Assembly: GCF_003151135.1 (NCBI RefSeq)
Contig: NZ_QEQK01000007.1
Span: 1-64,000, forward strand
Source: Abyssibacter profundi
GTDB taxonomy: Bacteria > Pseudomonadota > Gammaproteobacteria > Nevskiales > OUC007
DNA: 64,000 nucleotides
Reading direction: 5' to 3'
In this document: positions 1-64,000 of the stretch, piece by piece
Layout: the number at the start of each line of letters is the position of its first letter
Numbering within the stretch: position 1 is the first letter of the stretch
The notes under the pieces: model-generated
What the model was told of the DNA's origin: nothing
Database searches by the model: none
Seen by the model: the letters and a program-made list of their open reading frames with translations, nothing else
Position numbers and translations under genes: made by a program

Positions 1-2868
1 CAGCGGCAGCAGCAACAAACCGCCCAGGGCACCTGAGCCGCCACCCGTGGAAGCCGCCGGCTGGCTGGGCGTACCGGGGTTGCTGCCCGTCCCGCCCACG
101 CTCACCGTCGCCTTGGCCGTCGCGGTGGATTCGTCACTGGCCGTGACCATCAGGCTGGGCTCGTAGCTGCCCGGTCGGGTGTACACGTAGGTGGCCGTGT
201 CTTCGGTCCCACACTGCGGGGCCTCACCGTCATCGAAGTCGAAGCAGTACTCGGTGATGGTTTCCCCTTCGCTGGTAAACGACTGCGAGCCGTCGAAGAC
301 CACCTGCAGCGGCGCCGGCCCCGAAGTCTCGTCGACCGTCAGCTGCGCCACCGTGCCGTTGTCGCCGCCCACCGTGATCAGAATCGTGGTCTCGATCATC
401 ACTTCATTCGACTCAGCGGAGTTACCGAATTCATCGACGACGATAACGTAAGCGGTGTATGTGCCGGCCGCCTCATACTCATGCGTGACCACGGCCTCGG
501 TGGTCGGCGCCGAATACTCTTCGGAAGAGGCCTCATCACCAAACACGAACTGGTAGGTGAACGCATTGCCCTCCGCGTCTGCATAGGCCGAATCCGAGGC
601 GTCGAAAGTTAGCGTCGCAGGGGCCTGGGCCTCGACTCGCTCCGACTGATCGTTGACGCGCAGCGAGGCACTGATACTGGAACCCGGTCCGGGCTCGTTC
701 CCACCGGTTTCACCGCCGGTCACGGTGATGCTGTGGCTCGCGGTATCCATCGAACCTTCAGGATCGGTAACAGTCACCGTCACCAGGTAATCACCAGCCT
801 CCTGGTACCGATGCAAAACAGTTGCATCGGAGGAAGGCGGCGTGACGGTGCCATCACCCAGATCGAAACCGTACTGCAACGAATCGCCATCGGCATCCGT
901 AGATTCTGCTGCCGTGAAAACGACCTCTTCGTTGATCTCCGCCACCGTGGGCCCGGTCAGCACCGCCACCGGCGCAGCGTTGTCCCCGCTACCGATCTGC
1001 CCCGAGCCACCCGGATCATTGGATTCCGGATGCGTCGGCACCATGGAGTCGCAGTAGATGAACGGATCTTCTTCTGGCGTCTGCCCCGTGAGCTCACCGC
1101 CTGTCACGGTGGGAAGCTGAGGCGCGATATCGTTCCAGTACGTCTGACGCTGCAACAGCAGTTCCGTCTGGAACTCGCAGAACCCCAGATCCTTGACACG
1201 ATCCTCGCCCTGGAAACCCAGGTGAGCCAGTGCGGAATCCACCACGCCTTTGGCTGGAACAGCCGAGAGTTCACCCCAGGCAATCTGCAACCACGGCGCA
1301 AGCGGATTGATCGGCGTCGATGTCGATAAGGGGTCCGTTAGCGAGCCGACCACGCCGAAATCTCCACCGGACGGGATGTAAGCCGCCTGCTCCATGGCGC
1401 GCCGGATAAACCAGTTGTTCATGGTCACCCCATTGGCGTCGACCATGGCCATCGCACCCTCCCCGGAGTCGACAATCCCGCCACTGTGCCCGAGACGCTT
1501 GCGTGCTTCGAGCAGGACGGCGGAGGTGACCCCTGCGGCCAGTGGCGTCGAGAAACTCGTGCCGGGAACGCTGGAGTTGATTTCGGTTTCGCAGTTCATG
1601 CAGTAAGGCAAGGCCTGCGTGTAGTCCGAGACGAAATCGGGAAGAATGCCCGAGAGCAACTGATCGGATTCGCTGCCCGGCTCTGCCTCGGGATCTTCCT
1701 CGATACCCGACACGCCGATCGACCACCAGGGTCCGGCTCCCGCTCGAAGATTGGAGAAGCCGACGTTGTTACCGGCTGAGCTGAAGTGCAGCTTGCCTTT
1801 GCCCACAACCGACTCGTAGGTGTGCTCGAAAGCGCGATTCTCCGGCAGCTGGAAGCCCGTGCCGGGAATCGAGACGCCGTAGCTCGTCGAGACGATATCG
1901 ACCGCCGGATGAAGGAATGCCGCGCGATGCGATTCCTCACTACCCAGGGCGCCCTCCGACTCCACGAAATAAATGATGGCTTCAGGATTACCCGCCAGCA
2001 CGGAGGAGCTGGTGCCCACGCCATGCGAGCTCTTACTGGATTCAGGAAGCAGCGGATTGATGCCTGCACCTGCGTATGAAGTGGCGATGATGTTCGTGCC
2101 GACAAAGTGATAGGGCGTGTTCGGCTCGACAGCGCTCCAGAAGGCGGCATCGGCAGCCAGATCCGCGGCGAAGTCACCGGTGCGGGTCAAGGCCACGACG
2201 TTCTCTGGACTGACACCGAGCTCGGCCAGCACCTCCTTGGTCACCGTCGATGGCTGCTGGTAGTAACCATCGTGGTACGGGTTGATTGCCGAGTCGATCA
2301 CCGCAACAACAACCCGAGGCTGAGCCGGAACGGACGGCACGAGATCGTAGGCGTCGCCCGGCTCCACCTCCGATCCTCCCCCATCTCCATTGCCCGATGG
2401 CTCCCGCACAACCAGCTCGACGGCGCCGCCGAATCCAGCCGGTACGCCGAGATACAGATTGAAATCAACGGTGTAGCTGGTGAGCCCGTCCTGCACGAGG
2501 AACGAGGCCGTTTCGGGGTTGCTCGTCGTCACCGCCGAGGTCACCGTGGCACCGGACGCGTCCTCGCGCACAACGAAATCGTAGTCGCTTGTGGACTCGA
2601 GACTGATCTCAACCGTGGACCCGGGGAACTGCTCTGTGAACCCAGCCGGTACATCCACCGTCAGGGTCAAGCGGTCGCACTCGGCCAAGTTGGCGCCGGG
2701 GCATGCGCCCAGCGGATTCGAAAGCAACATGTCGCCGCCGGCAAACTCGACCCGCGGATTGGACGCCGTGAGTTCGGCCGTGGCCGGGCTGGTGTCGAAT
2801 GCTGACACCGCCGGTGAAAGACACAACAACAACGCTGGCAGACTGCCTGCCAGAAAAGACTTACGCAT
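1..2868 (-). CDS. Secreted S8 (subtilisin-family) serine peptidase with PKD-like domains, 3' end outside window
   Basis: At least 956 residues, running off the left edge without a stop. It starts with an N-terminal signal peptide (MRKSFLAGSLPALLLC...). The subtilase triad is visible as Asp192 (VVAVIDSA), His282 (SSHGVGTS) and Ser438 (PGTSFSTP), all in frame. The Asp-to-His distance of 90 residues is longer than in classical subtilisins and implies an insertion. Three PKD-like beta-sandwich segments follow, at about residues 626-715, 726-830 and 833-925, each with a DGxG or FGD-type core. The last visible residues are a Gly/Ser-rich stretch followed by a Leu-rich run, which resembles the start of a GlyGly-CTERM sorting tail. 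Predicted role: extracellular or surface proteolysis. The start is the first Met before the signal peptide. Family certain; substrate unknown. Confidence 0.9.
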   Translation of the reverse strand, partial: MRKSFLAGSLPALLLCLSPAVSAFDTSPATAELTASNPRVEFAGGDMLLSNPLGACPGANLAECDRLTLTVDVPAGFTEQFPGSTVEISLESTSDYDFVVREDASGATVTSAVTTSNPETASFLVQDGLTSYTVDFNLYLGVPAGFGGAVELVVREPSGNGDGGGSEVEPGDAYDLVPSVPAQPRVVVAVIDSAINPYHDGYYQQPSTVTKEVLAELGVSPENVVALTRTGDFAADLAADAAFWSAVEPNTPYHFVGTNIIATSYAGAGINPLLPESSKSSHGVGTSSSVLAGNPEAIIYFVESEGALGSEESHRAAFLHPAVDIVSTSYGVSIPGTGFQLPENRAFEHTYESVVGKGKLHFSSAGNNVGFSNLRAGAGPWWSIGVSGIEEDPEAEPGSESDQLLSGILPDFVSDYTQALPYCMNCETEINSSVPGTSFSTPLAAGVTSAVLLEARKRLGHSGGIVDSGEGAMAMVDANGVTMNNWFIRRAMEQAAYIPSGGDFGVVGSLTDPLSTSTPINPLAPWLQIAWGELSAVPAKGVVDSALAHLGFQGEDRVKDLGFCEFQTELLLQRQTYWNDIAPQLPTVTGGELTGQTPEEDPFIYCDSMVPTHPESNDPGGSGQIGSGDNAAPVAVLTGPTVAEINEEVVFTAAESTDADGDSLQYGFDLGDGTVTPPSSDATVLHRYQEAGDYLVTVTVTDPEGSMDTASHSITVTGGETGGNEPGPGSSISASLRVNDQSERVEAQAPATLTFDASDSAYADAEGNAFTYQFVFGDEASSEEYSAPTTEAVVTHEYEAAGTYTAYVIVVDEFGNSAESNEVMIETTILITVGGDNGTVAQLTVDETSGPAPLQVVFDGSQSFTSEGETITEYCFDFDDGEAPQCGTEDTATYVYTRPGSYEPSLMVTASDESTATAKATVSVGGTGSNPGTPSQPAASTGGGSGALGGLLLLPL

Positions 2869-3015
2869 TATGACTCCCCAAGTGGGTACAGAGACCCACA
2901 GACCAAGATCGGTTCCCGGTGCCGCTGACACCGAGCGCCAGTGAATATTCCGTTAACGGGAGCAAGATTGGGACCGTTGCCACCGGCGCTTCAAGCCGTG
3001 GCCGCAGCTTCCCAC

Positions 3016-3044
3016 AAAAAAAGGCGGACCCCGGAGGGTCCGCC
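3016..3044 (-). terminator. Rho-independent terminator of glnK-amtB
   Basis: A 9-bp perfect GC-rich stem (GGCGGACCC/GGGTCCGCC, 4-base loop) is followed on the minus strand by a run of seven T, just past the amtB stop codon. Confidence 0.9.
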
Positions 3045-3089
3045 CTTGTAAGCCTCGAGCCCCGGGCGTAGCCGGGAACTCTTAGCCGA

Positions 3090-4361
3090 TTACTTGCCTG
3101 AGGGCGCGAACTCCGGATAGGCCTCCATGCCGCATTCGGAGATATCCACACCTTCGGCTTCTTCTTCCTCGGAAACCCGTAGACCCATGACGGCCTTGAG
3201 GATGCCCCAGACGATGAGGCTGGTGAGGAACACCCAGAAGAAGATGACCGCCGCGCCGACCAGCTGACCGACGACGCTGGCGCCACCGGTCACACAGACC
3301 GCCATGACACCGAACAGGCCAACCACGCCGTGCACGGAGATGGCACCGACCGGATCGTCGATCTTCAGCTTGTCCAGACCGATGATGGAGAACACCACGA
3401 TGACGCCACCCAGGGCACCGACGATGGTGGACATCAGCGGCGACGGCGATGCCGGATCGGCCGTAATGGCCACCAGCCCGGCCAGCGCGCCGTTCAGGGC
3501 CATCGTCAGGTCAGCCTTACCGAACAGGATCTTGGCGACCAGCAATGCCGCGACCAGACCACCGGCCGCAGCCGCGTTGGTGTTCAGGAACACGTTAGCG
3601 ACTTCGTTGGCCACGGCGATACCGCCCAGCTTCAGCGTGGAACCACCGTTGAAGCCGAACCAGCCCATCCACAGGATGAACGTGCCCAGCGTCGCCAGCG
3701 GCAGGTTGGCCCCCGGGATGGCCTTGGCCTTGCCGTCTGCGCCGTACTTGCCCTTGCGGGGGCCCAGCAGCAGCACGCCAGCCAGTGCAGCGGCCGCGCC
3801 GGCCATGTGCACGATGCCGGAACCGGCGTAATCGCTGTAGTTCAGTTCGAACAGACCGAAAACGGCATCGCCATTCCAGGTCCAGGAGCCTTCCATCGGG
3901 TAGATGAAGCCCGTCATGACGACGGCAAAGGCCAGGAAGGCCCAGAGCTTCATGCGCTCGGCAACGGCACCGGAGACGATGGACATGGCCGTGGCCACGA
4001 ACACCACCTGGAAGAAGAAGTCCGAAGCGCCTGCGTACTCGCCCATGTCGCCGAAGCCGGCTTCGTTGGAGGCGGCGAGAATGCCTGCGATGGCCTCTTC
4101 ATCCATGCCGGCAACCGTGGTCACACCGGAGAGGAAGAAACCGCCGTCGTACATGATCTGGTAACCGCAGACCAGGTACATGATGGAGGCGATGGCGTAG
4201 AGCGAGACGTTCTTCGTCAGGATTTCCGTGGTGTTCTTGGCGCGGACGAGGCCGGATTCCAGCATGGCAAAGCCGGCGGCCATCCACATCACGAACGCAC
4301 CACAGATCAAAAAGTAGAACGTGTCGATCGCGTATTGAAGCTCAAAAATTTCGTTTTGCAT
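3090..4361 (-). CDS. amtB: Ammonium transporter Amt/Mep family
   Basis: 423 residues, a typical AmtB length, with about 11 hydrophobic segments. It conducts ammonium across the inner membrane. The paired pore histidines are visible as H185 (GIVHMAG) and H344 (ISVHGVVG). Other family signatures include the N-terminal FAMLESGLVRAKN and the FNGGSTL segment. There is no separate cleavable signal peptide; the first helix begins near residue 12. It lies 50 bp downstream of glnK on the same strand, and both should be transcribed from the sigma-54 promoter upstream of glnK. GlnK normally plugs this channel when nitrogen is plentiful. Confident call. Confidence 0.97.
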   Translation of the reverse strand: MQNEIFELQYAIDTFYFLICGAFVMWMAAGFAMLESGLVRAKNTTEILTKNVSLYAIASIMYLVCGYQIMYDGGFFLSGVTTVAGMDEEAIAGILAASNEAGFGDMGEYAGASDFFFQVVFVATAMSIVSGAVAERMKLWAFLAFAVVMTGFIYPMEGSWTWNGDAVFGLFELNYSDYAGSGIVHMAGAAAALAGVLLLGPRKGKYGADGKAKAIPGANLPLATLGTFILWMGWFGFNGGSTLKLGGIAVANEVANVFLNTNAAAAGGLVAALLVAKILFGKADLTMALNGALAGLVAITADPASPSPLMSTIVGALGGVIVVFSIIGLDKLKIDDPVGAISVHGVVGLFGVMAVCVTGGASVVGQLVGAAVIFFWVFLTSLIVWGILKAVMGLRVSEEEEAEGVDISECGMEAYPEFAPSGK

Positions 4362-4411
4362 GATTCAGTCCTGTGCTCAGGGTTGAATAAAGACAGCCTG
4401 ATCGCGATCGA

Positions 4412-4786
<375 letters not shown>

Positions 4787-4822
4787 TCATCCCGCCGGCT
4801 CTGAACAGCACGGACGGTGAAC

Positions 4823-4837
4823 GCAACGGGCGTGCCA
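4823..4837 (-). promoter_or_regulatory. Sigma-54 (RpoN) promoter of glnK-amtB
   Basis: On the minus strand the sequence reads TGGCAC-N5-TTGC, a full match to the -24/-12 consensus. It ends 73 bp upstream of the glnK start, giving a transcription start near 4811 and a leader of about 60 nt. NtrC activation is expected from family knowledge. I found no convincing NtrC site further upstream in the short intergenic region. Confidence 0.88.
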
Positions 4838-4911
4838 CCCCTCTGCCTCACCCCGGAAGACACGCGCCATCACGTGGGTTGGGTAGACTGTCGGTCTGAA
4901 TCCCACATCGG

Positions 4912-5172
4912 ATGCCCCCGTTGGATACCCGACAAATCGACGAAATCGCCCAGCGCTTGGCCATGACCCTGCCCCCAGGGCTCAAAAGCCTACGTAACGA
5001 GTTGGCCGACAACTTCAGGGCAATCCTGCAAAACCAGCTGGAACGCCTGGATCTGGTCAGCCGTGACCAGTTCGAAGCCCAGGCAGCGCTGCTATCGCGC
5101 ACCAGTGCACGACTCAAGAGCCTGGAGTCGCGCGTCGAGGAACTTGAGGCCCAGCAGCGCCAGCGCGGCTAG
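4912..5172 (+). CDS. ubiK: Ubiquinone biosynthesis accessory factor UbiK (YqiC family)
   Basis: 86 residues. It matches the UbiK/YqiC pattern: an N-terminal amphipathic helix (DTRQIDEIAQRLAMTLPPG), the RNELADNFRAILQNQLERLDLVSRDQF-type core and a C-terminal coiled coil (LKSLESRVEELEAQQ). Family members form trimers and assist the cytosolic ubiquinone-biosynthesis metabolon with UbiJ. It sits divergent from glnK and 14 bp upstream of comM, so the two are probably co-transcribed. The same order is remembered from Pseudomonas. Confidence 0.85.
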   Translation: MPPLDTRQIDEIAQRLAMTLPPGLKSLRNELADNFRAILQNQLERLDLVSRDQFEAQAALLSRTSARLKSLESRVEELEAQQRQRG

Positions 5173-5186
5173 CCGCTAACTCACGC

Positions 5187-6689
5187 GTGGGGCTGGCCAC
5201 CGTCGCATCCCGAGCCCAGAACGGGCTGGAAGCCACCGCTGTGGCGGTGGAAGTCCATGTCGCTGGCGGCCTGCCCGGCATGACGATTGTGGGACTGCCC
5301 GAAGCGGCGGTCCGTGAATCCAAGGACCGGGTCCGCGCGGCCCTGGTCAACGCGGGGTTCCAGATGCCCCCTAGCCGGATCACGGTCAATCTCGCTCCGG
5401 CCGACCTGCCCAAAGAGGGCGGGCGATTCGACCTGGCCATCGCCATCGGCATCCTGGCCGCCAGTGGCCAAATTGATGACGCGCGCCTCGGCGACTGCGA
5501 ATTACTGGGTGAACTGTCGCTGTCGGCCGAACTGCGCCCCATCCGCGGCGCCCTGCCATCCAGCGTACATGCGGGCCGAGCCGGCAAGACGCTCATCCTG
5601 CCGCAAGACAACGCCGCAGAAGCCGCGCTGGCAGGGCAGACGGTCGTCCGTGCCGCCGGCCATTTGCTCGAAGTCTGCGGCTGGCTGGCTGGACAAACCG
5701 ACCTTCAGTCGGCCACCCCGCCAGCACAGTCGACCGCCGTCCAGCCCATGCCCGACCTACAGGATGTGCTGGGTCAACATCAGGGCCGTCGCGCGCTGGA
5801 GATCGCCGCCGCGGGGGGACACAGCCTGCTGATGATCGGGCCACCGGGCAGCGGCAAGTCCATGTTGGCCAGTCGACTGCCGGGCATCCTGCCGCCGCTG
5901 TCCGAAGCCGCGGCCCTGGATTGCGCCCAGGTTCAAAGCATTGGGCGCGACGGTTTTGACCCCCGGCATTGGGGGCAACGCCCCTTCCGGGCACCGCATC
6001 ACACCGCCTCGGCGCCCGCCCTGGTGGGCGGGGGCGCCCCGCCACGGCCGGGGGAGATCACGCTCGCCCACCAGGGGGTGTTGTTTCTGGATGAACTGCC
6101 CGAGTTTCAGCGGGTCGTGCTGGAAGCCTTGCGCGAGCCGCTGGAGTCCGGACATGTCGTCATCTCCCGAGCCGCGCAACAAACCACCTACCCGGCTGAC
6201 TTTCAGCTCGTGGCCGCCATGAATCCCTGCCCCTGTGGCTATGCGGGCGACCCGGAGCAGGCCTGCCGCTGTACGCCCGACCAGGTTTCACGGTATCGCG
6301 GGCGCCTGTCCGGGCCGCTACTGGACCGCATCGATATGCAGATTCATGTCCACCGTGCACCGATACGTGAGCTGGCCACGCAGCACGAGACGGGTGAACC
6401 GAGTGCCAAGGTGCGTCGGCGCGTCGAACAGGCACGCGCAACGGCGTGGACGCGGCAGGGCTGCGCCAATGCACAGCTGGTGGCAACCGCGCTGGACGCG
6501 CACACCCGGCTCTCCGATGCCGACCGCGATTTTCTGATCACGGCCGCCGAACGTCTCAAACTCTCGGCGCGCGGCCTGCACCGCACACTCCGGGTGGCTC
6601 GCACCATTGCAGACCTTTCGGGCGAGGACCGCCTCAGCAAAACGCACCTGACTGAAGCATTGAGCTACAGAAATCAGCTTAATACCTGA
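5187..6689 (+). CDS. comM: YifB/ComM family Mg-chelatase-like AAA+ ATPase
   Basis: 500 residues. The N-terminal Lon-protease-like fold (residues about 1-130) is followed by an AAA+ module with Walker A GPPGSGKSM, Walker B VLFLDELPEF and a cysteine-rich insert (NPCPCGYAGD...CRC) typical of the family. The ComM orthologue in naturally competent bacteria is a hexameric helicase that promotes branch migration during transformation; in others the role is less clear. The start is GTG, chosen because the resulting MGLATVxSRAxxGxEA N-terminus matches the family. It lies downstream of ubiK and ends before a bidirectional terminator. Confidence 0.93.
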   Translation: MGLATVASRAQNGLEATAVAVEVHVAGGLPGMTIVGLPEAAVRESKDRVRAALVNAGFQMPPSRITVNLAPADLPKEGGRFDLAIAIGILAASGQIDDARLGDCELLGELSLSAELRPIRGALPSSVHAGRAGKTLILPQDNAAEAALAGQTVVRAAGHLLEVCGWLAGQTDLQSATPPAQSTAVQPMPDLQDVLGQHQGRRALEIAAAGGHSLLMIGPPGSGKSMLASRLPGILPPLSEAAALDCAQVQSIGRDGFDPRHWGQRPFRAPHHTASAPALVGGGAPPRPGEITLAHQGVLFLDELPEFQRVVLEALREPLESGHVVISRAAQQTTYPADFQLVAAMNPCPCGYAGDPEQACRCTPDQVSRYRGRLSGPLLDRIDMQIHVHRAPIRELATQHETGEPSAKVRRRVEQARATAWTRQGCANAQLVATALDAHTRLSDADRDFLITAAERLKLSARGLHRTLRVARTIADLSGEDRLSKTHLTEALSYRNQLNT

Positions 6690-6752
6690 GATTTGCAACC
6701 ACCGCACCATGGCGGTGCGCCTCGCCTGCACCACTTTCTTGCAGGCATGAAA

Positions 6753-6772
6753 AAGCCCGCAACTGCGGGCTT
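6753..6772. terminator. Bidirectional terminator between comM and the proximal porin gene
   Basis: Inverted repeat AAGCCCGC / GCGGGCTT with a 4-base loop, flanked by A-run and T-run, located between two converging genes. Confidence 0.75.
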
Positions 6773-6804
6773 GTTCGAACCGGGACCACATTCGCCAGTG
6801 TGAA

Positions 6805-7542
6805 TTACTCGACCGGCAACGCCCAGCTATACCCCACGATGGTGGAGAAACCCCCACCGGAACCTTCCAGATAAGTGAGCGCTAGAAAGTAGTCTTGGAT
6901 ATTGAGAGAAACGCCAAAGTCGAAGCGACCATCGTCAGCATTCTTGACAAAATTTGGGTCGCTCTCTGGTAACGAAGCCCGAACTTCGTAGGCATCGCCA
7001 AGAGGCTCCACATAGCCAACATGCCAGCCCAGCGACGTGCTGTCCGTCAGCGGTGTGTCGACATTGAGGTCGACATAGAGATACTCGTCATCGTCCGGCC
7101 CATCGACGCCAGCGGGGGCGTACCAGAGATAACCTGTGAACGGCCCGATGGCCGTGCCCGCGTAGATTTCGGTGATGCTGGATCCGCCCTGGCTGGGCTG
7201 TGACGGGTAGGCGTAGTAAATCGCCCCGAGGTCGACCAGACCGTTGCCCCAGCCCGCATAGAAGTCGACTTCCTCGTTACCATCAGCCACGGAATCGACC
7301 TGTCCATCACCGTCGGAATCCAGACCAAATGCGCTGGTGTTCGAGACCCAAACGCCCCCGTAGGCGCCGGATCGATGGCTGTAATCCAGCCCGCCCCACA
7401 CCTGCGGAGAACCCGACGCCAGACCACGGAACACGTACTCGGAGGCCACGCCGATGCTCGCATCCAGCTCGGCCTGTGCGGGCAGCGCCGCGCCTATTCC
7501 AGCGACGGACAGCGCCGCGACCATTGTCGATTTCAGTTTCAT
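6805..7542 (-). CDS. TorF-family putative outer-membrane porin (proximal copy)
   Basis: 245 residues with a cleavable signal peptide (cut after AQA). The family signature after the signal is ASEYVFRGLASGSPQVWGGLDY, followed by alternating beta strands and a C-terminal hydrophobic strand, fitting a small outer-membrane barrel. It is paralogous to the next gene upstream, sharing the pattern S-D/E-Y-x-FRG and GGLDY/GGIDY. The loops are acidic (DSDGDGQVD). Members are annotated as putative porins of unknown substrate. An independent promoter is likely, because a terminator separates it from its paralogue; the best candidate is an extended -10 (TGATATGCT) about 65 bp upstream. Confidence 0.8.
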   Translation of the reverse strand: MKLKSTMVAALSVAGIGAALPAQAELDASIGVASEYVFRGLASGSPQVWGGLDYSHRSGAYGGVWVSNTSAFGLDSDGDGQVDSVADGNEEVDFYAGWGNGLVDLGAIYYAYPSQPSQGGSSITEIYAGTAIGPFTGYLWYAPAGVDGPDDDEYLYVDLNVDTPLTDSTSLGWHVGYVEPLGDAYEVRASLPESDPNFVKNADDGRFDFGVSLNIQDYFLALTYLEGSGGGFSTIVGYSWALPVE

Positions 7543-7654
7543 TCAGTCCACTTCCCTAGACGTGCAATTCATCGCGAAGGACCTGCGACGGGACCAGAGC
7601 ATATCAGCCTGGGCCGGTGATCAGAACACGCGAGCGCGCCGCCCCTCACAAACG

Positions 7655-7680
7655 AAAAGGGCCGCGAAAGCGGCCCTTTT
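7655..7680 (-). terminator. Terminator between the two TorF-type porin genes
   Basis: Perfect 11-bp inverted repeat AAAAGGGCCGC / GCGGCCCTTTT with a GAAA tetraloop, immediately past the stop of the distal porin gene. Confidence 0.9.
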
Positions 7681-7705
7681 CTACTTGCAGTCGTCTGCGC
7701 GTCGA

Positions 7706-8467
7706 TTAGATGTCGAACGCGAATCCGCCGCTGACGATGACTTTCATTTCATCCTCAAAATCGTCTCCTGGCCCGAAGGCATTCGGCGACTCAATGTCAG
7801 TACCAACCAGCGACAGCCCCATGAAGAGACCACTTTCTGACTCAGCATTAATGCCGATCGAATAATCAATATAGCTGTCGTCTGTGGAGCCAAGTGATTG
7901 GAGGATCAGTTCGTTACCATCACCAGAGTTGTGCTGCAGGCTCACATCAAATGTCATCGCGTCAGTGATGGGCGCGGAAAAACCAACGCTGATGCCAATA
8001 GCCTCGCCATCGAAGGAGAAGTAAGTGTCTGGCGCAAAATACAAGCCCAGCGAAAACATACCAGCCGAAAGACTTCCGTACAGCTCAAAGGTATTGTTAG
8101 AAGGGTCTGGCTCGTTCGCAGAGGAAACCGCTTCATCCTCTTCTGAGTAGTAGTAGTAGATCGCGCCAAAGTCGTAGCCCAGAGTCTCAGATTCGCCAGA
8201 GAAACCAGCGTATAGGTCCAGCTCTGAACCAGCACCACCTGCACCGCCAGCGAATCCGATCTGAGCAGCCCAGGCTCCAGCATAAAAGCCCGAAGCATCC
8301 GCGTAGTCAATACCACCGAATGCCGCGGTGCCGCCACTTTGCGGAATGCCACGGAAAAGGTAGTCGCTCATGAAGCCTGCATTGACGCTGGTTTCGGCCG
8401 CAGCAGTGCTGGAAAAGACTGTCGCGCCAACGATTGCTGCGCTCAAGATTGAACGTTTGAATTCCAT
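7706..8467 (-). CDS. TorF-family putative outer-membrane porin (distal copy)
   Basis: 253 residues from the chosen ATG, which opens a clear signal peptide (MEFKRSILSAAIVG...AAAE). In-frame codons upstream were discarded because they would place the signal peptide internally. After cleavage the NAGFMSDYLFRGIPQSGG motif is characteristic of the family. Gly- and acid-rich loops alternate with amphipathic strands, and the last residues form a beta-barrel terminal strand. It is followed by its own terminator. A near-consensus sigma-54 promoter upstream suggests nitrogen control alongside glnK-amtB, so the pore may admit ammonium or small nitrogen compounds; that is inference. Confidence 0.82.
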   Translation of the reverse strand: MEFKRSILSAAIVGATVFSSTAAAETSVNAGFMSDYLFRGIPQSGGTAAFGGIDYADASGFYAGAWAAQIGFAGGAGGAGSELDLYAGFSGESETLGYDFGAIYYYYSEEDEAVSSANEPDPSNNTFELYGSLSAGMFSLGLYFAPDTYFSFDGEAIGISVGFSAPITDAMTFDVSLQHNSGDGNELILQSLGSTDDSYIDYSIGINAESESGLFMGLSLVGTDIESPNAFGPGDDFEDEMKVIVSGGFAFDI

Positions 8468-8544
8468 TTGGTTACGCCCCTTACTCCTAAACATTGATAG
8501 TTCCGCGGAACACAGCCCAGTGACTGCGAACCCGCTCATGCGTA

Positions 8545-8559
8545 GCAATCCACATGCCA
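8545..8559 (-). promoter_or_regulatory. Sigma-54 promoter of the distal TorF porin gene
   Basis: The minus strand reads TGGCATG-N4-TTGCT. It departs from the -24/-12 consensus only at the tolerated C-to-T position. It sits 77 bp upstream of the start codon, giving a transcription start near 8533, almost the same geometry as the glnK promoter 3.7 kb away. Confidence 0.75.
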
Positions 8560-8758
8560 CGCAAGGTGGCGGATTCGCTACTCAGGCCGCTATGGCCCCC
8601 TGTGGGCTCTGATTCCTCGAACCCCGCCGAGTGCTGTGATCCCCTGATTCAAGTTGTAGAGACTCAGTTCGACGTTTACTGTCCGCGCCGCAAACTCATC
8701 CCGCGACCCGGTGCTGCGGCGCACAACGCGCGGCCGCCCTCTCCTCGAAGCAAGGCCC

Positions 8759-10759
8759 ATGCCGAAACTGAACGACCGACAACAGGCTGCCGTCGAGCAT
8801 GTCTCCGGCCCACTGCTCGTGCTGGCAGGCGCGGGCAGCGGCAAGACCCGCGTCATCACTGAAAAAATTGGCTATCTCATCGAGCATGCCGGCGTCGAAC
8901 CGCGGCATATCGCAGCGGTGACCTTCACCAACAAGGCCGCCCGGGAAATGCGCGAGCGCGTGGGCAAACGCGTGCGCCGCGATGCAGTTGGGCAGATGAC
9001 GATTTCCACCTTCCATCGCCTGGGCCTGGACCTGCTGCGCGAAGAGCACGACGCCATCGGCCTGCGCGCGAACGTGTCGATTCTGGATGCCGAAGACACC
9101 TCGGCGCTGATTCGCGACCTCGGTGTCACGGAGCCCGATCGCATCAAAATCGCCCTGCGGTGGATCTCGGATCAGAAGCAGCTGCTCCTCAGTCCGGCGG
9201 ACACGGCTGCGGCCGCAGAATCCGAAGCCGACGCCACGTTGGCCCGCCTGTACGAGCAATACGAAGCGCATCTGGCGGCCTATAACGCCGTGGACTTTGA
9301 TGACCTCATCGTCAAACCCACTCGCCTGCTGCAGGACGACGAATCCGTCCGCAACCGCTGGCAAAGGCGCATCCGCTACCTGCTTGTCGACGAGTACCAG
9401 GACACCAACCCCGTGCAGTACGCGATGATGCGCGCACTCGTGGGTGTACGGGCCCGGTTCACCGTGGTGGGCGATGATGACCAGTCGATTTATCGGTTTC
9501 GCGGCGCTCGGCCGGAGAACCTCGCCGATCTCAAGGTGGACTACCCCGAGCTGCAGGTCATCAAGCTGGAACAGAACTACCGGAGTACCAGCCGGATTCT
9601 CCGATCGGCCAACTCGGTCATCGAGCGCAATACGCGCCTGTACGAAAAGACGTTGTGGAGCGCGCTGGGCGAAGGCACCAAGGTTCGCGTGCTCAACGTG
9701 CCGGATGACACGGTCGAAGCCGAGCGGGTGGTCTCCCGCATGCAAACCCATCGGATTCGCAGCAACGACAACTGGTCTGACTACGCCATCCTGTACCGCA
9801 GCAATCATCAGGCGCGACTCATCGAGCAGGCCCTGCGGGCCCAGGGCATCGCCTACAAAATGACCGGAGGCCGTTCGTTTTTTGATCGCGCCGAAGTCAA
9901 GGACCTGGTGGCCTATCTGCGCCTGCTGGCCAATCCGGACGACGACCGGGCCTTTTTGCGCATCATTAACGTGCCGCGCCGTGAATTGGGCCCAGCCACG
10001 CTGCAGCGGCTGGGCAACTACGCTCAGGAACGCGGCTGCGCCCTGTTGCAGGCAGCCCAGGAAGCCAGCGCGCTAGGGCTGATCAGCGGCCGGCAGGGCG
10101 CGGAGCTGGCGCGCTTCTGCAACTGGCATGAGCGGCAATCACGCACGACGGCCCATATGCGTCCCGACCACATCCTCGCCGAAATCATCGCCGAGTTGGC
10201 CTATCGAGACTGGCTGGCCGCGACCACGCCCGACAAGGTGCGCGCGGACCGCAAGCTCAAGCTGGTCGACGAACTGATGGACTGGACCCGACGACTGGCC
10301 GAGGACGAGCGCAGCCTGGACGACGTAGTCAACCATTTCAGTCTGGTCGACATGCTGGAAAAGCAGGATGACGGAGAGGGCAAGGACGAGGTCCAGCTGG
10401 CCACGCTGCATGCCTCGAAGGGCCTGGAATTCCCCAACGTGTTCATCGTCGGGATGGTCGACGGCATTCTCCCCCACGAGAACACCGAAGACGTGGACGA
10501 GGAGCGGCGCCTGTTCTACGTGGGCATCACCCGCGCCCAGGCCACGCTGACGCTCACGGTGCCCCAGCAGATCAAACGAGGCGGTGAGCTCGTGGACGTC
10601 CCGCCCAGCCGGTTCCTGCAGGAACTCCCCGAAGCCGATGTGGACTGGCCCGATGCGGCCGCCGATGCCGCAGAACAACAGGCCCAACGTCAAAAGCAGA
10701 TCGAAGCGTTACGGGCCCGCTTCGGGGCCCGCTCGGCGCAGAACGCCGAGTCGGACTAA
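8759..10759 (+). CDS. rep: ATP-dependent DNA helicase Rep (UvrD/Rep superfamily I)
   Basis: 666 residues. Helicase motifs are in order: Q-motif LNDRQQAAVEH, Walker A AGAGSGKTRVI, motif Ia TFTNKAAREM, motif II VDEYQDTNPVQY, motif III GDDDQSIYRFRGA, motif IV EQNYRST, motif V TLHASKGLEFPNVF and motif VI RRLFYVGITRA. Rep removes proteins ahead of replication forks. The ATG giving MPKLNDRQQAAVEH was preferred over a GTG 16 codons upstream because it matches Rep N-termini. Monocistronic, ending in a strong terminator. Confidence 0.95.
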   Translation: MPKLNDRQQAAVEHVSGPLLVLAGAGSGKTRVITEKIGYLIEHAGVEPRHIAAVTFTNKAAREMRERVGKRVRRDAVGQMTISTFHRLGLDLLREEHDAIGLRANVSILDAEDTSALIRDLGVTEPDRIKIALRWISDQKQLLLSPADTAAAAESEADATLARLYEQYEAHLAAYNAVDFDDLIVKPTRLLQDDESVRNRWQRRIRYLLVDEYQDTNPVQYAMMRALVGVRARFTVVGDDDQSIYRFRGARPENLADLKVDYPELQVIKLEQNYRSTSRILRSANSVIERNTRLYEKTLWSALGEGTKVRVLNVPDDTVEAERVVSRMQTHRIRSNDNWSDYAILYRSNHQARLIEQALRAQGIAYKMTGGRSFFDRAEVKDLVAYLRLLANPDDDRAFLRIINVPRRELGPATLQRLGNYAQERGCALLQAAQEASALGLISGRQGAELARFCNWHERQSRTTAHMRPDHILAEIIAELAYRDWLAATTPDKVRADRKLKLVDELMDWTRRLAEDERSLDDVVNHFSLVDMLEKQDDGEGKDEVQLATLHASKGLEFPNVFIVGMVDGILPHENTEDVDEERRLFYVGITRAQATLTLTVPQQIKRGGELVDVPPSRFLQELPEADVDWPDAAADAAEQQAQRQKQIEALRARFGARSAQNAESD

Positions 10760-10777
10760 CCACCGGGCATCCCATAC

Positions 10778-10805
10778 AACAACGGCCGCAAAAGCGGCCG
10801 TTGTT
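10778..10805. terminator. Bidirectional terminator between rep and the cytochrome c5 gene
   Basis: Perfect 12-bp inverted repeat AACAACGGCCGC / GCGGCCGTTGTT with an AAAA loop, between two converging genes. Confidence 0.75.
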
Positions 10806-10850
10806 GGACAATACTGCCGCGCCTGCATGGCACGGGCAGCAAGCGGAGGT

Positions 10851-11339
10851 TTAGACGCCCGCCTGTTCCAGCATCAAGTCCACAGACTCCTGAACCTGGG
10901 CCTCGGAGAGCGAGGGATCACCGGCCATCGGCGGCATCGCGCCCTTGCCATTGATCACGCTGTTCACGAGCCCGTCGCGACCTTCGGCATCCAGACGTGC
11001 CTGCCAGGCTGCGGTGTCATCCAGTTTGGGCGCACCGGCCACGCCGGCGCTGTGACAGCCGGCGCACAAGCCCTGGACGATGTCCTCGGCCGAACGCGCA
11101 TCCTCACCACCCGCGTCGGCGCTGCTGGCAACCTGAATCGCATTCGGGTCGGTGATGACCTGGCCCACAGGCGCAATCCGTGACTGCACGCGCTCGCGGG
11201 TGATCTGGCGAATCTCGTCGGTGTCTTCTTCGGAGGTGATCACACCGGCGATCACCGCGATCACCACGGTCAGCGCAACCAGAAAGCCGATTACGCCCAG
11301 AAATGTTGTGACAAATACCTTGTCGTGGTTTGAGTCCAC
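10851..11339 (-). CDS. Membrane-anchored cytochrome c5-type monoheme protein
   Basis: 162 residues. An uncleaved N-terminal transmembrane helix (about residues 10-34) anchors a periplasmic domain with one CxxCH site (CAGCHSAG) and a distal Met ligand in GAMPPMAG, the class I c5 arrangement. Such proteins pass electrons between the bc1 complex or quinoproteins and terminal oxidases. The residues between helix and heme form a Glu/Asp-rich linker. It faces a diguanylate cyclase gene across a 221-bp divergent promoter region. The same placement near rep is remembered for Pseudomonas cycB. Confidence 0.88.
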   Translation of the reverse strand: MDSNHDKVFVTTFLGVIGFLVALTVVIAVIAGVITSEEDTDEIRQITRERVQSRIAPVGQVITDPNAIQVASSADAGGEDARSAEDIVQGLCAGCHSAGVAGAPKLDDTAAWQARLDAEGRDGLVNSVINGKGAMPPMAGDPSLSEAQVQESVDLMLEQAGV

Positions 11340-11560
11340 GGCTACGCCTCAACCGATCAGATGAATTCTTGGTTCCGGCCGCGAGTGCGCGCCGGCATGG
11401 GGCGCGGATATTAGCATGAGCCAGCCGGATCGCGCCGGGCTGTACCCGCCAGCCGGCGACGACTTCATCATGACCGGCCGTCTCGACATGCTGGCGCGGC
11501 GTACCGGCAAACCGCAGACTAAACGCCATCGGGGCACACCACCGGATCGACAGACGGGGG

Positions 11561-12739
11561 ATGGGGATTCAAATCGACTATTCGGGGCTGCGCTTTGCCT
11601 CGAAGCCATCGGAGCGGGAATTTAGGACCCGCTTCAGAGACGGGGGGCGACTGGGCCGCTGGGCCATGGTGATCGCCTGCCTGGTGCTAACCGTCCCGCG
11701 TCCGCTGCTGGATACGGCGCTGCTGGGCGCACCCGCCAGCGTGCATGAGGGTTGGCAGGCGTGGACGGTCTGGCTCATCCCCCTCGCCGCCCTGGCCTGC
11801 GCGGCCACCCTGCTCCACCGGCCCTGGTATGCCCTGTCGACGGTGGCCACCTTCACGCTGGCTGCCTTGGGCCTGGCGTACAGCGCACAGCTAACCGTGG
11901 CGCTGGGACGCCTCAGCCCGGACCAGCCACTCACCGGGCTGGCACTTTGCCCGCTGCTTTTTTGCGTACTGGTTCGAGCCCGCCTGCTGTCGGGTGTGCT
12001 GATGGCGATACTGACCCTGGCCACCGGCTCCGCCGCCATGCACGCCGCCCCGGAGGCCTTCGCCACACGCGACTATCTGGTCTTTGTCTGCCTCTGTGCC
12101 ATTGCCGTGGTCGCCAGCCTGTCCGTTGAGCTGACCGCGCGCCGTGCCTGGATGGCCCGCGAATCCCTGATGTGGTCGGCGACGTATGACGATCTCTCGG
12201 GCTTGCTGAACCGGCGCGCCTTTGAGGACCAGATGGATCGGGTGCTGCGCATGGCCATGCGACAGCGCAATTCCCTCTGCCTGCTCTGCGTAGACATCGA
12301 CCACTTCAAACGAGTGAATGATCGGTACGGCCACCTCGCCGGCGATGAGGTGATTCGCTGCGTGGGCGAGGAATTGCGCATCGCCTGCCAGCGTCCCCTG
12401 GATCTGGCCGGGCGCATGGGCGGCGAAGAATTCCTGCTGGCGTTTTACGAGGTGGACGCCGCGCAAGCGGTGGTGCTGGCTGAACGCGTCCTGCACCGGA
12501 TCCGCAATCTCGTCGTCCACCCGGACAGCGAGCAGCCGATCCGGGTCACCGTCAGTATTGGTGCCGCTGTGGGCACGCCTCTGTCGCACTCGACCATGCG
12601 GGATTTCATGTGCCTGGCCGATCGCCTGCTGTATCAGGCCAAGCGGGCGGGACGTGATCGCGTCATCCACGGCCAGCTGGACTCAAGCGGCCATCAGACC
12701 GCGACGCCAGTCACGAATCCCGCAGGCCTGCAGCCCTGA
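11561..12739 (+). CDS. Membrane-bound GGDEF diguanylate cyclase
   Basis: 392 residues. About six hydrophobic segments fill residues 30-195, with no recognisable sensory domain fold. The GGDEF domain starts at the DDLSGLLNRRAFE motif. The active-site loop is GGEEF at 287-291, an active variant, and the inhibitory RxxD site is present as RPLD at 278-281, so product inhibition by cyclic di-GMP is expected. The start ATG follows a GGGGG stretch. Possible signals: membrane state or respiratory status. The divergent cytochrome gene may share the promoter region, but no operon is evident. Confidence 0.92.
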   Translation: MGIQIDYSGLRFASKPSEREFRTRFRDGGRLGRWAMVIACLVLTVPRPLLDTALLGAPASVHEGWQAWTVWLIPLAALACAATLLHRPWYALSTVATFTLAALGLAYSAQLTVALGRLSPDQPLTGLALCPLLFCVLVRARLLSGVLMAILTLATGSAAMHAAPEAFATRDYLVFVCLCAIAVVASLSVELTARRAWMARESLMWSATYDDLSGLLNRRAFEDQMDRVLRMAMRQRNSLCLLCVDIDHFKRVNDRYGHLAGDEVIRCVGEELRIACQRPLDLAGRMGGEEFLLAFYEVDAAQAVVLAERVLHRIRNLVVHPDSEQPIRVTVSIGAAVGTPLSHSTMRDFMCLADRLLYQAKRAGRDRVIHGQLDSSGHQTATPVTNPAGLQP

Positions 12740-12871
12740 GCGCAACCAAAATGTCACGCGCCGGGCGGATACTGGCGGCCTGCACCCACCGCGCGTTGGC
12801 GCAGACGGGTTGATACCGGGCCCGTCACTCCTCCCGGTTGCCAGTGACGCCATCCGTCAGGAGGCTGCGAT

Positions 12872-13615
12872 ATGTCGATCCGGCACATCACACCCGCCCC
12901 GCGCTTGCGCAATCCGCATCCGCTGGTCTTTGGCCACCGCGGTGCCCGCGGTCACGCTCCGGAGAACACACTACTGGGCATCGAAACCGGGATACGCCTG
13001 GGCGCAGACTGGATCGAGGTCGACGTTCATCTCAATGGCGGACGCCCGGTGCTCATGCATGACATGACACTGGACCGCAGCACCAACGGTCGCGGCCGGG
13101 TTGCCGAAGTCACCCCGGACTACCTGGACGCGTTGGATGCCGGGCGGGGTCAACACGTACCGACGGTGCAACAGGCCATCGAGTGCATCGACCGCCGAGC
13201 AGGCCTTAACCTGGAACTCAAGGCGCGTGGTTTGGCGGAGGTGATCGTGCACCAAATTCGCCACGCCGTGCAGGTCCTGGGTTGGGACTGGTCCGAAATC
13301 CTCGTCTCGAGCTTCGACCTGCATGAGCTTCGGCAGGTCAAGGCGCTAGAGCCACGCATCGCCGTCGGCGCGCTTTACTGCGGTGTACCGCTGGACTACG
13401 CAGCGAGCGCCGAGGCGCTGGGCGCGGTCTCCGTCCATTTGTCGCATGAATTTCTGGCGCCCAACCTGCTCGCGGACGCGCGGGCACGCGGGCTGGCGAT
13501 TTACGTCTATACCGTGAATCAACCCGAGGAGATCGAGCGGCTCCGCGCCCTGGGCGTCGACGGGCTGTTCACGGACTACCCGGAACGCGTGGCCGTGCTG
13601 GACCGGGCCGCCTAA
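12872..13615 (+). CDS. ugpQ: Cytosolic glycerophosphodiester phosphodiesterase (UgpQ-like)
   Basis: 247 residues, no signal peptide. It hydrolyses glycerophosphodiesters to glycerol-3-phosphate and an alcohol. Family motifs are complete: H22-R23 (FGHRGARGHAPENT), E31, E49-x-D51 (IEVDVH) and H63 (LMHDMTLDRSTNG). The C-terminal VYTVNQPEEIERLRALGVDGLFTDYP motif is typical of the TIM barrel. The start is set by a strong AGGAGG 9 bp upstream. It is a single gene; the symbol reflects the cytosolic type rather than a demonstrated ugp operon. Confidence 0.9.
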   Translation: MSIRHITPAPRLRNPHPLVFGHRGARGHAPENTLLGIETGIRLGADWIEVDVHLNGGRPVLMHDMTLDRSTNGRGRVAEVTPDYLDALDAGRGQHVPTVQQAIECIDRRAGLNLELKARGLAEVIVHQIRHAVQVLGWDWSEILVSSFDLHELRQVKALEPRIAVGALYCGVPLDYAASAEALGAVSVHLSHEFLAPNLLADARARGLAIYVYTVNQPEEIERLRALGVDGLFTDYPERVAVLDRAA

Positions 13616-13639
13616 TCCGCCCCGGCCCAACCCGTGTCG

Positions 13640-14227
13640 CTACCGCTGCTGGTGGCGTGACCGAAAGCGCGCCATCAGGGCCTCGGGCCGCCGGGTCTTA
13701 TTGTCGTCGTTGAGGACGTAAACCACCGTACGATTTGCCGTGCCGGCGCCAATCTCGGTGAACCGATAGGGCGCCTCCCAGGTGACCTTAAACGCCTGCA
13801 GGTCTTCCCAGCGATCGAATACGTAGAACCGACCGTCGTAAAGCACTTCGCCGTAGAACGGATCCGTGCCCGACAGCTCGCCATCGTATAAGGCGACCGA
13901 GGCAATGCCCTCACGCTTGGCCTTGTCCTCATCGGTCAGACCAAAGACCAGGGTCTGGCCGTCCGGCCCCTCGCCGATGCGTACGAGCCGGTAAGGCGTA
14001 TGGCCGTACTCCAAAAACGCCTTGTACGTCGTGAAATCGTCGAATACATAGACGCGCCCTTCGTGATGCGCCTCGTAGTAGTCCGACGTGTCGATGACCG
14101 GGCCGGCCGGCTCGGTGATCGCCGGGGGCATCGCATCCGTCCCCTGATAGGTATGCGGAACCGCGCAGCCGGCGGCGGCGAGGGTCGAGAGGGCGGCCAG
14201 CGAGTAGGCCAATCGTGTCTGGGTCAT
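13640..14227 (-). CDS. Lipoprotein of unknown function with an internal tandem duplication
   Basis: 195 residues from an ATG with AGGAGG nearby. The signal peptide ends in a lipobox (LAAAGC, Cys21), so this is a lipoprotein; Ala at +2 predicts outer-membrane sorting. The mature part is two copies of a ~54-residue unit, residues 50-102 and 124-177. Both share the pattern Y-E-G-R-x-Y-V-F-D-x-(W/F)-x-(D/T)-x-x-A-F, then P-Y-R-(L/F)-x-x-I-G-x-G, a T-(L/V)-V motif and a final acidic D-D/E-x-K. I do not recognise the family. The length and the V-Y-V-F-D core superficially recall YHS-like heme or metal modules, but no Cys or His set is conserved between the copies. Confidence 0.75.
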   Translation of the reverse strand: MTQTRLAYSLAALSTLAAAGCAVPHTYQGTDAMPPAITEPAGPVIDTSDYYEAHHEGRVYVFDDFTTYKAFLEYGHTPYRLVRIGEGPDGQTLVFGLTDEDKAKREGIASVALYDGELSGTDPFYGEVLYDGRFYVFDRWEDLQAFKVTWEAPYRFTEIGAGTANRTVVYVLNDDNKTRRPEALMARFRSRHQQR

Positions 14228-14406
14228 GGTGTCCTCCTGAACTGGCGCGCAGCTTGCCGATTTGATTTGACAGGGCCGTGACACGCATTCTTCATCGGGC
14301 TGTCATACAGCAATCGCAGGCTCATACGTTGGATGCATCCCTGCCACACGCACGCGCTTTCCCGCATGCAGTGCAACACATTGCTGACCCGAGCTAAAGA
14401 CACCTC

Positions 14407-16482
14407 ATGACCGACAACGCGACGCCCGCCGCGGATAGCTACCAGCCAGACCACTACATCAACCGCTGGCTCTCGCTGCTGGAGTTCAACCAGCGCGTGC
14501 TCGAACAGGCCAAGGACGACCGTGTTCCGCTGATCGAACGCATGAAGTTTCTTTGCATTTCCTGCTCCAATCTCGACGAGTTCTACGAGGTGCGCGTGGC
14601 AGGTCTCAAGCAAATGGCCGAGGTGGGTGCAGTCCAGACGGGGCCGGACAACATCCTGCCCACAACCTTGCTGGGGCAGATCAGTGAACGCGCCCATCGA
14701 CTCGTTGCCGAGCAGTACGGAACCCTCAATGCGGTGCTCATCCCTGCACTGGAGCAGGAGAACATTCGCTTTGTTCGACGGGTGGACTGGGCCTCCAACG
14801 CGGCGCAAGACGCTTGGCTGCGTGAGTACTTTCACCAGGAACTGTTGCCGGTGCTCTCGCCCATCGGGCTCGATCCAGCCCATCCGTTTCCGCGCATCAT
14901 CAACAAGAGCCTGAACTTTGTCGTCTCGCTCGATGGCAAGGACGCCTTTGGCCGCACCGCGCGATTCGCCGTGGTGGGGGCGCCGCGTTCGCTCCCCCGG
15001 CTCATCCAGATTCCGCCGGAGGTGCCGGGCACCGGGCCCCACGATTTCGTGTTTCTCTCGTCGGTGATTCACGCGTATGTGGATGAATTATTCCCCGGCA
15101 TGACGGTGTCCGGTTGCTACCAGTTCCGTGTCACCCGCAATTCCGAGCTCTTTGTTGACGAGGAAGAGGTCGACGACCTGCTGCTGGCATTAGAAGGTGA
15201 ACTGCCGCAGCGGCAATACGGCGATGAGGTCCGGCTGGAAGTGGCACACAACTGTCCCGACGGCGTCTGGCAGTACCTGCTCGACAAGCTGGGACTGACC
15301 GAGGATGACTTGTTCCGCGTCGACGGCCCCGTGAACCTCAACCGACTGATGGCCCTGGGTGATCTGGTCGATCGACCCGACCTCAAATATCCACCGTTTA
15401 CCGCGCGTCTGTCGTCCAGCCTGGGACAGGACCGCATCTTCGACACCATCAGCCGCAAGGATGTCCTGCTCCACCATCCGTTTGATTCGTTCGCGCCGGT
15501 CGTCGAGCTGCTACGCGCCGCGGCCCGCGACCCGCAGGTCCTCGCCATCAAGCAAACCCTTTACCGCACCGGCACCGACTCGGCCGTGGTGGATGCCCTA
15601 ATCAAGGCGGCCCACGCCGGCAAGGAGGTCACCGTCGTGGTCGAGCTGCGTGCCCGTTTTGACGAGGCGGACAACATCGGCCTTGCCGAGGCCCTGCAGG
15701 AGGCCGGCGCCCATGTCGTCTATGGTGTTGTGGGGCACAAGGCACACGCCAAGATGGTGCTCATCGTGCGCCGCGAGCAGGGACGGCTGGTGCACTACAG
15801 CCACCTGTCGACGGGCAACTACCACCCCCGCACGGCCCGCCTCTACACCGACTATGGCCTGTTGACCGCCAACCCGGCCATCGGCGAAGACGTGCACCGC
15901 GTGTTTCTTCAGCTCACCAGTCTCGGCAAGGTCCTGAAGCTGGACAAGCTGTTGCAATCCCCCTTTACCTTGCACCCCGGTGTGATCGAGTGCATTGAGC
16001 GCGAGGCCGAGCATGCGCGGGCCGGACGCCCGGCCCGGATCATCGCCAAGATGAACTCGCTCACCGAGCGCTCGGTGATTGACGCCCTGTACGCCGCCTC
16101 AGCCGCAGGCGTGGAAATCGATCTGGTCATCCGCGGCATGTGCTGCCTGCGGCCAGGCGTTCCGGGCCTGTCGGAGCGCATCCGCGTACGCTCGGTCGTC
16201 GGCCGTTTCCTCGAACACACCCGGGTCTACTACTACGCCAATAACGGCCAGCCGGCGCTGTACGGCTCCAGCGCGGATTGGATGGAGCGCAATTTGTTCC
16301 GGCGGGTGGAAACCGCATTTCCGGTCTTGGACAAAAAGCTCGCGCAGCGCATCGTCGACGAGCTGGAGCTGTATCTGGCCGATAACACCCAGGCTTGGGA
16401 AATGGCTGCCGATGGCAGCTACACGCGAGCGCCGGCGGGCGAACCCGCAATCTGTGCACAACAGGCCTTGATGGAAGGCTAG
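14407..16482 (+). CDS. ppk1: Polyphosphate kinase 1
   Basis: 691 residues, typical PPK1 length. It reversibly transfers the gamma-phosphate of ATP onto polyphosphate. The N-terminal domain (NRWLSLLEFNQRVLEQA...KFLCISCSNLDEFYEVR) is canonical. The two PLD-like catalytic domains include the HxK motif H447-A-K449, expected to hold the phospho-histidine, and the C-terminal YYYANNGQPALYGSSADWMERNL motif. It is monocistronic with the ATG 6 bp after AAAGACAC. It converges on ppx 31 bp downstream, so synthesis and degradation genes are adjacent but independently transcribed. Confidence 0.97.
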   Translation: MTDNATPAADSYQPDHYINRWLSLLEFNQRVLEQAKDDRVPLIERMKFLCISCSNLDEFYEVRVAGLKQMAEVGAVQTGPDNILPTTLLGQISERAHRLVAEQYGTLNAVLIPALEQENIRFVRRVDWASNAAQDAWLREYFHQELLPVLSPIGLDPAHPFPRIINKSLNFVVSLDGKDAFGRTARFAVVGAPRSLPRLIQIPPEVPGTGPHDFVFLSSVIHAYVDELFPGMTVSGCYQFRVTRNSELFVDEEEVDDLLLALEGELPQRQYGDEVRLEVAHNCPDGVWQYLLDKLGLTEDDLFRVDGPVNLNRLMALGDLVDRPDLKYPPFTARLSSSLGQDRIFDTISRKDVLLHHPFDSFAPVVELLRAAARDPQVLAIKQTLYRTGTDSAVVDALIKAAHAGKEVTVVVELRARFDEADNIGLAEALQEAGAHVVYGVVGHKAHAKMVLIVRREQGRLVHYSHLSTGNYHPRTARLYTDYGLLTANPAIGEDVHRVFLQLTSLGKVLKLDKLLQSPFTLHPGVIECIEREAEHARAGRPARIIAKMNSLTERSVIDALYAASAAGVEIDLVIRGMCCLRPGVPGLSERIRVRSVVGRFLEHTRVYYYANNGQPALYGSSADWMERNLFRRVETAFPVLDKKLAQRIVDELELYLADNTQAWEMAADGSYTRAPAGEPAICAQQALMEG

Positions 16483-16513
16483 GGCACAGGCTGCTTGATC
16501 GGCCCCGCTGTGC

Positions 16514-18028
16514 TCAGGCCTCGCGCACGCGCAGCTTGTACCCCGCCGGCTTGAGCAAGGCCTGCTCTTGCTCGAGGCCGGCTCGGGTCAGCGCATGATC
16601 AGCCAGCCACTGGGCATCGAACTGGATGCTCACCTGCTGTTCCCGCACCTGAATGACAACGGCAGGCATGGGATCATGCGTACGACCGCGGCGCAGAATC
16701 ACTGCCAGTCGCAGCAGAATCGCCAGCCGCAGGATCCGCTCACGGGCCGGCTGCGGGACGCCATCGAGTACCGAAGGTCGGAACTTGCCTCGGTGCAGGC
16801 GCACCAGCGCCGCCAGCATGCGCTGATCCAATTGCGAAAATCCGTGGAGGTCACCGTTGCGCACCAGGTATTCGCCGTGCTTGTGATACGAGCCATGCGC
16901 GACGAATAAGCCGATCTCGTGCAACTGGGCGGCCCAACTCAGCAGCTGCCGGGCAGCGGTGTCACCCGCCAGCTCTGACCAACCGTCCTCCACACCGTCC
17001 AGCATCGCCATGGCGGTGGCCCGCACACTGTCGGCATGCGCAGCATCCACACCGAAACGGCGTGCAAGCCCCGCCACCGTGTCATGCCGGACATCGTGAT
17101 CGCTGAGACGCCCGAGCAGGTCATAGATCACGCCCTCGCGCAGGGCGCGATCCGAGACGGTCATACGTGTGATGTTCAGCGCATCGAACAGTCCGGCCAG
17201 CACCGCCAATCCTCCGGGGAAGATGGGCTTTCGGTCCTCGCGCAAACCATCGAGGTTCAGCGCATCGATACTGCCCAAGCCCACCATGTGATCGGCGAGC
17301 TGGTCGAGGCCTTCCGGGGTGATGGCACCATCACCCCAGCCACAGCCGGCAATGACTTTTGCGATGGCCCGCACCGTGCCCGATGCACCGATACAAACGT
17401 CCCAGCCGGCGGCCCGGTAGTCGGCCACCAGATACTCCGTCTCCAGCCTTGCGGCCATGCGCGCGGCCACGAACCGCTTTCGGGTGATGTTGCCGCCGCC
17501 AAAGAATCGATCGGTAAACGACACACAGCCCATGCGCACGGATTCAAGCAAACGGGGCTGATCACGCTCGCCGATGATAACTTCGGTGCTGCCCCCACCA
17601 ATATCGATCACCAGGCGGCTCGGTTGCTCCGCACCCAGGCCGTGGACCACACCACCGTAGATGAGCCGGGCCTCTTCAACGCCGGAGATCACCTCCACTG
17701 GATGGCCCAGTGCCTGCTCGGCTGCGCTCAGAAATTGTTCCGGCCGCCGCATGCGCCGCAGCGTGTTGGTCCCGACGATACGCACCCGCCCCGTCCGAAT
17801 CGGCCGCAGCCGCTGCCCGAATCGCTCCAGGCAGGCCATCGCCCGTTGCTGGGCCTCGGCAGACAGCTGCTTGTCGGCATCTAGCCCCGCGCCCAGTCGC
17901 ACCGGCTCTCGCAGCTTGTCGACAACCGTAATCTCCTGTCCGCGCGGACGGGCCACGATCATGTGAAAACTGTTGGACCCGAGGTCGACAGCGGCCACGT
18001 CATCGACGGTCTCGCGGGCCTCGGTCAC
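16514..18028 (-). CDS. ppx: Exopolyphosphatase / pppGpp phosphohydrolase family
   Basis: 504 residues. It is an ASKHA-fold enzyme with phosphate-binding motifs AAVDLGSNSFHMIVA near the N-terminus and VIDIGGGSTEVI about 125 residues on. A C-terminal HD-like helical domain (ELAGDTAARQLLSWAAQLHEIGLFVAH) completes the long Ppx/GppA form. The start is GTG, overlapping the stop of the upstream MAPEG gene (GTGA), so the two are translationally coupled. Removal of terminal phosphates from polyphosphate is the expected activity; the convergent ppk favours Ppx over GppA. Confidence 0.93.
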   Translation of the reverse strand: MTEARETVDDVAAVDLGSNSFHMIVARPRGQEITVVDKLREPVRLGAGLDADKQLSAEAQQRAMACLERFGQRLRPIRTGRVRIVGTNTLRRMRRPEQFLSAAEQALGHPVEVISGVEEARLIYGGVVHGLGAEQPSRLVIDIGGGSTEVIIGERDQPRLLESVRMGCVSFTDRFFGGGNITRKRFVAARMAARLETEYLVADYRAAGWDVCIGASGTVRAIAKVIAGCGWGDGAITPEGLDQLADHMVGLGSIDALNLDGLREDRKPIFPGGLAVLAGLFDALNITRMTVSDRALREGVIYDLLGRLSDHDVRHDTVAGLARRFGVDAAHADSVRATAMAMLDGVEDGWSELAGDTAARQLLSWAAQLHEIGLFVAHGSYHKHGEYLVRNGDLHGFSQLDQRMLAALVRLHRGKFRPSVLDGVPQPARERILRLAILLRLAVILRRGRTHDPMPAVVIQVREQQVSIQFDAQWLADHALTRAGLEQEQALLKPAGYKLRVREA

Positions 18029-18420
18029 GCCAGGGCCTGGGTCAGTCCAGCGATCAGTAACCACACGGCCACCACCAACGCGCTGAGATACGTCAAACCG
18101 GCGCCCACCTGGCGGGATCGACTGAAACTGCGACGCAGCAACGCCGTGGAGAACAACAGCCGCGCGAACACAAACACCAAACCCAGCACCCACACAGCCA
18201 AGGCAGGCGCCCACTGCTCCAGCAGCAACAACATGATCAGGAAGATCGGTGTGTGCTCGGTCGCATTCGCATGTGCACGAATAGCCCGCAATAAGGGGGC
18301 ATGCCCGCCATCACCCAGCGAGACCTGATGCTGGATGCGGAGCTGGGACACACGCAGGGCAAGAATCAGGATCAACAGGCCGCTTAAGGCCGCCGTCACC
18401 GCGGTCGCGGTATAGAGCAT
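18025..18420 (-). CDS. MAPEG-family membrane protein
   Basis: 131 residues, four hydrophobic helices. It matches the MAPEG pattern of microsomal glutathione-transferase-like proteins: LRVSQLRIQHQVSLGDGG, then RAIRAHANATEHTPIFLIMLLLLE, an RLLFSTALLRR segment and a final hydrophobic helix. Bacterial members are inner-membrane proteins whose reactions are mostly unproven. Its stop overlaps the GTG of ppx, an unexplained coupling. Its promoter should lie in the 235-bp region shared with the divergent cytochrome c4 gene. Confidence 0.88.
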   Translation of the reverse strand: MLYTATAVTAALSGLLILILALRVSQLRIQHQVSLGDGGHAPLLRAIRAHANATEHTPIFLIMLLLLEQWAPALAVWVLGLVFVFARLLFSTALLRRSFSRSRQVGAGLTYLSALVVAVWLLIAGLTQALA

Positions 18421-18655
18421 TGCGGGGGCTCCGGTTCAATGGAGCGGCGATAGTAACGTAGCCTTTGGACAGGCTCGGTGACTGATGTTTTCCGTGGCGC
18501 AGCCCGACGCCCTCGCCGACGGTGCCTGCCGACCCAGAACAGGCCAAGCAGGGGCGATCAATGGTATCCTCCGTGATTGACTCCATTTGATGCTTCGCGG
18601 ACCATTGCGGCCCCGCTGGCAGCGCTTGCCTCAACTTCCTTGACGACTTAATCCG

Positions 18656-19273
18656 ATGATTCGACTTGCGAAACTCGCCTGCGTGGTCGCGCTGGCCTCT
18701 GTCTCCACGGTCTGGGCTCAGGATGGCGACGCCGAAAAAGGCGAAGCGCTGGCCTACACCTGTGCTGGCTGCCACGGCATTGCCGGCTACACGAATGCCT
18801 ATCCGACCTTTCGCGTCCCGCGCCTTGGTGGTCAGCACCCCGAATACATCGTGGCAGCGCTGACGGCTTACAAGACCGGTCAGCGCAAGCACCCGACCAT
18901 GGTCGCGCAGGCGGCGTCGTTGACCGAAGAGCAGATCAAGCACATCGCCGCCTATGTCACCCAGGCACCGCAGGTGGGTGATGATGTGGATGTGGTCCCC
19001 ACTGGAGACCCGGCCAAGGGCGAACAGCTCTCACAGGCCTGCGTGGCCTGCCATGGCGCCACCGGCGCATCCGGAATCACCCAGTACCCGATTCTTGCCG
19101 GACAGCATCCTGACTACCTGGCCCATGCGCTCACGGCCTACAAGACGGGCGAGCGCAACAACGCCATCATGAAGGGCTTCGCAGCCAACCTGTCGAAGGA
19201 CGACATCAAGCACCTGGCTGCCTGGTTCGCCTCGCAGAACGAGCCGCTGTACACCCCGAACTTCGACGACTAG
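18656..19273 (+). CDS. Cytochrome c4-type diheme protein (first copy)
   Basis: 205 residues with a signal peptide (MIRLAKLACVVALASVSTVWAQ). It holds two homologous class I cytochrome c domains, with CAGCHG near residue 38 and CVACHG near residue 128. Each is followed by an LGGQHPEYIVAALTAYKTGQR-type segment and a Met ligand. Cytochromes c4 are periplasmic or membrane-associated electron carriers to terminal oxidases. It is monocistronic with a terminator directly downstream. A second c4 gene lies at 47.3 kb beside engB and dsbA; this copy lacks that context. Confidence 0.93.
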   Translation: MIRLAKLACVVALASVSTVWAQDGDAEKGEALAYTCAGCHGIAGYTNAYPTFRVPRLGGQHPEYIVAALTAYKTGQRKHPTMVAQAASLTEEQIKHIAAYVTQAPQVGDDVDVVPTGDPAKGEQLSQACVACHGATGASGITQYPILAGQHPDYLAHALTAYKTGERNNAIMKGFAANLSKDDIKHLAAWFASQNEPLYTPNFDD

Positions 19274-19309
19274 CCGGTCGCGGCAAGCCTGCCGCCCGCT
19301 CGCCTCACC

Positions 19310-19332
19310 AAACGCCCCGTCATGGGGCGTTT
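19310..19332 (+). terminator. Terminator after the first cytochrome c4 gene
   Basis: 9-bp stem AAACGCCCC / GGGGCGTTT with a 5-base loop, followed by a T-rich stretch (TTTGTGTTT). Confidence 0.75.
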
Positions 19333-19480
19333 GTGTTTGCACTGCAATAGTGCATGCCTTTAGGCTCCGTACGGCTGCATCAACCAAGATCTTTCTTCGT
19401 TCTGCAGCACAATGGCAATATGCCTGTCACCCGGCGCGGGAAGAATGCCGGGATTCCACGCACACGCCTGTTCGGAGAAG

Positions 19481-19497
19481 CGCCCCATTGTGGGGCG
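19481..19497 (+). other. Hairpin in the leader of the 193-residue barrel gene
   Basis: Perfect 7-bp stem CGCCCCA / TGGGGCG with a TTG loop, ending 38 bp before the start codon and lacking a T-run. It could stabilise the mRNA or form part of an operator. The rest of the 200-bp spacer (19333-19535) shows only short palindromes such as GCGTGTGCACGC and no gene. Confidence 0.4.
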
Positions 19498-19535
19498 GGC
19501 AGCGTGTGCACGCGGTTGTATCTAAAGGAGTCGAA

Positions 19536-20117
19536 ATGAACAAACTGCTTTTGGGTTCTCTTCTGGCCAGCCTGCCGATGGCAAGCATGGCGTCAGATCC
19601 GTTCCAGCACGTCGATGCCTATCTGGTCTCCACCAACCTGGAGATTGGCGGCGTCGACGATGACGGCGATGGTTTCGGCATTTCTGGCTCATTCCGAGTG
19701 GGCGAGCAAGCTTTCATCGACGCGGAATATCAAAGCGCAGAAACCGATGACTTCGAGATCGAAATTGACCAGCTCCGTCTCGGCCTTGGATTTCATTCCA
19801 TGGAATCGACCGCAGGACTGACCTTCTACGGTCAGGGCGAATACCTGCAGTTTGACGGTAACGGCGACGACGAAGATGGCTTCGGATTGCATGGAGGCAT
19901 CTTGATTGCGGCCACCGAGCAGCTGCGGTTCAAGGGCGAGCTGGGCTACCTCACGCTGGACGATGTCGATGGCCTGGAGTACACCCTGGGCGCCAGCTTC
20001 GACATCACCCCCAATATCGGCCTGTTCGCTGACTACCGTCTGACCGGACTCGAAGACGACAACAACAACGAATTGGACCTCACCGACGTCAAGCTCGGCG
20101 TCAGCATGCTGTTCTAG
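19536..20117 (+). CDS. Small acidic outer-membrane beta-barrel protein
   Basis: 193 residues. The start is fixed by AAAGGAG 6 bp upstream and gives a clear signal peptide (cut near SMAS). The mature part alternates amphipathic strands with loops rich in Asp, Glu and Gly (VDDDGDGFG, DGNGDDEDGFG, EDDNNNELD). It ends with a Phe-terminated strand (KLGVSMLF), the signal for BAM insertion. About eight strands are expected. The function is unknown; the Asp-rich loops might bind divalent cations. It is paralogous to the next gene, with matching order of the GDGFG, EY and FGLHGG elements. Confidence 0.75.
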   Translation: MNKLLLGSLLASLPMASMASDPFQHVDAYLVSTNLEIGGVDDDGDGFGISGSFRVGEQAFIDAEYQSAETDDFEIEIDQLRLGLGFHSMESTAGLTFYGQGEYLQFDGNGDDEDGFGLHGGILIAATEQLRFKGELGYLTLDDVDGLEYTLGASFDITPNIGLFADYRLTGLEDDNNNELDLTDVKLGVSMLF

Positions 20118-20147
20118 GCTGAACCGGCGGTCATCGCCAACACCCAG

Positions 20148-20174
20148 AAACGGCGGGCCCAGCGCCCGCCGTTT
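20148..20174 (+). terminator. Terminator between the two paralogous barrel genes
   Basis: 11-bp stem AAACGGCGGGC / GCCCGCCGTTT with a 5-base loop, followed by a CTCGTTT tail. Its presence makes the paralogues separate transcription units. Confidence 0.75.
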
Positions 20175-20259
20175 CTCGTTTCAACAAGCCCATTTTGCCA
20201 ATCCGTCCGGCAACTGGCAGATTGGCGCCCGATCTTACAATCAAGGGAATGATGCTCTG

Positions 20260-20856
20260 ATGTCTTTCAAACGATTGGCCGCGGGTCTCGCGCTCGCCCC
20301 GTTCGCAGCCGCCGCACAAGGCCCCTCTTACGATTACCTTGATATCAGCTACATCGATTCCGAGGCGGAAGACGACACCGAGGGTGATGGCTTCGGCGGA
20401 GAGATGGTGGCGTCGTTTGCCGACGGCGCATTCTTCATCGGCGAGTACTCCACCCGCGAATTCGAAGACGGCGGCTCCTCGCTGGAATTGTCCGTCCTGA
20501 GCCTGGGCATCGGGGTGGCCGGGCCAGTCGGAGAGAGTGAACTGATCAGCGCCTTTGGCGCGCTGACCTATGAGGATGCCGAGGTCGAGGTGAACGTGCC
20601 CGGCTTTGGTTCGGGAGACGAGAGTGAAAGCGGATACGGGCTGCAAGGTGGCCTGCGTGCCATGTTGTCCGACAACTTTGAACTGCACGCGCGATACAAG
20701 CGGCTCGACATCGACGACGACAATGAAACCTTGGTGCGTTTTGGAGCGGTGCTTGGCCTCGACCAAGGATTCAGCGTGACGTTGGACTACGAAACCTATG
20801 ATGAGGCAGAAATCGACGAATTAATGCTGGGCGTGCGCTTCGATTTCGGCGTCTAA
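20260..20856 (+). CDS. Small acidic outer-membrane beta-barrel protein, paralogue
   Basis: 198 residues with a signal peptide (cut after AAAA). It has the same architecture as the preceding gene: GDGFGGEM strand start, IGEYS strand, YGLQGGLRAML strand and a C-terminal barrel strand (LMLGVRFDFGV). Loops are again strongly acidic (SEAEDDTEGDG, DIDDDNETL). The two genes look like an old tandem duplication, since sequence identity is modest though strand order is kept. Function unknown. It is followed by a terminator shared with the converging cold-shock gene. Confidence 0.72.
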   Translation: MSFKRLAAGLALAPFAAAAQGPSYDYLDISYIDSEAEDDTEGDGFGGEMVASFADGAFFIGEYSTREFEDGGSSLELSVLSLGIGVAGPVGESELISAFGALTYEDAEVEVNVPGFGSGDESESGYGLQGGLRAMLSDNFELHARYKRLDIDDDNETLVRFGAVLGLDQGFSVTLDYETYDEAEIDELMLGVRFDFGV

Positions 20857-20872
20857 TTTCTTAGCAGGCATT

Positions 20873-20902
20873 AAAAAAGGCGGGCTTTTGCCCGCCTTTT
20901 TT
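20873..20902. terminator. Bidirectional terminator between barrel gene and csp
   Basis: 13-bp perfect stem AAAAAAGGCGGGC / GCCCGCCTTTTTT with a TTTT loop, active in both directions between converging genes. Confidence 0.88.
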
Positions 20903-20917
20903 GGACTGCTAACCGGC

Positions 20918-21127
20918 TTAGAGCGGTGTAACGTTCTCAGCCTGCGGTCCCTTCTGACCCTGCACGACGCGCATGGTGACCTTCTGGCCTTCATGCAGCG
21001 TCCGGCGTCCGGAGCCATTAATTGCGCTGAAATGGACAAACACGTCTTTGCCGCCTGCGCGCTCGACAAATCCGAATCCCTTCTCGTCATTGAACCACTT
21101 GACGGTTCCTTCGATCTCTTCAGACAT
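20918..21127 (-). CDS. csp: Cold-shock domain protein (CspA family)
   Basis: 69 residues, the standard Csp size. The OB fold carries RNP1 (KGFGFVER) and RNP2 (VFVHFSAI), the nucleic-acid-binding motifs. These proteins act as RNA chaperones and anti-terminators. The translation start has GAGAAGG 4-5 bp upstream. A candidate promoter sits about 45 bp upstream, which would make the leader short compared with the cold-inducible E. coli cspA leader, so constitutive expression is possible. Confidence 0.95.
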
Positions 21128-21170
21128 TCCTTCTCTCTTTCAAACAACGGCGCTGGACATTTCAGCGTCT

Positions 21171-21199
21171 TCAATACTGACCCGGACAGGCCAGCTCAA
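21171..21199 (-). promoter_or_regulatory. Candidate sigma-70 promoter of csp
   Basis: On the minus strand, TTGAGC and TATTGA are separated by 17 bp. A 7-bp inverted repeat (ATCGCAT / ATGCGAT, 21199-21219) abuts the -35 box and could be an operator. Confidence 0.4.
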
Positions 21200-21378
21200 T
21201 CGCATTCTACGCATGCGATCAGGAAAACCATGCACGATTGTATGACATCCGACGAACGGTCACCTTAGCGGTTGACTCCGCGTATTCCACCGTTCAAAAC
21301 AAATTTGACGGACCGTAGGCCGATCAATGGCGGGCATCTAGGACGACCTGGGGAAGCCCGGGCCGAGTCACATAAACC

Positions 21379-22113
21379 CTAGAACTTCAACAACATCCCC
21401 ATGTATCCGCCGCGAAACTCGGCGTCGACGGCATAGTTGCTGGTCGTAAAGCGATAACGGCGGGACTGCAGACCAAACTCCAATCCCAGCGGGGCGATGA
21501 CAGGCCACAACAGGCTCCCCCGGGCGTGGATGGCCCGGTCGGCGCCCGATTCGACATAGGCGGCTTCGACCCGCAACGTAATCGGGCCGAACGGCGCCAC
21601 ATCCGCCCGCAGCAACGCCAGTGGATACGTCTCGTCGTATCGGTCGGTCTGCGCGGCTTCTCCGTCCTCCTGGCGCGTCACCAGGCCATCGACGTTCTCG
21701 ATCATGACGCCCAGGCCGAGCCGAACACCCTCTGTAATCAACGGCAGCGTCAGGGATAAGGCCGTCAAATCGAAATCCGCACGGGCGGTTCCCGTCGATC
21801 CCGGCAAGATCAGCGCGCCGTCGGTCTGTCCGGTGGCACCTGCCTGCAGCCCCTGACGCTCGAGCAGCACATCGGGCCACCAACGCCCCGGCGGCGAGGC
21901 GCCTAAACGGAAATAGGATTGCCCGTTGCCTTCGTTGGACAAATCCGTGAAGTCGACCTGATCGGAGGTATCCCGCACCTGGCCGCTGGCATCGAAACTC
22001 CACTGCCCCAACGCAAGCTCACCGTGCCAGGCGGCCGCCTCCGCGCCCGCCAATCCGGACCAGAGGCCAACCAGCAACCCAAGACACCACCGAGCCCATC
22101 GCGTATCACACAT
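21379..22113 (-). CDS. Outer-membrane beta-barrel protein, TIGR04219-like
   Basis: 244 residues with a signal peptide (LGLLVGLWSGLAGAEA). The mature protein begins WHGELALGQWSFDASGQVRD and later has NEGNGQSYFRLGA, SLTLPLITEGVRLGLGV and a terminal strand MGMLLKF. This arrangement recalls the TIGR04219 family of outer-membrane proteins. That assignment is from memory and moderate only; the barrel nature itself is well supported. No operon partner; the MoxR gene lies 109 bp upstream on the same strand. Confidence 0.6.
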   Translation of the reverse strand: MCDTRWARWCLGLLVGLWSGLAGAEAAAWHGELALGQWSFDASGQVRDTSDQVDFTDLSNEGNGQSYFRLGASPPGRWWPDVLLERQGLQAGATGQTDGALILPGSTGTARADFDLTALSLTLPLITEGVRLGLGVMIENVDGLVTRQEDGEAAQTDRYDETYPLALLRADVAPFGPITLRVEAAYVESGADRAIHARGSLLWPVIAPLGLEFGLQSRRYRFTTSNYAVDAEFRGGYMGMLLKF

Positions 22114-22222
22114 GCCAGCCTCCCTGCCGAATGATCAAACCCTGAAGGCGTTAGGGAAACACGCTTGCCGACCGCTGCGCCACCACAGTGCCGCCCCGAA
22201 CAGGCGACCAGACCCGTCTCGC

Positions 22223-23071
22223 CTAGGCGCCGCGTCTCTGCATGAACACCAGCTTCTCGAACAGGTGGATGTCCTGCTCGTTCTTGATCAGCGCTCCGTA
22301 AAGCGGCGGCAGCGATTGCTTGCTACTGGCCTCACGCAGCGTGGAGGCGTCGATATCTTCAGCCAGCAGCAGCTTGAGCCAGTCGATCAATTCCGATGTC
22401 GATGGCTTTTTCTTAAGCCCCGGCGCCTCGCGCAGGTCGAAGAAGATTTCCATGGCCACCCGCAGCAGTTCCGGCTTCAGCTTGGGGAAATGGACATCGA
22501 CAATCGCCTGCATCGTGTCCTTGTCCGGGAAACGGATGTAATGAAAAAAGCAGCGGCGCAGGAAGGCGTCCGGCAATTCTTTTTCATTGTTGGAGGTAAT
22601 GATGATGATCGGCCGGTATTTTGCCGTGATGGTTTCACGGGTTTCGTAAACATCGAACTCCATGCGATCGATCTCGCGCAGCAAGTCGTTCGGGAACTCA
22701 ATGTCGGCCTTGTCGATCTCGTCGATCAGCAGCACGGGCTGCTCGTCACACTGGAAGCACTCCCACAAAGGCCCACGGACGATGTAGTTGGCGATGTCGT
22801 GAACCTTCTCTTCGCCCAACTGGGAGTCACGGAGCCGCGAGACCGCGTCGTATTCGTAAAGCCCCTGCTGGGCCTTGGTCGTCGATTTGATATGCCATTC
22901 GAACAAAGGCTTGCCAAGCGACTGAGCCACTTCCTGCGCCAGCAGCGTCTTGCCGGTCCCGGGCTCGCCCTTGATCAGCAGCGGACGGCCCAACGCCACC
23001 GCCGCATTCACGGCCAGCTTCAAGTCATCGGTGGCGACGTAGCGTTCGGTTCCCTCAAATCGATTGGTCAT
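22223..23071 (-). CDS. MoxR-family AAA+ ATPase
   Basis: 282 residues. Walker A is GEPGTGKTLLA, Walker B is VLLIDEIDKAD, sensor 1 is IIITSNNEKELPDAFLRRC. MoxR ATPases act as chaperones that mature metalloenzymes or oxidase complexes, usually with a von Willebrand factor A partner encoded next door. Here the downstream gene is an outer-membrane barrel and the upstream gene is pgk, so no VWA partner is visible. Starting at MTNRFEGTERYVA (AGGA upstream) removes a 12-residue unconserved extension. Confidence 0.88.
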   Translation of the reverse strand: MTNRFEGTERYVATDDLKLAVNAAVALGRPLLIKGEPGTGKTLLAQEVAQSLGKPLFEWHIKSTTKAQQGLYEYDAVSRLRDSQLGEEKVHDIANYIVRGPLWECFQCDEQPVLLIDEIDKADIEFPNDLLREIDRMEFDVYETRETITAKYRPIIIITSNNEKELPDAFLRRCFFHYIRFPDKDTMQAIVDVHFPKLKPELLRVAMEIFFDLREAPGLKKKPSTSELIDWLKLLLAEDIDASTLREASSKQSLPPLYGALIKNEQDIHLFEKLVFMQRRGA

Positions 23072-23216
23072 GGTGTCCTGAGTCTTTTGAGCATCGGTGG
23101 AGCGCACGGCGCGGCGCTAGGGCTGTGGCCACCCGCAGCCGGGGGCGCTCTGCGTCTAATCCTAGAGTATCCCGGCAGCCGATGAGCAGGCGCTCCGGCC
23201 GCCGGGCGCAAGACGG

Positions 23217-24383
23217 CTAGGCGCGGGCCTGCAGCATGGCGACTGCGGGCAGCGTCTTGCCTTCCAGGAATTCCAGAAAGGCGCCACCGCCCGTCGAGAT
23301 ATAGGAGACCTGCTGTTCGATGCCGTACTTGTCGATGGCCGCAAGGGTGTCGCCGCCGCCCGCAATCGAAAAGGCATCTGAGCCTGCGATGGCCTGGGAC
23401 ATGGCCTCGGTGCCGCCGGCAAACTGATCGAACTCGAACACGCCGACGGGGCCGTTCCAGACGATGGTGCCCGCACCATCGAGCAACGCCGCCAACGTCT
23501 TGCGGGTATCGGGCCCCACGTCGAGCACCATGTCCTGCTCGCCAATCTGGTCCACCGGCTTCACCGTGGCTGGTGCGTCGGCAGAAAACGCAGTGGCAAC
23601 GACCACGTCACTGGGCAGCGGAATATCGCCGCCCTTGGCCTTGACGGCGGCCATGATTCGCTGGGCCGTCTCGATCAGATCCGGCTCATGCAGCGACGCC
23701 CCTACGGTCACACCGGTCGCGGCCAAGAAAGTGTTGGCGATGCCGCCACCGAGCACGAGCTGGTCGACTTTGTCGATAAGCGATTCGATGACACCCAGCT
23801 TGGATGACACCTTGGACCCGCCGATGATCGCAACCAGCGGCCGCGCGGGGTCGCCCAGCGCCTGGCCCAGCGCATCCAACTCAGCGGCCAGCAGCGGCCC
23901 GGCGCAAGCCACCGGGGCAAACTTGCCGGCGCCATGCGTCGACGCCTGGGCCCGATGCGCGGTGCCGAAGGCGTCCATTACGTAGATGTCGCACAGCGCC
24001 GCCATGCGCTTGGCCAGCTGCTCGTCATCGGCCTTCTCCCCTTCGAGAAAGCGCACGTTCTCACACAACACCACATCGCCAGGATTCGGCGCATCCATGG
24101 TGAGCCAGTCGGTAATCAGCGGCACGGGCGCGCCCAGGGCTTCGCCCAGCCACTCGGCGACAGGCTGCAGGCTGTACTTGGCCTCGGGCTGACCCTCGGT
24201 GGGTCGGCCGAGATGAGACATGATCATGACGCGGGCACCGGCATCACGCGCCGCACGAATCGTGGGCAGGGCGGCCTTGAGCCGGGCGTCAGAGGTGATG
24301 CGACCGCCGTCCAGCGGCACATTGAGATCTTCGCGAATCAGGACCCGCTTATTGGCCAGGTCCAGGTCGGTCATGCGTTTCAT
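23217..24383 (-). CDS. pgk: Phosphoglycerate kinase
   Basis: 388 residues. It catalyses 1,3-bisphosphoglycerate + ADP to 3-phosphoglycerate + ATP. Visible signatures are [16 protein letters not shown] near the N-terminus, SHLGRPTEG, the hinge [14 protein letters not shown], the nucleotide site WNGPVGVFE and the C-terminal [13 protein letters not shown] / [17 protein letters not shown]. The ATG preceded by GAGGAGC was chosen; upstream codons fall in a non-conserved leader. It follows tkt and gap on the same strand, but the gap-pgk gap is 207 bp with two strong hairpins, suggesting separate tuning. Confidence 0.97.
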
Positions 24384-24483
24384 GCAGTGCTCCTCGAAGC
24401 AGGCCATTCGCATCCGGCGAACGGCGGGCGCGGGCAGCTCGACATGCCGACGCCAGAAAATAGGGGGACCCGCTGAAGCCATA

Positions 24484-24516
24484 CAGGCGGCCGACTCAGA
24501 TCGAGCGGGCCGCCTG
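24484..24516 (-). other. Intercistronic hairpin 1 in the gap-pgk spacer
   Basis: Perfect 9-bp stem CAGGCGGCC / GGCCGCCTG around a 15-base loop, with no T-run on the minus strand. It could be a processing or mRNA-stability element just upstream of pgk. Confidence 0.5.
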
Positions 24517-24536
24517 CACGGTGGGATCGCGGGCGA

Positions 24537-24572
24537 TGACGGGTGGGCGCCCCATGCGCTCGCCACCCGTCA
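24537..24572 (-). other. Intercistronic hairpin 2 in the gap-pgk spacer
   Basis: 10-bp stem TGACGGGTGG / CCACCCGTCA, extended by a further GCG/CGC-like inner pairing with one bulge. It lies 19 bp past the gap stop codon and has no T-run, so it resembles a 3'-end stabiliser rather than a terminator. Confidence 0.5.
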
Positions 24573-24590
24573 CGGCGCCATCGGCCTGGA

Positions 24591-25601
24591 TCAGGCCTTG
24601 GCCAAGGCCAACGTGGTGTCCAGCATGCGGTTGCTGTAACCCCATTCGTTGTCGTACCAGGAGCAGACCTTGATCAGACCGCCATCGATTTCGCGGGTCA
24701 GGCCGGCATCAAAGGTGCTGGAGGCGGCATCGTGGTTAAAGTCGATGGAGACCAGCGGTGCGTCGTTGTAGTTCAGCACGGCGGACAACGGACCGGAGCT
24801 GGCGGCGTCCTTCATGATCTGGTTGATCTCGTCCGCCGTGGTCGCACGACCCGGCTTGAAGGTCAGGTCAACAATGGACACGTTGATCGTCGGCACGCGG
24901 ATCGCGAAGCCGTCGAGCTTGCCCTTGAGTTCCGGCAACACCAGACCCACGGCCGCGGCGGCACCGGTCTTGGTCGGAATCATGGACTGCGTGGCCGAGC
25001 GCGCACGACGCAGATCCGAGTGATAAACGTCGGTCAGCACCTGGTCGTTGGTAAACGCGTGGATCGTCGTCATCAGGCCCGACTCGATGCCCACGGTGTC
25101 CTGCAGGGCCTTGGCAACCGGCGCCAGGCAGTTGGTCGTGCAGGAGGCGTTGCTGACGATCTGATCGCCAGATTCCAGCGTGTCGTGGTTGACGCCATAG
25201 ACGATGGTCTTGACGTCGGAGCCGGCCGGCTGCGAGACAACCACGTGCTTGGCACCGCCCTGGATGTGGGCCATGGCCTTGTCCTTGCTGGCGAAGAACC
25301 CGGTGCACTCCAGCACCACGTCCACGCCCAGCTCGCCCCAGGGCAGCTCGGCCGGATTGCGGTTAGCCAGCACCTTGATCTTGTCGCCATTGACGACCAT
25401 GGAATCGCCCTCGACGCTGACCGTGCCCGGGAACTTACCGTGGGCCGTGTCGTACTGGGTCAGGTGCGCATTGGTGTTGGCATCGCCCAGGTCGTTGATG
25501 GCAACGATCTGGATTTCGTCGGTGCGGCCGGACTCGTACAGCGCACGCAGGACATTGCGGCCGATGCGGCCGTACCCGTTGATCGCGATCTTCGTAGCCA
25601 T
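24591..25601 (-). CDS. gap: Type I glyceraldehyde-3-phosphate dehydrogenase
   Basis: 336 residues. It converts glyceraldehyde-3-phosphate, phosphate and NAD+ to 1,3-bisphosphoglycerate. The Rossmann start is [15 protein letters not shown], and the catalytic cysteine is in [14 protein letters not shown], with Asp at the end of the second strand, indicates NAD rather than NADP preference. The C-terminal [14 protein letters not shown] is canonical. Spacing to tkt is 23 bp, so tkt-gap form an operon. Confident as Gap; it is not Epd-like because the active-site surroundings match phosphorylating GAPDH. Confidence 0.97.
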
Positions 25602-25624
25602 GTGTTCTCTCCTTGGTTAGTCGG

Positions 25625-27628
25625 TTAGTTCAACAAGTCGCGCACGGTGTTCGTGATGCGATCTGTCGTCAGGTCGAAATGTTGGTAAGCGTCACCAGCC
25701 GGTGCCGACACGCCGAAGCTGTCGATACCGATGACCGCCCCGGTCGCTCCCACCCAGCGCCACCAGGTCCCGGTGGAACCGGCTTCGATGGCCACACGGG
25801 TGGTCACGGCCGCCGGCAGCACGCGCTGCTGATACTCGGGCGTCTGCCGCAGGAAGACTTCCTCGCAGGGCATGGACACCACGCGCGTCGGCGTACCCTC
25901 GGCCGACAAGGCCTGGGCAGCGGCGACGGCCAGTTCCACTTCGGAGCCGGTGGCAATGACCACGGCGACCGGTTCGGCATCCGGTTCCCACAGGGTGTAG
26001 GCGCCGCGACGCACATCTGCGAGCTGCTCGGCCGTGCGCGGTTGGTGCTCGACGTTCTGGCGGGTCAGTGCCAGCGCCGTCGGCCCATCCTGGCGCAGCA
26101 GCGCGGACTCCCAGGCCACGGCCGTCTCGACATCATCACAGGGCCGCCAGACATCCAGGTTGGGCATCAGCCGCAGGCTGCCGATGTGCTCGATGGGCTG
26201 GTGGGTCGGGCCGTCCTCGCCCAGCCCAATGGAATCGTGGGTATAGACGAGAATATTTCGAATGCGCATGAGCGCAGCCAGGCGCACGGCATTGCGGGCA
26301 TAGTCCGAGAAGGTCAGGAACGTGCCGGAAAACGGCAGGAACCCGCCATGTAGCCGGGCCCCGTTGCCAATCGCCGTCATGCCGAATTCGCGCACGCCGT
26401 AGTTGACGTACTGACCCTTGACCGTCTCTGGCGTCACGGGCTCCACGCCCTTCCAGATCGTGCCGTTGGAGCCCGTCAGATCCGCCGAACCGCCCAGCAG
26501 TTCGGGCATGCCGGGTGCAATGGCGTTGAGCACGGCCTGTGAGGCCTTGCGCGTCGCGTTCTTCTTGCCGTTGGCCTGAACGTCTTCGACCAACCGGGCG
26601 AGTTTGTCGACGAGATCGGCCGGCAGATCACCCGCCATCCGACGCTCGAATTCGGCGGCCTTGTCCGGGTGAGCCGCACGATAAGCAGCCAGACGCTCGT
26701 TCCAGGCAGCTTCCGCTGCGGCGCCTTGCTCCCGTCGATCCCAGGCCGTGCGAACCACCTCCGGAATCTCGAAAGCCTCGCCATCCCAGCCCAGCGTGGA
26801 GCGGGCGGCCGTAATGCCATCACCACCCAGCGGGGCGCCATGCGTATCGGCCGACCCGGCATTGGTGGCACCGAAACCGATGATGGTTTTGCAGCAGATC
26901 AATGTCGGCTTGCCTGTCTCGGCCTGGGCCTTGGCCAGCGCTGCGCGCACGGCCTCGGCATCATGGCCATCGACGTTGCGGATCACCTGCCAGCCATACG
27001 ACTCGAAGCGGGCCGGCGTATCGTCGCGGAACCAGCCATCGACCGAGCCGTCGATGGAAATGCCATTGTCGTCGTACAGCGCAATCAGCTTGCCCAGCCC
27101 CAGGGTGCCGGCCAGCGAACAGGCCTCATGGCTGATGCCCTCCATCAGGCAGCCGTCACCCAGGAACACATAGGTGTGATGATCGACGATGTCGTGGCCA
27201 TCGAGATTGAACTCGGCGGCGAGCAAACGCTCGGCCAGCGCCATGCCCACACCGTTGGCAATACCCTGCCCCAATGGCCCGGTGGTGGTTTCCACGCCCG
27301 GCGTCTCGGCATACTCGGGATGACCGGGCGTGCGCGAGTGCAGCTGACGGAAGGCCTTGAGGTCGTCGATGCCCAGGTCATAGCCGGTCAGGTGCAACAC
27401 CGCATACAGCAGCATCGAGCCATGACCGTTGGACAGCACGAAGCGGTCACGGTCCGCCCATGCCGGGTTGTTGGGGTTGTGCTTAAGCACATCGCGCCAG
27501 AGGACTTCGGCAATATCGGCCATGCCCATGGGCATGCCGGGGTGACCGGAGTTGGCGGCCTGGACGGCGTCCATGGCCAGAGCGCGGATGGCGTTGGCGC
27601 GAAGACGCGGGGACGTGGAGTCAGCCAT
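25625..27628 (-). CDS. tkt: Transketolase
   Basis: 667 residues. A thiamine-diphosphate enzyme transferring two-carbon ketol units in the pentose-phosphate pathway. Motifs: [33 protein letters not shown], the ThDP-binding GDGCLMEG...[10 protein letters not shown]-like region (here [11 protein letters not shown]), [10 protein letters not shown], and [18 protein letters not shown]. The chosen ATG gives [22 protein letters not shown], matching family N-termini; longer upstream readings lack conservation. First gene of tkt-gap-(pgk). Its leader holds a terminator-like hairpin. Confidence 0.96.
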
Positions 27629-27668
27629 GAACCTGGGGCCTGAAAGAGCGGTGATGGACTTGGCGAGC

Positions 27669-27694
27669 AAAAAGGCCGGCGAATCACCGGCCTT
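27669..27694 (-). terminator. Terminator-like hairpin in the tkt leader
   Basis: On the minus strand, AAGGCCGG / CCGGCCTT with a 7-base loop is followed by further T residues, forming a five-T run. It lies 41 bp upstream of tkt and about 15 nt after the predicted transcription start, so it could act as an attenuator. On the plus strand it has no T-run. Confidence 0.55.
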
Positions 27695-27714
27695 GCTGCG
27701 CAAAATGGGGCGAT

Positions 27715-27743
27715 ATTCTGGCCGAGACGCCCGGTCTAGGCAA
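27715..27743 (-). promoter_or_regulatory. Candidate sigma-70 promoter of tkt
   Basis: On the minus strand, TTGCCT and CAGAAT are separated by 17 bp, in the 205-bp region shared with the divergent PQQ-dehydrogenase gene. The hexamers are only moderate matches. Confidence 0.4.
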
Positions 27744-27833
27744 GGCAGGGGGCAAGCTGGTATATGCTCGGCCCTTGCATCGACCAGAGCCGATTCATCG
27801 GCCGGACCCAATCGTTTCAGGGAGGAGACACCC

Positions 27834-30008
27834 ATGGGAACCCAGGACAGACTCGGCCTGCACACAGGCCCGCGCACCGCAACCATTGCCCTGCTCGGGC
27901 TTGGCCTGACGCTCGCCGCATGCTCCGGAGAGCGCGACACCACCGCCGCGCCGCCTGCAAAGGCGGCTGAAGAACGCACCGCCTGGGTCGATGGTGACCG
28001 GATCCGCGCAGCCAACGAAACGCCCGGCGAATGGCTGAGCCACGGGCGCACCTACGACGAGCAGCGCCATTCGCCGCTGGACCAGATCAATACCGACAAT
28101 GTCGATCAGCTCGGGCTGGCCTGGCACTTCAAGCTCGATGTGGACCGCGGCACGGAAGCCACGCCCATTGTCGTCGACGGGGTCATGTACACCACCGGCC
28201 CCTACAGCATCGTCTACGCGCTCAATCCCGTGACCGGCGAGCTACTGTGGAAGTTCGATCCGGGCATTGACCGCTCGATTGCCGGCCGCGCCTGCTGCGG
28301 CGTGGTCAACCGCGGTGTGGCTCCGTGGAAGGGAAAAATCTATCTCGGCGCCTTTGACGGCCGGTTGATCGCCATCGACGCCAAGACCGGCGAACAGGTC
28401 TGGGCCACCCAGACGGTCGACACCACGAAGAACTACACGATCACCGGCGCGCCGCGGATCATCGATGGCAAGGTCATCATCGGCAACGGCGGCGCCGAAC
28501 TGGGCGTCCGCGGCTATGTCTCGGCCTACGATGCCGAGACGGGCGAGCAGCTCTGGCGCTGGTACACCGTGCCGGGCGATCCGAACAAGCCAGCGGAAAA
28601 CGCGGCCATGGAAGCGGCCCAGAAGACCTGGTTCGGCGATGTCTACTACAAGCAGGGTGGCGGGGGCACGGTCTGGGATTCCATGGCCTACGACCCCGAA
28701 CTGGATCTGCTCTACATCGGCACGGGCAACGGTTCGCCCTGGAACATCAAATACCGGTCCGAAGGCAAGGGCGACAATTTGTACCTGTCGTCCATCGTCG
28801 CGCTAAAACCCGACACAGGCGAGTATGTCTGGCATTACCAGACCACACCGGGGGACACCTGGGACTACACCGCCACCCAGCACATCGTACTCGCCGACAT
28901 GGAAATCGACGGCGACACTCGGCCGGTGCTGATGCAGGCCCCTAAGAACGGCTTCTTTTACGTGCTGGACCGCGCCACGGGCGAACTGATCTCTGCCGAG
29001 AACTTCGTCCCGATCAATTGGGCCAGCGGCATCGATATGGAAACGGGCCGGCCGATTAAAACCGGCCTGGCGGACTACAGCGACACGCCCAAACTGGTCG
29101 TCCCCAGCCCCTATGGCGCCCATAACTGGCAGCCGATGAGCTACAACCCGGACACCGGACTGGTCTACATACCGGCACAGATCACCGGCCACCTGTTCGA
29201 GGATGAAGGCAAGGTTCCCGCCCATGCGCTCAACCTCTGGAACGTGGGCCTGCTGCCGATGAAAATCCCGGAAGACCCGGCGGCATTGCAGGCCGTTGGC
29301 CAGCAATTCTCCGGCAAGCTGCTGGCCTGGGATCCGGTTAAACAGGAGGCCGCCTGGGCGGTCGACTATGCCTCCCCCTGGAATGGCGGGACCTTGACCA
29401 CCGCGGGCAACCTGGTCTTCCAGGGCACCGCTGACGGCCGGGTCACCGCGTACAGCGCCGATGCGGGCGAACTGCTGTGGGAGTCGCCTGCCAACACCGG
29501 GGTCATCGCCGCGCCGATGACCTACGAAATCGATGGCGAACAGTACGTCACATTCATGGCCGGCTGGGGCGGCACCTTTGCGCTGGTGGCGGCTGGTGCT
29601 GCTGAAGACATCGTGCGACGCCAGTCCGAGTCCCGCGTGCTGACCTTTAAACTGGGCGGCAAGGCCACACTGCCCCCGCCCAAGAATGACCCGATCACCC
29701 TGCCCAACCCTCCGGCACTGACCGCCAACGCAGAACAGATCGAGGCCGGGCGTCAGCTCTATCACGGGCTTTGCGCGGGTTGCCATGGGGCGGCAGCGAT
29801 TAGCAGCGGCCTGGTGCCTGACCTGCGCTACATGTCCGATGACACCCATGCGATGTTCAATCAGATCGTGGCCGGTGCGCGGGCCGACCGCGGCATGCCG
29901 TCGTTCGTGCACCTGCTGCCCGTCGAGCAAATGGCGCTGTTACACCAGTACCTGATCAAGCGCTCGCATGATCTGGTGGCCCTGCACGACAGTCGCGAAG
30001 CCGAATGA
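27834..30008 (+). CDS. PQQ-dependent quinohemoprotein alcohol dehydrogenase, predicted lipoprotein
   Basis: 724 residues. A signal peptide ending in a lipobox (LTLAAC) predicts a membrane-tethered lipoprotein. The eight-bladed propeller contains W-motifs, the vicinal disulfide C154-C155 ([10 protein letters not shown]), the PQQ/metal site [10 protein letters not shown] and the catalytic Asp344 in [10 protein letters not shown]. Two residues on is Thr346, not the extra Asp typical of lanthanide enzymes, so Ca2+ dependence is expected. A C-terminal cytochrome c domain has CAGCH at 647-651. It should oxidise alcohols or aldehydes in the periplasm and pass electrons to a c-type cytochrome. GGAGGAG precedes the start. 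It overlaps the downstream receptor gene by ATGA. Confidence 0.93.
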
Positions 30009-31990
30009 GGCGAACCCAACTGCTTTGGGTGCTGGCGTTCTGTGCGCCGGCATCCGCCCAGACCCTGCAATTGGACCCCCTGCTGGTTGAAGGCGAGCGC
30101 GAGCCGCCGGCGGCCAGCGTGAGCTCCCAGGACCACCAACCCGGCGAGACCTCGGCCGGCCTGAGTCTGGCGGACTGGCTGGACGCCGTGCCCGGCATTT
30201 ACGCGCAAAACCGCTACAACCTGGCCCAGGGCCTGCGGCCGGCCATCCGCGGTTTCGGCGCCCGTGCCGCCTTCGGTGTCCGCGGTATCCAGGTGCTGGT
30301 TGATGGGGTGCCGCTCACCCTGCCCGACGGCCAGACCGAGCTGGACGTGCTCGACCTGGAACAGGTGGCGCGCGTCGATGTGGTGCGCGGCCCGGCGGCC
30401 GCGCTGTTCGGCAACGCCGCTGGCGGTGTCATCGCCATCGAGACTCGCCCCATCCCGGAGCAGGCAACACACCAGGCCCAGCTGACCGGGGGCGAGCTGG
30501 GCTTGCGCCGCTGGCGGCTGGCCAGTGGCGGACCGCTAGGGAAACCGTCAGGCAAACCGGTCACCGCCGCCATCCAGCTGGGCGAGCAGCGGCTGACCGG
30601 CCATCGAGACCATGCCAGCAGCCGTGTCCAGCGGGCGAACGTCCAGGGCGAGACCCGCCTGGCGTCGGGCCAACTTCGCCTGCGCGCCAGCGCGCTGGAC
30701 GTGCAGGCGCAAGATCCCGGTGCACTGACGCGAGCCCAGGCGGAGCAGGACCCGGGCCAGGCGGCGGCGCGCAATCAGAGCTTCGATGCCGGCGAGCGGA
30801 TTCGGCAGCAACGTGTCCAGCTGCGCTGGCAGCCCATCACTGCAGCCGACCACGCCGGTTCGTTACAGCTCTACGCCGGTCAGCGGCTGTTCGAGAATCA
30901 CTTGCCGTTCGAATCCGGCGGCCAGGTCGCCTTTGACCGTCGATTTGGCGGCATCGGCGCTACGCTGCAGCGCGACCTCGCAGCCTGGAGAGTCACGACC
31001 GGCGTGGATTTGCAGCACCAACGCGATGATCGCCGGCGCTACGACAACCTCGCCGGCGTGCGCGGCAGCCTGACGCTGGACCAACGCGAACAGGCCACAG
31101 CGGCCGGGGTTTATGCCTCCGGCGAGCGTGGCCTGGGCACAGGGTGGTCACTGGCACTGGCGCTGCGAGTCGACCACCTGCGCATTGCCGTTGACGATCA
31201 CTTTCTGTCCGATGGTGAAGATTCAGGCGATCGGCGCTTCGATGATCTGAGCTGGTCGATGCAGCTCAATCGCCAGCTCGGTGGTCACTGGCGCGCGCAC
31301 CTACGCGCCGCCAGCGCCTACGAATCACCCACCGCCAGCGAGCTGGCGAACCCGAACGGCGGCGGCTTCGATCCCAGCGTGGATGCCGCCGACGCCTTAT
31401 CCCTGGAGACCGGTGTCAGCGGTTGGCTGGGCGCGCATCAGCTAAGCCTGGTCGCGTTTGCCATGCGCATTGATGACGAACTGGTCCCCTATGAAGTTGC
31501 GGGGCAGCCCGGGCGTCGCTTCTTCCGCAACAGTGGTCAGTCGCAGCGTCGGGGCGTCGAGTTGGATTGGTCCTGGTCGCTGTCCACGCAGTGGACACTG
31601 CAGGCCAGCTACACCGCCAACGACTTCCATTTCGTCACCTATCAACGCGATGGGCAGGATTTCGGGGGCAAGCGCCAACCCGGCACGCCACGGCAGCAAG
31701 GACAGCTCGCCTTGGCTTGGAAAACCGCCGCTGCGGGCAGCCGGCTGAGCCTGTATGCCGTGGACAGCGCCTATGCCAATGACGCGAATACCGTGCGTAC
31801 GCCCGGCTATGCCCGTCTCGACCTCGGCGCCTGGTGGCAGCCTGCCGGGGCCTGGCGCCTGCAAGGCGGCATCAACAACCTCGCCGACGTCCGCCATATC
31901 GACAACACCCGGATCAACGCCTTTGGTGGCCGTTACTTTGAGCCGGCGCCCGGCCGGCATGTCTACGCGGAACTGGCCTGGCGCTTCTAA
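30005..31990 (+). CDS. TonB-dependent outer-membrane receptor, PqqU/YncD-like
   Basis: 661 residues with a signal peptide (cut after ASA). The plug domain has VPGIYAQNRYNLAQGLRPAI, RGFGARAAFGVRG, DGVPLTLPDGQTELD and DVVRGPAAALFGNAAGGVI. The 22-stranded barrel ends in YFEPAPGRHVYAELAWRF. From memory this closely tracks E. coli YncD (PqqU), the PQQ receptor, in plug, an internal DPGALT motif and the terminal strand. Its ATG overlaps the dehydrogenase stop, so the two are translationally coupled; import of PQQ for that enzyme is the natural inference. No pqq biosynthetic gene occurs in the window. Confidence 0.88.
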   Translation: MRRTQLLWVLAFCAPASAQTLQLDPLLVEGEREPPAASVSSQDHQPGETSAGLSLADWLDAVPGIYAQNRYNLAQGLRPAIRGFGARAAFGVRGIQVLVDGVPLTLPDGQTELDVLDLEQVARVDVVRGPAAALFGNAAGGVIAIETRPIPEQATHQAQLTGGELGLRRWRLASGGPLGKPSGKPVTAAIQLGEQRLTGHRDHASSRVQRANVQGETRLASGQLRLRASALDVQAQDPGALTRAQAEQDPGQAAARNQSFDAGERIRQQRVQLRWQPITAADHAGSLQLYAGQRLFENHLPFESGGQVAFDRRFGGIGATLQRDLAAWRVTTGVDLQHQRDDRRRYDNLAGVRGSLTLDQREQATAAGVYASGERGLGTGWSLALALRVDHLRIAVDDHFLSDGEDSGDRRFDDLSWSMQLNRQLGGHWRAHLRAASAYESPTASELANPNGGGFDPSVDAADALSLETGVSGWLGAHQLSLVAFAMRIDDELVPYEVAGQPGRRFFRNSGQSQRRGVELDWSWSLSTQWTLQASYTANDFHFVTYQRDGQDFGGKRQPGTPRQQGQLALAWKTAAAGSRLSLYAVDSAYANDANTVRTPGYARLDLGAWWQPAGAWRLQGGINNLADVRHIDNTRINAFGGRYFEPAPGRHVYAELAWRF

Positions 31991-32006
31991 CCAGACCCGG
32001 CACGCC

Positions 32007-32804
32007 TCAGACCAGAAACAGCACCAGCAGCAGGATGCCCAGCACCAGGCGATAGGCCACAAACGGGGCGAAGCCCATTCGGTTGATGGCGCCCAGGAAC
32101 AGATGGATGCAGGCGTAGGCGCTAATTGCGCTGAGCACCGTGCCACCGGCAATGGCCGCCCAATCCACCGGTCCATCCAGCGATAAGAGCTCCAGGGTTT
32201 TGAGCCCACCGGCCAGCACGATCAGCGGGATGGCCAGCAGAAACGAAAACCGCGCTGCAGCCTCGCGCTGCATGCCGAGCATCAGCGCGGCGGTCATGGT
32301 GATGCCTGAACGCGAAGTGCCGGGGATCAAGGCCAGCGCCTGCGCGACCCCGATCCAGAGCCCATCGCGCCAGGTCATGTGCTCGACGGTTCGTGCCCCG
32401 CGCCGGGTATCCGCCCACCAAAGCAGCAGGCCGAAACCGATAGTGGTTGCTGCAATCACCAGCGGACTGCGCAAATACAGCTCGATGGGGTCGTTAAACA
32501 ACAGCCCCGCCAACCCGGCGGGAATCGTGCCCAGCACCACCAACAACCCCAACCGGGCATCTGGATTCATGCCCCGGCCGCCCAACCAGCCCAGGGTGCC
32601 TTGGCTGACCGACCACACATCGCGCCAGAAGTAGCCGACCACCGCGATGAGCGAGCCGACATGCACGGCCACATCGAATGCCAGCCCCTGGTCCTGCCAG
32701 CCCAGCAACACGGGCACCAGAATCAAATGCGCAGAGCTGGAGATCGGTAGGAATTCGGTGATGCCCTGAACAAGCGCGAGCACGAGAATCTGGAGCCACG
32801 TCAT
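32007..32804 (-). CDS. uppP: Undecaprenyl-diphosphatase UppP (BacA)
   Basis: 265 residues, about eight transmembrane helices. It recycles undecaprenyl diphosphate to the monophosphate for peptidoglycan and LPS O-antigen synthesis. Family motifs: VQGITEFLPISSSAHLIL near the N-terminus and PGTSRSGITMTAAL in the middle. The more usual SSTGHL reads SSSAHL here, a tolerated variant. It converges on the TonB receptor and is divergent from the downstream SDR gene. Confidence 0.95.
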   Translation of the reverse strand: MTWLQILVLALVQGITEFLPISSSAHLILVPVLLGWQDQGLAFDVAVHVGSLIAVVGYFWRDVWSVSQGTLGWLGGRGMNPDARLGLLVVLGTIPAGLAGLLFNDPIELYLRSPLVIAATTIGFGLLLWWADTRRGARTVEHMTWRDGLWIGVAQALALIPGTSRSGITMTAALMLGMQREAAARFSFLLAIPLIVLAGGLKTLELLSLDGPVDWAAIAGGTVLSAISAYACIHLFLGAINRMGFAPFVAYRLVLGILLLVLFLV

Positions 32805-32846
32805 ACTCGCGGGCCCTCACTTGTTTGCAGCATCAGACCTAATCCA

Positions 32847-33602
32847 GTGAATGCGTTAACAGACCATCCCCCTGTTGCCCTGATCACCGGGGCCGCCCGA
32901 CGCGTCGGCGCGACCATCGCTAGACGGCTTCATGCAGAGGGGTATCAGGTCATTGTCCACTACGGACGGTCATCAACGGAAGCCGAGGCCCTGGTCGATA
33001 CGCTGAACCAGCAGCGCGACGACAGCGCGCAGGCCTTACAGGCGGATGTGCGCGACACGACCGCCTTGCAACAGTTGGCCAGCGCGGCGCAGGCGCGATG
33101 GGGGCGGCTGGACCTGCTGATCAACAATGCCTCCACCTTCTACCCCACGCCCCTGGGCGAGCTCACCGAGTCCGGTTTCGATGATTTGATCGGCACCAAT
33201 CTCAAGGCCCCGTTATTCCTGACACAGGCTGCCGCACCGGCACTGCGCGCCAGCGGAGGCTGCGTGATCAATATTGTCGACATCCACGCGCAGCGGCCTA
33301 AACGTGGCTTCACGGCGTACTGCGCTGCCAAGGCCGGCCTGGACATGATCACCCGAGGACTGGCCGTGGAGCTGGCGCCGGCGATACGCGTCAATGGCAT
33401 TGCACCGGGCGCCATCCTGCCGCCGCCCGATTTCGACGGGCCACCCGAAGACTGGGAGCAGGCCGCTGCGGCCCCCGTTCCGCTGGGCCGCACGGGTCAG
33501 GCCGAGGAAATCGCCGGTCTGGTGCTGTGGCTGGCCGGCCCCGCCGCGGCCTATGTCACCGGCCAGATCATTGCCGTGGACGGCGGCAAGTCTCAGGCCT
33601 AG
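32847..33602 (+). CDS. folM: Pteridine reductase-type short-chain dehydrogenase (FolM-like)
   Basis: 251 residues. The Rossmann motif TGAARRVGATIARRL carries the RRVG variant typical of FolM and pteridine reductases rather than the common GxxxGIG. The NNAS motif, the catalytic tyrosine/lysine pair (YCAAK) and the C-terminal AYVTGQIIAVDGG are present. FolM reduces dihydromonapterin and, weakly, dihydrofolate using NADPH. The 3' end overlaps the converging NRDE gene by 4 bp. A generic SDR remains possible, but the P-loop variant supports FolM. Confidence 0.85.
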   Translation: MNALTDHPPVALITGAARRVGATIARRLHAEGYQVIVHYGRSSTEAEALVDTLNQQRDDSAQALQADVRDTTALQQLASAAQARWGRLDLLINNASTFYPTPLGELTESGFDDLIGTNLKAPLFLTQAAAPALRASGGCVINIVDIHAQRPKRGFTAYCAAKAGLDMITRGLAVELAPAIRVNGIAPGAILPPPDFDGPPEDWEQAAAAPVPLGRTGQAEEIAGLVLWLAGPAAAYVTGQIIAVDGGKSQA

Positions 33603-34360
33603 GCCTGCCGTTGAAAGCGGATGGATGATTCGCCCTGCGGCTGACCATCCGGGCCAAAGCGACGTTCTGCGATGTCCACCTGGCCGCTGGCCGCCCAGCG
33701 CAGGGCGGTGCTGGCTCGGGTGCCGTAGCGGGCACCGCAAATGAACATGGGCGCAAGAAAGCGCTCCAGTTCCAGGCCCACCCCGGTGTCCGGCAGCCGG
33801 GCATCCTCGGCGCTATCGCGATGACTCATGATGTCGAGCAACGCGCCCGTGTCCCCGCCCGCCGCCAGCGCATCGGCCAACAAGCTTCGCGCCTGCTCGA
33901 CCTTGGGCCAGGGAGAATTCAGCGCGCCGTTGGAGAGCGCGTGGATGCCCGGTTCGATGCGCTGGACCCCGCGCGACTCGCGATTGCCAACAAACCCGAA
34001 CGTGTCGCCATCGAACAGCAGGAGGCTGAAACCCGCGTAGCGATCCAGATCGATGGCTTCACCATAGGCCAGCGTGGCCATGTCGCCGCGCAAGAAATCC
34101 GCGACCAATGCGCCACGTGACGGGGCATCGCCCTCGGTTTGCTGCATTTCCCGGTAGTTGGTCAGGGCAGCAAAACGCCCGCCACGTGCCACACCCAACC
34201 AGGTGCCGCCCGCTCGCAAATCGCGGCCTGCAACCACATTCGGGGTATCCGGCCACCAATCCAGGGGCTGCGCCGGCCGGTCATGAAATTCGTCCCGATT
34301 GGCGGCCACCACCAGGGGACAGGCCTGGTCAGGCTGCCAGGCAAACGCGATCAGGCACAT
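33599..34360 (-). CDS. NRDE-family (TANGO2-like) protein
   Basis: 253 residues. It starts MCLIAFAWQ and continues with AANRDEFHDRPAQPLDWW, GGTWLGV and ALTNYRE, the NRDE family signature. Cys2 would become the N-terminal residue after Met removal and resembles an Ntn-hydrolase nucleophile. Bacterial members have no settled function; eukaryotic TANGO2 is linked to heme or lipid handling. The start is set by the conserved MCLIAF. Its last 4 bp overlap folM on the opposite strand. Confidence 0.88.
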   Translation of the reverse strand: MCLIAFAWQPDQACPLVVAANRDEFHDRPAQPLDWWPDTPNVVAGRDLRAGGTWLGVARGGRFAALTNYREMQQTEGDAPSRGALVADFLRGDMATLAYGEAIDLDRYAGFSLLLFDGDTFGFVGNRESRGVQRIEPGIHALSNGALNSPWPKVEQARSLLADALAAGGDTGALLDIMSHRDSAEDARLPDTGVGLELERFLAPMFICGARYGTRASTALRWAASGQVDIAERRFGPDGQPQGESSIRFQRQA

Positions 34361-34465
34361 GGCCTCGTCCAAGGTTACAGGGCGCGCAAGCATTCGAAGC
34401 CTGGGGGCCGATGTCAACTCGCAACAGGATGAAGCCTGCCCGGCATCCGGCGTACAGTAGGCGCC

Positions 34466-35347
34466 ATGAGTGAGCATCCGATCACGGACGCCGACCGCCT
34501 TGCCGCGGTCCAGGCCTGGGAGCAACAGCCGCCCAGTATTGGCATTCGCGGCCTGGGCCAGACCAGCCATCGCGTGGCCCGTTACTTTCGGGGTGCGATC
34601 CCGGTCAGCCTCATCGAACTGGCATTGAACTCCGCCAATGACCTCGCCATTCGCTCGGCATCGACCGCCACCCTGCTACGCCGCGCCGAGGTCGATTCAG
34701 TCGATGCCCTGCGCACGGCGCCCCTGGACCACTGCGACGTCCTGGCCCGTCGCATTCAGCGCGAGGCCATGGCGGCTGCAGCCACCATGGGGGCCACGAC
34801 CGGGCTCGGTGGCGCGGCACTCATGGCCGTGGACATTCCGGCGCTGCTGACACTTTGCCTGCGCACCATCCATCGCACGGGCCTGAGCTATGGCTACGCA
34901 CTGGAGGGCGAGTCCGGGCGCATGATGGCCATTGCCTTGTTCGCGCTGGCCTCCTCGAACGGCATGCAGGACAAGCAGGATGTCATTGCCACGCTGTCCG
35001 GAACCCGACCGGATGCGCCGACCGCCAACCTGCTGGAAGCGGCTTGGCGCGAGGGCTTTGAACGCGCATCGGAGCGAGAAATGACCAAGCAGGCCGTCGC
35101 GTTCTCGATCGCCAACCTCGGCCGCCAACTGGGTTGGAATATCGCCCAGCGCAAATCCGCTGCGGCCATTCCGGTGCTGGGTGCGGTGATCGGCGGTTCG
35201 GTCAACGCCTGGACGGTTTACGACCTTGCGCGCACCACACGGTACGCCTTTCACGCCTGGCGCCTTGGCCATTGGGCACCGCGACCGGCTCTCGAAGGCC
35301 ATGCGCCCGAACCCGCGCTTCCATCACCCGAACCGCCGCCCAGTTAA
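34466..35347 (+). CDS. EcsC-family protein
   Basis: 293 residues, mostly helical. An internal Ala/Gly-rich hydrophobic segment (AAAATMGATTGLGGAALMAVDIPALLTLCLRTIHRTGLSYG) and a second one (AAAIPVLGAVIGGSVNAWTVYDLARTTRYAF) are typical of EcsC domains named from the Bacillus ecs locus. No catalytic motif is obvious and the function is unknown. There is a C-terminal Pro-rich tail. It is transcribed alone, divergent from the NRDE gene, and 228 bp upstream of the WS/DGAT gene, which may or may not share its transcript. Confidence 0.8.
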   Translation: MSEHPITDADRLAAVQAWEQQPPSIGIRGLGQTSHRVARYFRGAIPVSLIELALNSANDLAIRSASTATLLRRAEVDSVDALRTAPLDHCDVLARRIQREAMAAAATMGATTGLGGAALMAVDIPALLTLCLRTIHRTGLSYGYALEGESGRMMAIALFALASSNGMQDKQDVIATLSGTRPDAPTANLLEAAWREGFERASEREMTKQAVAFSIANLGRQLGWNIAQRKSAAAIPVLGAVIGGSVNAWTVYDLARTTRYAFHAWRLGHWAPRPALEGHAPEPALPSPEPPPS

Positions 35348-35574
35348 GCCGCATTTTCTGCACGCTCGGGTGCACCGCTGGGCTGTCGATGCTTGCACCG
35401 CCGCCGGCCAGAGCGCAGGATTTCATGGCCGCGCCGCCCAAGTTATGGCTTTGACTTGTTTACTCATAACTGAACGGGGATGAGTTGGCGGCCGGCCACG
35501 TGGGCTGCACGGGACCGGTCACCGGACCGGCGAGCAACCACTCCAACAAGAACGCAAAAATCAGGAGGAGATTC

Positions 35575-37023
35575 ATGCGCCGCATGACGCCGCTCGACGC
35601 TGCTTGGCTAACCGTCGATTCCCGCGATACACCCATGCACGTCGCCACCCTGGCGATCCTGTCCAAACCCAAGAATGCATCGCCGACCTATCTCCAGGAT
35701 CTGGTCAAGGAGTTTCAGGGTGCACGCAGCTTTGTCCCGCCCTGGAACCTACGCATCCGGCAATCGCCGCTGAAGAATGTGCTGCCGGTGGTCGAAGAAA
35801 TCCACGACATCGACATGGAGTACCACGTCCGTCATTCGGCGCTGCCCCACCCGGGCGGTGAGCGCGAATTGGGTGTGCTGGTCTCCCGTCTTCACGCCCA
35901 CCAGCTCGACCTGTCACGCCCGCTGTGGGAGTGCCACATCATCGAGGGCCTGGAGAACGACCGCTTCGCGCTCTACACCAAGATGCACCATGCGCTCATC
36001 GATGGTGTGGCCGGCGTGCGCATCATGCAGCAGTCCTTCTCCGAGAATCCGCGTGAACGGGGCATGGTTCCGCCGTGGTCCAAGCGCGCGGCCACGCAGG
36101 CGCGGCGCGAGCGGGTCTTGGAGGACGCGGCGTTCAGCCCCACGGGCTGGGCGCAGCATGCACTGGCCAGCACCCGGTCCAAGGCGCGCAGCGTCGCCGG
36201 GCTGGGCAAGACACTCGCGCATTTGGTGGGTGCCTCCGGCAACCGGGAAAATGCGCTGACCTCGCCCTACGACTCGCCGAAATCGGTGCTCAATAAGCGC
36301 GTGTCACCACCGCGGCGCTTTGGCACCCAGCAGTACGACCTCGACCGGCTCAAGAAGATTTGCAAAGCCGCAGACGTCAGTCTGAACGACGTGGTGCTGT
36401 GCATCTGTGGCGCGGCGCTTAGACGCTTCCTGCTCGAATCCAACGCCCTGCCCGACAAACCGCTCACCGCCGGTATTCCGGTGTCGGTACGCCCGGCAGG
36501 CGACGTGCAAGTGGGCACGGCCATTAGCTTCATCCTGTCGACCCTGGGCACGGACATCGCCGACCCCGTGCTGCGACTCAAGGCAATTCACGCCTCGACC
36601 GATAAGGCCAAGCAAGAGTTGCAGGCGCTGACCCGTAAGCAGATCGACGCCTACACACTGATGGTCATGGGGCCGTTTATCGGCTCGCTGGTCACCGGCC
36701 TGGGCGGCCGGACCCGCCCGGTGTTCAACCTGACGATTTCGAACGTCCCGGGCCCACAAAAGCCGCTGTACTTCAACGGCGCCCGCATGGAAGGCATCTT
36801 CCCGGTGTCGCTGGTTGCGCACGGCCAAGCCCTGAACATCACCTGCCTGTCCTATGCCGGCAAGCTGAACTTCGGCTTCACCGCCGCGCGCGACACCCTG
36901 CCGCATATGCAGCGGCTCTCGGTTTACACCGGCGAGGCGCTGGATGAGCTGGAGGCCATTCTGGTGCCGTCCGGCAAATCTCGATCGACGAGCAGCACCA
37001 AACGCAAGGCGGCCGCCAGCTAA
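35575..37023 (+). CDS. Wax ester synthase / diacylglycerol acyltransferase (WS/DGAT)
   Basis: 482 residues. It transfers acyl groups from acyl-CoA to fatty alcohols or diacylglycerol, making storage lipids at the inner membrane. The N-terminal MTPLDAAWLTVDSRDTPMHVATL and catalytic HHALIDG (an HHxxxDG match) are clear. Family motifs VSLNDVVLCICGAALRRFL and NLTISNVPGPQKPLYFNGA follow. The start is fixed by AGGAGGAG 4 bp upstream, and no signal peptide is present. The 228-bp upstream region (35348-35574) contains a TTGACT box and repeated ACCGG motifs but no gene. Confidence 0.93.
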   Translation: MRRMTPLDAAWLTVDSRDTPMHVATLAILSKPKNASPTYLQDLVKEFQGARSFVPPWNLRIRQSPLKNVLPVVEEIHDIDMEYHVRHSALPHPGGERELGVLVSRLHAHQLDLSRPLWECHIIEGLENDRFALYTKMHHALIDGVAGVRIMQQSFSENPRERGMVPPWSKRAATQARRERVLEDAAFSPTGWAQHALASTRSKARSVAGLGKTLAHLVGASGNRENALTSPYDSPKSVLNKRVSPPRRFGTQQYDLDRLKKICKAADVSLNDVVLCICGAALRRFLLESNALPDKPLTAGIPVSVRPAGDVQVGTAISFILSTLGTDIADPVLRLKAIHASTDKAKQELQALTRKQIDAYTLMVMGPFIGSLVTGLGGRTRPVFNLTISNVPGPQKPLYFNGARMEGIFPVSLVAHGQALNITCLSYAGKLNFGFTAARDTLPHMQRLSVYTGEALDELEAILVPSGKSRSTSSTKRKAAAS

Positions 37024-37043
37024 TTCCGCCGACGCAGGCATAG

Positions 37044-37071
37044 AAAAAGGGGCGCCGAAGCGCCCCTTTTT
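37044..37071. terminator. Bidirectional terminator after the WS/DGAT gene
   Basis: 12-bp stem AAAAAGGGGCGC / GCGCCCCTTTTT with a CGAA loop, between converging genes. Confidence 0.88.
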
Positions 37072-37095
37072 CATGACCGGCTCATCGCCGACAAC

Positions 37096-40083
37096 CTACC
37101 GCAGCGGGAACGCACCCCCGCTGCTGCAGGCATCTGCGTTCGGGTAGCTGTCATCGACCACATTGTCGATCCAGTCCACCAGCAGGGCATGGGCCTCATC
37201 GTGCACCACGCTACGCGCGATCGGCGGCATGCGGGCGGCGATGGTGTCAGCCTCGGGCCCGATGCGGTACGGCACGATGGAATCCGAGGCATCGCCCGGG
37301 TGGATATCCACCGAACGGCCGCCACGACCCTCGGTCCCGGTCGCCGTCGGTCCCTTGCAAATGCCGTAGACGCCATCGACCGGACGTGCCCAATCGACGT
37401 AGAAGCCGGTATTCGAGGCCTGGCCCTGGCTGTTATGGCAATGGGCGCAGTTAATCTCGATGTAGGCACGGGCCCGCGCCTCGATATCCTCATCGGAGCC
37501 GGCCGGATGCCCGGAGTCACCCGGCACATTGAAGATCGGCAAATGCTCCACGTTGGCCGCAACCATGGTCGTGGCATCGACACCAAGATCATCCGGGCAA
37601 TTGGTCATGAAGCCGTTCTCACACCAATAGGCGATCTGGTTGGCCCCGTTCACCGGATGCTGCTGCTGGCCGGAGGGTAGCGGCGAATCGGTCCGGTAGG
37701 CCCGGTTGAGATTGCGCGGTTTGGGCCCGATCGGGGCAGCCCCGGTTTCGGCGTCGTTGTTGCCATGACAGGTAATGCACTGGTTGGCATTCGGGAACAG
37801 GTAACTGTCCGTGGACCCGGTATGGCGCACACCGCTGTCGACATCGGTGTAATCCCAGCTAACGGAACCGGAGCCGCCGCCCAGCTTCAGCTCGGCGACA
37901 CGCTGGCCATCCACCTCCGTCCAGATGTACTCCAAACCATCCCAGTAGACCTGGCCGTCGCTGCGTTGACGCTTGATGAGCAAGCGGGTTTCGGCAGCCA
38001 CTTCGGTGCCGGCCGTCTCGTCGGCGAAGGCGAAGGTCTTGGCGATGATCGTGCCCACCGGGAACAGAATCGTGGCGTTCACCCCGTCATCGGTATCCCG
38101 GTACTGCGCGGCCATGCCATCGGGGATGTAGGCGACGCGGTACTTGGTCGAGTAATCCGAGAACAGCTTGCTGTTGAGGGTGAATGGCAGACCGCGGCCA
38201 TTGGGCAGGCTGAGCGGGTCCTGCGGGTCACTGAACAGATGGTACTGATCCAGTGTCGGGCAGTTGACCTTGAACGCCGCGGCATTGATCTGGCCCACGG
38301 CCACCTCGGCACCACAAAGACGCGCGATCTCTTCCTCGGTGGGCGCCGGGTCCACATCACCCGAGGGCACGAACGGCGGGATGACGACCGGCGGCAACGG
38401 CGGCAGATTGCTGCCATAGGCCGTCGGGCAGTCATGCGGAGCCATATCGAACGTGGATGGGAAGTCGGGCAGGCTGCTGGCCACTTCCTGCAACGTGGCC
38501 GGGTCCAGCAGCGCCGTCGGATCGCCGCCAGCCAACACGAACGCCGCTTCCAGCCCTTCGGTGCCATGGAAGTTGGCGAAGGTCAGACTGTCATCGGCAA
38601 AGTTGTTGTTGCTGTCGATGCAGGAGAACCACCAATCCGGCTTGAGCCGGTTGCCCTCGCTATCGAACTTGTAGGCGTTGTAGCGGCAATCGGGGTTGGG
38701 GTACTGGTTGCCCTGGATCGGACGCCCCTCATCGTCCTGCGGAATCGGCTGGCCGTTGTTGTCCACCGGATAGGGACAGTCGGCGTCCAGCTCATCCATA
38801 TAACCGTCCCAGACAATGTGCGCCCCCCGATAGCTTTCGCCACCGGCCGCATTCTTGAGACCGACCAATGCGGGGAACGCCGAGGTGATCTGCTCACCGC
38901 CCGTGGTGACGATGGCCTGCAGATCCGGTGGGGGCAGATTGTTGCCGTTGTTAATAAAGGTGTTGTTGTACACCCGCATGCCTTCGGTATACATGTCGAG
39001 CCGACGGTCGCCAGGCACACCGAGCAGCTCATAACTCGTGTGGACAATGCCTGCGGTGTCGTGATTCTCGAAGGTGTTATCGAAGACTTCGATCTTGTCG
39101 TAGGCCAGCGTGATCATGCCGACACCCCGAGGCACGTTCGAGACGATGGTGCCCGGTTCTGCGAAGTTGTACGTGTTGTTATTCACCGCGGTGTTGCGAT
39201 ACATCCGCGTGGCCTTGCCGTACCGGGTCAGACCGTCCAGGTCGTACACCAGGAAGCCACCGGTGTTGCACTCGGCGAGGTTGTCGACGTACTCGCCGCC
39301 GCGCACGTTTTCGATCTCGAAACCGAAGACGTTATAGGCCGCGCGCGAGTTGCGGATGATCGTATTGTCGGTCTGGCCAACATAGATACCGGCATCCGAT
39401 GCACCCACCGACTCGGTGAACTCCACGAGAATATTCTCGGATTCCACCGGGTAGATGCCGTAGCGGCCTGAGGCCACCGATACGCGATAACCCGGCTCAC
39501 CGGCCCCGATATCCTGGGACCCATCAGCCGACCGCTGCGGATTCACACAGGCCACGTTGAGCTTGTCGGCATAGTTGTCGGCCGTGATGGTGTCTTCATC
39601 CTCGGTCAGACGACCGCTGGACCACATGGCCCGAACCCGACGCAAGGTGCCGTGATTCACGCCCTTGAGCTTGAACGCGTCACCGGGCGAATCCAGCACG
39701 GTGAGGTCTTCGACCACCACGCCCCGCACGTTAATGGCCAGAAAACCTTCCTGTGCCTGGCTGTTCTTGAACGACAACACGGTGTCGTCGATACCACAGC
39801 CCTTGACCAGCACATCTTCGGTATTCGTCAACTGGAAGCCGGTGTCCAGCTCGAAGTAACCACAGTCGAATTCGATGGTGTCCTTGGGCCGTGCCTGGAC
39901 CATGGCCGCGACCATGTCGGCCGTGGCCTCGGGCCCGGGTGAGATCAGAAACGTACGACCGACGGTCTCTTCGCCGCCGTCGCCACCACCAACGGGCTCA
40001 CCGCCCGGATTACTGCTGGTGCCGCATCCGGCCAGCAGGCCCGCCGCTATCAGCCCGATTGCGGCATATGTTTGCTGTCTCAT
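37096..40083 (-). CDS. Lipoprotein fusing a parallel beta-helix domain to an SO2930-type diheme cytochrome c
   Basis: 995 residues. A lipobox (LLAGC) predicts a lipoprotein, followed by a Gly-rich linker. Residues about 45-430 are a right-handed parallel beta-helix: repeated turns with patterns such as GIYVGQTDNTIIRNSRAAYN, MYRNTAVNNNTYN and VYNNTFINNGNN. From about residue 600 a second domain holds two heme-binding sites, CITCH (769-773) and CAHCH (879-883), with a late MPPIARSVVH. From memory these halves correspond to TIGR03805 and TIGR03806 (SO2930/HNE_0200), families of unknown function usually encoded as adjacent genes. Monocistronic. Plausible role: surface redox protein or binder of a polymer. 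Confidence 0.85.
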   Translation of the reverse strand: MRQQTYAAIGLIAAGLLAGCGTSSNPGGEPVGGGDGGEETVGRTFLISPGPEATADMVAAMVQARPKDTIEFDCGYFELDTGFQLTNTEDVLVKGCGIDDTVLSFKNSQAQEGFLAINVRGVVVEDLTVLDSPGDAFKLKGVNHGTLRRVRAMWSSGRLTEDEDTITADNYADKLNVACVNPQRSADGSQDIGAGEPGYRVSVASGRYGIYPVESENILVEFTESVGASDAGIYVGQTDNTIIRNSRAAYNVFGFEIENVRGGEYVDNLAECNTGGFLVYDLDGLTRYGKATRMYRNTAVNNNTYNFAEPGTIVSNVPRGVGMITLAYDKIEVFDNTFENHDTAGIVHTSYELLGVPGDRRLDMYTEGMRVYNNTFINNGNNLPPPDLQAIVTTGGEQITSAFPALVGLKNAAGGESYRGAHIVWDGYMDELDADCPYPVDNNGQPIPQDDEGRPIQGNQYPNPDCRYNAYKFDSEGNRLKPDWWFSCIDSNNNFADDSLTFANFHGTEGLEAAFVLAGGDPTALLDPATLQEVASSLPDFPSTFDMAPHDCPTAYGSNLPPLPPVVIPPFVPSGDVDPAPTEEEIARLCGAEVAVGQINAAAFKVNCPTLDQYHLFSDPQDPLSLPNGRGLPFTLNSKLFSDYSTKYRVAYIPDGMAAQYRDTDDGVNATILFPVGTIIAKTFAFADETAGTEVAAETRLLIKRQRSDGQVYWDGLEYIWTEVDGQRVAELKLGGGSGSVSWDYTDVDSGVRHTGSTDSYLFPNANQCITCHGNNDAETGAAPIGPKPRNLNRAYRTDSPLPSGQQQHPVNGANQIAYWCENGFMTNCPDDLGVDATTMVAANVEHLPIFNVPGDSGHPAGSDEDIEARARAYIEINCAHCHNSQGQASNTGFYVDWARPVDGVYGICKGPTATGTEGRGGRSVDIHPGDASDSIVPYRIGPEADTIAARMPPIARSVVHDEAHALLVDWIDNVVDDSYPNADACSSGGAFPLR

Positions 40084-40174
40084 CGTGTTACTTCTCCAGT
40101 CTCACACCAAGATGGTCGAGGGGCGATTTACCATTTGTTTACCGTACACCGCCGACGGTCGCCCTCTCTTTAGT

Positions 40175-40226
40175 AAAAATGCCCCATCACGTCAGGCATC
40201 CCACACCGAATACGACTGACGGGGCA
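40175..40226 (-). terminator. Probable terminator of the esterase gene
   Basis: On the minus strand an interrupted stem (TGCCCC-GTCAG pairing with CTGAC-n5-GGGGCA) is followed by TTTTT. The stem is imperfect. The remaining 90 bp up to the beta-helix gene start show no gene. Confidence 0.5.
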
Positions 40227-40231
40227 GCGCT

Positions 40232-40903
40232 TCAGGCGGAAGGTAGCCGCTCGATCAGCCAGCGCCCGATATCGGTGATTTGCTGCGGGCACACCTGATG
40301 CTCCATGGGATAGTGCTTCCATTCCACAGCGTAGCCCGCCGCCTGCAGGCGATCGCGTGAGCGGGTTCCGAATTCAGGAACAACCACCGCATCAAAGTCA
40401 CCATGCATCATCAAAATCGGCAGCGCCTGGTTCGCGGCGTGTCGATGCGTGTCCAGCCGGTCCTGCAGCGGTAGATACGTCGATAACGCCAACAGCCCGG
40501 CCAGAGGCAGCGGGTAGGCCAGCGCCGTGTGCAGCGCCACGGCGCCGCCCTGCGAAAATCCCGCAATCACAATGCGACCGGTATCAATGCCGGCGTCGCG
40601 CTGCTCGGCGATCAAGCCATCCACCCGTCTCGCCGACTCGGCAATGCCCTCGGCATCTTCCCGACCTTCGACCGTCAGGGACTTAATGTCGTACCAGGCG
40701 CGCATGGGCATGCCACCATTGAGCGTGACGGGCCGAACGGGGGCATGCGGAAAGATGAACCGCACCCTATGGTCTGATGGCAGCCCCAGCATCGGCACGA
40801 TGGGCACGAAGTCGTTGCCGTCGGCGCCCAAGCCATGCATCCAGATGACGGCGGCATCTGCCTGGCCGGTGGGTTCGAGCACAACAGCATCTTCGGTCGA
40901 CAT
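40232..40903 (-). CDS. Alpha/beta-hydrolase, carboxylesterase/phospholipase family
   Basis: 223 residues from the ATG (a GTG three codons upstream is an alternative; neither has a good ribosome-binding site). It is a small cytosolic serine esterase. Signatures: VIWMHGLGADGNDFVPIV at the oxyanion strand, the nucleophile elbow GFSQGGAVAL, and the acid/His region MMHGDFDAVVV...MEHQVCPQQI. It matches the EstB/acyl-protein-thioesterase-like family. Substrate unknown. Faces lptM across a 66-bp divergent promoter region. Confidence 0.9.
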   Translation of the reverse strand: MSTEDAVVLEPTGQADAAVIWMHGLGADGNDFVPIVPMLGLPSDHRVRFIFPHAPVRPVTLNGGMPMRAWYDIKSLTVEGREDAEGIAESARRVDGLIAEQRDAGIDTGRIVIAGFSQGGAVALHTALAYPLPLAGLLALSTYLPLQDRLDTHRHAANQALPILMMHGDFDAVVVPEFGTRSRDRLQAAGYAVEWKHYPMEHQVCPQQITDIGRWLIERLPSA

Positions 40904-40969
40904 AGGGTTCACGCGGGTTCGTTAAACTGGACCGCCATTGTCGACGGGCCTCTGGAGGCCGACAAGCAG

Positions 40970-41191
40970 ATGCGCGATTCCTCGCGGATGAATCCGGCCC
41001 TGTTGCCGGCGACACTGATGGCCCTGGTGATGACGGGTTGCGGCCAGATGGGGCCGTTGACCCGGCCCAGCGAGCCCCCCCGCGCAGCGAGCCCGGCCGA
41101 AACGCCCGCAATGCCGGACAGCGAATCCGACACCAGGCCACCCGCCTCGCAGGGCACGGCTTTGCCTGATGCGCCGCCTGCAGACCCCTGA
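40970..41191 (+). CDS. lptM: LPS translocon maturation chaperone LptM (YifL), small lipoprotein
   Basis: 73 residues. The signal peptide ends in MTGC with Cys24, followed by the hallmark CGQMGPLTRP (CGxKGPLxxP in the family). The rest is a low-complexity Pro/Ala/Asp tail. LptM assists oxidative maturation of the LptD/LptE translocon at the outer membrane. GGAGG lies 11 bp before the start. In many gammaproteobacteria lptM sits directly before lysA and dapF. Here an antiporter gene intervenes before lysA, and dapF is not in the window. Confidence 0.85.
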   Translation: MRDSSRMNPALLPATLMALVMTGCGQMGPLTRPSEPPRAASPAETPAMPDSESDTRPPASQGTALPDAPPADP

Positions 41192-41263
41192 GCCGGGACA
41201 GCGCGTTCGCAGGCAGCGTCTACGCCCTCGCGCCGCGGCGCCCTGGCAGGGGCACCGGAACAC

Positions 41264-42298
41264 ATGGACGCCCTGACCAGCAGCCTGCCGCTCACACTGG
41301 CCGCCCTGTTGTTGGCCGGTGGCGTCGTGCTGGTCGCCGGACTGGCGCTGACCGCCCGCGCCGAACGGCTGGCCGAGATCACCGGCCTGGGGCAGGCGAT
41401 CCTGGGCGCCGTGTTCCTCGGCGCGGCGACCTCGTTGTCCGGCACGGTCACCTCTGTGGCGGCGGCCTGGGCCGGCGAAGCCGAACTGGCCTACGGCAAC
41501 GCGATTGGCGGCATCGCGGTCCAGACCACGTTTCTGGTCGTCGCTGACCTGGTCTACCGCGGTGTCAACCTCGAACACGCGGCGGCATCGGAACAGAATC
41601 TATTGCAAGGGGTGCTGCTCGTCGTGCTGCTGGCCCTTGCGCAACTCGCGATGTTTGGTCCGGGCATCACCCTGCTGGGCGTCGATGTCCTGTCCTTTGC
41701 CCTGGTCATCATGTACATCTTCGGCGTGCGACTGATTTCCGCGGCGCAGCAGCAGCCGATGTGGCACCCGCGCCGGACCCGCCATACCGCAGCGACTGAC
41801 ACCACGGCGCCCACCCCGGCCGCGGCGGGCGAAGCCGGTCGACTATGGCTGAGCTTTATCGCGCTGGCCCTGCTGGTCGCCGGTGCTGGCTGGGTGATTG
41901 CCGAAACCGGCGTCGCCCTGGCCGAGCGCACGGGACTCAGCAAGACGCTGGTGGGCACGGTCTTGACCTCGGCCATCACCTCGACGCCGGAGTTGGTCGT
42001 CGCCGTGGCCGCCGTGCGCCGCGGCGCGCTGACACTGGCCGTTGGCGACATTCTCGGGGGCAACGGCTTCGATGTGCTGTTCCTGGTGCTGTCGGATATC
42101 GCCTATCGCGCCGGCTCGATTCATCAGGCGGTTAGTGACAAGCAAGCCTTCTGGCTGGCCCTTAACGCCCTGCTCGTGGGCGTGCTGCTCCTCGGTCTTC
42201 TGCGACGCCAACGACACGGCATGGGCAACATTGGCTTCGAAGGCGTGCTGGTACTCGGTGGGTATGTGGCCGGAGTTGCCATGATTATTGCGGGCTGA
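41264..42298 (+). CDS. CaCA-superfamily sodium:calcium/cation antiporter, divergent
   Basis: 344 residues, about ten transmembrane helices, two inverted halves split by a hydrophilic loop (residues 163-190). The alpha repeats are recognisable but altered. The first reads GAATSLSG (position 60) where a Glu normally follows Ser-Leu-Pro, and GNAIGGIA replaces GNxxGSN. The second keeps TSTPELV with its Glu but has GDILGGNGFD. Loss of one of the two ion-coordinating acids suggests changed ion specificity or stoichiometry. It may be co-transcribed with lptM (72-bp gap) and lysA (72-bp gap). Confidence 0.78.
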   Translation: MDALTSSLPLTLAALLLAGGVVLVAGLALTARAERLAEITGLGQAILGAVFLGAATSLSGTVTSVAAAWAGEAELAYGNAIGGIAVQTTFLVVADLVYRGVNLEHAAASEQNLLQGVLLVVLLALAQLAMFGPGITLLGVDVLSFALVIMYIFGVRLISAAQQQPMWHPRRTRHTAATDTTAPTPAAAGEAGRLWLSFIALALLVAGAGWVIAETGVALAERTGLSKTLVGTVLTSAITSTPELVVAVAAVRRGALTLAVGDILGGNGFDVLFLVLSDIAYRAGSIHQAVSDKQAFWLALNALLVGVLLLGLLRRQRHGMGNIGFEGVLVLGGYVAGVAMIIAG

Positions 42299-42370
42299 CG
42301 CCGCACGGGATCAGCTGACCGGGCCGGCATCTTTTACACTACGCGGCCGTCGACAGCACCCGGATCACGC

Positions 42371-43621
42371 GTGGACCATTTCAATCTTCAAGACGGCGTG
42401 CTGCACGCCGAAGCCGTCGCCATCCCCGACATCGTTGCCACGCATGGCACACCCTGCTTCATTTATTCCCGCGCCACGCTCACCCGCCACTACCGGGTGT
42501 TCGACGAGGCGCTGGGCGGCTTGGAGCATCTGGTTTGTTATGCGGTGAAGGCCAACAGCAACCTGGCCGTGCTCAACGTGCTGGCACGACTAGGCTCGGG
42601 TTTCGACATCGTGTCGGTCGGCGAGCTGGAACGGGTACTGGAAGCCGGCGGTGCGCCGGACAAGATCGTGTTCTCGGGCGTCGGCAAGACCGAGGCGGAG
42701 ATGGCCCGCGCCCTGGACGTGGGCATCAAGTGCTTCAACGTCGAATCGCTCGCGGAACTGGAGCGGCTCAATGCCGTGGCCGCTGCCAAAGGCGTGCGCG
42801 CGCCGGTGTCACTACGCATCAATCCGGATGTCGATGCCGGTACACATCCGTACATTGCGACAGGCCTCAAGGACAACAAGTTCGGCATTGATATCGCGGA
42901 GGCCGACGCTGCCTTCGAACGCGCCCGCGACCTGCCCGCGCTGGACATTTTTGGCCTGGATTGTCACATCGGGTCACAGCTCACCACGCTCCCGCCGTTT
43001 CTCGATGCACTGGATCGCTTGCTGGTGCTGATCGACCGGCTCGCCGAACGCGATATTCAGATCCGGCATCTGGACCTGGGCGGCGGGCTGGGCATTCGCT
43101 ACCAGGCGGAGGAGCCACCACTGCCCGCCGCTTACGCCGACGCGATCAAGCAAAAGCTGGGAGACCGCGGCCTGGAGATCCTCATCGAGCCCGGCCGTGC
43201 CATTGCCGGCAATGCGGGGGTGCTGGTGACACGCGTGGAATTTCTGAAGCAGCAGCCGGCCAAGCACTTCGCCATTGTCGATGCCGCCATGAATGACCTG
43301 ATCCGGCCGACGCTCTACAACGCCTGGCAGAACATCGTGCCTGTGCAGCCGCGGGAGGATGTACCCGCGCAGCGCTACGACATTGTCGGCCCGGTCTGCG
43401 AGTCCGGCGACTGGCTGGGCCGCGACCGTGACCTGGCCATCGCGCCCGGCGATTTACTGGCGGTCCGCTCAGCCGGCGCTTATGGATTCACCATGAGCAG
43501 CAACTACAACTCACGCCCCCGGGCTGCCGAGGTCATGGTCGATTGCGAGACCGCCTACCTGGTCCGCGCCCGCGAATCGATTACGGATCTGTGGCGCGGC
43601 GAGACGGTGCTGCCGGCATGA
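42371..43621 (+). CDS. lysA: Diaminopimelate decarboxylase
   Basis: 416 residues, GTG start. A PLP enzyme making L-lysine from meso-diaminopimelate. The PLP lysine is K60 in CYAVKANSNLAVL. Other motifs: GSGFDIVSVGEL, FSGVGKTEAEM, RINPDVDAGTHPYIATGLKDNKFGI, HIGSQLTTL, LDLGGGLGIRY, EPGRAIAGNAGVLVTRVEFLK, and the active-site GPVCESGDWLGRDR. It overlaps polA by ATGA, so translation is coupled, an unusual pairing of amino-acid and DNA-repair genes. Confidence 0.97.
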   Translation: MDHFNLQDGVLHAEAVAIPDIVATHGTPCFIYSRATLTRHYRVFDEALGGLEHLVCYAVKANSNLAVLNVLARLGSGFDIVSVGELERVLEAGGAPDKIVFSGVGKTEAEMARALDVGIKCFNVESLAELERLNAVAAAKGVRAPVSLRINPDVDAGTHPYIATGLKDNKFGIDIAEADAAFERARDLPALDIFGLDCHIGSQLTTLPPFLDALDRLLVLIDRLAERDIQIRHLDLGGGLGIRYQAEEPPLPAAYADAIKQKLGDRGLEILIEPGRAIAGNAGVLVTRVEFLKQQPAKHFAIVDAAMNDLIRPTLYNAWQNIVPVQPREDVPAQRYDIVGPVCESGDWLGRDRDLAIAPGDLLAVRSAGAYGFTMSSNYNSRPRAAEVMVDCETAYLVRARESITDLWRGETVLPA

Positions 43622-46335
43622 GCCAACAGACACCGACCCTGTTTCTGCTCGACGGATCGAGCTGGCTGTACCGCGCCTTTCATGCCCTGCCGCCGCTGAC
43701 CAATGCCCAGGGCCAGCCCACCGGAGCGGTATTCGGCATGGGCAACATGCTGCGCAAGCTGCTGGCCAGCGAGTCCCCCGAACATATCGCGGTGATTTTC
43801 GACCCCCGGGGCAAGACCTTTCGTCACGAGCTGGACGCGAATTACAAGGCGAACCGGCCGCCCGTCCCGCCCGATCTGTCCGATCAGTTCGAACCCATTC
43901 GCGAGATGGTGGACGGTCTCGGGCTGCCGATACTGCAAATCGATGGCGTCGAAGCCGATGACGTCATCGGCACGTTGGCGCGCCAGGCCGAGGCCGCCGG
44001 CTGGAACACGGTCATCGTGACCGGCGACAAGGACATGGCGCAGGTCGTCAGCGACCAGACGGTGCTCTACGACACCATGAAAGACCGGCGCATGGACCCG
44101 GCCGGCGTGGTGGAGAAATTCGGGGTGGGACCGGAACGCATCATCGACCTGCTGGCCCTGATGGGGGACAGCTCCGACAACATTCCCGGCATTCCCAAGG
44201 TGGGCCCCAAAACCGCGGCTAAATGGTTGAATGCCCACGGTGACCTCGACAGCATCATTGCGAATGCCGAGGCCATTGGCGGGAAGGTCGGCGAGTCACT
44301 GCGCGAGCACCTGGACCTGCTGCCCAAGTCACGCGAGCTCGCCACGATTCGCTGCGACGTGGAGCTGCCGCTACGCTTTGACCAGCTCAAACGTGGCCCC
44401 AGCCAACCGGAGGTGCTGCGGGAACTCTATGCCCGCATGGACTTCCACCGCTGGCTGGCCGAGCTCAACGACGCGGAGGCGCCCGCCGAGGCGACGCCCG
44501 AGGCGCCAGCCGAACCCGAACAGACCCATTACCACACCGTATTAACCCGCGAAGCACTGGACGCGCTCGTCGAGCGGCTCCAGGCCGCAGACCTGATCTG
44601 CCTGGACACCGAAACCGATGCGCTGGATGCCATTACCGGCGGACTCGTCGGTTTGTCCTTCGCCGTGGAGCCCGGCGAAGCCTGGTACGTGCCGGTTGCC
44701 CATGACTACATGGGCGCCCCCGAGCAATTGGATCGGGACGAGGTGCTCGATGCCCTGCGGCCCGTGCTGGAGGCTGAGCACCCGCCCAAGGTGGGCCAGC
44801 ATCTGAAGTACGACATCAATGTGCTCGCCCACCATGGCCTACAGCTGGCCGGCGTGGACTTCGACACCATGCTGGAGTCCTACGTGCTGGACCCCACCGC
44901 AGGCCGGCACGATATGGACTCCATGGCCGAGCGCCTGCTGGGGTTGAAAACCACCAGCTTCAGCGACATTGCAGGCAAGGGCAAAAAGCAGCTCAGCTTT
45001 AATCAAATCGATTTGGAGCAGGCCACGCCCTATGCGGCCGAAGACGCGGACATCACGCTGCGCTTGCATCAGACCCTCTGGGGGCGACTCGCCGAGCAAG
45101 CATCTCAGCGCAAGGTCTTCGAAACGCTGGAGATTCCGCTGCTGCGAGTGCTCGCACGCATGGAGCGTCGCGGTGTGCTCATTGACGCCGGGCATCTGCA
45201 AACCATCACCAATGAGATGGCGGAGACCATGCGCCAGCTCGAACAATCGGCCTATGAGGCGGCCGAGGGCGAATTCAATCTGAATTCACCGGCCCAGCTC
45301 AAGGACATCCTGTTCGAACGACTTGGCTTGCCGGTCAAACGCAAGACGCCCAAGGGCCAGCCCTCCACCGCGGAAGACGTGCTGTCCGAACTGGCGGCCG
45401 AACATCCGCTGCCCCAGATGATTCTGGACTGGCGCGGCCTGGCCAAGCTGCGATCGACCTACACCGAGCGGCTTCCCGAACGCATCAACCCAATCACGGG
45501 CCGGGTCCATACGTCGTATCACCAGGCCGTCGCAGCCACGGGCCGGCTATCGTCTTCCGAGCCCAATCTGCAGAACATCCCGATCCGCAGCCAGGAAGGC
45601 CGGCGGATTCGCGAGGCATTCATCGCCCCGCCGAATCACCGGCTGGTGGCCATCGACTACTCGCAAATCGAACTGCGGCTCATGGCCCACTTCTCCGGCG
45701 ACCGCTCGATGATCACGGCTTTTGTCGATGGCCGCGACATCCACCGCAATACCGCCGCCGAGGTTTGGGGCATGGCCCTGGACGCCGTCACCGATGAGCA
45801 GAGACGTGCCGCCAAGGCGATTAATTTTGGGCTGATCTACGGCATCTCCGCCTTTGGCTTGGCCCGCAATCTGGGCATTGGCCGGGACGAGGCCCAGTCA
45901 CACATGAACGCCTTTTTCGACCGTTACCCCGGCGTGCGTGACTACATGGACCAGTGCAAGACCACGGCGGCTGAACAAGGCTATGTGGAAACCCTGGCGG
46001 GCCGCCGCCTGTACCTGCCGGACATCAAGGCCCGCAATCAGCAGGCGCGGCAGTACGCCGAACGCACCGCGATCAATGCCCCGCTGCAAGGCACGGCGGC
46101 CGATCTCATCAAGCAAGCCATGATTGACATCGACCAATGGCTGACCGATGAGCACCCGGATGTCCGCATGATCATGCAGGTCCATGACGAGCTGGTCTTC
46201 GAGATCCCCGAAGACCGGGCCGAGGAGATGGCACAGGCGCTGGCGCGACGCATGGAAGCCGTTGGGCAAGGGCTGGCCGTGCCGCTGGTGGCCGAGTTCG
46301 GCATCGGGAACAACTGGGACCAGGCGCACGGCTGA
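43618..46335 (+). CDS. polA: DNA polymerase I
   Basis: 905 residues. The N-terminal 5'-3' exonuclease/FEN domain runs from LFLLDGSSWLYRAFHALPP through GDKDMAQVV and LMGDSSDNIPGIPKVGPKTA. The 3'-5' exonuclease domain retains its DxE motif (LDTETDALD). Polymerase motifs: A DYSQIELRLMAHFSGD, B RRAAKAINFGLIYGIS, C MQVHDELVFE. All three activities should be intact. The start is the ATG inside the lysA stop codon (ATGA). It fills Okazaki-fragment gaps and repair patches. Downstream is the candidate sRNA. Confidence 0.98.
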   Translation: MSQQTPTLFLLDGSSWLYRAFHALPPLTNAQGQPTGAVFGMGNMLRKLLASESPEHIAVIFDPRGKTFRHELDANYKANRPPVPPDLSDQFEPIREMVDGLGLPILQIDGVEADDVIGTLARQAEAAGWNTVIVTGDKDMAQVVSDQTVLYDTMKDRRMDPAGVVEKFGVGPERIIDLLALMGDSSDNIPGIPKVGPKTAAKWLNAHGDLDSIIANAEAIGGKVGESLREHLDLLPKSRELATIRCDVELPLRFDQLKRGPSQPEVLRELYARMDFHRWLAELNDAEAPAEATPEAPAEPEQTHYHTVLTREALDALVERLQAADLICLDTETDALDAITGGLVGLSFAVEPGEAWYVPVAHDYMGAPEQLDRDEVLDALRPVLEAEHPPKVGQHLKYDINVLAHHGLQLAGVDFDTMLESYVLDPTAGRHDMDSMAERLLGLKTTSFSDIAGKGKKQLSFNQIDLEQATPYAAEDADITLRLHQTLWGRLAEQASQRKVFETLEIPLLRVLARMERRGVLIDAGHLQTITNEMAETMRQLEQSAYEAAEGEFNLNSPAQLKDILFERLGLPVKRKTPKGQPSTAEDVLSELAAEHPLPQMILDWRGLAKLRSTYTERLPERINPITGRVHTSYHQAVAATGRLSSSEPNLQNIPIRSQEGRRIREAFIAPPNHRLVAIDYSQIELRLMAHFSGDRSMITAFVDGRDIHRNTAAEVWGMALDAVTDEQRRAAKAINFGLIYGISAFGLARNLGIGRDEAQSHMNAFFDRYPGVRDYMDQCKTTAAEQGYVETLAGRRLYLPDIKARNQQARQYAERTAINAPLQGTAADLIKQAMIDIDQWLTDEHPDVRMIMQVHDELVFEIPEDRAEEMAQALARRMEAVGQGLAVPLVAEFGIGNNWDQAHG

Positions 46336-46445
46336 GGGGCGGCCGATCAGCGGTCGATCGAGACCGATAAACGGACCGGGCGAAACCCCAATTTAATCTT
46401 TTTATTCAAACACTTAGGTGATTCTCGGATTTTTTACCCGGAAAT

Positions 46446-46472
46446 GAACTTCGCCCGTCACAGCCGGTCTTA
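46446..46472 (+). promoter_or_regulatory. Sigma-E (RpoE/AlgU)-like promoter of the candidate sRNA
   Basis: GAACTT and TCTTA are separated by exactly 16 bp. This fits the extracytoplasmic stress sigma-E consensus (GAACTT, 16-17 bp, TCTGA/TCnAA) with a full -35 match and one deviation in the -10. It predicts a start near 46479. There is no protein-coding gene downstream on this strand before engB, which faces the other way. Confidence 0.65.
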
Positions 46473-46478
46473 TTCCGT

Positions 46479-46593
46479 GAGCGCTTTCCCCGGCGCTCTC
46501 CGCCTCCACTCCCTGGGCGGAACAAGCAATCGGCTCCCCAGCCGATACTGCTTCCCCGGCGCGGTCGTCCCCGGACCCGCCGGGGATTTTTTT
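46479..46593 (+). ncRNA. Candidate small RNA with three C-loop hairpins and a terminator (polA-engB locus)
   Basis: About 115 nt in the 285-bp polA/engB spacer. Predicted stems: GAGCGC/GCGCTC (46479-46498), TCCGCC/GGCGGA (46499-46521), ATCGGCT/AGCCGAT (46529-46546), then a terminator TCCCCGG/CCGGGGA followed by seven T (46568-46593). The first three loops expose TTTCCCC, CTCCCT and CCCC, which could pair with purine-rich Shine-Dalgarno sites. From memory the same position holds Spot 42 in enterics and the sigma-22-dependent ErsA in Pseudomonas; the promoter type here suits an ErsA-like stress RNA. The start is inferred, not measured. The part before it (46336-46445) shows only one weak hairpin. 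Confidence 0.65.
46568..46593 (+). terminator. Rho-independent terminator of the candidate sRNA
   Basis: Perfect 7-bp stem TCCCCGG / CCGGGGA, 5-base loop, then TTTTTTT. It also stops any polA read-through before the opposing engB gene. Confidence 0.9.
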
Positions 46594-46620
46594 GTCTGCG
46601 ATCCGGCGCTTGAGCAGCCG

Positions 46621-47241
46621 CTACACGCTTTGCGGTAGCAGCAAATCGATCACCGCGCGCTGAGCGGCATCCAGCCCCGTTCCCGTGCGGGCCGACACCA
46701 ACTCCACGGTCGCCGCCCCTTCGATGGCCCGGATGACCTGCTGCTTGGCTGCACCCGCGGCCCCCTTCGATAGCTTGTCCGCCTTATTCAACAGAATGAT
46801 GCATGGCAACGGCCGTGCGGCACACCATTGCAGCATCTGGATGTCGGTCTCCGTCAGCGGACGTCGCGCATCCATGATGATCACCAGCCCGACCAGGCTG
46901 TCGCGCCCCTGTAAATAGCCCTCGATCATGCGGTGCCAGTCACGGCGCAGCGAGGGTGGCGCCTTGGCAAACCCATAGCCCGGCAGATCAACCAGGCGCG
47001 CCTCGTCGCGCAGCGTGAAGAAATTGAGCAACTGGGTCCGACCCGGCGTCTTGCTGGTCCGTGCCAGCGACTTTTGCCGGGTTAGCCGGTTGATGACACT
47101 GGACTTGCCGGCATTCGACCGCCCGGCAAAGGCAACCTCGGGGCGATCTGGCGGCGGAGTCTGCCGCAAGGCGGCCGCCGAACACTCGAATTGGGCGCTG
47201 GCGAGCAGCCGCTGGGCGAACGCTGTTCTGTCGTCGTTCAT
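46621..47241 (-). CDS. engB: Ribosome biogenesis GTP-binding protein EngB (YihA/YsxC)
   Basis: 206 residues. A small essential GTPase for large-subunit assembly. G motifs: G1 AGRSNAGKSSVI, G2 region KTPGRTQLLNFF, G3 DLPGYGFA, G4 LNKADK and G5-like VSAR. The order polA / sRNA / engB (opposed) / cytochrome c4 / dsbA repeats the arrangement remembered from Pseudomonas. It is divergent from the cytochrome c4 gene across 80 bp. Confidence 0.96.
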   Translation of the reverse strand: MNDDRTAFAQRLLASAQFECSAAALRQTPPPDRPEVAFAGRSNAGKSSVINRLTRQKSLARTSKTPGRTQLLNFFTLRDEARLVDLPGYGFAKAPPSLRRDWHRMIEGYLQGRDSLVGLVIIMDARRPLTETDIQMLQWCAARPLPCIILLNKADKLSKGAAGAAKQQVIRAIEGAATVELVSARTGTGLDAAQRAVIDLLLPQSV

Positions 47242-47321
47242 CGGTACGGTACAATAGGACGATTCCCATGATATGACTTTTCGGCGCGCTCAGTTCGCCG
47301 CCTGCTGGAGCCGATGAACCC

Positions 47322-47957
47322 ATGATCGACGTGTTGCGCACTTCTGCTGCCGCCCTGGCACTTGCCTTGGCCGGAACCGCCTTCGCGGCGGATGATCACC
47401 ACTCCCTCGCCCAGGGCGATGCCAAGGCGGGCGCCGACAAGGCCGCCACCTGCGTGGCCTGCCACGGACCCGACGGCAACAGCGTCAACCCGGAGTGGCC
47501 CAAAATCGCCGGCCAGTCCGCCCGCTATCTCGAAGGCTCGCTCGCGGCCTATAAGAGCGGTGACCGCAAGAACGCCTTGATGGCTGGTCAGGCCATGAAT
47601 CTGTCCGAACAGGACATGAAAGACCTGGCTGCACATTACGCTGCGCAGACCATGACGCCGGGCGCAGGATCTGAATCGTCGATCGAAGTGGCCGAGCCGC
47701 TATACCGCGGCGGCGACACCGAACGCGGCTTGCCGGCCTGTCTGGCCTGCCACGGCCCGGCGGGTGGCGGCAACGCAGCAGCAGGCTGGCCGGCAATTGG
47801 TGGGCAGCATGCAACCTACCTGGCCACCGCACTCAAGGCCTACCGCAGCGGGGAACGGAACGCCTCGGCCAGCGGTCAGATGATGACCGCCGTGGCGCAG
47901 GACCTGACGGACGCCGAGATCGAGGCGCTCGCTGGCTACATCGCCGGGCTCCAGTAA
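47322..47957 (+). CDS. Cytochrome c4, diheme (second copy)
   Basis: 211 residues with a signal peptide (cut after AFA). Two CxxCH sites, CVACHGPDGNS and CLACHGPAGGG, sit in homologous halves, each with an IxGQ(S/H)AxYLxxxLxAYxSG segment and a Met ligand (LMAGQAMNLS; QMMTAVAQDL). This is the conserved genomic copy, 18 bp upstream of dsbA, so the two probably form an operon. It carries electrons in the periplasm to terminal oxidases. Compared with the 18.7-kb copy it has a longer linker between halves. Confidence 0.93.
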   Translation: MIDVLRTSAAALALALAGTAFAADDHHSLAQGDAKAGADKAATCVACHGPDGNSVNPEWPKIAGQSARYLEGSLAAYKSGDRKNALMAGQAMNLSEQDMKDLAAHYAAQTMTPGAGSESSIEVAEPLYRGGDTERGLPACLACHGPAGGGNAAAGWPAIGGQHATYLATALKAYRSGERNASASGQMMTAVAQDLTDAEIEALAGYIAGLQ

Positions 47958-47975
47958 ACCCAATAGGCTGAGACC

Positions 47976-48620
47976 ATGCTCAAGCATCGCATCCGTGCGA
48001 GCGCTCTCGCGCTCGCAAGCTTCGCATTACTGCCCCTGGCCTGCAGCGCGCAGGACGGGCCGCTGCGCTACCAGGAAAACCAGCACTACAAACGCGTCAA
48101 TCAGGCTGAATCGGTCAGCGACGCGGGAACGGTGCAAGTGGCCGAAGTGTTCTGGTACGGCTGTAGCCATTGCTATCGCTTCGACCCCATCGTGCATAAA
48201 TGGGAAGCCGACATCCCGGCCGACGTCGAATTCGTGCGCATTCCCACCTCCCTGGGCCGCAAGCAGGCGCTGAATCACTCCCGCGCCTACTACACGGCGG
48301 AAGCCCTGGGCGTACTCGACAAGGTCCATCCGGCGCTGTTCAAGGCCATCCATCAGGATGGCAAATCGCTGTATTCAGTGGACCAGATTGCCGAGGTGTT
48401 CGAGGACCAGGGCGTCGACCGCAAGACCTTCGACAACACCTTCACCAGCTTTTCGGTTGAGAACAAGGTTCGGCGCGCCGAGAAACTGGTTCGCCAGTTT
48501 GGCGTCACCGGTGTTCCCGCCATCGTCGTCGATGGTGAATACATGACCAGCGCCCGTTATGCCGGCGGTTTCCAACAAATGCTGGATGTTGCCGACTTCC
48601 TGGTCGTCAAACAGCGCTAG
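47976..48620 (+). CDS. dsbA: Periplasmic thiol:disulfide oxidoreductase DsbA
   Basis: 214 residues with a signal peptide (cleavage near CSAQ). The active site is C63-S-H-C66 in VFWYGCSHCYRF; the more common DsbA dipeptide is Pro-His, so Ser at the first position may make the protein less oxidising. The cis-proline loop GVTGVPAIVVDGEY is normal. It introduces disulfides into secreted proteins and would serve c-type cytochromes, the secreted peptidase and LptD. It follows cytochrome c4 and ends in a terminator. Confidence 0.94.
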   Translation: MLKHRIRASALALASFALLPLACSAQDGPLRYQENQHYKRVNQAESVSDAGTVQVAEVFWYGCSHCYRFDPIVHKWEADIPADVEFVRIPTSLGRKQALNHSRAYYTAEALGVLDKVHPALFKAIHQDGKSLYSVDQIAEVFEDQGVDRKTFDNTFTSFSVENKVRRAEKLVRQFGVTGVPAIVVDGEYMTSARYAGGFQQMLDVADFLVVKQR

Positions 48621-48648
48621 CGAAAGACGCCAGCCCATGCCGGAATCG

Positions 48649-48675
48649 AAAAAGCCCGCTCGCTGCGGGCTTTTT
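48649..48675. terminator. Bidirectional terminator between dsbA and the L,D-transpeptidase gene
   Basis: 11-bp stem AAAAAGCCCGC / GCGGGCTTTTT with a 5-base loop, between converging genes. Confidence 0.88.
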
Positions 48676-48780
48676 CTTGTCTGGCCACCGAGTGGATGAC
48701 CGTGGCCGGGCGTTGGCGATGCAGCGCAGCGGCCCGGACGACAGACTGCGCCGCCTCACAAGGCGAGGCCGCGCGAGCGA

Positions 48781-49956
48781 CTAGCCAGCGGCCTCCTCGA
48801 CGATCTCCCAGCGACCTTCCGAGGTCAGCCGCCAGTACTGCGCCTTCGTCGCCTCACGTAGCAGGTCATCGCTGATGTAATGCTGGCGAAACCGCGCCAC
48901 GAACAGCAGCTCTTCGACGCCCGGATAACGGTAGAGCTCCAGGTCATTGATCTCGACCTGAACAAAACTGCGCGCCTGATTCACGCGCCGCTTATGGTCA
49001 ACAAACGCCGCGCGACTCATGCCATCTGCCGTGAAATCCTCGGCGTAGTGCGACAGGTAGGCGTCGGTATCCAGCGATTCCCAGTCACGCCGCCAGGTCA
49101 TGATTTGATTGCGCAGCGAGGCGGCCAACAGGTCAGAGTCGGACTCCCGCACCCACTGGACCGCGTCGACCAGCACCACCGGGGTCACGCCGGGCTCGAT
49201 GAATGGGCCCAAACCTTTGAAATCGATATTGGGCAAGGCCACACAGCCCTCGCTGGCCAGCGGGACTCGACTGTAGGTATCACTGGGCACGCCATGCACC
49301 CAAATGCCGTAACCCGTGCGCCCCAGCCGCCGATCCCAGGCGTTGGGGTAATTCACCGGATAGGCACCCGCCCCGTACAAATCGGGCAGCTTGGCACCAT
49401 CCAGATGTTCGGTCACATGGTAAATCCCCACGGGCGTCCGCCCATCGCCTTCCACCTGCTTGCCGATACCCCCCCGGCCGATGGAGGCGTAGTGGTCGCG
49501 CACCATGCGAAAACCTTCCGGCGTATTTTCGAGCACGTAGAGTCGCGATGCCGCAAGGTCCACCACCACGACATAGCGGTGACGTGGCGGCAGCGACAGC
49601 ACGGACTGGGGCACAAGCCCCTGAAGACCACGCCCGAGTCGGTGGGCCCAACGACGTTGCGCCTCGCTGCTGAGGCTGGCAATCGTCTGGCCGGCTGCGT
49701 CGGACAAGACCTGCGGCGGCCGCCCGGAACGAGCATCCAGCAGGCTGGCGTACAGGTACTGCGCCAGACGAAAGTCGGGCTGCTGGCGCGTCAGCAAGCT
49801 CAGATTGGCCAGCGCGGCATCGGCCCGGCCCGCATTGAGGTGATCCAGCGCCACCAGCAAATGCGCCTCGGGCGCCGTCGCCGGCATGAGCAGGCCCGGA
49901 TTAGCCCCGGCAGCCCCCGAAACCAGCAAACTCAGGGAAAAGAAAAACCGTTTCAC
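48781..49956 (-). CDS. L,D-transpeptidase (YkuD) with C-terminal NTF2-like domain
   Basis: 391 residues from a GTG that overlaps the upstream stop (GTGA) and opens a signal peptide (KRFFFSLSLLVSGAAGA). A helical repeat region (residues 30-110) leads into a YkuD domain beginning RYVVVVDLAASRLYVLE, with catalytic H in WVHGVPSDTY and Cys in ASEGCVAL. The last ~120 residues (WRRDWESLDTDAYLSHYAEDF...) form an NTF2/SnoaL-like domain, as in the Cds6-type extensions of L,D-transpeptidases. It should crosslink peptidoglycan or attach outer-membrane proteins. It is translationally coupled to a TPR protein with the same C-terminal domain. Confidence 0.9.
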   Translation of the reverse strand: MKRFFFSLSLLVSGAAGANPGLLMPATAPEAHLLVALDHLNAGRADAALANLSLLTRQQPDFRLAQYLYASLLDARSGRPPQVLSDAAGQTIASLSSEAQRRWAHRLGRGLQGLVPQSVLSLPPRHRYVVVVDLAASRLYVLENTPEGFRMVRDHYASIGRGGIGKQVEGDGRTPVGIYHVTEHLDGAKLPDLYGAGAYPVNYPNAWDRRLGRTGYGIWVHGVPSDTYSRVPLASEGCVALPNIDFKGLGPFIEPGVTPVVLVDAVQWVRESDSDLLAASLRNQIMTWRRDWESLDTDAYLSHYAEDFTADGMSRAAFVDHKRRVNQARSFVQVEINDLELYRYPGVEELLFVARFRQHYISDDLLREATKAQYWRLTSEGRWEIVEEAAG

Positions 49957-50957
49957 AGCTCGGCAACAACAGCCTCGCGGTAGATTTTCCACTCACCGTT
50001 CGCGGGCCGCATGATCAGGCGCTTGCGCACCCGGTCACTATAGCTATCCGACTCGTAGATCTGGATGAAGGTGACGCTGGCCTCCTCAGCACTCACGACC
50101 TCGACACTGGGCTCGACCAGACGCACCTTGATGCTGTCCGGCGCCGAGACACGGGCCCGGCGCACACGGGCCCATTGCGCGCGTGTGCTGCCGTCTTCCG
50201 GGTCGAACTCGGGATGATAGGCATCGAGATAACCATCCACATTCTGGTTCGACCAGGCACTGGCCCAGCCAAACAAGGTGCGTGTGACCCCATCTGAAAT
50301 CGCGTTATCGGCGGCCGCGACCGGCGCAGGCTCGGGCGTTTGCACCGGCGTGGGCGTGGTTACGGGCGTGGGGGCCGGCGTCGGCGCCGCCGTCTGCTCA
50401 ACCGCAGAGGGCACTTCAGCGGCCGCAACCTCGGTCGTCGGCGTAGTGCCTTCCATCTGGTTCAACAGATTCAGCTTCACGCGAATCGCGTCATTGTCGC
50501 GATCCAGCACCAACGCACGGTTATATGCCGCGGTCGCCAGCGCCGTGTACACGTCACCCAGGTTCTCGTGCGCGGTGGAATAGCTGGGGTGCGTGGACAG
50601 CGCCGCCTCGAGCGCATCGCGCGCCCGTTCGTAGTCCCCGCGCTGGGCGTACAGCACCGCCAGGTTGTTGTACGGCTCGGGCAACTGCGGAAAATCGCGG
50701 GTCAGATCGGCGAATACCTGGATGGCCTCATCCGTGCGCTGCATGCGCACCAACACCAGACCGCGGGAGAACCGGGCTTCGGCATCCTGCGGATTGGCCT
50801 TGAGGTGGCGATCAAGAATGCCAAGCGCCTGCGCATAGCGGCCTTCGTTAATCGCCTGTCGAGCGTCGGCCATATTGGCCGCAGCGGGGTACGAGAACAG
50901 CGTGCCGGCCGCCACCAGCAGACCCGCGAGCAGGTGTCGTTTACGTGTGGGGAACAT
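49953..50957 (-). CDS. TPR-repeat periplasmic protein with C-terminal NTF2-like (Cds6-type) domain
   Basis: 334 residues with a signal peptide (cut after AAA). About four tetratricopeptide units occupy residues 30-160 (NEGRYAQALGILDRHLKANPQD, DEAIQVFADLTRDFPQLPEPYNNLAVLY, YERARDALEAALSTHPSYSTAHENLG). A Pro/Thr/Val-rich linker follows, then an NTF2-like domain (WASAWSNQNVDGYLDAYHPEFDP...) ending at the stop shared with the L,D-transpeptidase start. It probably scaffolds the transpeptidase in the cell envelope. That is inferred from coupling and the shared domain. Confidence 0.82.
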   Translation of the reverse strand: MFPTRKRHLLAGLLVAAGTLFSYPAAANMADARQAINEGRYAQALGILDRHLKANPQDAEARFSRGLVLVRMQRTDEAIQVFADLTRDFPQLPEPYNNLAVLYAQRGDYERARDALEAALSTHPSYSTAHENLGDVYTALATAAYNRALVLDRDNDAIRVKLNLLNQMEGTTPTTEVAAAEVPSAVEQTAAPTPAPTPVTTPTPVQTPEPAPVAAADNAISDGVTRTLFGWASAWSNQNVDGYLDAYHPEFDPEDGSTRAQWARVRRARVSAPDSIKVRLVEPSVEVVSAEEASVTFIQIYESDSYSDRVRKRLIMRPANGEWKIYREAVVAEL

Positions 50958-51101
50958 GCCGAAAAACCTTCAGAGGAAGAGGCGAAAACCCTGGAATGCT
51001 GAAATGATAACAACAAGCTCATTGGTTGAGCAGGTCGCCGGGCCTACAATGCGGGTTATTGCAACCAATGCAGCGACCATTCGCCATACGGGGAGTACGG
51101 G

Positions 51102-51713
51102 GTGCAGAGACTGTCTTTTCTGATTGAAGCAGGTGGGCCGGTGATTCTGGTGCTCATCCTGCTCTCCGTGCTGTCGCTGACGATCGCGCTGGTCAAGATC
51201 TGGCAGTTTGTGCGCCTGCGCGTGGGCGATCAGCAATTCGTGACGCCCGCCATCAACCTCTGGATGCGCGGCCGCCACGACGAGGCCATCGCCATGGTTG
51301 ACGGCCACCCCAGTCCGATTGCCCGCGTCATCGAATGCGCCATGAGTTCACATGGCCGCAGCCAGGACGCGCGCGCAGCGGAGGTTGCGCGTGTGGCATC
51401 CGAAGAGCTGGAAGGCCTGCGCGCGTTCCTGCGCCCGCTGGAGGTGGTTGCCTATCTCAGTCCGTTATTGGGCCTGCTCGGCACGGTGATCGGCATGATC
51501 CGCGCGTTTCGCGAACTCGAACAAGCCGGCGCGCGGATTGACCCCTCGTTGTTGTCCGGTGGCATCTGGGAGGCATTGCTGACGACAGCGGCCGGCCTGA
51601 TCGTCGCCATACCCGCGGTCATCTTGCTGCAGTGGTTCGACCGGCGGATCGAGCGGATCAGCCATCGTATGCGCGATGCAGCCACGCGGTTGCTCTATGC
51701 GCCCGAGGCCTGA
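51102..51713 (+). CDS. exbB: ExbB/TolQ/MotA-family proton channel subunit
   Basis: 203 residues from GTG with GGGGAG upstream. Three transmembrane helices: residues about 10-35, the conserved VVAYLSPLLGLLGTVIGMIRAF, and ALLTTAAGLIVAIPAVILLQWF. Together with an ExbD subunit it converts the proton gradient into motion of TonB. Its last 17 bp overlap the TonB-like gene. No exbD is present between or after them, unusual for an energising complex. Clients would include the TonB receptor at 30 kb. Confidence 0.9.
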   Translation: MQRLSFLIEAGGPVILVLILLSVLSLTIALVKIWQFVRLRVGDQQFVTPAINLWMRGRHDEAIAMVDGHPSPIARVIECAMSSHGRSQDARAAEVARVASEELEGLRAFLRPLEVVAYLSPLLGLLGTVIGMIRAFRELEQAGARIDPSLLSGGIWEALLTTAAGLIVAIPAVILLQWFDRRIERISHRMRDAATRLLYAPEA

Positions 51714-52482
51714 CCAGCTCCTCACCCTGACGCACTGGCTGGTCGCAGCTGGGATAGCCGGCGCCGCGCATCTGGCGGTATTCCTGCCCACGGCGGGCAA
51801 CTCGTTGGTTGACCACGTGGAGCCACAGGACGCCGGGGTGACGCTGGACCTGCGGGTCGCCGCGCCAGCAACCCCGGCCGCCCCGCCCGCCAAGCGCCCC
51901 CCGCAAGAGGCCAGACCCACGTTGCCCGCGACGGCCGCACACCGCCCCCAGCGGCTCAGCCGCCCATCGGCCACATCGGCCACATCGGCCACATCGGCCA
52001 CATCGGCCACATCGGCCACATCGGCCACATCGGCCACATCGGCCACATCGGCCACATCGGCCACATCGGCCACATCGGCCACATCGGCCACATCGGCCAC
52101 ATCGGCCACATCGGCGGCATCGGCGGCATCGGCGGCATCGGCGGCATCGGCGGCATCGGCGGCATCGGCGGCATCGGCGGCCGGCCGCCGGACGCAGGAC
52201 GACTACTTCACGATTTTGCAGCAGTGGCTGGCGCAGTTCCGGACTTATCCTGACGCTGCGAAGCACCAGGGCTGGGAAGGCGTGGTGGAACTGAGCTTTT
52301 CCATCGACAGCAGGGGCAGCATTCGCGGAGCCACCATGACCCGCTCATCGGGTGTTGCTTTACTCGACAATGCCGCGTTCGAGTTGCTCGATCGGGCCTC
52401 GCCCTTACCCCCGCCCCCCGCGGACGAGGCGCCATTGCGCGTGACCGTGCCGGTCGCCTATCGCCTGGGCGTGCCTGAATAG
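51697..52482 (+). CDS. tonB: TonB-like energy transducer with a Ser-Ala-Thr repeat linker
   Basis: 261 residues from an ATG inside the exbB end. A short cytosolic start and a transmembrane helix (LTLTHWLVAAGIAGAAHLAVF) are followed by a Pro/Ala linker. Then come 16 copies of S-A-T and 8 copies of S-A-A (residues 91-162). The TonB C-terminal domain contains the YP..A..QGWEGVVELSFSID..G signature and ends in VTVPVAYRLG. TonB linkers are normally Pro-Glu/Pro-Lys rich and rigid; this one is uncharged and small. Start alternatives a few codons upstream are possible. Confidence 0.85.
   Translation: MRPRPDQLLTLTHWLVAAGIAGAAHLAVFLPTAGNSLVDHVEPQDAGVTLDLRVAAPATPAAPPAKRPPQEARPTLPATAAHRPQRLSRPSATSATSATSATSATSATSATSATSATSATSATSATSATSATSATSATSAASAASAASAASAASAASAASAAGRRTQDDYFTILQQWLAQFRTYPDAAKHQGWEGVVELSFSIDSRGSIRGATMTRSSGVALLDNAAFELLDRASPLPPPPADEAPLRVTVPVAYRLGVPE
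51967..52182 (+). repeat. 9-bp tandem repeat array (24 units) in the tonB linker
   Basis: Sixteen units of TCGGCCACA are followed by eight units of TCGGCGGCA (the last ends GCC), with no visible substitution inside either block. Unit length is three codons, so gain or loss keeps the frame. Homogeneity within each block implies recent slippage or unequal exchange. The repeat also opens long spurious reading frames on both strands. Confidence 0.97.
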
Positions 52483-52493
52483 GGGCACCTGCT

Positions 52494-53405
52494 TCAATAA
52501 ATGGGCGCAGCGCCCTCCGGACGCTTTTTGAACCGCCGATGCATCCAGAAGTACTGCTCCGGGCATCGCCGAATAGCGGTTTCCAGCGACGCGGTGATGC
52601 GTTGCGTATCCGCCAGCACATCTTCGCCAGGAAAGTCAGCCAGCGGCGGCTCGAAGATTATCCGGTACCGATGGCCGGGCAGACGCTCGGGATAAAACGG
52701 AACCACCTGGGCGCGGCCCATTTCCGCAAGCCTTGACGTCGCGGTCAGCGTCAGCGTCGGCACCCCGAAGAAGGGCACAAACGCGCTGTTGCGGTGGCTC
52801 AGAGTCTGGTCCGGCCCGTACCAGACCGCGCCGCCCCGGCGCAGCGTCTTGACGAGCGCCCTGAGATCACGTCGCGGCACGGAGGGCCGACAGGACCGCG
52901 CTTCCCGTGCCCGGGTCGTGACGACATCCCAGAACAGGTTGTCCAGCGGACGGTACATGGCGTGAAAGGGGCGCTGCATCGCCACGAATCGTGCGGCCAG
53001 TTCCAGGGTCGTGAAATGCCCGGTCAACAGAATGACACCACCCTGCTCCAGCGCACGATCCAGGTGGTCCAGACCAATAACCTCGCCCCGCGATGCCAGC
53101 TTGCGGTCGGACCCCCACCAGGCCAGCGAGGCCTCGACCAGCCCCCGCCCCATTGCCTGAAAATGCGCCCTGGCCATGTCGGCGCGCGCATCGGCAGCCA
53201 TATCCGGAAAGCATACGCGCAAGTTGGTCTCGACCACATGTCGCCGAGAGGCTGACAGCCACCGGAACAGGTCACCGATGCGCGTGCCAATCCACATCAG
53301 CACCGGATAGGGCAGCAAGAGGCACAGGCGTAACAGGCCGTAGATCAACCAGTCGACCCAGTACCGGGGGTGCGCCGGCGCGGAGCGATTAGCAAGCCGC
53401 TTCAT
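52494..53405 (-). CDS. lpxL: Lipid A acyltransferase, LpxL/HtrB family
   Basis: 303 residues. It adds a secondary acyl chain to lipid A at the inner membrane. One N-terminal hydrophobic segment precedes the HX4(D/E) catalytic motif GHFTTLELA. Later motifs are MYRPLDN, RRDLRALVKTLRRGGAVWYGPDQ, FVPFFGVPT and the terminal PEQYFWMHRRFKKRPEG. All fit LpxL/LpxM/LpxP; which acyl chain and position cannot be told. It is divergent from kdkA, placing three LPS genes together. Confidence 0.93.
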   Translation of the reverse strand: MKRLANRSAPAHPRYWVDWLIYGLLRLCLLLPYPVLMWIGTRIGDLFRWLSASRRHVVETNLRVCFPDMAADARADMARAHFQAMGRGLVEASLAWWGSDRKLASRGEVIGLDHLDRALEQGGVILLTGHFTTLELAARFVAMQRPFHAMYRPLDNLFWDVVTTRAREARSCRPSVPRRDLRALVKTLRRGGAVWYGPDQTLSHRNSAFVPFFGVPTLTLTATSRLAEMGRAQVVPFYPERLPGHRYRIIFEPPLADFPGEDVLADTQRITASLETAIRRCPEQYFWMHRRFKKRPEGAAPIY

Positions 53406-53535
53406 CGCGCCACCCGCCGGGGCTGACTGGGGCTAGGCCGGGGATTCGCGCACAATGCGCAGCTGTCAAATCAGCGTCGCCGACTCCAGCGCATGGGGAG
53501 GCAACGCCCCCACGAACCTGTTCACGGGACGACGC

Positions 53536-54264
53536 ATGTCGGTCACGATTCGCGAAGCACGCTTCCAAGATCATCACCACCACATTTTATATGACCCAGC
53601 CTTGCTGCCCGAACCGTCGGCCGCCTGCTTCGACCCCGATGATTGGCTGCAGCAAGCGGCCTGCACACCGGTGGGCGCTGGCCGCGGTACGGCGTGGTTC
53701 GTCGGCCCGCAGCCCCATGCATGGGTGTTGCGACGCTATCGCCGTGGCGGGTTGCCCGGCAAGCTCATTCGTGATCACTACTGGCATAGCAGTCTGGCGC
53801 TGAGCCGCCCCTGGCGAGAGTTCCGAATTTCTGCACGGCTGTACGCACTGGGCCTGCCCGTCCCTCGCCCCGTCGCCGCATGCCTGACGCGGCATGGACT
53901 CACCGATACCGGCGCGCTGATCACCTGCCGAATACCCGATGCCCAGAGCCTGGGCGAACGCATGCTGGCAGGCGGGCTCACACCGAGCGACTGGCAGGCC
54001 GTCGGTCAGACCATCGCGCGCCTGCATCGCGAGCAAGTCTGGCATGCGGATTTGAATGTTCATAACCTGCTCTGCGATCCGCAGGACATCTGGCACATCA
54101 TTGATCTGGACCGCGCGCGATTTCGTCGCGGCCACTTCTGGAGAGCCGGCAATCTGCAACGGCTCAGACGCTCGGTCGACAAGCTCCGCAAGCAGGCGCC
54201 TGATGCCGGCTTCACCGAGAACGACTGGGCCGCGCTCATCCACGGCCACACGGAGGCACTGTGA
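53536..54264 (+). CDS. kdkA: 3-deoxy-D-manno-octulosonic acid (Kdo) kinase
   Basis: 242 residues. A kinase-like fold with catalytic loop WHADLNVHNLLCD (HxDxNxxN) and a metal-binding Asp in IIDLDRARF. Ahead lies a lysine-poor nucleotide region with VLRRYRRGGLPGKLIRDHYW, typical of KdkA. It phosphorylates the 4-position of the single Kdo on lipid A. Its stop overlaps the waaA start (GTGA). From family knowledge, KdkA goes with a mono-Kdo inner core. Confidence 0.9.
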   Translation: MSVTIREARFQDHHHHILYDPALLPEPSAACFDPDDWLQQAACTPVGAGRGTAWFVGPQPHAWVLRRYRRGGLPGKLIRDHYWHSSLALSRPWREFRISARLYALGLPVPRPVAACLTRHGLTDTGALITCRIPDAQSLGERMLAGGLTPSDWQAVGQTIARLHREQVWHADLNVHNLLCDPQDIWHIIDLDRARFRRGHFWRAGNLQRLRRSVDKLRKQAPDAGFTENDWAALIHGHTEAL

Positions 54265-55586
54265 GCCGGCCACGCATGGAGGTGGTCTACACCACGCTGG
54301 CCCGGTGGTCCTATACCGCGTTGTTTTATCTGTCGGTGCCGCTGCTGCTGCTCAACCTGCTCAATCGAAGCCGACGCCAGCCGGCGTATCGCCAGCGATT
54401 GGCCGAGCGCTTTGGCTGGTGCACGCGAGCCCAGACCCCCACACCCGTCTGGTTACACGCCGTTTCGGTCGGAGAAGTCGAGGCCGCCGCCCCGCTGATC
54501 CGGCAGCTAATCGGCCGCTACAACAATGTACCGCCGCTGGTGACCTGCGGCACGCCGACCGGTTCGGAGCGGATTCGTCAGCTCTTTGGCGATCAGGTTC
54601 GACATTGCTATCTACCCTTCGACCTACCAACCAGCGTAGATCGCTTCCTGGCCCGCAACCGACCGGAGCGCGCGGTCATCGTGGAGGCTGAGCTCTGGCC
54701 CAACCTGTACGCCGCCTGCCACCGGCGCGGTGTGCCGCTGGTTCTCGTCAACGGTCGCATGTCACCGGGCTCGTTTCGAAACTGGAGCCGCGTGCCGCGA
54801 CTGGCGCGGGTGATGCTGGGACGCATCACGGCCGTTCTCGCCCAGCATGGCGATGATGCCAAACGCTTTGTCGCCCTTGGTGCACCGGCCGGCCGGGTAC
54901 AGGCTTCAGGCAACATCAAGTTCGACAAGGAACTGCCGGAGAACCTCTCCCAGCGCACCGCCGACCTACGCAGGGCCCTGGCCTGGCCAGACCCCACCCC
55001 ACCCACATGGATCGGTGCCAGCGTCCACCCCGGAGAATGGCCGGTGCTGCTGGACGCGTTCCAGCGCCTGCGAGCGGATTGGCCAACGGCGAGACTCATT
55101 CTGGTTCCGCGCCACCCGGAACGGTTCGATGCGGCGCGGGCCGCCGCCGAAGACGCCGGCTGGCGGGTTCGGTTGCGCTCGGAGGCCGATGGCCCCAAGG
55201 ATTACGACGTGCTGATCGGCGACACCATGGGTGAATTGCTGGTGTTGCTCGGCCTGGCCAGCGTTGCCTTTGTCGGTGGCAGCCTGGTCCCTGTCGGGGG
55301 GCATAACGTGCTGGAACCCGCCGCGCTAGGCATGCCGGTGCTATTCGGTCCGCACCGGGACAGCTTCCGCGCCGCCGGCGATGCACTGGTGGCCTCCGAC
55401 GGTGGCTGGGAAGTCGAGGATGCGCACGCGATCGTCCGTCACGTCCACCGCCTGTGGAGCGAGCCGCAGGCCTTGCAGGCCACCGGCGAGGCCGCCCGTT
55501 CGGTGGTCACGCGCAACCGGGGCGCCGTGGCGCGCGTGATCCAGGCACTGGATGCCATCGCCGCGCCCTCCGCTGTGAAAGACTAA
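54261..55586 (+). CDS. waaA: Kdo transferase WaaA (KdtA)
   Basis: 441 residues from the GTG overlapping kdkA (a later ATG five codons in is possible). GT30 family: an N-terminal membrane helix (LFYLSVPLLLLNLL), then RLAERFGW, the LHAVSVGEVEAAAPLI motif, TPTGSERI, and in the second half IGASVHPGEWPVLL, LVPRHPERF and GGSLVPVGGHNVLEPAALG. It transfers Kdo from CMP-Kdo to lipid IVA. Translational coupling to kdkA supports a mono-functional, single-Kdo enzyme. Confidence 0.96.
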   Translation: MSRPRMEVVYTTLARWSYTALFYLSVPLLLLNLLNRSRRQPAYRQRLAERFGWCTRAQTPTPVWLHAVSVGEVEAAAPLIRQLIGRYNNVPPLVTCGTPTGSERIRQLFGDQVRHCYLPFDLPTSVDRFLARNRPERAVIVEAELWPNLYAACHRRGVPLVLVNGRMSPGSFRNWSRVPRLARVMLGRITAVLAQHGDDAKRFVALGAPAGRVQASGNIKFDKELPENLSQRTADLRRALAWPDPTPPTWIGASVHPGEWPVLLDAFQRLRADWPTARLILVPRHPERFDAARAAAEDAGWRVRLRSEADGPKDYDVLIGDTMGELLVLLGLASVAFVGGSLVPVGGHNVLEPAALGMPVLFGPHRDSFRAAGDALVASDGGWEVEDAHAIVRHVHRLWSEPQALQATGEAARSVVTRNRGAVARVIQALDAIAAPSAVKD

Positions 55587-56251
55587 CGCCGGGCCAGCAC
55601 CCAATCCTCACGCAAGGCGGCTTGCAAAGACTGCAAGGCCTGTGCGGTCGCATCGGCCTCAGCACGTCGGCGCAGCCGTGCATCGCCCCAGGTCTTGGCA
55701 TCAACGCCCAGCTCCGAAGATACCTGCCGGGCGTCGGTCACTTGTCCTGAAGCCAGGTCGATGACAGCCATGTCGATATATGTCAGCAGGGTTTGCGCTG
55801 ACAGGTAGACATCTCGCGCCCCGGTCGCCGTGCCAACACGGACGAGTCCTGGCGCATCTGCAGGCTGAAAATGCCGATCCAGCGACAGCAGTACGACCGT
55901 ATCCACGCCAAACAGCTGTCCTGTTTTGCGCAGATTGGCCAGCCCACGCCCGGCCTTGAGGTAACTGTCATCGATGGGCCGCACAGAGACGCCGGGACGG
56001 GCCTTGTCCAGCGCGGCCCGTACCGCCGCAATCATGCCCAGGCGCGTGGACTCATCCTGTGCGCCAATGGCCTCGCTCGGGACGACGCCCACGCCTACGC
56101 GCAGCGCGGCCTCGCGCCCCCCTTCATCCAGCGGAGACTGCGTGAAGTAACCCGCCAGCCGGGTATCGATCTGTGCCACAGGCTCCGGTGTGGATGCACA
56201 ACCGCCCATGGCCAGCACCAGGAATAAGACGCCCAGCTTTCCGCGAATCAC
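55583..56251 (-). CDS. Lipoprotein of unknown function
   Basis: 222 residues from a GTG 9 bp after GGGGAG. The signal peptide VIRGKLGVLFLVLAMGGC gives Cys18 as the lipidation site. The mature part has a Rossmann-like alternation: LRVGVGVVPSE, SVRPIDDSYLK, QLFGVDTVVLLSLDRHF, TYIDMAVIDLASGQVTDAR. The phrase of a strand followed by ID-x-x-(S/T)-G-x-V is reminiscent of CsgG/LpoB-like periplasmic lipoproteins, but I cannot assign a family. It overlaps the 3' end of waaA by 4 bp on the opposite strand. Confidence 0.72.
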   Translation of the reverse strand: MIRGKLGVLFLVLAMGGCASTPEPVAQIDTRLAGYFTQSPLDEGGREAALRVGVGVVPSEAIGAQDESTRLGMIAAVRAALDKARPGVSVRPIDDSYLKAGRGLANLRKTGQLFGVDTVVLLSLDRHFQPADAPGLVRVGTATGARDVYLSAQTLLTYIDMAVIDLASGQVTDARQVSSELGVDAKTWGDARLRRRAEADATAQALQSLQAALREDWVLARR

Positions 56252-56287
56252 AATACGCACTCCCCAAGGCGTGGATGGATAAGAGCC

Positions 56288-56926
56288 ATGATCGTGTACG
56301 GAGACGCCCGCTCGGGCAACTGCTACAAAATTGCACTGCTTGCCAGCCACCTGTCGCTGCCGCTGGAATGGCGCGAGATCGACGTGCTATCGGGTCAGAC
56401 GCGACAGCCCTGGTTTCTGCGCATGAACCCTTTTGGCAAGCTGCCCGTGGTCCAGCTTGATGACGGCACGTATCTGGCGGAATCCAACGCGGTACTCATC
56501 CACCTGGCGCAGCACTCAACCTGGTGGCCCACTGCGCCACTTGACCAAGCACGCGTTTTGCAATGGTTGTTCTGGGAGCAGTATTCCCACGAACCCTACA
56601 TTGCGACCAGTCGCTTCTGGTTGACCATCAGCGGCCGGCCCGAAGCCTTCCGCGCTCAACTGGCCGACCGCCACCCCGGTGGTAACGCGGCGTTGGATGT
56701 ACTGGACGCACACCTGGCCACCCACCCTTGGCTGGTCGGCCGGTCACCGACCGTGGCGGATATCGCCTTGTATGCCTATACGCATGTCGCCCACGAAGGC
56801 GGCTTCGACCTGGCCCCGCGACCCGCGCTGCGCGCCTGGCTGCAACGGATGCAAGACACCCCCGGTCATGCGGCGATGCGCAGCCCGGGCCCGCACTGGA
56901 GCCCGCCACAGGGGCCCATGGCATAA
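56288..56926 (+). CDS. Glutathione S-transferase family protein
   Basis: 212 residues. The thioredoxin-like N-terminal domain starts MIVYGDARSGNCYKIALLASHLSLPLEW, with Ser in the position that often activates glutathione (RSGN). The cis-Pro loop GKLPVVQLDDG and the ESNAVLIHLA motif that binds glutathione are present. The C-terminal helical domain contains LVGRSPTVADIALYAYTHVA. Substrate unknown. It is divergent from the preceding lipoprotein gene by 36 bp. Confidence 0.92.
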   Translation: MIVYGDARSGNCYKIALLASHLSLPLEWREIDVLSGQTRQPWFLRMNPFGKLPVVQLDDGTYLAESNAVLIHLAQHSTWWPTAPLDQARVLQWLFWEQYSHEPYIATSRFWLTISGRPEAFRAQLADRHPGGNAALDVLDAHLATHPWLVGRSPTVADIALYAYTHVAHEGGFDLAPRPALRAWLQRMQDTPGHAAMRSPGPHWSPPQGPMA

Positions 56927-56987
56927 CAATGGCAGCGCTCCGGCGAGCAGTCGTCGTACCATGGCGTCCACGCCTGCACCGAACTTC

Positions 56988-57869
56988 ATGACCGTCATGC
57001 TGCCCAGACGCCGATCACATGCGCTGCTCGTCCTGACCCTGAGCGGCCTGGTGGCAGGCTGCGCCGCCACACCTCAACAACCCGCTGCGGAGCCCGAGGC
57101 CTATCTCGATCGACAGGCCCAACGTGTCGAGTCCGAAGGTGTTGCCCTGCTGGGCGATGGCTGTGTCATCTCCGACAAACCCGGACGAGACGACGCCGTC
57201 ATCCGCAATCTCTCCATCCGAATTGGCGAGGCCGCCGCCGACGGTCTGCGCCGCGTCCTGGAAGATGCCGGCGCGCCACCGCAGCAGCTACGACAACCCG
57301 GCTTTTGCGCGGGCGCCGAGCCCGTCGAGGCCGATCGCCGGATCCGGATTTCTGAGACCGAACGCAAGCCCGTGCGGCGACGGCGTGTCAGCGACACATT
57401 TATCGCCACCGATGACACCGACCGGACACTGGCCGAGTATCGCCTGATGGACCGGGTCAAACGGACCGCGCTACAGGACACGCGCACCGAGTATGGTGCA
57501 CGTCCGCTCGAGCTTGCGGACGCGGATCTCGCCACACTCCGCGGCCACTACGACAGCCCGCTGCTTTGGGTTTATCGGGTTTACGGGGTGGCCGTGGATG
57601 AACGCGCGGCGACGCGGGCCCGCTATGGTCAGCGCAGTTCGTTCGACCGTTTTGCGCCGACGCCGGATGGCGTCTCCGAATCCGGCGAGATTCTCAACCA
57701 GGATGAAGAAGACAGCTACGGTTATGTCGTCGGCCTGGTCGATCTGAACAACGGCGACATGCTGTGGTACAAGCGATCCACCGATAACGTCGGCGATCCG
57801 CGCCAACCCGAGCTGTTCTACCAGTCCTGGGCACGCCGCGCGATGCGGCCGTTCTACCCCAGGCGGTAG
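56988..57869 (+). CDS. Lipoprotein of unknown function with Arg-rich region
   Basis: 293 residues. A signal peptide with lipobox LVAGC predicts outer-membrane lipidation; ATGs at 56961, 56988 and 56997 are all possible starts, and none has a strong ribosome-binding site. The mature protein is hydrophilic with AGAEPVEADRRIRISETERKPVRRRRVSD in the middle and a C-terminal region VVGLVDLNNGDMLWYKRSTDNVGDP...RPFYPRR. The strand LVDLNNGDMLWY resembles one found in periplasmic lipoproteins of the CsgG/GNA1162 type, but no family is assigned. Confidence 0.72.
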   Translation: MTVMLPRRRSHALLVLTLSGLVAGCAATPQQPAAEPEAYLDRQAQRVESEGVALLGDGCVISDKPGRDDAVIRNLSIRIGEAAADGLRRVLEDAGAPPQQLRQPGFCAGAEPVEADRRIRISETERKPVRRRRVSDTFIATDDTDRTLAEYRLMDRVKRTALQDTRTEYGARPLELADADLATLRGHYDSPLLWVYRVYGVAVDERAATRARYGQRSSFDRFAPTPDGVSESGEILNQDEEDSYGYVVGLVDLNNGDMLWYKRSTDNVGDPRQPELFYQSWARRAMRPFYPRR

Positions 57870-58006
57870 ACTCGCCGGCGGAATCCCAATCCGCATCCGG
57901 CGGTTGCTACGGGCCGGGGGCCTTGCGTCATAGGGACCGCACCGGCCACGCGACAGCATGAGCCGGCTTCGCTACCCTGCGGCCGGTCGTTCCAACCGAG
58001 TCCATC

Positions 58007-59299
58007 GTGCGCCAAGCCCTGCTCACCATTGCTGCGCTGCTTGTGGCAGCCGCCATTCTGCTGGCCGGCAACGGGCTGCAGAACACCTTGCTGTCGATTC
58101 GCGGCAATCTTGAGGGGTTCTCGCTCACCGCGATCGGCTTGCTGCTGTCGTCATTTTTTGTCGGCTTCATCGCGGGTTGCCAGCTAACGCCCGTCTTTGT
58201 CAAAAGCGTCGGCCACATCCGGACCTTCACGGCGCTGGCTTCCATCGCGTCGGCCGCTGCGCTCGGGCATGCGCTGCTGGTCGATCCGGTGTGGTGGATG
58301 TTGTTACGCGCTGTCACCGGTGTCTGCATCGCCGGGCTGAACATGATTATCGAGAGCTGGATTAGCGAGCGCGCACCCGCAGATAAACGCGGCCGCGTGC
58401 TGGCGGTTTATCGGGTCGTGGATTTTTCCGCCCTGCTCATCGGTCAGATGCTGCTAACACTTGCCGACCCACTTGGGTTTGCCCTGTTCGCGCTGGTGTC
58501 CATCCTGATCTCGCTGGCCTTGGTCCCCGTGGCCCTCAGTACGGCCGTGGCACCGCAACCCATTAAGGGCGCCCGACTCAACATTCGCAAACTCTGGGCG
58601 ATTTCTCCGGTCGCGGCGGCCGGCTCCCTCAGTTGTGGAGCGGCCAATGGCGCGTTCTGGGCACTTGGGCCGGTGTATGTCCAGCAGGCGGGCTACGAAA
58701 TTGGTGTGATCGCCACCTTTATGAGCACGGTGATTCTTGGCGGTGCGTTGGGGCAGTGGCCGCTGGGGGTGTTATCTGATTTGGTGGATCGACGGCGCGT
58801 CATCGCGGGCATTGCCATCGGCACAATGCTCGGTGCGGGCGCACTGGCACTGTACGGCAGCCTAAGCCTCTGGCTGTTGCTGTCGGTTGGTGTGTTGTTC
58901 GGCGCGATGTCCATGCCGGTCTTCGCCATTAGCGCCGCACTGGCCCACGACCGGGCCGAGCCGGGTGAATACGTGGAAACCAGCGGCGGCCTGCTCCTGC
59001 TTTACGGTGTCGGTGCGATGATTGGCCCGCTGGTCGGCGCCCAGGTCATGGAAGCGGCGGGTGCATCGGCCCTATTTCTGTACGCAGCCGCAGTTTACGC
59101 CGTCTTTGCGGTGTTCACGGCGGCCGAAATGCGCCGCCGCCCACCGGTTCCCTTTGAGGAGATGGCAGCCTACGTTCCCGTGCCGAGAACCACACCGACC
59201 GTGTTCGAGCTCGCGCCGCAGGACGAAGTTGACGACGACGTCACCCCGTTGCCCGATGGCTTCAGGACACGTCGCGACCCTGAAGAGACCGACCGCTAG
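58007..59299 (+). CDS. Major facilitator superfamily transporter, YcaD-like
   Basis: 430 residues from GTG; 12 transmembrane helices, and an acidic C-terminal tail of about 50 residues. The loop between helices 2 and 3 lacks the strict GxxxDRxGRR but helix 4-5 has IIESWISERAPADKRGRVLAVYRVV, typical of the YcaD-type (UMF1-like) MFS subgroup. A second-half LGVLSDLVDRRRVIAG motif is clear. Substrate unknown. Its 3' end overlaps the converging rarD by 38 bp. Confidence 0.88.
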   Translation: MRQALLTIAALLVAAAILLAGNGLQNTLLSIRGNLEGFSLTAIGLLLSSFFVGFIAGCQLTPVFVKSVGHIRTFTALASIASAAALGHALLVDPVWWMLLRAVTGVCIAGLNMIIESWISERAPADKRGRVLAVYRVVDFSALLIGQMLLTLADPLGFALFALVSILISLALVPVALSTAVAPQPIKGARLNIRKLWAISPVAAAGSLSCGAANGAFWALGPVYVQQAGYEIGVIATFMSTVILGGALGQWPLGVLSDLVDRRRVIAGIAIGTMLGAGALALYGSLSLWLLLSVGVLFGAMSMPVFAISAALAHDRAEPGEYVETSGGLLLLYGVGAMIGPLVGAQVMEAAGASALFLYAAAVYAVFAVFTAAEMRRRPPVPFEEMAAYVPVPRTTPTVFELAPQDEVDDDVTPLPDGFRTRRDPEETDR

Positions 59300-60227
59300 T
59301 CGGTGCATCGGCGGGCTCGGCTGCCAGCGCATCCACCGGCCGGGCCCGGGCCAGCGCTCGGCGCCGCCAATGGGCGCCCAGACCGTCCGCGGTGTAAATG
59401 GCCAGCGCTGTCCAGATACACCCGAAACCCACCGCCTCAACAGGCGTGAACGGCTCGTCGTAGAGCAGGGTGCCACAGAGCAACTGCAATGTCGGGGCCA
59501 GGTACTGCATGACGCCGATGGTCGACAGCGGCACCTGTCGCGCCGCGATCGCAAACAGGATTAACGGCACCGCCGTCAGCACGCCGGACAGCAACAGCAG
59601 CCCATCGGTCTGCCAATCCACCCGCCCCATGGCACCATCGCCACTCCAGGCCAGCCATAGCAACCCCGCGCAGGCCACGGGGAAATAGACCGCGGACTCC
59701 CAGGCCAACCCCGGCATCGACTCGACGTCCGTGATCTTTCGCATCACGGAGTAAAGACCGAACGAGGCCGCGAGCACCAGCGCGATCCAGGGCAGGCGAC
59801 CATGAGCCAGTGTCATGTAGGCGACGCCGGCAGCTGCCACGCCGATGGCCAGCCATTGCCGACGATTCAACCGCTCGGAGAACAGCAGCACCCCGAACAT
59901 CACGTTGACCAGCGGGTTGATGAAATACCCCAGACTGGTTTCCACGATATGCCCGGCGTTAACAGCCCAGATATACAGAAACCAATTGGCGCCGATCAGC
60001 GCGGAGGACACCGTCAGGTTGCGCAGCACCCGTGGACGACGGAGCAGACGGGTCAACCAGCGTGCCCCACGCGTGACGAATAGAAACAGCACCACCCACA
60101 GGCAGCACCAGACCAGACGGTGCGCGACAATCTCCAGTGCGGGCACGTGATCCAAGGCCTTCCAGTAAATCGGAAACACGCCCCAGCAGAGAAACGCACC
60201 GAACGCCGCGAGCAAACCTCGATTCAT
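59262..60227 (-). CDS. rarD: EamA-family transporter RarD
   Basis: 321 residues with ten transmembrane helices in two EamA repeats. RarD signatures: GAFLCWGVFPIYWKAL at the N-terminus, ANWFLYIWAVNAGHIVETSLGYFINPLVNV, and GVMQYLAPTLQLL near the end. The start ATG was set by the conserved MNRGLLAAFGAFLCWG; upstream codons are outside the family. The protein's substrate is unproven (the name comes from a chloramphenicol phenotype). It overlaps the opposing MFS gene at the 3' end. Confidence 0.92.
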   Translation of the reverse strand: MNRGLLAAFGAFLCWGVFPIYWKALDHVPALEIVAHRLVWCCLWVVLFLFVTRGARWLTRLLRRPRVLRNLTVSSALIGANWFLYIWAVNAGHIVETSLGYFINPLVNVMFGVLLFSERLNRRQWLAIGVAAAGVAYMTLAHGRLPWIALVLAASFGLYSVMRKITDVESMPGLAWESAVYFPVACAGLLWLAWSGDGAMGRVDWQTDGLLLLSGVLTAVPLILFAIAARQVPLSTIGVMQYLAPTLQLLCGTLLYDEPFTPVEAVGFGCIWTALAIYTADGLGAHWRRRALARARPVDALAAEPADAPTSGRSLQGRDVS

Positions 60228-60350
60228 GGGCGGGAAGGCAAATAGATGGGGCGCGACTCTAACACTGCCTGCGATCGCGTATACGCGCGGCGCTTGCACC
60301 GGACGAACGGCAGGGCGCAGTCTTGTGGCTAGGCGCCACCCGGCAAGGGC

Positions 60351-60361
60351 ACGGTTACCGT
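60351..60361. promoter_or_regulatory. Possible TetR operator
   Basis: Perfect 11-bp palindrome ACGGTTACCGT (central T), 29 bp before the TetR-type regulator start, in the divergent rarD/regulator region (60228-60390). Autoregulation is a guess from position alone. Confidence 0.3.
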
Positions 60362-60390
60362 TGCCAGGGCAGCGAAGAACGGGGGAGACG

Positions 60391-61101
60391 ATGACAGCCA
60401 ATCAGACCCGGCTCACAGAGCTGGATTCGCTGGTCGACGGTGGCGACGAGGCCTTTCTGTTGGAAAACCTGGCCACCGACGATCCCGTGCAGACGCGCTG
60501 CATGCTGGCGATGATTCGCATCGTGGCAAGGCGCGGCTATCCCCACGCCACCCCGCAGGCGATTGCCGATGTCGCCGGAGTGACGCAAACCGACTTCTGT
60601 CGCCGATTCGCCAGCCTCGAAGGCTGCTTTGTCCACGCCTACGAGTTATCCCATTTTGCCCTGGTTCAGGCGATGCGCTTGGCACAGCAGTCCTTGCCTG
60701 CCACAGCCACCTGGGCGACGCGGGTGGAAGCCGTGACCGATTGCATGCTGGATTTTTTCGAGCGCAGCCCGGATTCGACCATCGCCCTGCTCGGGGAAAT
60801 CGAGCATGCCGGCGCGGTGGCCCGGCTTGCCCATCTGCAAGCGCTTCGCCATCTGGCCCGGCTTAACCGCCGGTTGTACGAGCTACGCCGAGCCAGCGAT
60901 CCCACGCAGCCGACCCTCCCGCTCGAGGTGTTTGAACTCGGCACGCACGGCATCTCGCGGCTGGTACTCCAGGCCGCCAGAACACGTCAGCTGGCGCAAA
61001 TTCGCCAACTGCGTCCTGCGATTCTGCATGTTTACCACGGGCTGTTCGCCTGCGGTCGTGAAAGCCTGCGACCGCCCCCGGTCGAGCAGCTCCTGGCCTA
61101 G
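60391..61101 (+). CDS. TetR-family transcriptional regulator
   Basis: 236 residues. The N-terminal helix-turn-helix is ATPQAIADVAGVTQTDFCRRFASLEGCFVHAY, matching the TetR pattern (the usual phrase is ISKGTLYYHFPSKEALF). The remaining helices form the ligand-binding domain with no close relation I recognise. The start is fixed by GGGGGAG 3-4 bp upstream. It is divergent from rarD and converges on cioB with a 4-bp overlap, so either could be its target. Confidence 0.85.
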   Translation: MTANQTRLTELDSLVDGGDEAFLLENLATDDPVQTRCMLAMIRIVARRGYPHATPQAIADVAGVTQTDFCRRFASLEGCFVHAYELSHFALVQAMRLAQQSLPATATWATRVEAVTDCMLDFFERSPDSTIALLGEIEHAGAVARLAHLQALRHLARLNRRLYELRRASDPTQPTLPLEVFELGTHGISRLVLQAARTRQLAQIRQLRPAILHVYHGLFACGRESLRPPPVEQLLA

Positions 61102-62087
61102 TGGTAACCCGAACCCGTAGGCACCTTGCCGCGAAAGACCCAGTAGTTATGCGCCGTATACGCCAGTACGAACGGCAGAATAGCGGCCAGACCAACAGCC
61201 AGGAACACCTGTGACTCCGGGGGCGAGGCCGCCTGTCCGATCGTCAGCGACCGTGGCACGATCCACGGCCACAGGCTGATTGCCAAGCCTGATAGCGTAA
61301 GCAGAAACAGGCCCACTGCGGCGACGAACGCCAGCGCATCATGGCTGTCATCACGAAGCCCGATCCACACCAACCAGCCCGTTAATGCTGTGGCCACCGG
61401 AATCGGCGCCAGCACGAATAGATTCGGGAAGCTGAACCAGCGTGCGGCAATCTCCGGCTCCAGCAACGGCGTCCATACGCTGACCAGCAGCACACAGACA
61501 AGACTGGCCACGAGCAAACCGCGGGCCCGTCGACGCATCAAAATGGCCAACGGGCCATCGGTCTTCATGACCAGCCATGCCGCGCCCAGCATGGCGTAGG
61601 CAATGACGACCGCAACCCCGGTAAATAGAGGAAACATCCCCAGCCAGTGAAACTGGTGATCCGGTCCCGTGGCGCCTTGAACGTAGGCACCCAGCACCAC
61701 CCCCTGGGCAAACGCCGCCAGCAGCGAGCCGGCGAAGAACGCCAGATTCCACCACCGGCGATCCTCAAACTTGAAACGGTACTCAAACGCCACACCACGA
61801 AACACCAACGCGATGAGCATCAGCATGATGGGCAGATAAAAAGCGGAGGTCAGTATCGCAAACGCCTTTGGGAAGGCACCGAACAGCACCGCGCCGCCGA
61901 GCACCAGCCAGGTTTCGTTACCGTCCCAGATCGGGGCCAGCGAATTCATCATCCGGTCGCGATCGTCCTCGGTATCGGCAAACGGAAACAGAATCCCGAC
62001 CCCCAGGTCGAAGCCATCGAGCAGCACGTACATCGTGACACCAAACGCGATGGCGCCGGCCAGCAGCAGCGGCAGTTGCTCAATCAT
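61098..62087 (-). CDS. cioB: Cytochrome bd-type quinol oxidase subunit II
   Basis: 329 residues, about eight transmembrane helices. Features: YVLLDGFDLGVGILFPF at the N-terminus, APIWDGNETWLVLGGAVLFGAFP, AFYLPIMLMLIALVFRGVAFEYR and the C-terminal YTAHNYWVFRGKV. The size is that of the CioB/CydB family. Its ATG overlaps the stop of subunit I (ATGA). The complex oxidises ubiquinol and reduces oxygen without proton pumping. No cydX-like small subunit lies downstream. Confidence 0.95.
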   Translation of the reverse strand: MIEQLPLLLAGAIAFGVTMYVLLDGFDLGVGILFPFADTEDDRDRMMNSLAPIWDGNETWLVLGGAVLFGAFPKAFAILTSAFYLPIMLMLIALVFRGVAFEYRFKFEDRRWWNLAFFAGSLLAAFAQGVVLGAYVQGATGPDHQFHWLGMFPLFTGVAVVIAYAMLGAAWLVMKTDGPLAILMRRRARGLLVASLVCVLLVSVWTPLLEPEIAARWFSFPNLFVLAPIPVATALTGWLVWIGLRDDSHDALAFVAAVGLFLLTLSGLAISLWPWIVPRSLTIGQAASPPESQVFLAVGLAAILPFVLAYTAHNYWVFRGKVPTGSGYH

Positions 62088-63436
62088 GCCGTCGAGAACC
62101 GTGGTTGCTGCGCCGGCTCCGGCTCCTGGCTAGGCCCCTTGCGGATCAGCATCAGAACCACGCCAATGAACACCACCAGCAACAGGCTGTACACACCGAT
62201 AAACAAGGCTAGGCTGGTCGCCACCTCGGACGCCTGCACCGTGGGCGACCCGGAGTCCGCAGTCCGCATCAATCCGGCAACCACCCATGGTTGGCGGCCG
62301 ATCTCGGTGGTGATCCAGCCCGCGATCACCGCAACAAAGCCCAGCGGGCTCGCGGCCACCAGCATGCGCAGGTAGCCCCGCTGGCTGTAAAGGCGGCGAC
62401 GCCACAGCAGCCAGAGCCCTGTGTAGGCCAGCAGCAGAAACAGCAAGCCAATACCCACCATGACCCTGAAGGCAAAAAACACCGGTGCCACAGGGGGCCG
62501 ATCTTCTGCCGGGACCGCCGTCAGCCCCTCCAGAACACCGTCGGGATCATGCGTGAGAATGACGCTGGCCAGGCGCGGAATGCCGATTTCGAAATGGTTG
62601 GTCTCAGCCGCCTCATCAGGCCAGGCAAACAGCAACAGGGGAACGCCGGCTTCGGTCTGCCAATGTCCCTCCATGGCCGCGACCTTGATCGGTTGGTGTT
62701 CCAGGGTGTTGAGCCCGTGGAAATCCCCGGCAACAATTTGCAACGGAGCCAGGACGGCAGCGGTGATCACCGCCAGACGCAGCGTCATGCGTCCGAATAC
62801 CGCATGGCGATCTCGCAGGACATACCAGGCACCGACGCCAGCAGCCACAAATGCCGTGGTCAACAGGCTGGCCAGAATCATGTGGACGTAGCGGTAAGGA
62901 AACGATGGGTTGAAGACCACCGCCCACCAATCGGTGACATAAAACACGCCATCGCGGATCTCGAAACCGGCGGGCGTATGCATCCAGGAATTGGCGGCCA
63001 GAATCCAGAAGGCTGAGATCAACGTGCCCACGGCCACCATGAGGGTCGACAACCAGTGCAGCCAAGGTGGCACGCGTGTCCAGCCGAAGAGCATGATGCC
63101 GAGGAACCCCGCCTCCAGGAAGAACGCCGTGAGGACCTCATACGAAAACAGGGGCCCAAGCACATTGCCGGTTGCTTCCGAAAAACCGGCGAAGTTCGTG
63201 CCGATCTCATAGGACAGCACAATGCCGGACACCACCCCCATCCCGAAGTTGACCGCGAAGATTCGAGACCAGAACTGGCAAGAGCGGAGATAGATTTCAC
63301 GCTTGGTCGCCAGCCATAGCGACTCGTGAGCCAGCAGCAACAGCGCCAGCCCGATGGTCAGCGTGGGAAATAGGATATGGAAGCCGATCGTGAGACCGAA
63401 CTGGATACGCGACAGCAGTAATGCCGTGAGGTCCAT
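62084..63436 (-). CDS. cioA: Cytochrome bd-type quinol oxidase subunit I, CIO type
   Basis: 450 residues. Heme ligands are visible in GFHILFPTLTIG (His20), YRYVHMILAS and the later Met region. The Q-loop is of the short type, with KVAAMEGHW retaining the Lys and Glu used for quinol oxidation, and the conserved EIGRQPWVVAG motif. Short-Q-loop enzymes belong to the cyanide-insensitive (CioA) class. The start MDLTALLLSRIQFG matches the family, whereas 8 upstream codons do not. It is the first gene of a two-gene operon. Confidence 0.94.
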   Translation of the reverse strand: MDLTALLLSRIQFGLTIGFHILFPTLTIGLALLLLAHESLWLATKREIYLRSCQFWSRIFAVNFGMGVVSGIVLSYEIGTNFAGFSEATGNVLGPLFSYEVLTAFFLEAGFLGIMLFGWTRVPPWLHWLSTLMVAVGTLISAFWILAANSWMHTPAGFEIRDGVFYVTDWWAVVFNPSFPYRYVHMILASLLTTAFVAAGVGAWYVLRDRHAVFGRMTLRLAVITAAVLAPLQIVAGDFHGLNTLEHQPIKVAAMEGHWQTEAGVPLLLFAWPDEAAETNHFEIGIPRLASVILTHDPDGVLEGLTAVPAEDRPPVAPVFFAFRVMVGIGLLFLLLAYTGLWLLWRRRLYSQRGYLRMLVAASPLGFVAVIAGWITTEIGRQPWVVAGLMRTADSGSPTVQASEVATSLALFIGVYSLLLVVFIGVVLMLIRKGPSQEPEPAQQPRFSTA

Positions 63437-63504
63437 GCACCAAAGTGTAGCATGTTGCACCGCAGCGTAGACGCCGCGTCGGGCGCTGCTAGACTCGCGT
63501 CACC

Positions 63505-63888
63505 GTGAACACATGTTCCCCGATCAATGCCCTGCTGCCCTGGCTGCGCCAATGGGGGCGCCAATACGTCTGGGCGTGGGTTCTGTTGGGGGTCTGGCAG
63601 TCGGCCATCGCGGTCCTCCCGCAACCGGCCTCCGACGCTTCCATCCTGCAACGTGTCGCCGCGGCACGCTGCGCGCTGGCCGGCACACCGCCGGCAACTG
63701 ACGAAGCCAGCGCCGGCCTACACTGTGCGCTTTGCACCTCGACGAGTCTGACGGCACTCCCGGCCGCGGCGCCCGCCACACTCGCCGGACTCACGCGCGC
63801 CGCCCGCCCGGTGGCGCCATCGTCCACCGGGCCAGTGGCCCGCCAACAACCGGCGCCAATTGCCCGTGGCCCACCCCGCAGGACCTGA
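63505..63888 (+). CDS. DUF2946-like small membrane protein
   Basis: 127 residues from GTG. One transmembrane segment near residues 20-38 (YVWAWVLLGVWQSAIAVLP) is followed by a periplasmic part with a C-x-x-C pair in GLHCALCTS and an Ala/Pro-rich end. This shape matches DUF2946, whose genes often precede TonB-dependent copper receptors or copper chaperones. Low sequence information makes this assignment tentative. It reads into the following partial gene with a 69-bp gap. Confidence 0.55.
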   Translation: MNTCSPINALLPWLRQWGRQYVWAWVLLGVWQSAIAVLPQPASDASILQRVAAARCALAGTPPATDEASAGLHCALCTSTSLTALPAAAPATLAGLTRAARPVAPSSTGPVARQQPAPIARGPPRRT

Positions 63889-63957
63889 CTGAAACCAGCC
63901 GTTTGTTTCGCCGGGCCCATCGGCCTGGCCTCTCACGTTTTAGACAGGACAAAACCA

Positions 63958-64000
63958 TGCCCCGTTTGATTTCCACCCTGCACGCCACCGTGCTGGGTCT
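63958..64000 (+). CDS. Start of an unidentified gene with a signal-peptide-like N-terminus, truncated by the window
   Basis: Only 14 codons are visible (MPRLISTLHATVLG). AGGA lies 6 bp upstream of the ATG, and the basic-then-hydrophobic composition suggests a secreted or membrane protein. By the context of a DUF2946-like gene upstream, a metal-related receptor or copper protein is possible but not shown. Confidence 0.4.

Follow-up and report, generated by a model that had tools for sequence, protein, structure and literature searches.

What does the spacer between polA and engB encode? In 2013 the authors who described the small RNA (sRNA) sX13 asked whether the polA locus also encodes such sRNAs in other bacteria (PMC3771888). 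We addressed this question using a 64,000-nucleotide stretch of DNA from Abyssibacter profundi (positions 1 to 64,000 of contig NZ_QEQK01000007.1, hereafter the window), for which an earlier note had proposed, from the letters alone, a new sRNA under the control of a stress sigma factor in this spacer.

An sRNA gene in the polA-engB spacer

Two ORFs frame the spacer, polA upstream (43543-46335, + strand) and the convergent engB (yihA) downstream (46621-47241, - strand), and both are conserved neighbours throughout the class Gammaproteobacteria. Between them, on the same strand as polA, we locate an sRNA gene of ~115 nt (46479-46593, + strand), to which our covariance model R2 (see below) assigns 86.3 bits (E = 2e-20). 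Its start at 46479 was placed from the promoter together with the model. Folding of positions 46476-46593 yielded four adjacent hairpins with a free energy of -63.8 kcal/mol, compared to -42.7 ± 3.3 kcal/mol in dinucleotide shuffles (z = -6.4), and none of 200 shuffles was equally stable.

In this fold, stem-loop 1 (46479-46498) exposes the loop UUCCCC (46486-46491) and abuts directly on stem-loop 2 (46499-46521), which carries the loop CCACUCCCU (46506-46514). Stem-loop 3 (46525-46552), the pairs of which covary class-wide, presents the loop CCCC (46536-46539), so that the first three hairpins bear the C-rich loops ascribed to them before. The last hairpin is a Rho-independent terminator (46553-46593) with the loop GUCCCCG and a run of seven T's (46587-46593), recovered by a terminator scan as well as by folding; all four elements lie on the + strand. 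The earlier note had counted four hairpins and a terminator, of which the number of hairpins and the seven T's stand, the terminator being the fourth hairpin and not a fifth. As no ATG, GTG or TTG occurs within the sRNA in any frame, we ruled out a protein-coding reading. The gene is present in a single copy in the window genome, where the runner-up match reached 16.7 bits (model R1). Since structure, loops, promoter and locus all recur across the class (see below), these features go far beyond chance, and we regard a real and widely conserved sRNA gene at this site as very likely, close to certain.

Conservation within the order Nevskiales/Salinisphaerales

In close genomes, a DNA search recovered this sequence 3' of polA. 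A pattern search placed relatives in Solimonas, Nevskia, Sinimarinibacterium, Hydrocarboniphaga, Fontimonas, Oceanococcus and Abyssibacter; it also returned chance matches outside the class, none of which adjoined polA and engB as in the window. As this search of named genomes demanded GAACTT, its loci were left out when promoter conservation was judged. Our first covariance model (R1, built with RNAalifold) missed stem-loop 3 and was therefore replaced by R2, the structure of which derives from individual folds. R2 matched 83 of the 85 genomes of the order, including all 72 of good quality.

Folding the 54 distinct copies of the order individually, a procedure free of alignment-fitting bias, gave four hairpins in 52 of them, and in 43 all four loops were C-rich. 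The alignment of the same copies was fitted to part of the structure (the core of stem-loop 1, stem-loop 2 and the terminator) and its counts thus lean towards that structure: 90.4% of the cells were paired and 27 of 35 pairs showed double changes, more than in any of 500 shuffles or any slid control. The corresponding covariation score was 0.414, compared to 0.164 in shuffled and at most 0.080 in slid alignments.

A family spanning the Gammaproteobacteria

At E ≤ 0.01, R2 matched 167 of the 369 class genomes searched, representing 127 of 272 genera. Because the E-values of R2 are rough, we inspected the flanks at 109 match loci, the model itself describing only the RNA and being blind to neighbouring genes. 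At 91 of these loci the sRNA directly followed a co-oriented polA and/or faced a convergent engB on its downstream side; some of the remaining loci were near contig ends or retained only a cytochrome c4 gene. The window copy belongs to the family so defined, combining its R2 match with polA and engB flanks. A collection of plasmids contained no match to the sRNA.

The stems vary in a compensatory manner. In an alignment of 104 class-wide copies, itself fitted to the model, all 35 stem pairs showed double changes and 90.1% of the cells were paired (64.4% when shuffled). Stem-loop 1 and the lower stem of the terminator each covaried in 8 of 8 pairs, and stem-loop 2 was the most conserved element, with 97.8% of its cells paired. 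The loop core CTCCC was found in 102 of the 109 RNAs, the loop CUCCCU hardly varying. At least two C-rich loops were present in 107 of 109 RNAs (7 after shuffling), and 84 of 109 had three or more (none of 109 after shuffling). Conservation of the stems and of the C-tracts, on which the earlier note had staked its proposal, is thus borne out, as is the suitability of the loops for pairing with Shine-Dalgarno (SD) sequences. That the loops stay constant while the stems change suggests that the loops are the functional elements of the predicted sRNA.

The distribution overturns one claim of the earlier note, namely that this is a distinct sequence particular to this lineage: it is shared across the class and is kin to anti-hemB and, less strongly, to sX13, neither of which the note had named. 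Nearly one in two of the sampled Gammaproteobacteria shares RNA, promoter and location, and we are therefore dealing with a broad riboregulator family, which databases see only as lineage-specific fragments (sX13, anti-hemB). The question raised by the sX13 authors is hence answered with yes in close to half of the class members sampled. The novelty lies in the family as it extends over the class, in its promoter and in the connection that it makes between sX13 and anti-hemB, not in the single gene; our search of openly accessible, journal-published literature found no description of a wider polA-engB family. About 200 of the 369 class genomes gave no R2 match.

Relation to known RNAs

At gathering threshold, Rfam returned no match in the window and, of 40 loci tested from across the class, recognised just 3. 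The closest relative is anti-hemB (RF02837), with which the window copy forms a full-length alignment (model positions 1-81) at 43.2 bits, below the threshold of 49.5. Homologues at L111, L118, L093, L094 and L134 surpass this threshold, and scores within the order reach 49.9 and 54.4 bits. Stem-loop 2 of anti-hemB (CCCCGCuUCuCCUCCCUGaGCGGG) is nearly identical to that of the window, the order of hairpins is alike overall, and the window copy has both the CUCCCU loop on stem-loop 2 and the C-rich terminator of anti-hemB; it differs in possessing stem-loop 1, which the Rfam model lacks. Sub-threshold matches to RF02837 alone also appeared in E. coli, Thermus and Thermotoga controls, and since the model is unreliable at such weak scores we used the flanks as independent proof. 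Transcription of anti-hemB has been observed in Burkholderia cenocepacia, where the RNA goes by the name ncS04 (PMC5688073). The accessible parts of the literature searched mentioned neither a function of anti-hemB nor a sigma-E promoter or a link to polA.

The sX13 RNA of the Xanthomonadaceae (RF02232) resembles the window sRNA in its position 3' of polA, its length of ~115 nt, its high degree of structure and its C-rich apical loops on stable stems (PMC3771888). Its stems differ, the window copy scoring 24.9 bits where the gathering threshold is 50 and the best homologue (L100) 39.5 bits, and tandem arrays are a feature of the relatives of the window sRNA. Two separately named Rfam families are thereby joined in one set supported by synteny.

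ErsA of Pseudomonas aeruginosa, which we compared by description, locus and promoter, also occupies the polA-engB locus. It depends on sigma-22 (AlgU) (PMC8575079, PMC5819304), and the window sRNA has, as judged by sequence, a promoter of the sigma-22/RpoE type. ErsA is 132 nt long and pairs via an unstructured U-rich domain between its first two stem-loops, a domain for which the fold of the window sRNA leaves no gap, and it needs Hfq for the activation of anr (PMC8575079). Spot 42 of E. coli (spf) shares the locus (polA-spf-yihA). The covariance comparison with Spot 42 that had been suggested turned out negative: the Rfam search yielded no match to RF00021 in the window, and E. coli spf scored 15.4 bits with R2, the level of chance matches in the window, in an alignment that rests on the terminator, leaving only locus and terminator in common. 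For SabS, an ECF-sigma-dependent sRNA of Acinetobacter, no placement at polA was found in the accessible parts of the literature searched.

A sigma-E-type promoter

The element GAACTT-N16-TCTTA reported earlier is present as written on the + strand (46446-46472), with a -35 box GAACTT (46446-46451), a 16-nt spacer and a -10 box TCTTA (46468-46472). Among the 109 class-wide homologues, which had been chosen regardless of promoter, 63 carried GAAC[TC]H-N15-17-TCNNA, compared to a mean of 0.38 in shuffled sequences, none in reversed sequences and one in downstream flanks. The spacer measured 16 nt in 58 of these 63 homologues, and most -35 boxes began 31-35 nt 5' of the RNA. The assignment as a sigma-E-type promoter thus holds well beyond the window and ties the polA locus to this promoter class.

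In the 3.74 Mb window genome, GAACTT-N15-17-TCTNA occurred nine times, compared to six times for the backward control. Besides the site at this sRNA, others preceded ORFs read as rpoH, lpxC, rpoD (at a distance of 341 nt) and a gene for a small lipoprotein. Sigma-E regulons comprise rpoH and rpoD as well as lipid A genes. The genome also encodes hfq and an rpoE scoring above the curated cut-off; the two ORFs that come after rpoE were interpreted, from sequence, as RseA- and RseB-like. Upstream of rpoE we found no good match to GAACTT-N16-TCNNA, only GAACTA-N14-TCAGG (L206 ~2170-2140, - strand), and autoregulation of rpoE through the same element was therefore not seen; the rpoE promoter was dropped as a reference element owing to this imperfect match. 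From the promoter sequence and its conservation we strongly infer that the sRNA is transcribed by an RpoE/AlgU-type sigma factor.

This assignment bears on the best-surviving alternative, in which the RNA would be an sX13 orthologue driven by a housekeeping promoter, acting as a constitutive, Hfq-independent regulator and making no use of its resemblance to sigma-E promoters. Site, C-rich loops, independence from Hfq and type IV pilus targets of sX13 would all fit (PMC3771888), and the alignment with sX13, though weak, is full-length. We nevertheless consider it unlikely, given that the promoter with its 16-nt spacer is kept at a fixed distance in 63 of 109 homologues and that a scan of the polA-engB spacer found no sigma-70-type site. 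No sigma-E-type promoter is reported for sX13 in the accessible parts of the literature searched.

Candidate targets and proposed mechanism

We propose that the gene in the spacer specifies a trans-acting sRNA belonging to the class-wide family, which under envelope stress would be transcribed by the RpoE/AlgU-type sigma factor. Its C-rich loops may then pair with G-rich SD sequences (AGGGAG/GGGGA) and block ribosome binding, mainly on mRNAs of envelope and type IV pilus genes. Hfq may be little needed, as is suggested by the precedent of sX13 and by the absence of any extended single-stranded stretch. Judged from sequence, the combination of sigma-E control with a block at the SD sequences of envelope and pilus transcripts is the best-supported mechanism and probably the right one. 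It offers a testable envelope-stress function, also for Solimonas, Nevskia and Hydrocarboniphaga, in which the literature search found no described counterpart.

The loop of stem-loop 2, CACUCCCU, is complementary to AGGGAGUG, and its complement AGGGAGTG was used to look for targets. In the three genomes of the genus, AGGGAGTG-N2-10-ATG occurred at 11, 12 and 11 sites, compared to 0-3 for the backward pattern. The best candidate in the genus is pilQ, which AGGGAGTG precedes in all three genomes and also in another genus; in the window genome the motif additionally precedes mlaA, both gene names being read from sequence. Across ten genomes of the order it was again found before pilQ, and before a pilU/pilT-like and a fimV-like gene. 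The pilQ match gains credibility because sX13, for whose action both the C-rich loops and G-rich motifs of the targets are required, represses mRNAs with such motifs, among them hfq and type IV pilus genes, 14 of which belong to its regulon (PMC3771888). We dropped hfq as a target shared with sX13, as no G-rich motif was found upstream of its start in the window genome; the sX13 motif in hfq sits inside the gene (PMC3771888). An SD complementary to the loop of stem-loop 2 also precedes a conserved exported protein of 97 aa in each of the three genomes of the genus (L225, L227, L235).

On likely real genes, exported or membrane-type N-termini were found for 37 of 62 genes preceded by AGGGAGTG and for 21 of 61 preceded by AAGGAGTG, a control differing in one base (P = 0.004, one-sided, with a crude signal-peptide rule and non-independent orthologues); within the genus alone the bias gave P = 0.11.

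CcsR, or cuckoo, RNAs are of a C-rich-loop decoy or anti-SD type, a likeness to the present sRNA that finds light support in the literature. A stress-induced, tandem RNA of this type would broadly titrate a protein or G-rich RNAs and serve no defined set of mRNAs, and both the tandem copies described below and the CUCCCU loop would suit it. The envelope bias and the SD complementarity conserved among orthologues rather suggest specific targets, and we hold such a decoy to be improbable.

Copy number and arrangement

By our own count from the table of matches, 44 of 83 genomes of the order contain 2-6 R2 matches. Copies at polA stand in tandem, ~200-400 nt apart, and in the cases inspected most have their own GAACTT element. 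Such arrays of 2-6 copies 3' of polA were seen at L069 (6040-6904; four copies at L069), L005, L006, L017-L020, L029 and L030 and in genomes G014 and G429. The tandem copies differ chiefly in their stems and in loop 1, as if diverging in target choice. In two further genomes the gene is flipped within the polA-engB spacer, so that its direction of transcription runs from engB to polA (L170 3001-3123 in G074; L176 3001-3108 in G145).

That the hairpins are a mere terminator region of polA or an RNA derived from its 3'-UTR without trans function, as a strong terminator shortly 3' of polA might suggest, is very improbable in view of the spacer's own conserved promoter, the tandem duplicates with promoters of their own, the constant loops on covarying stems and the inversion of the gene relative to polA and engB in two genomes.

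We tentatively suggest, as a possibility somewhat short of even, that one ancestral sRNA under an envelope-stress sigma factor has occupied the polA-engB spacer from an early stage of the class. Its lineage-specific forms would then be sX13, anti-hemB and ErsA, its anti-SD loops would lower the synthesis of envelope and pilus proteins, and tandem duplication would raise its dosage in some lineages. A second copy of the sRNA (G003:C108:2351-2452) was also observed ~1.7 kb from the first one at L004 (genome G003), part of it obscured by consecutive N's.
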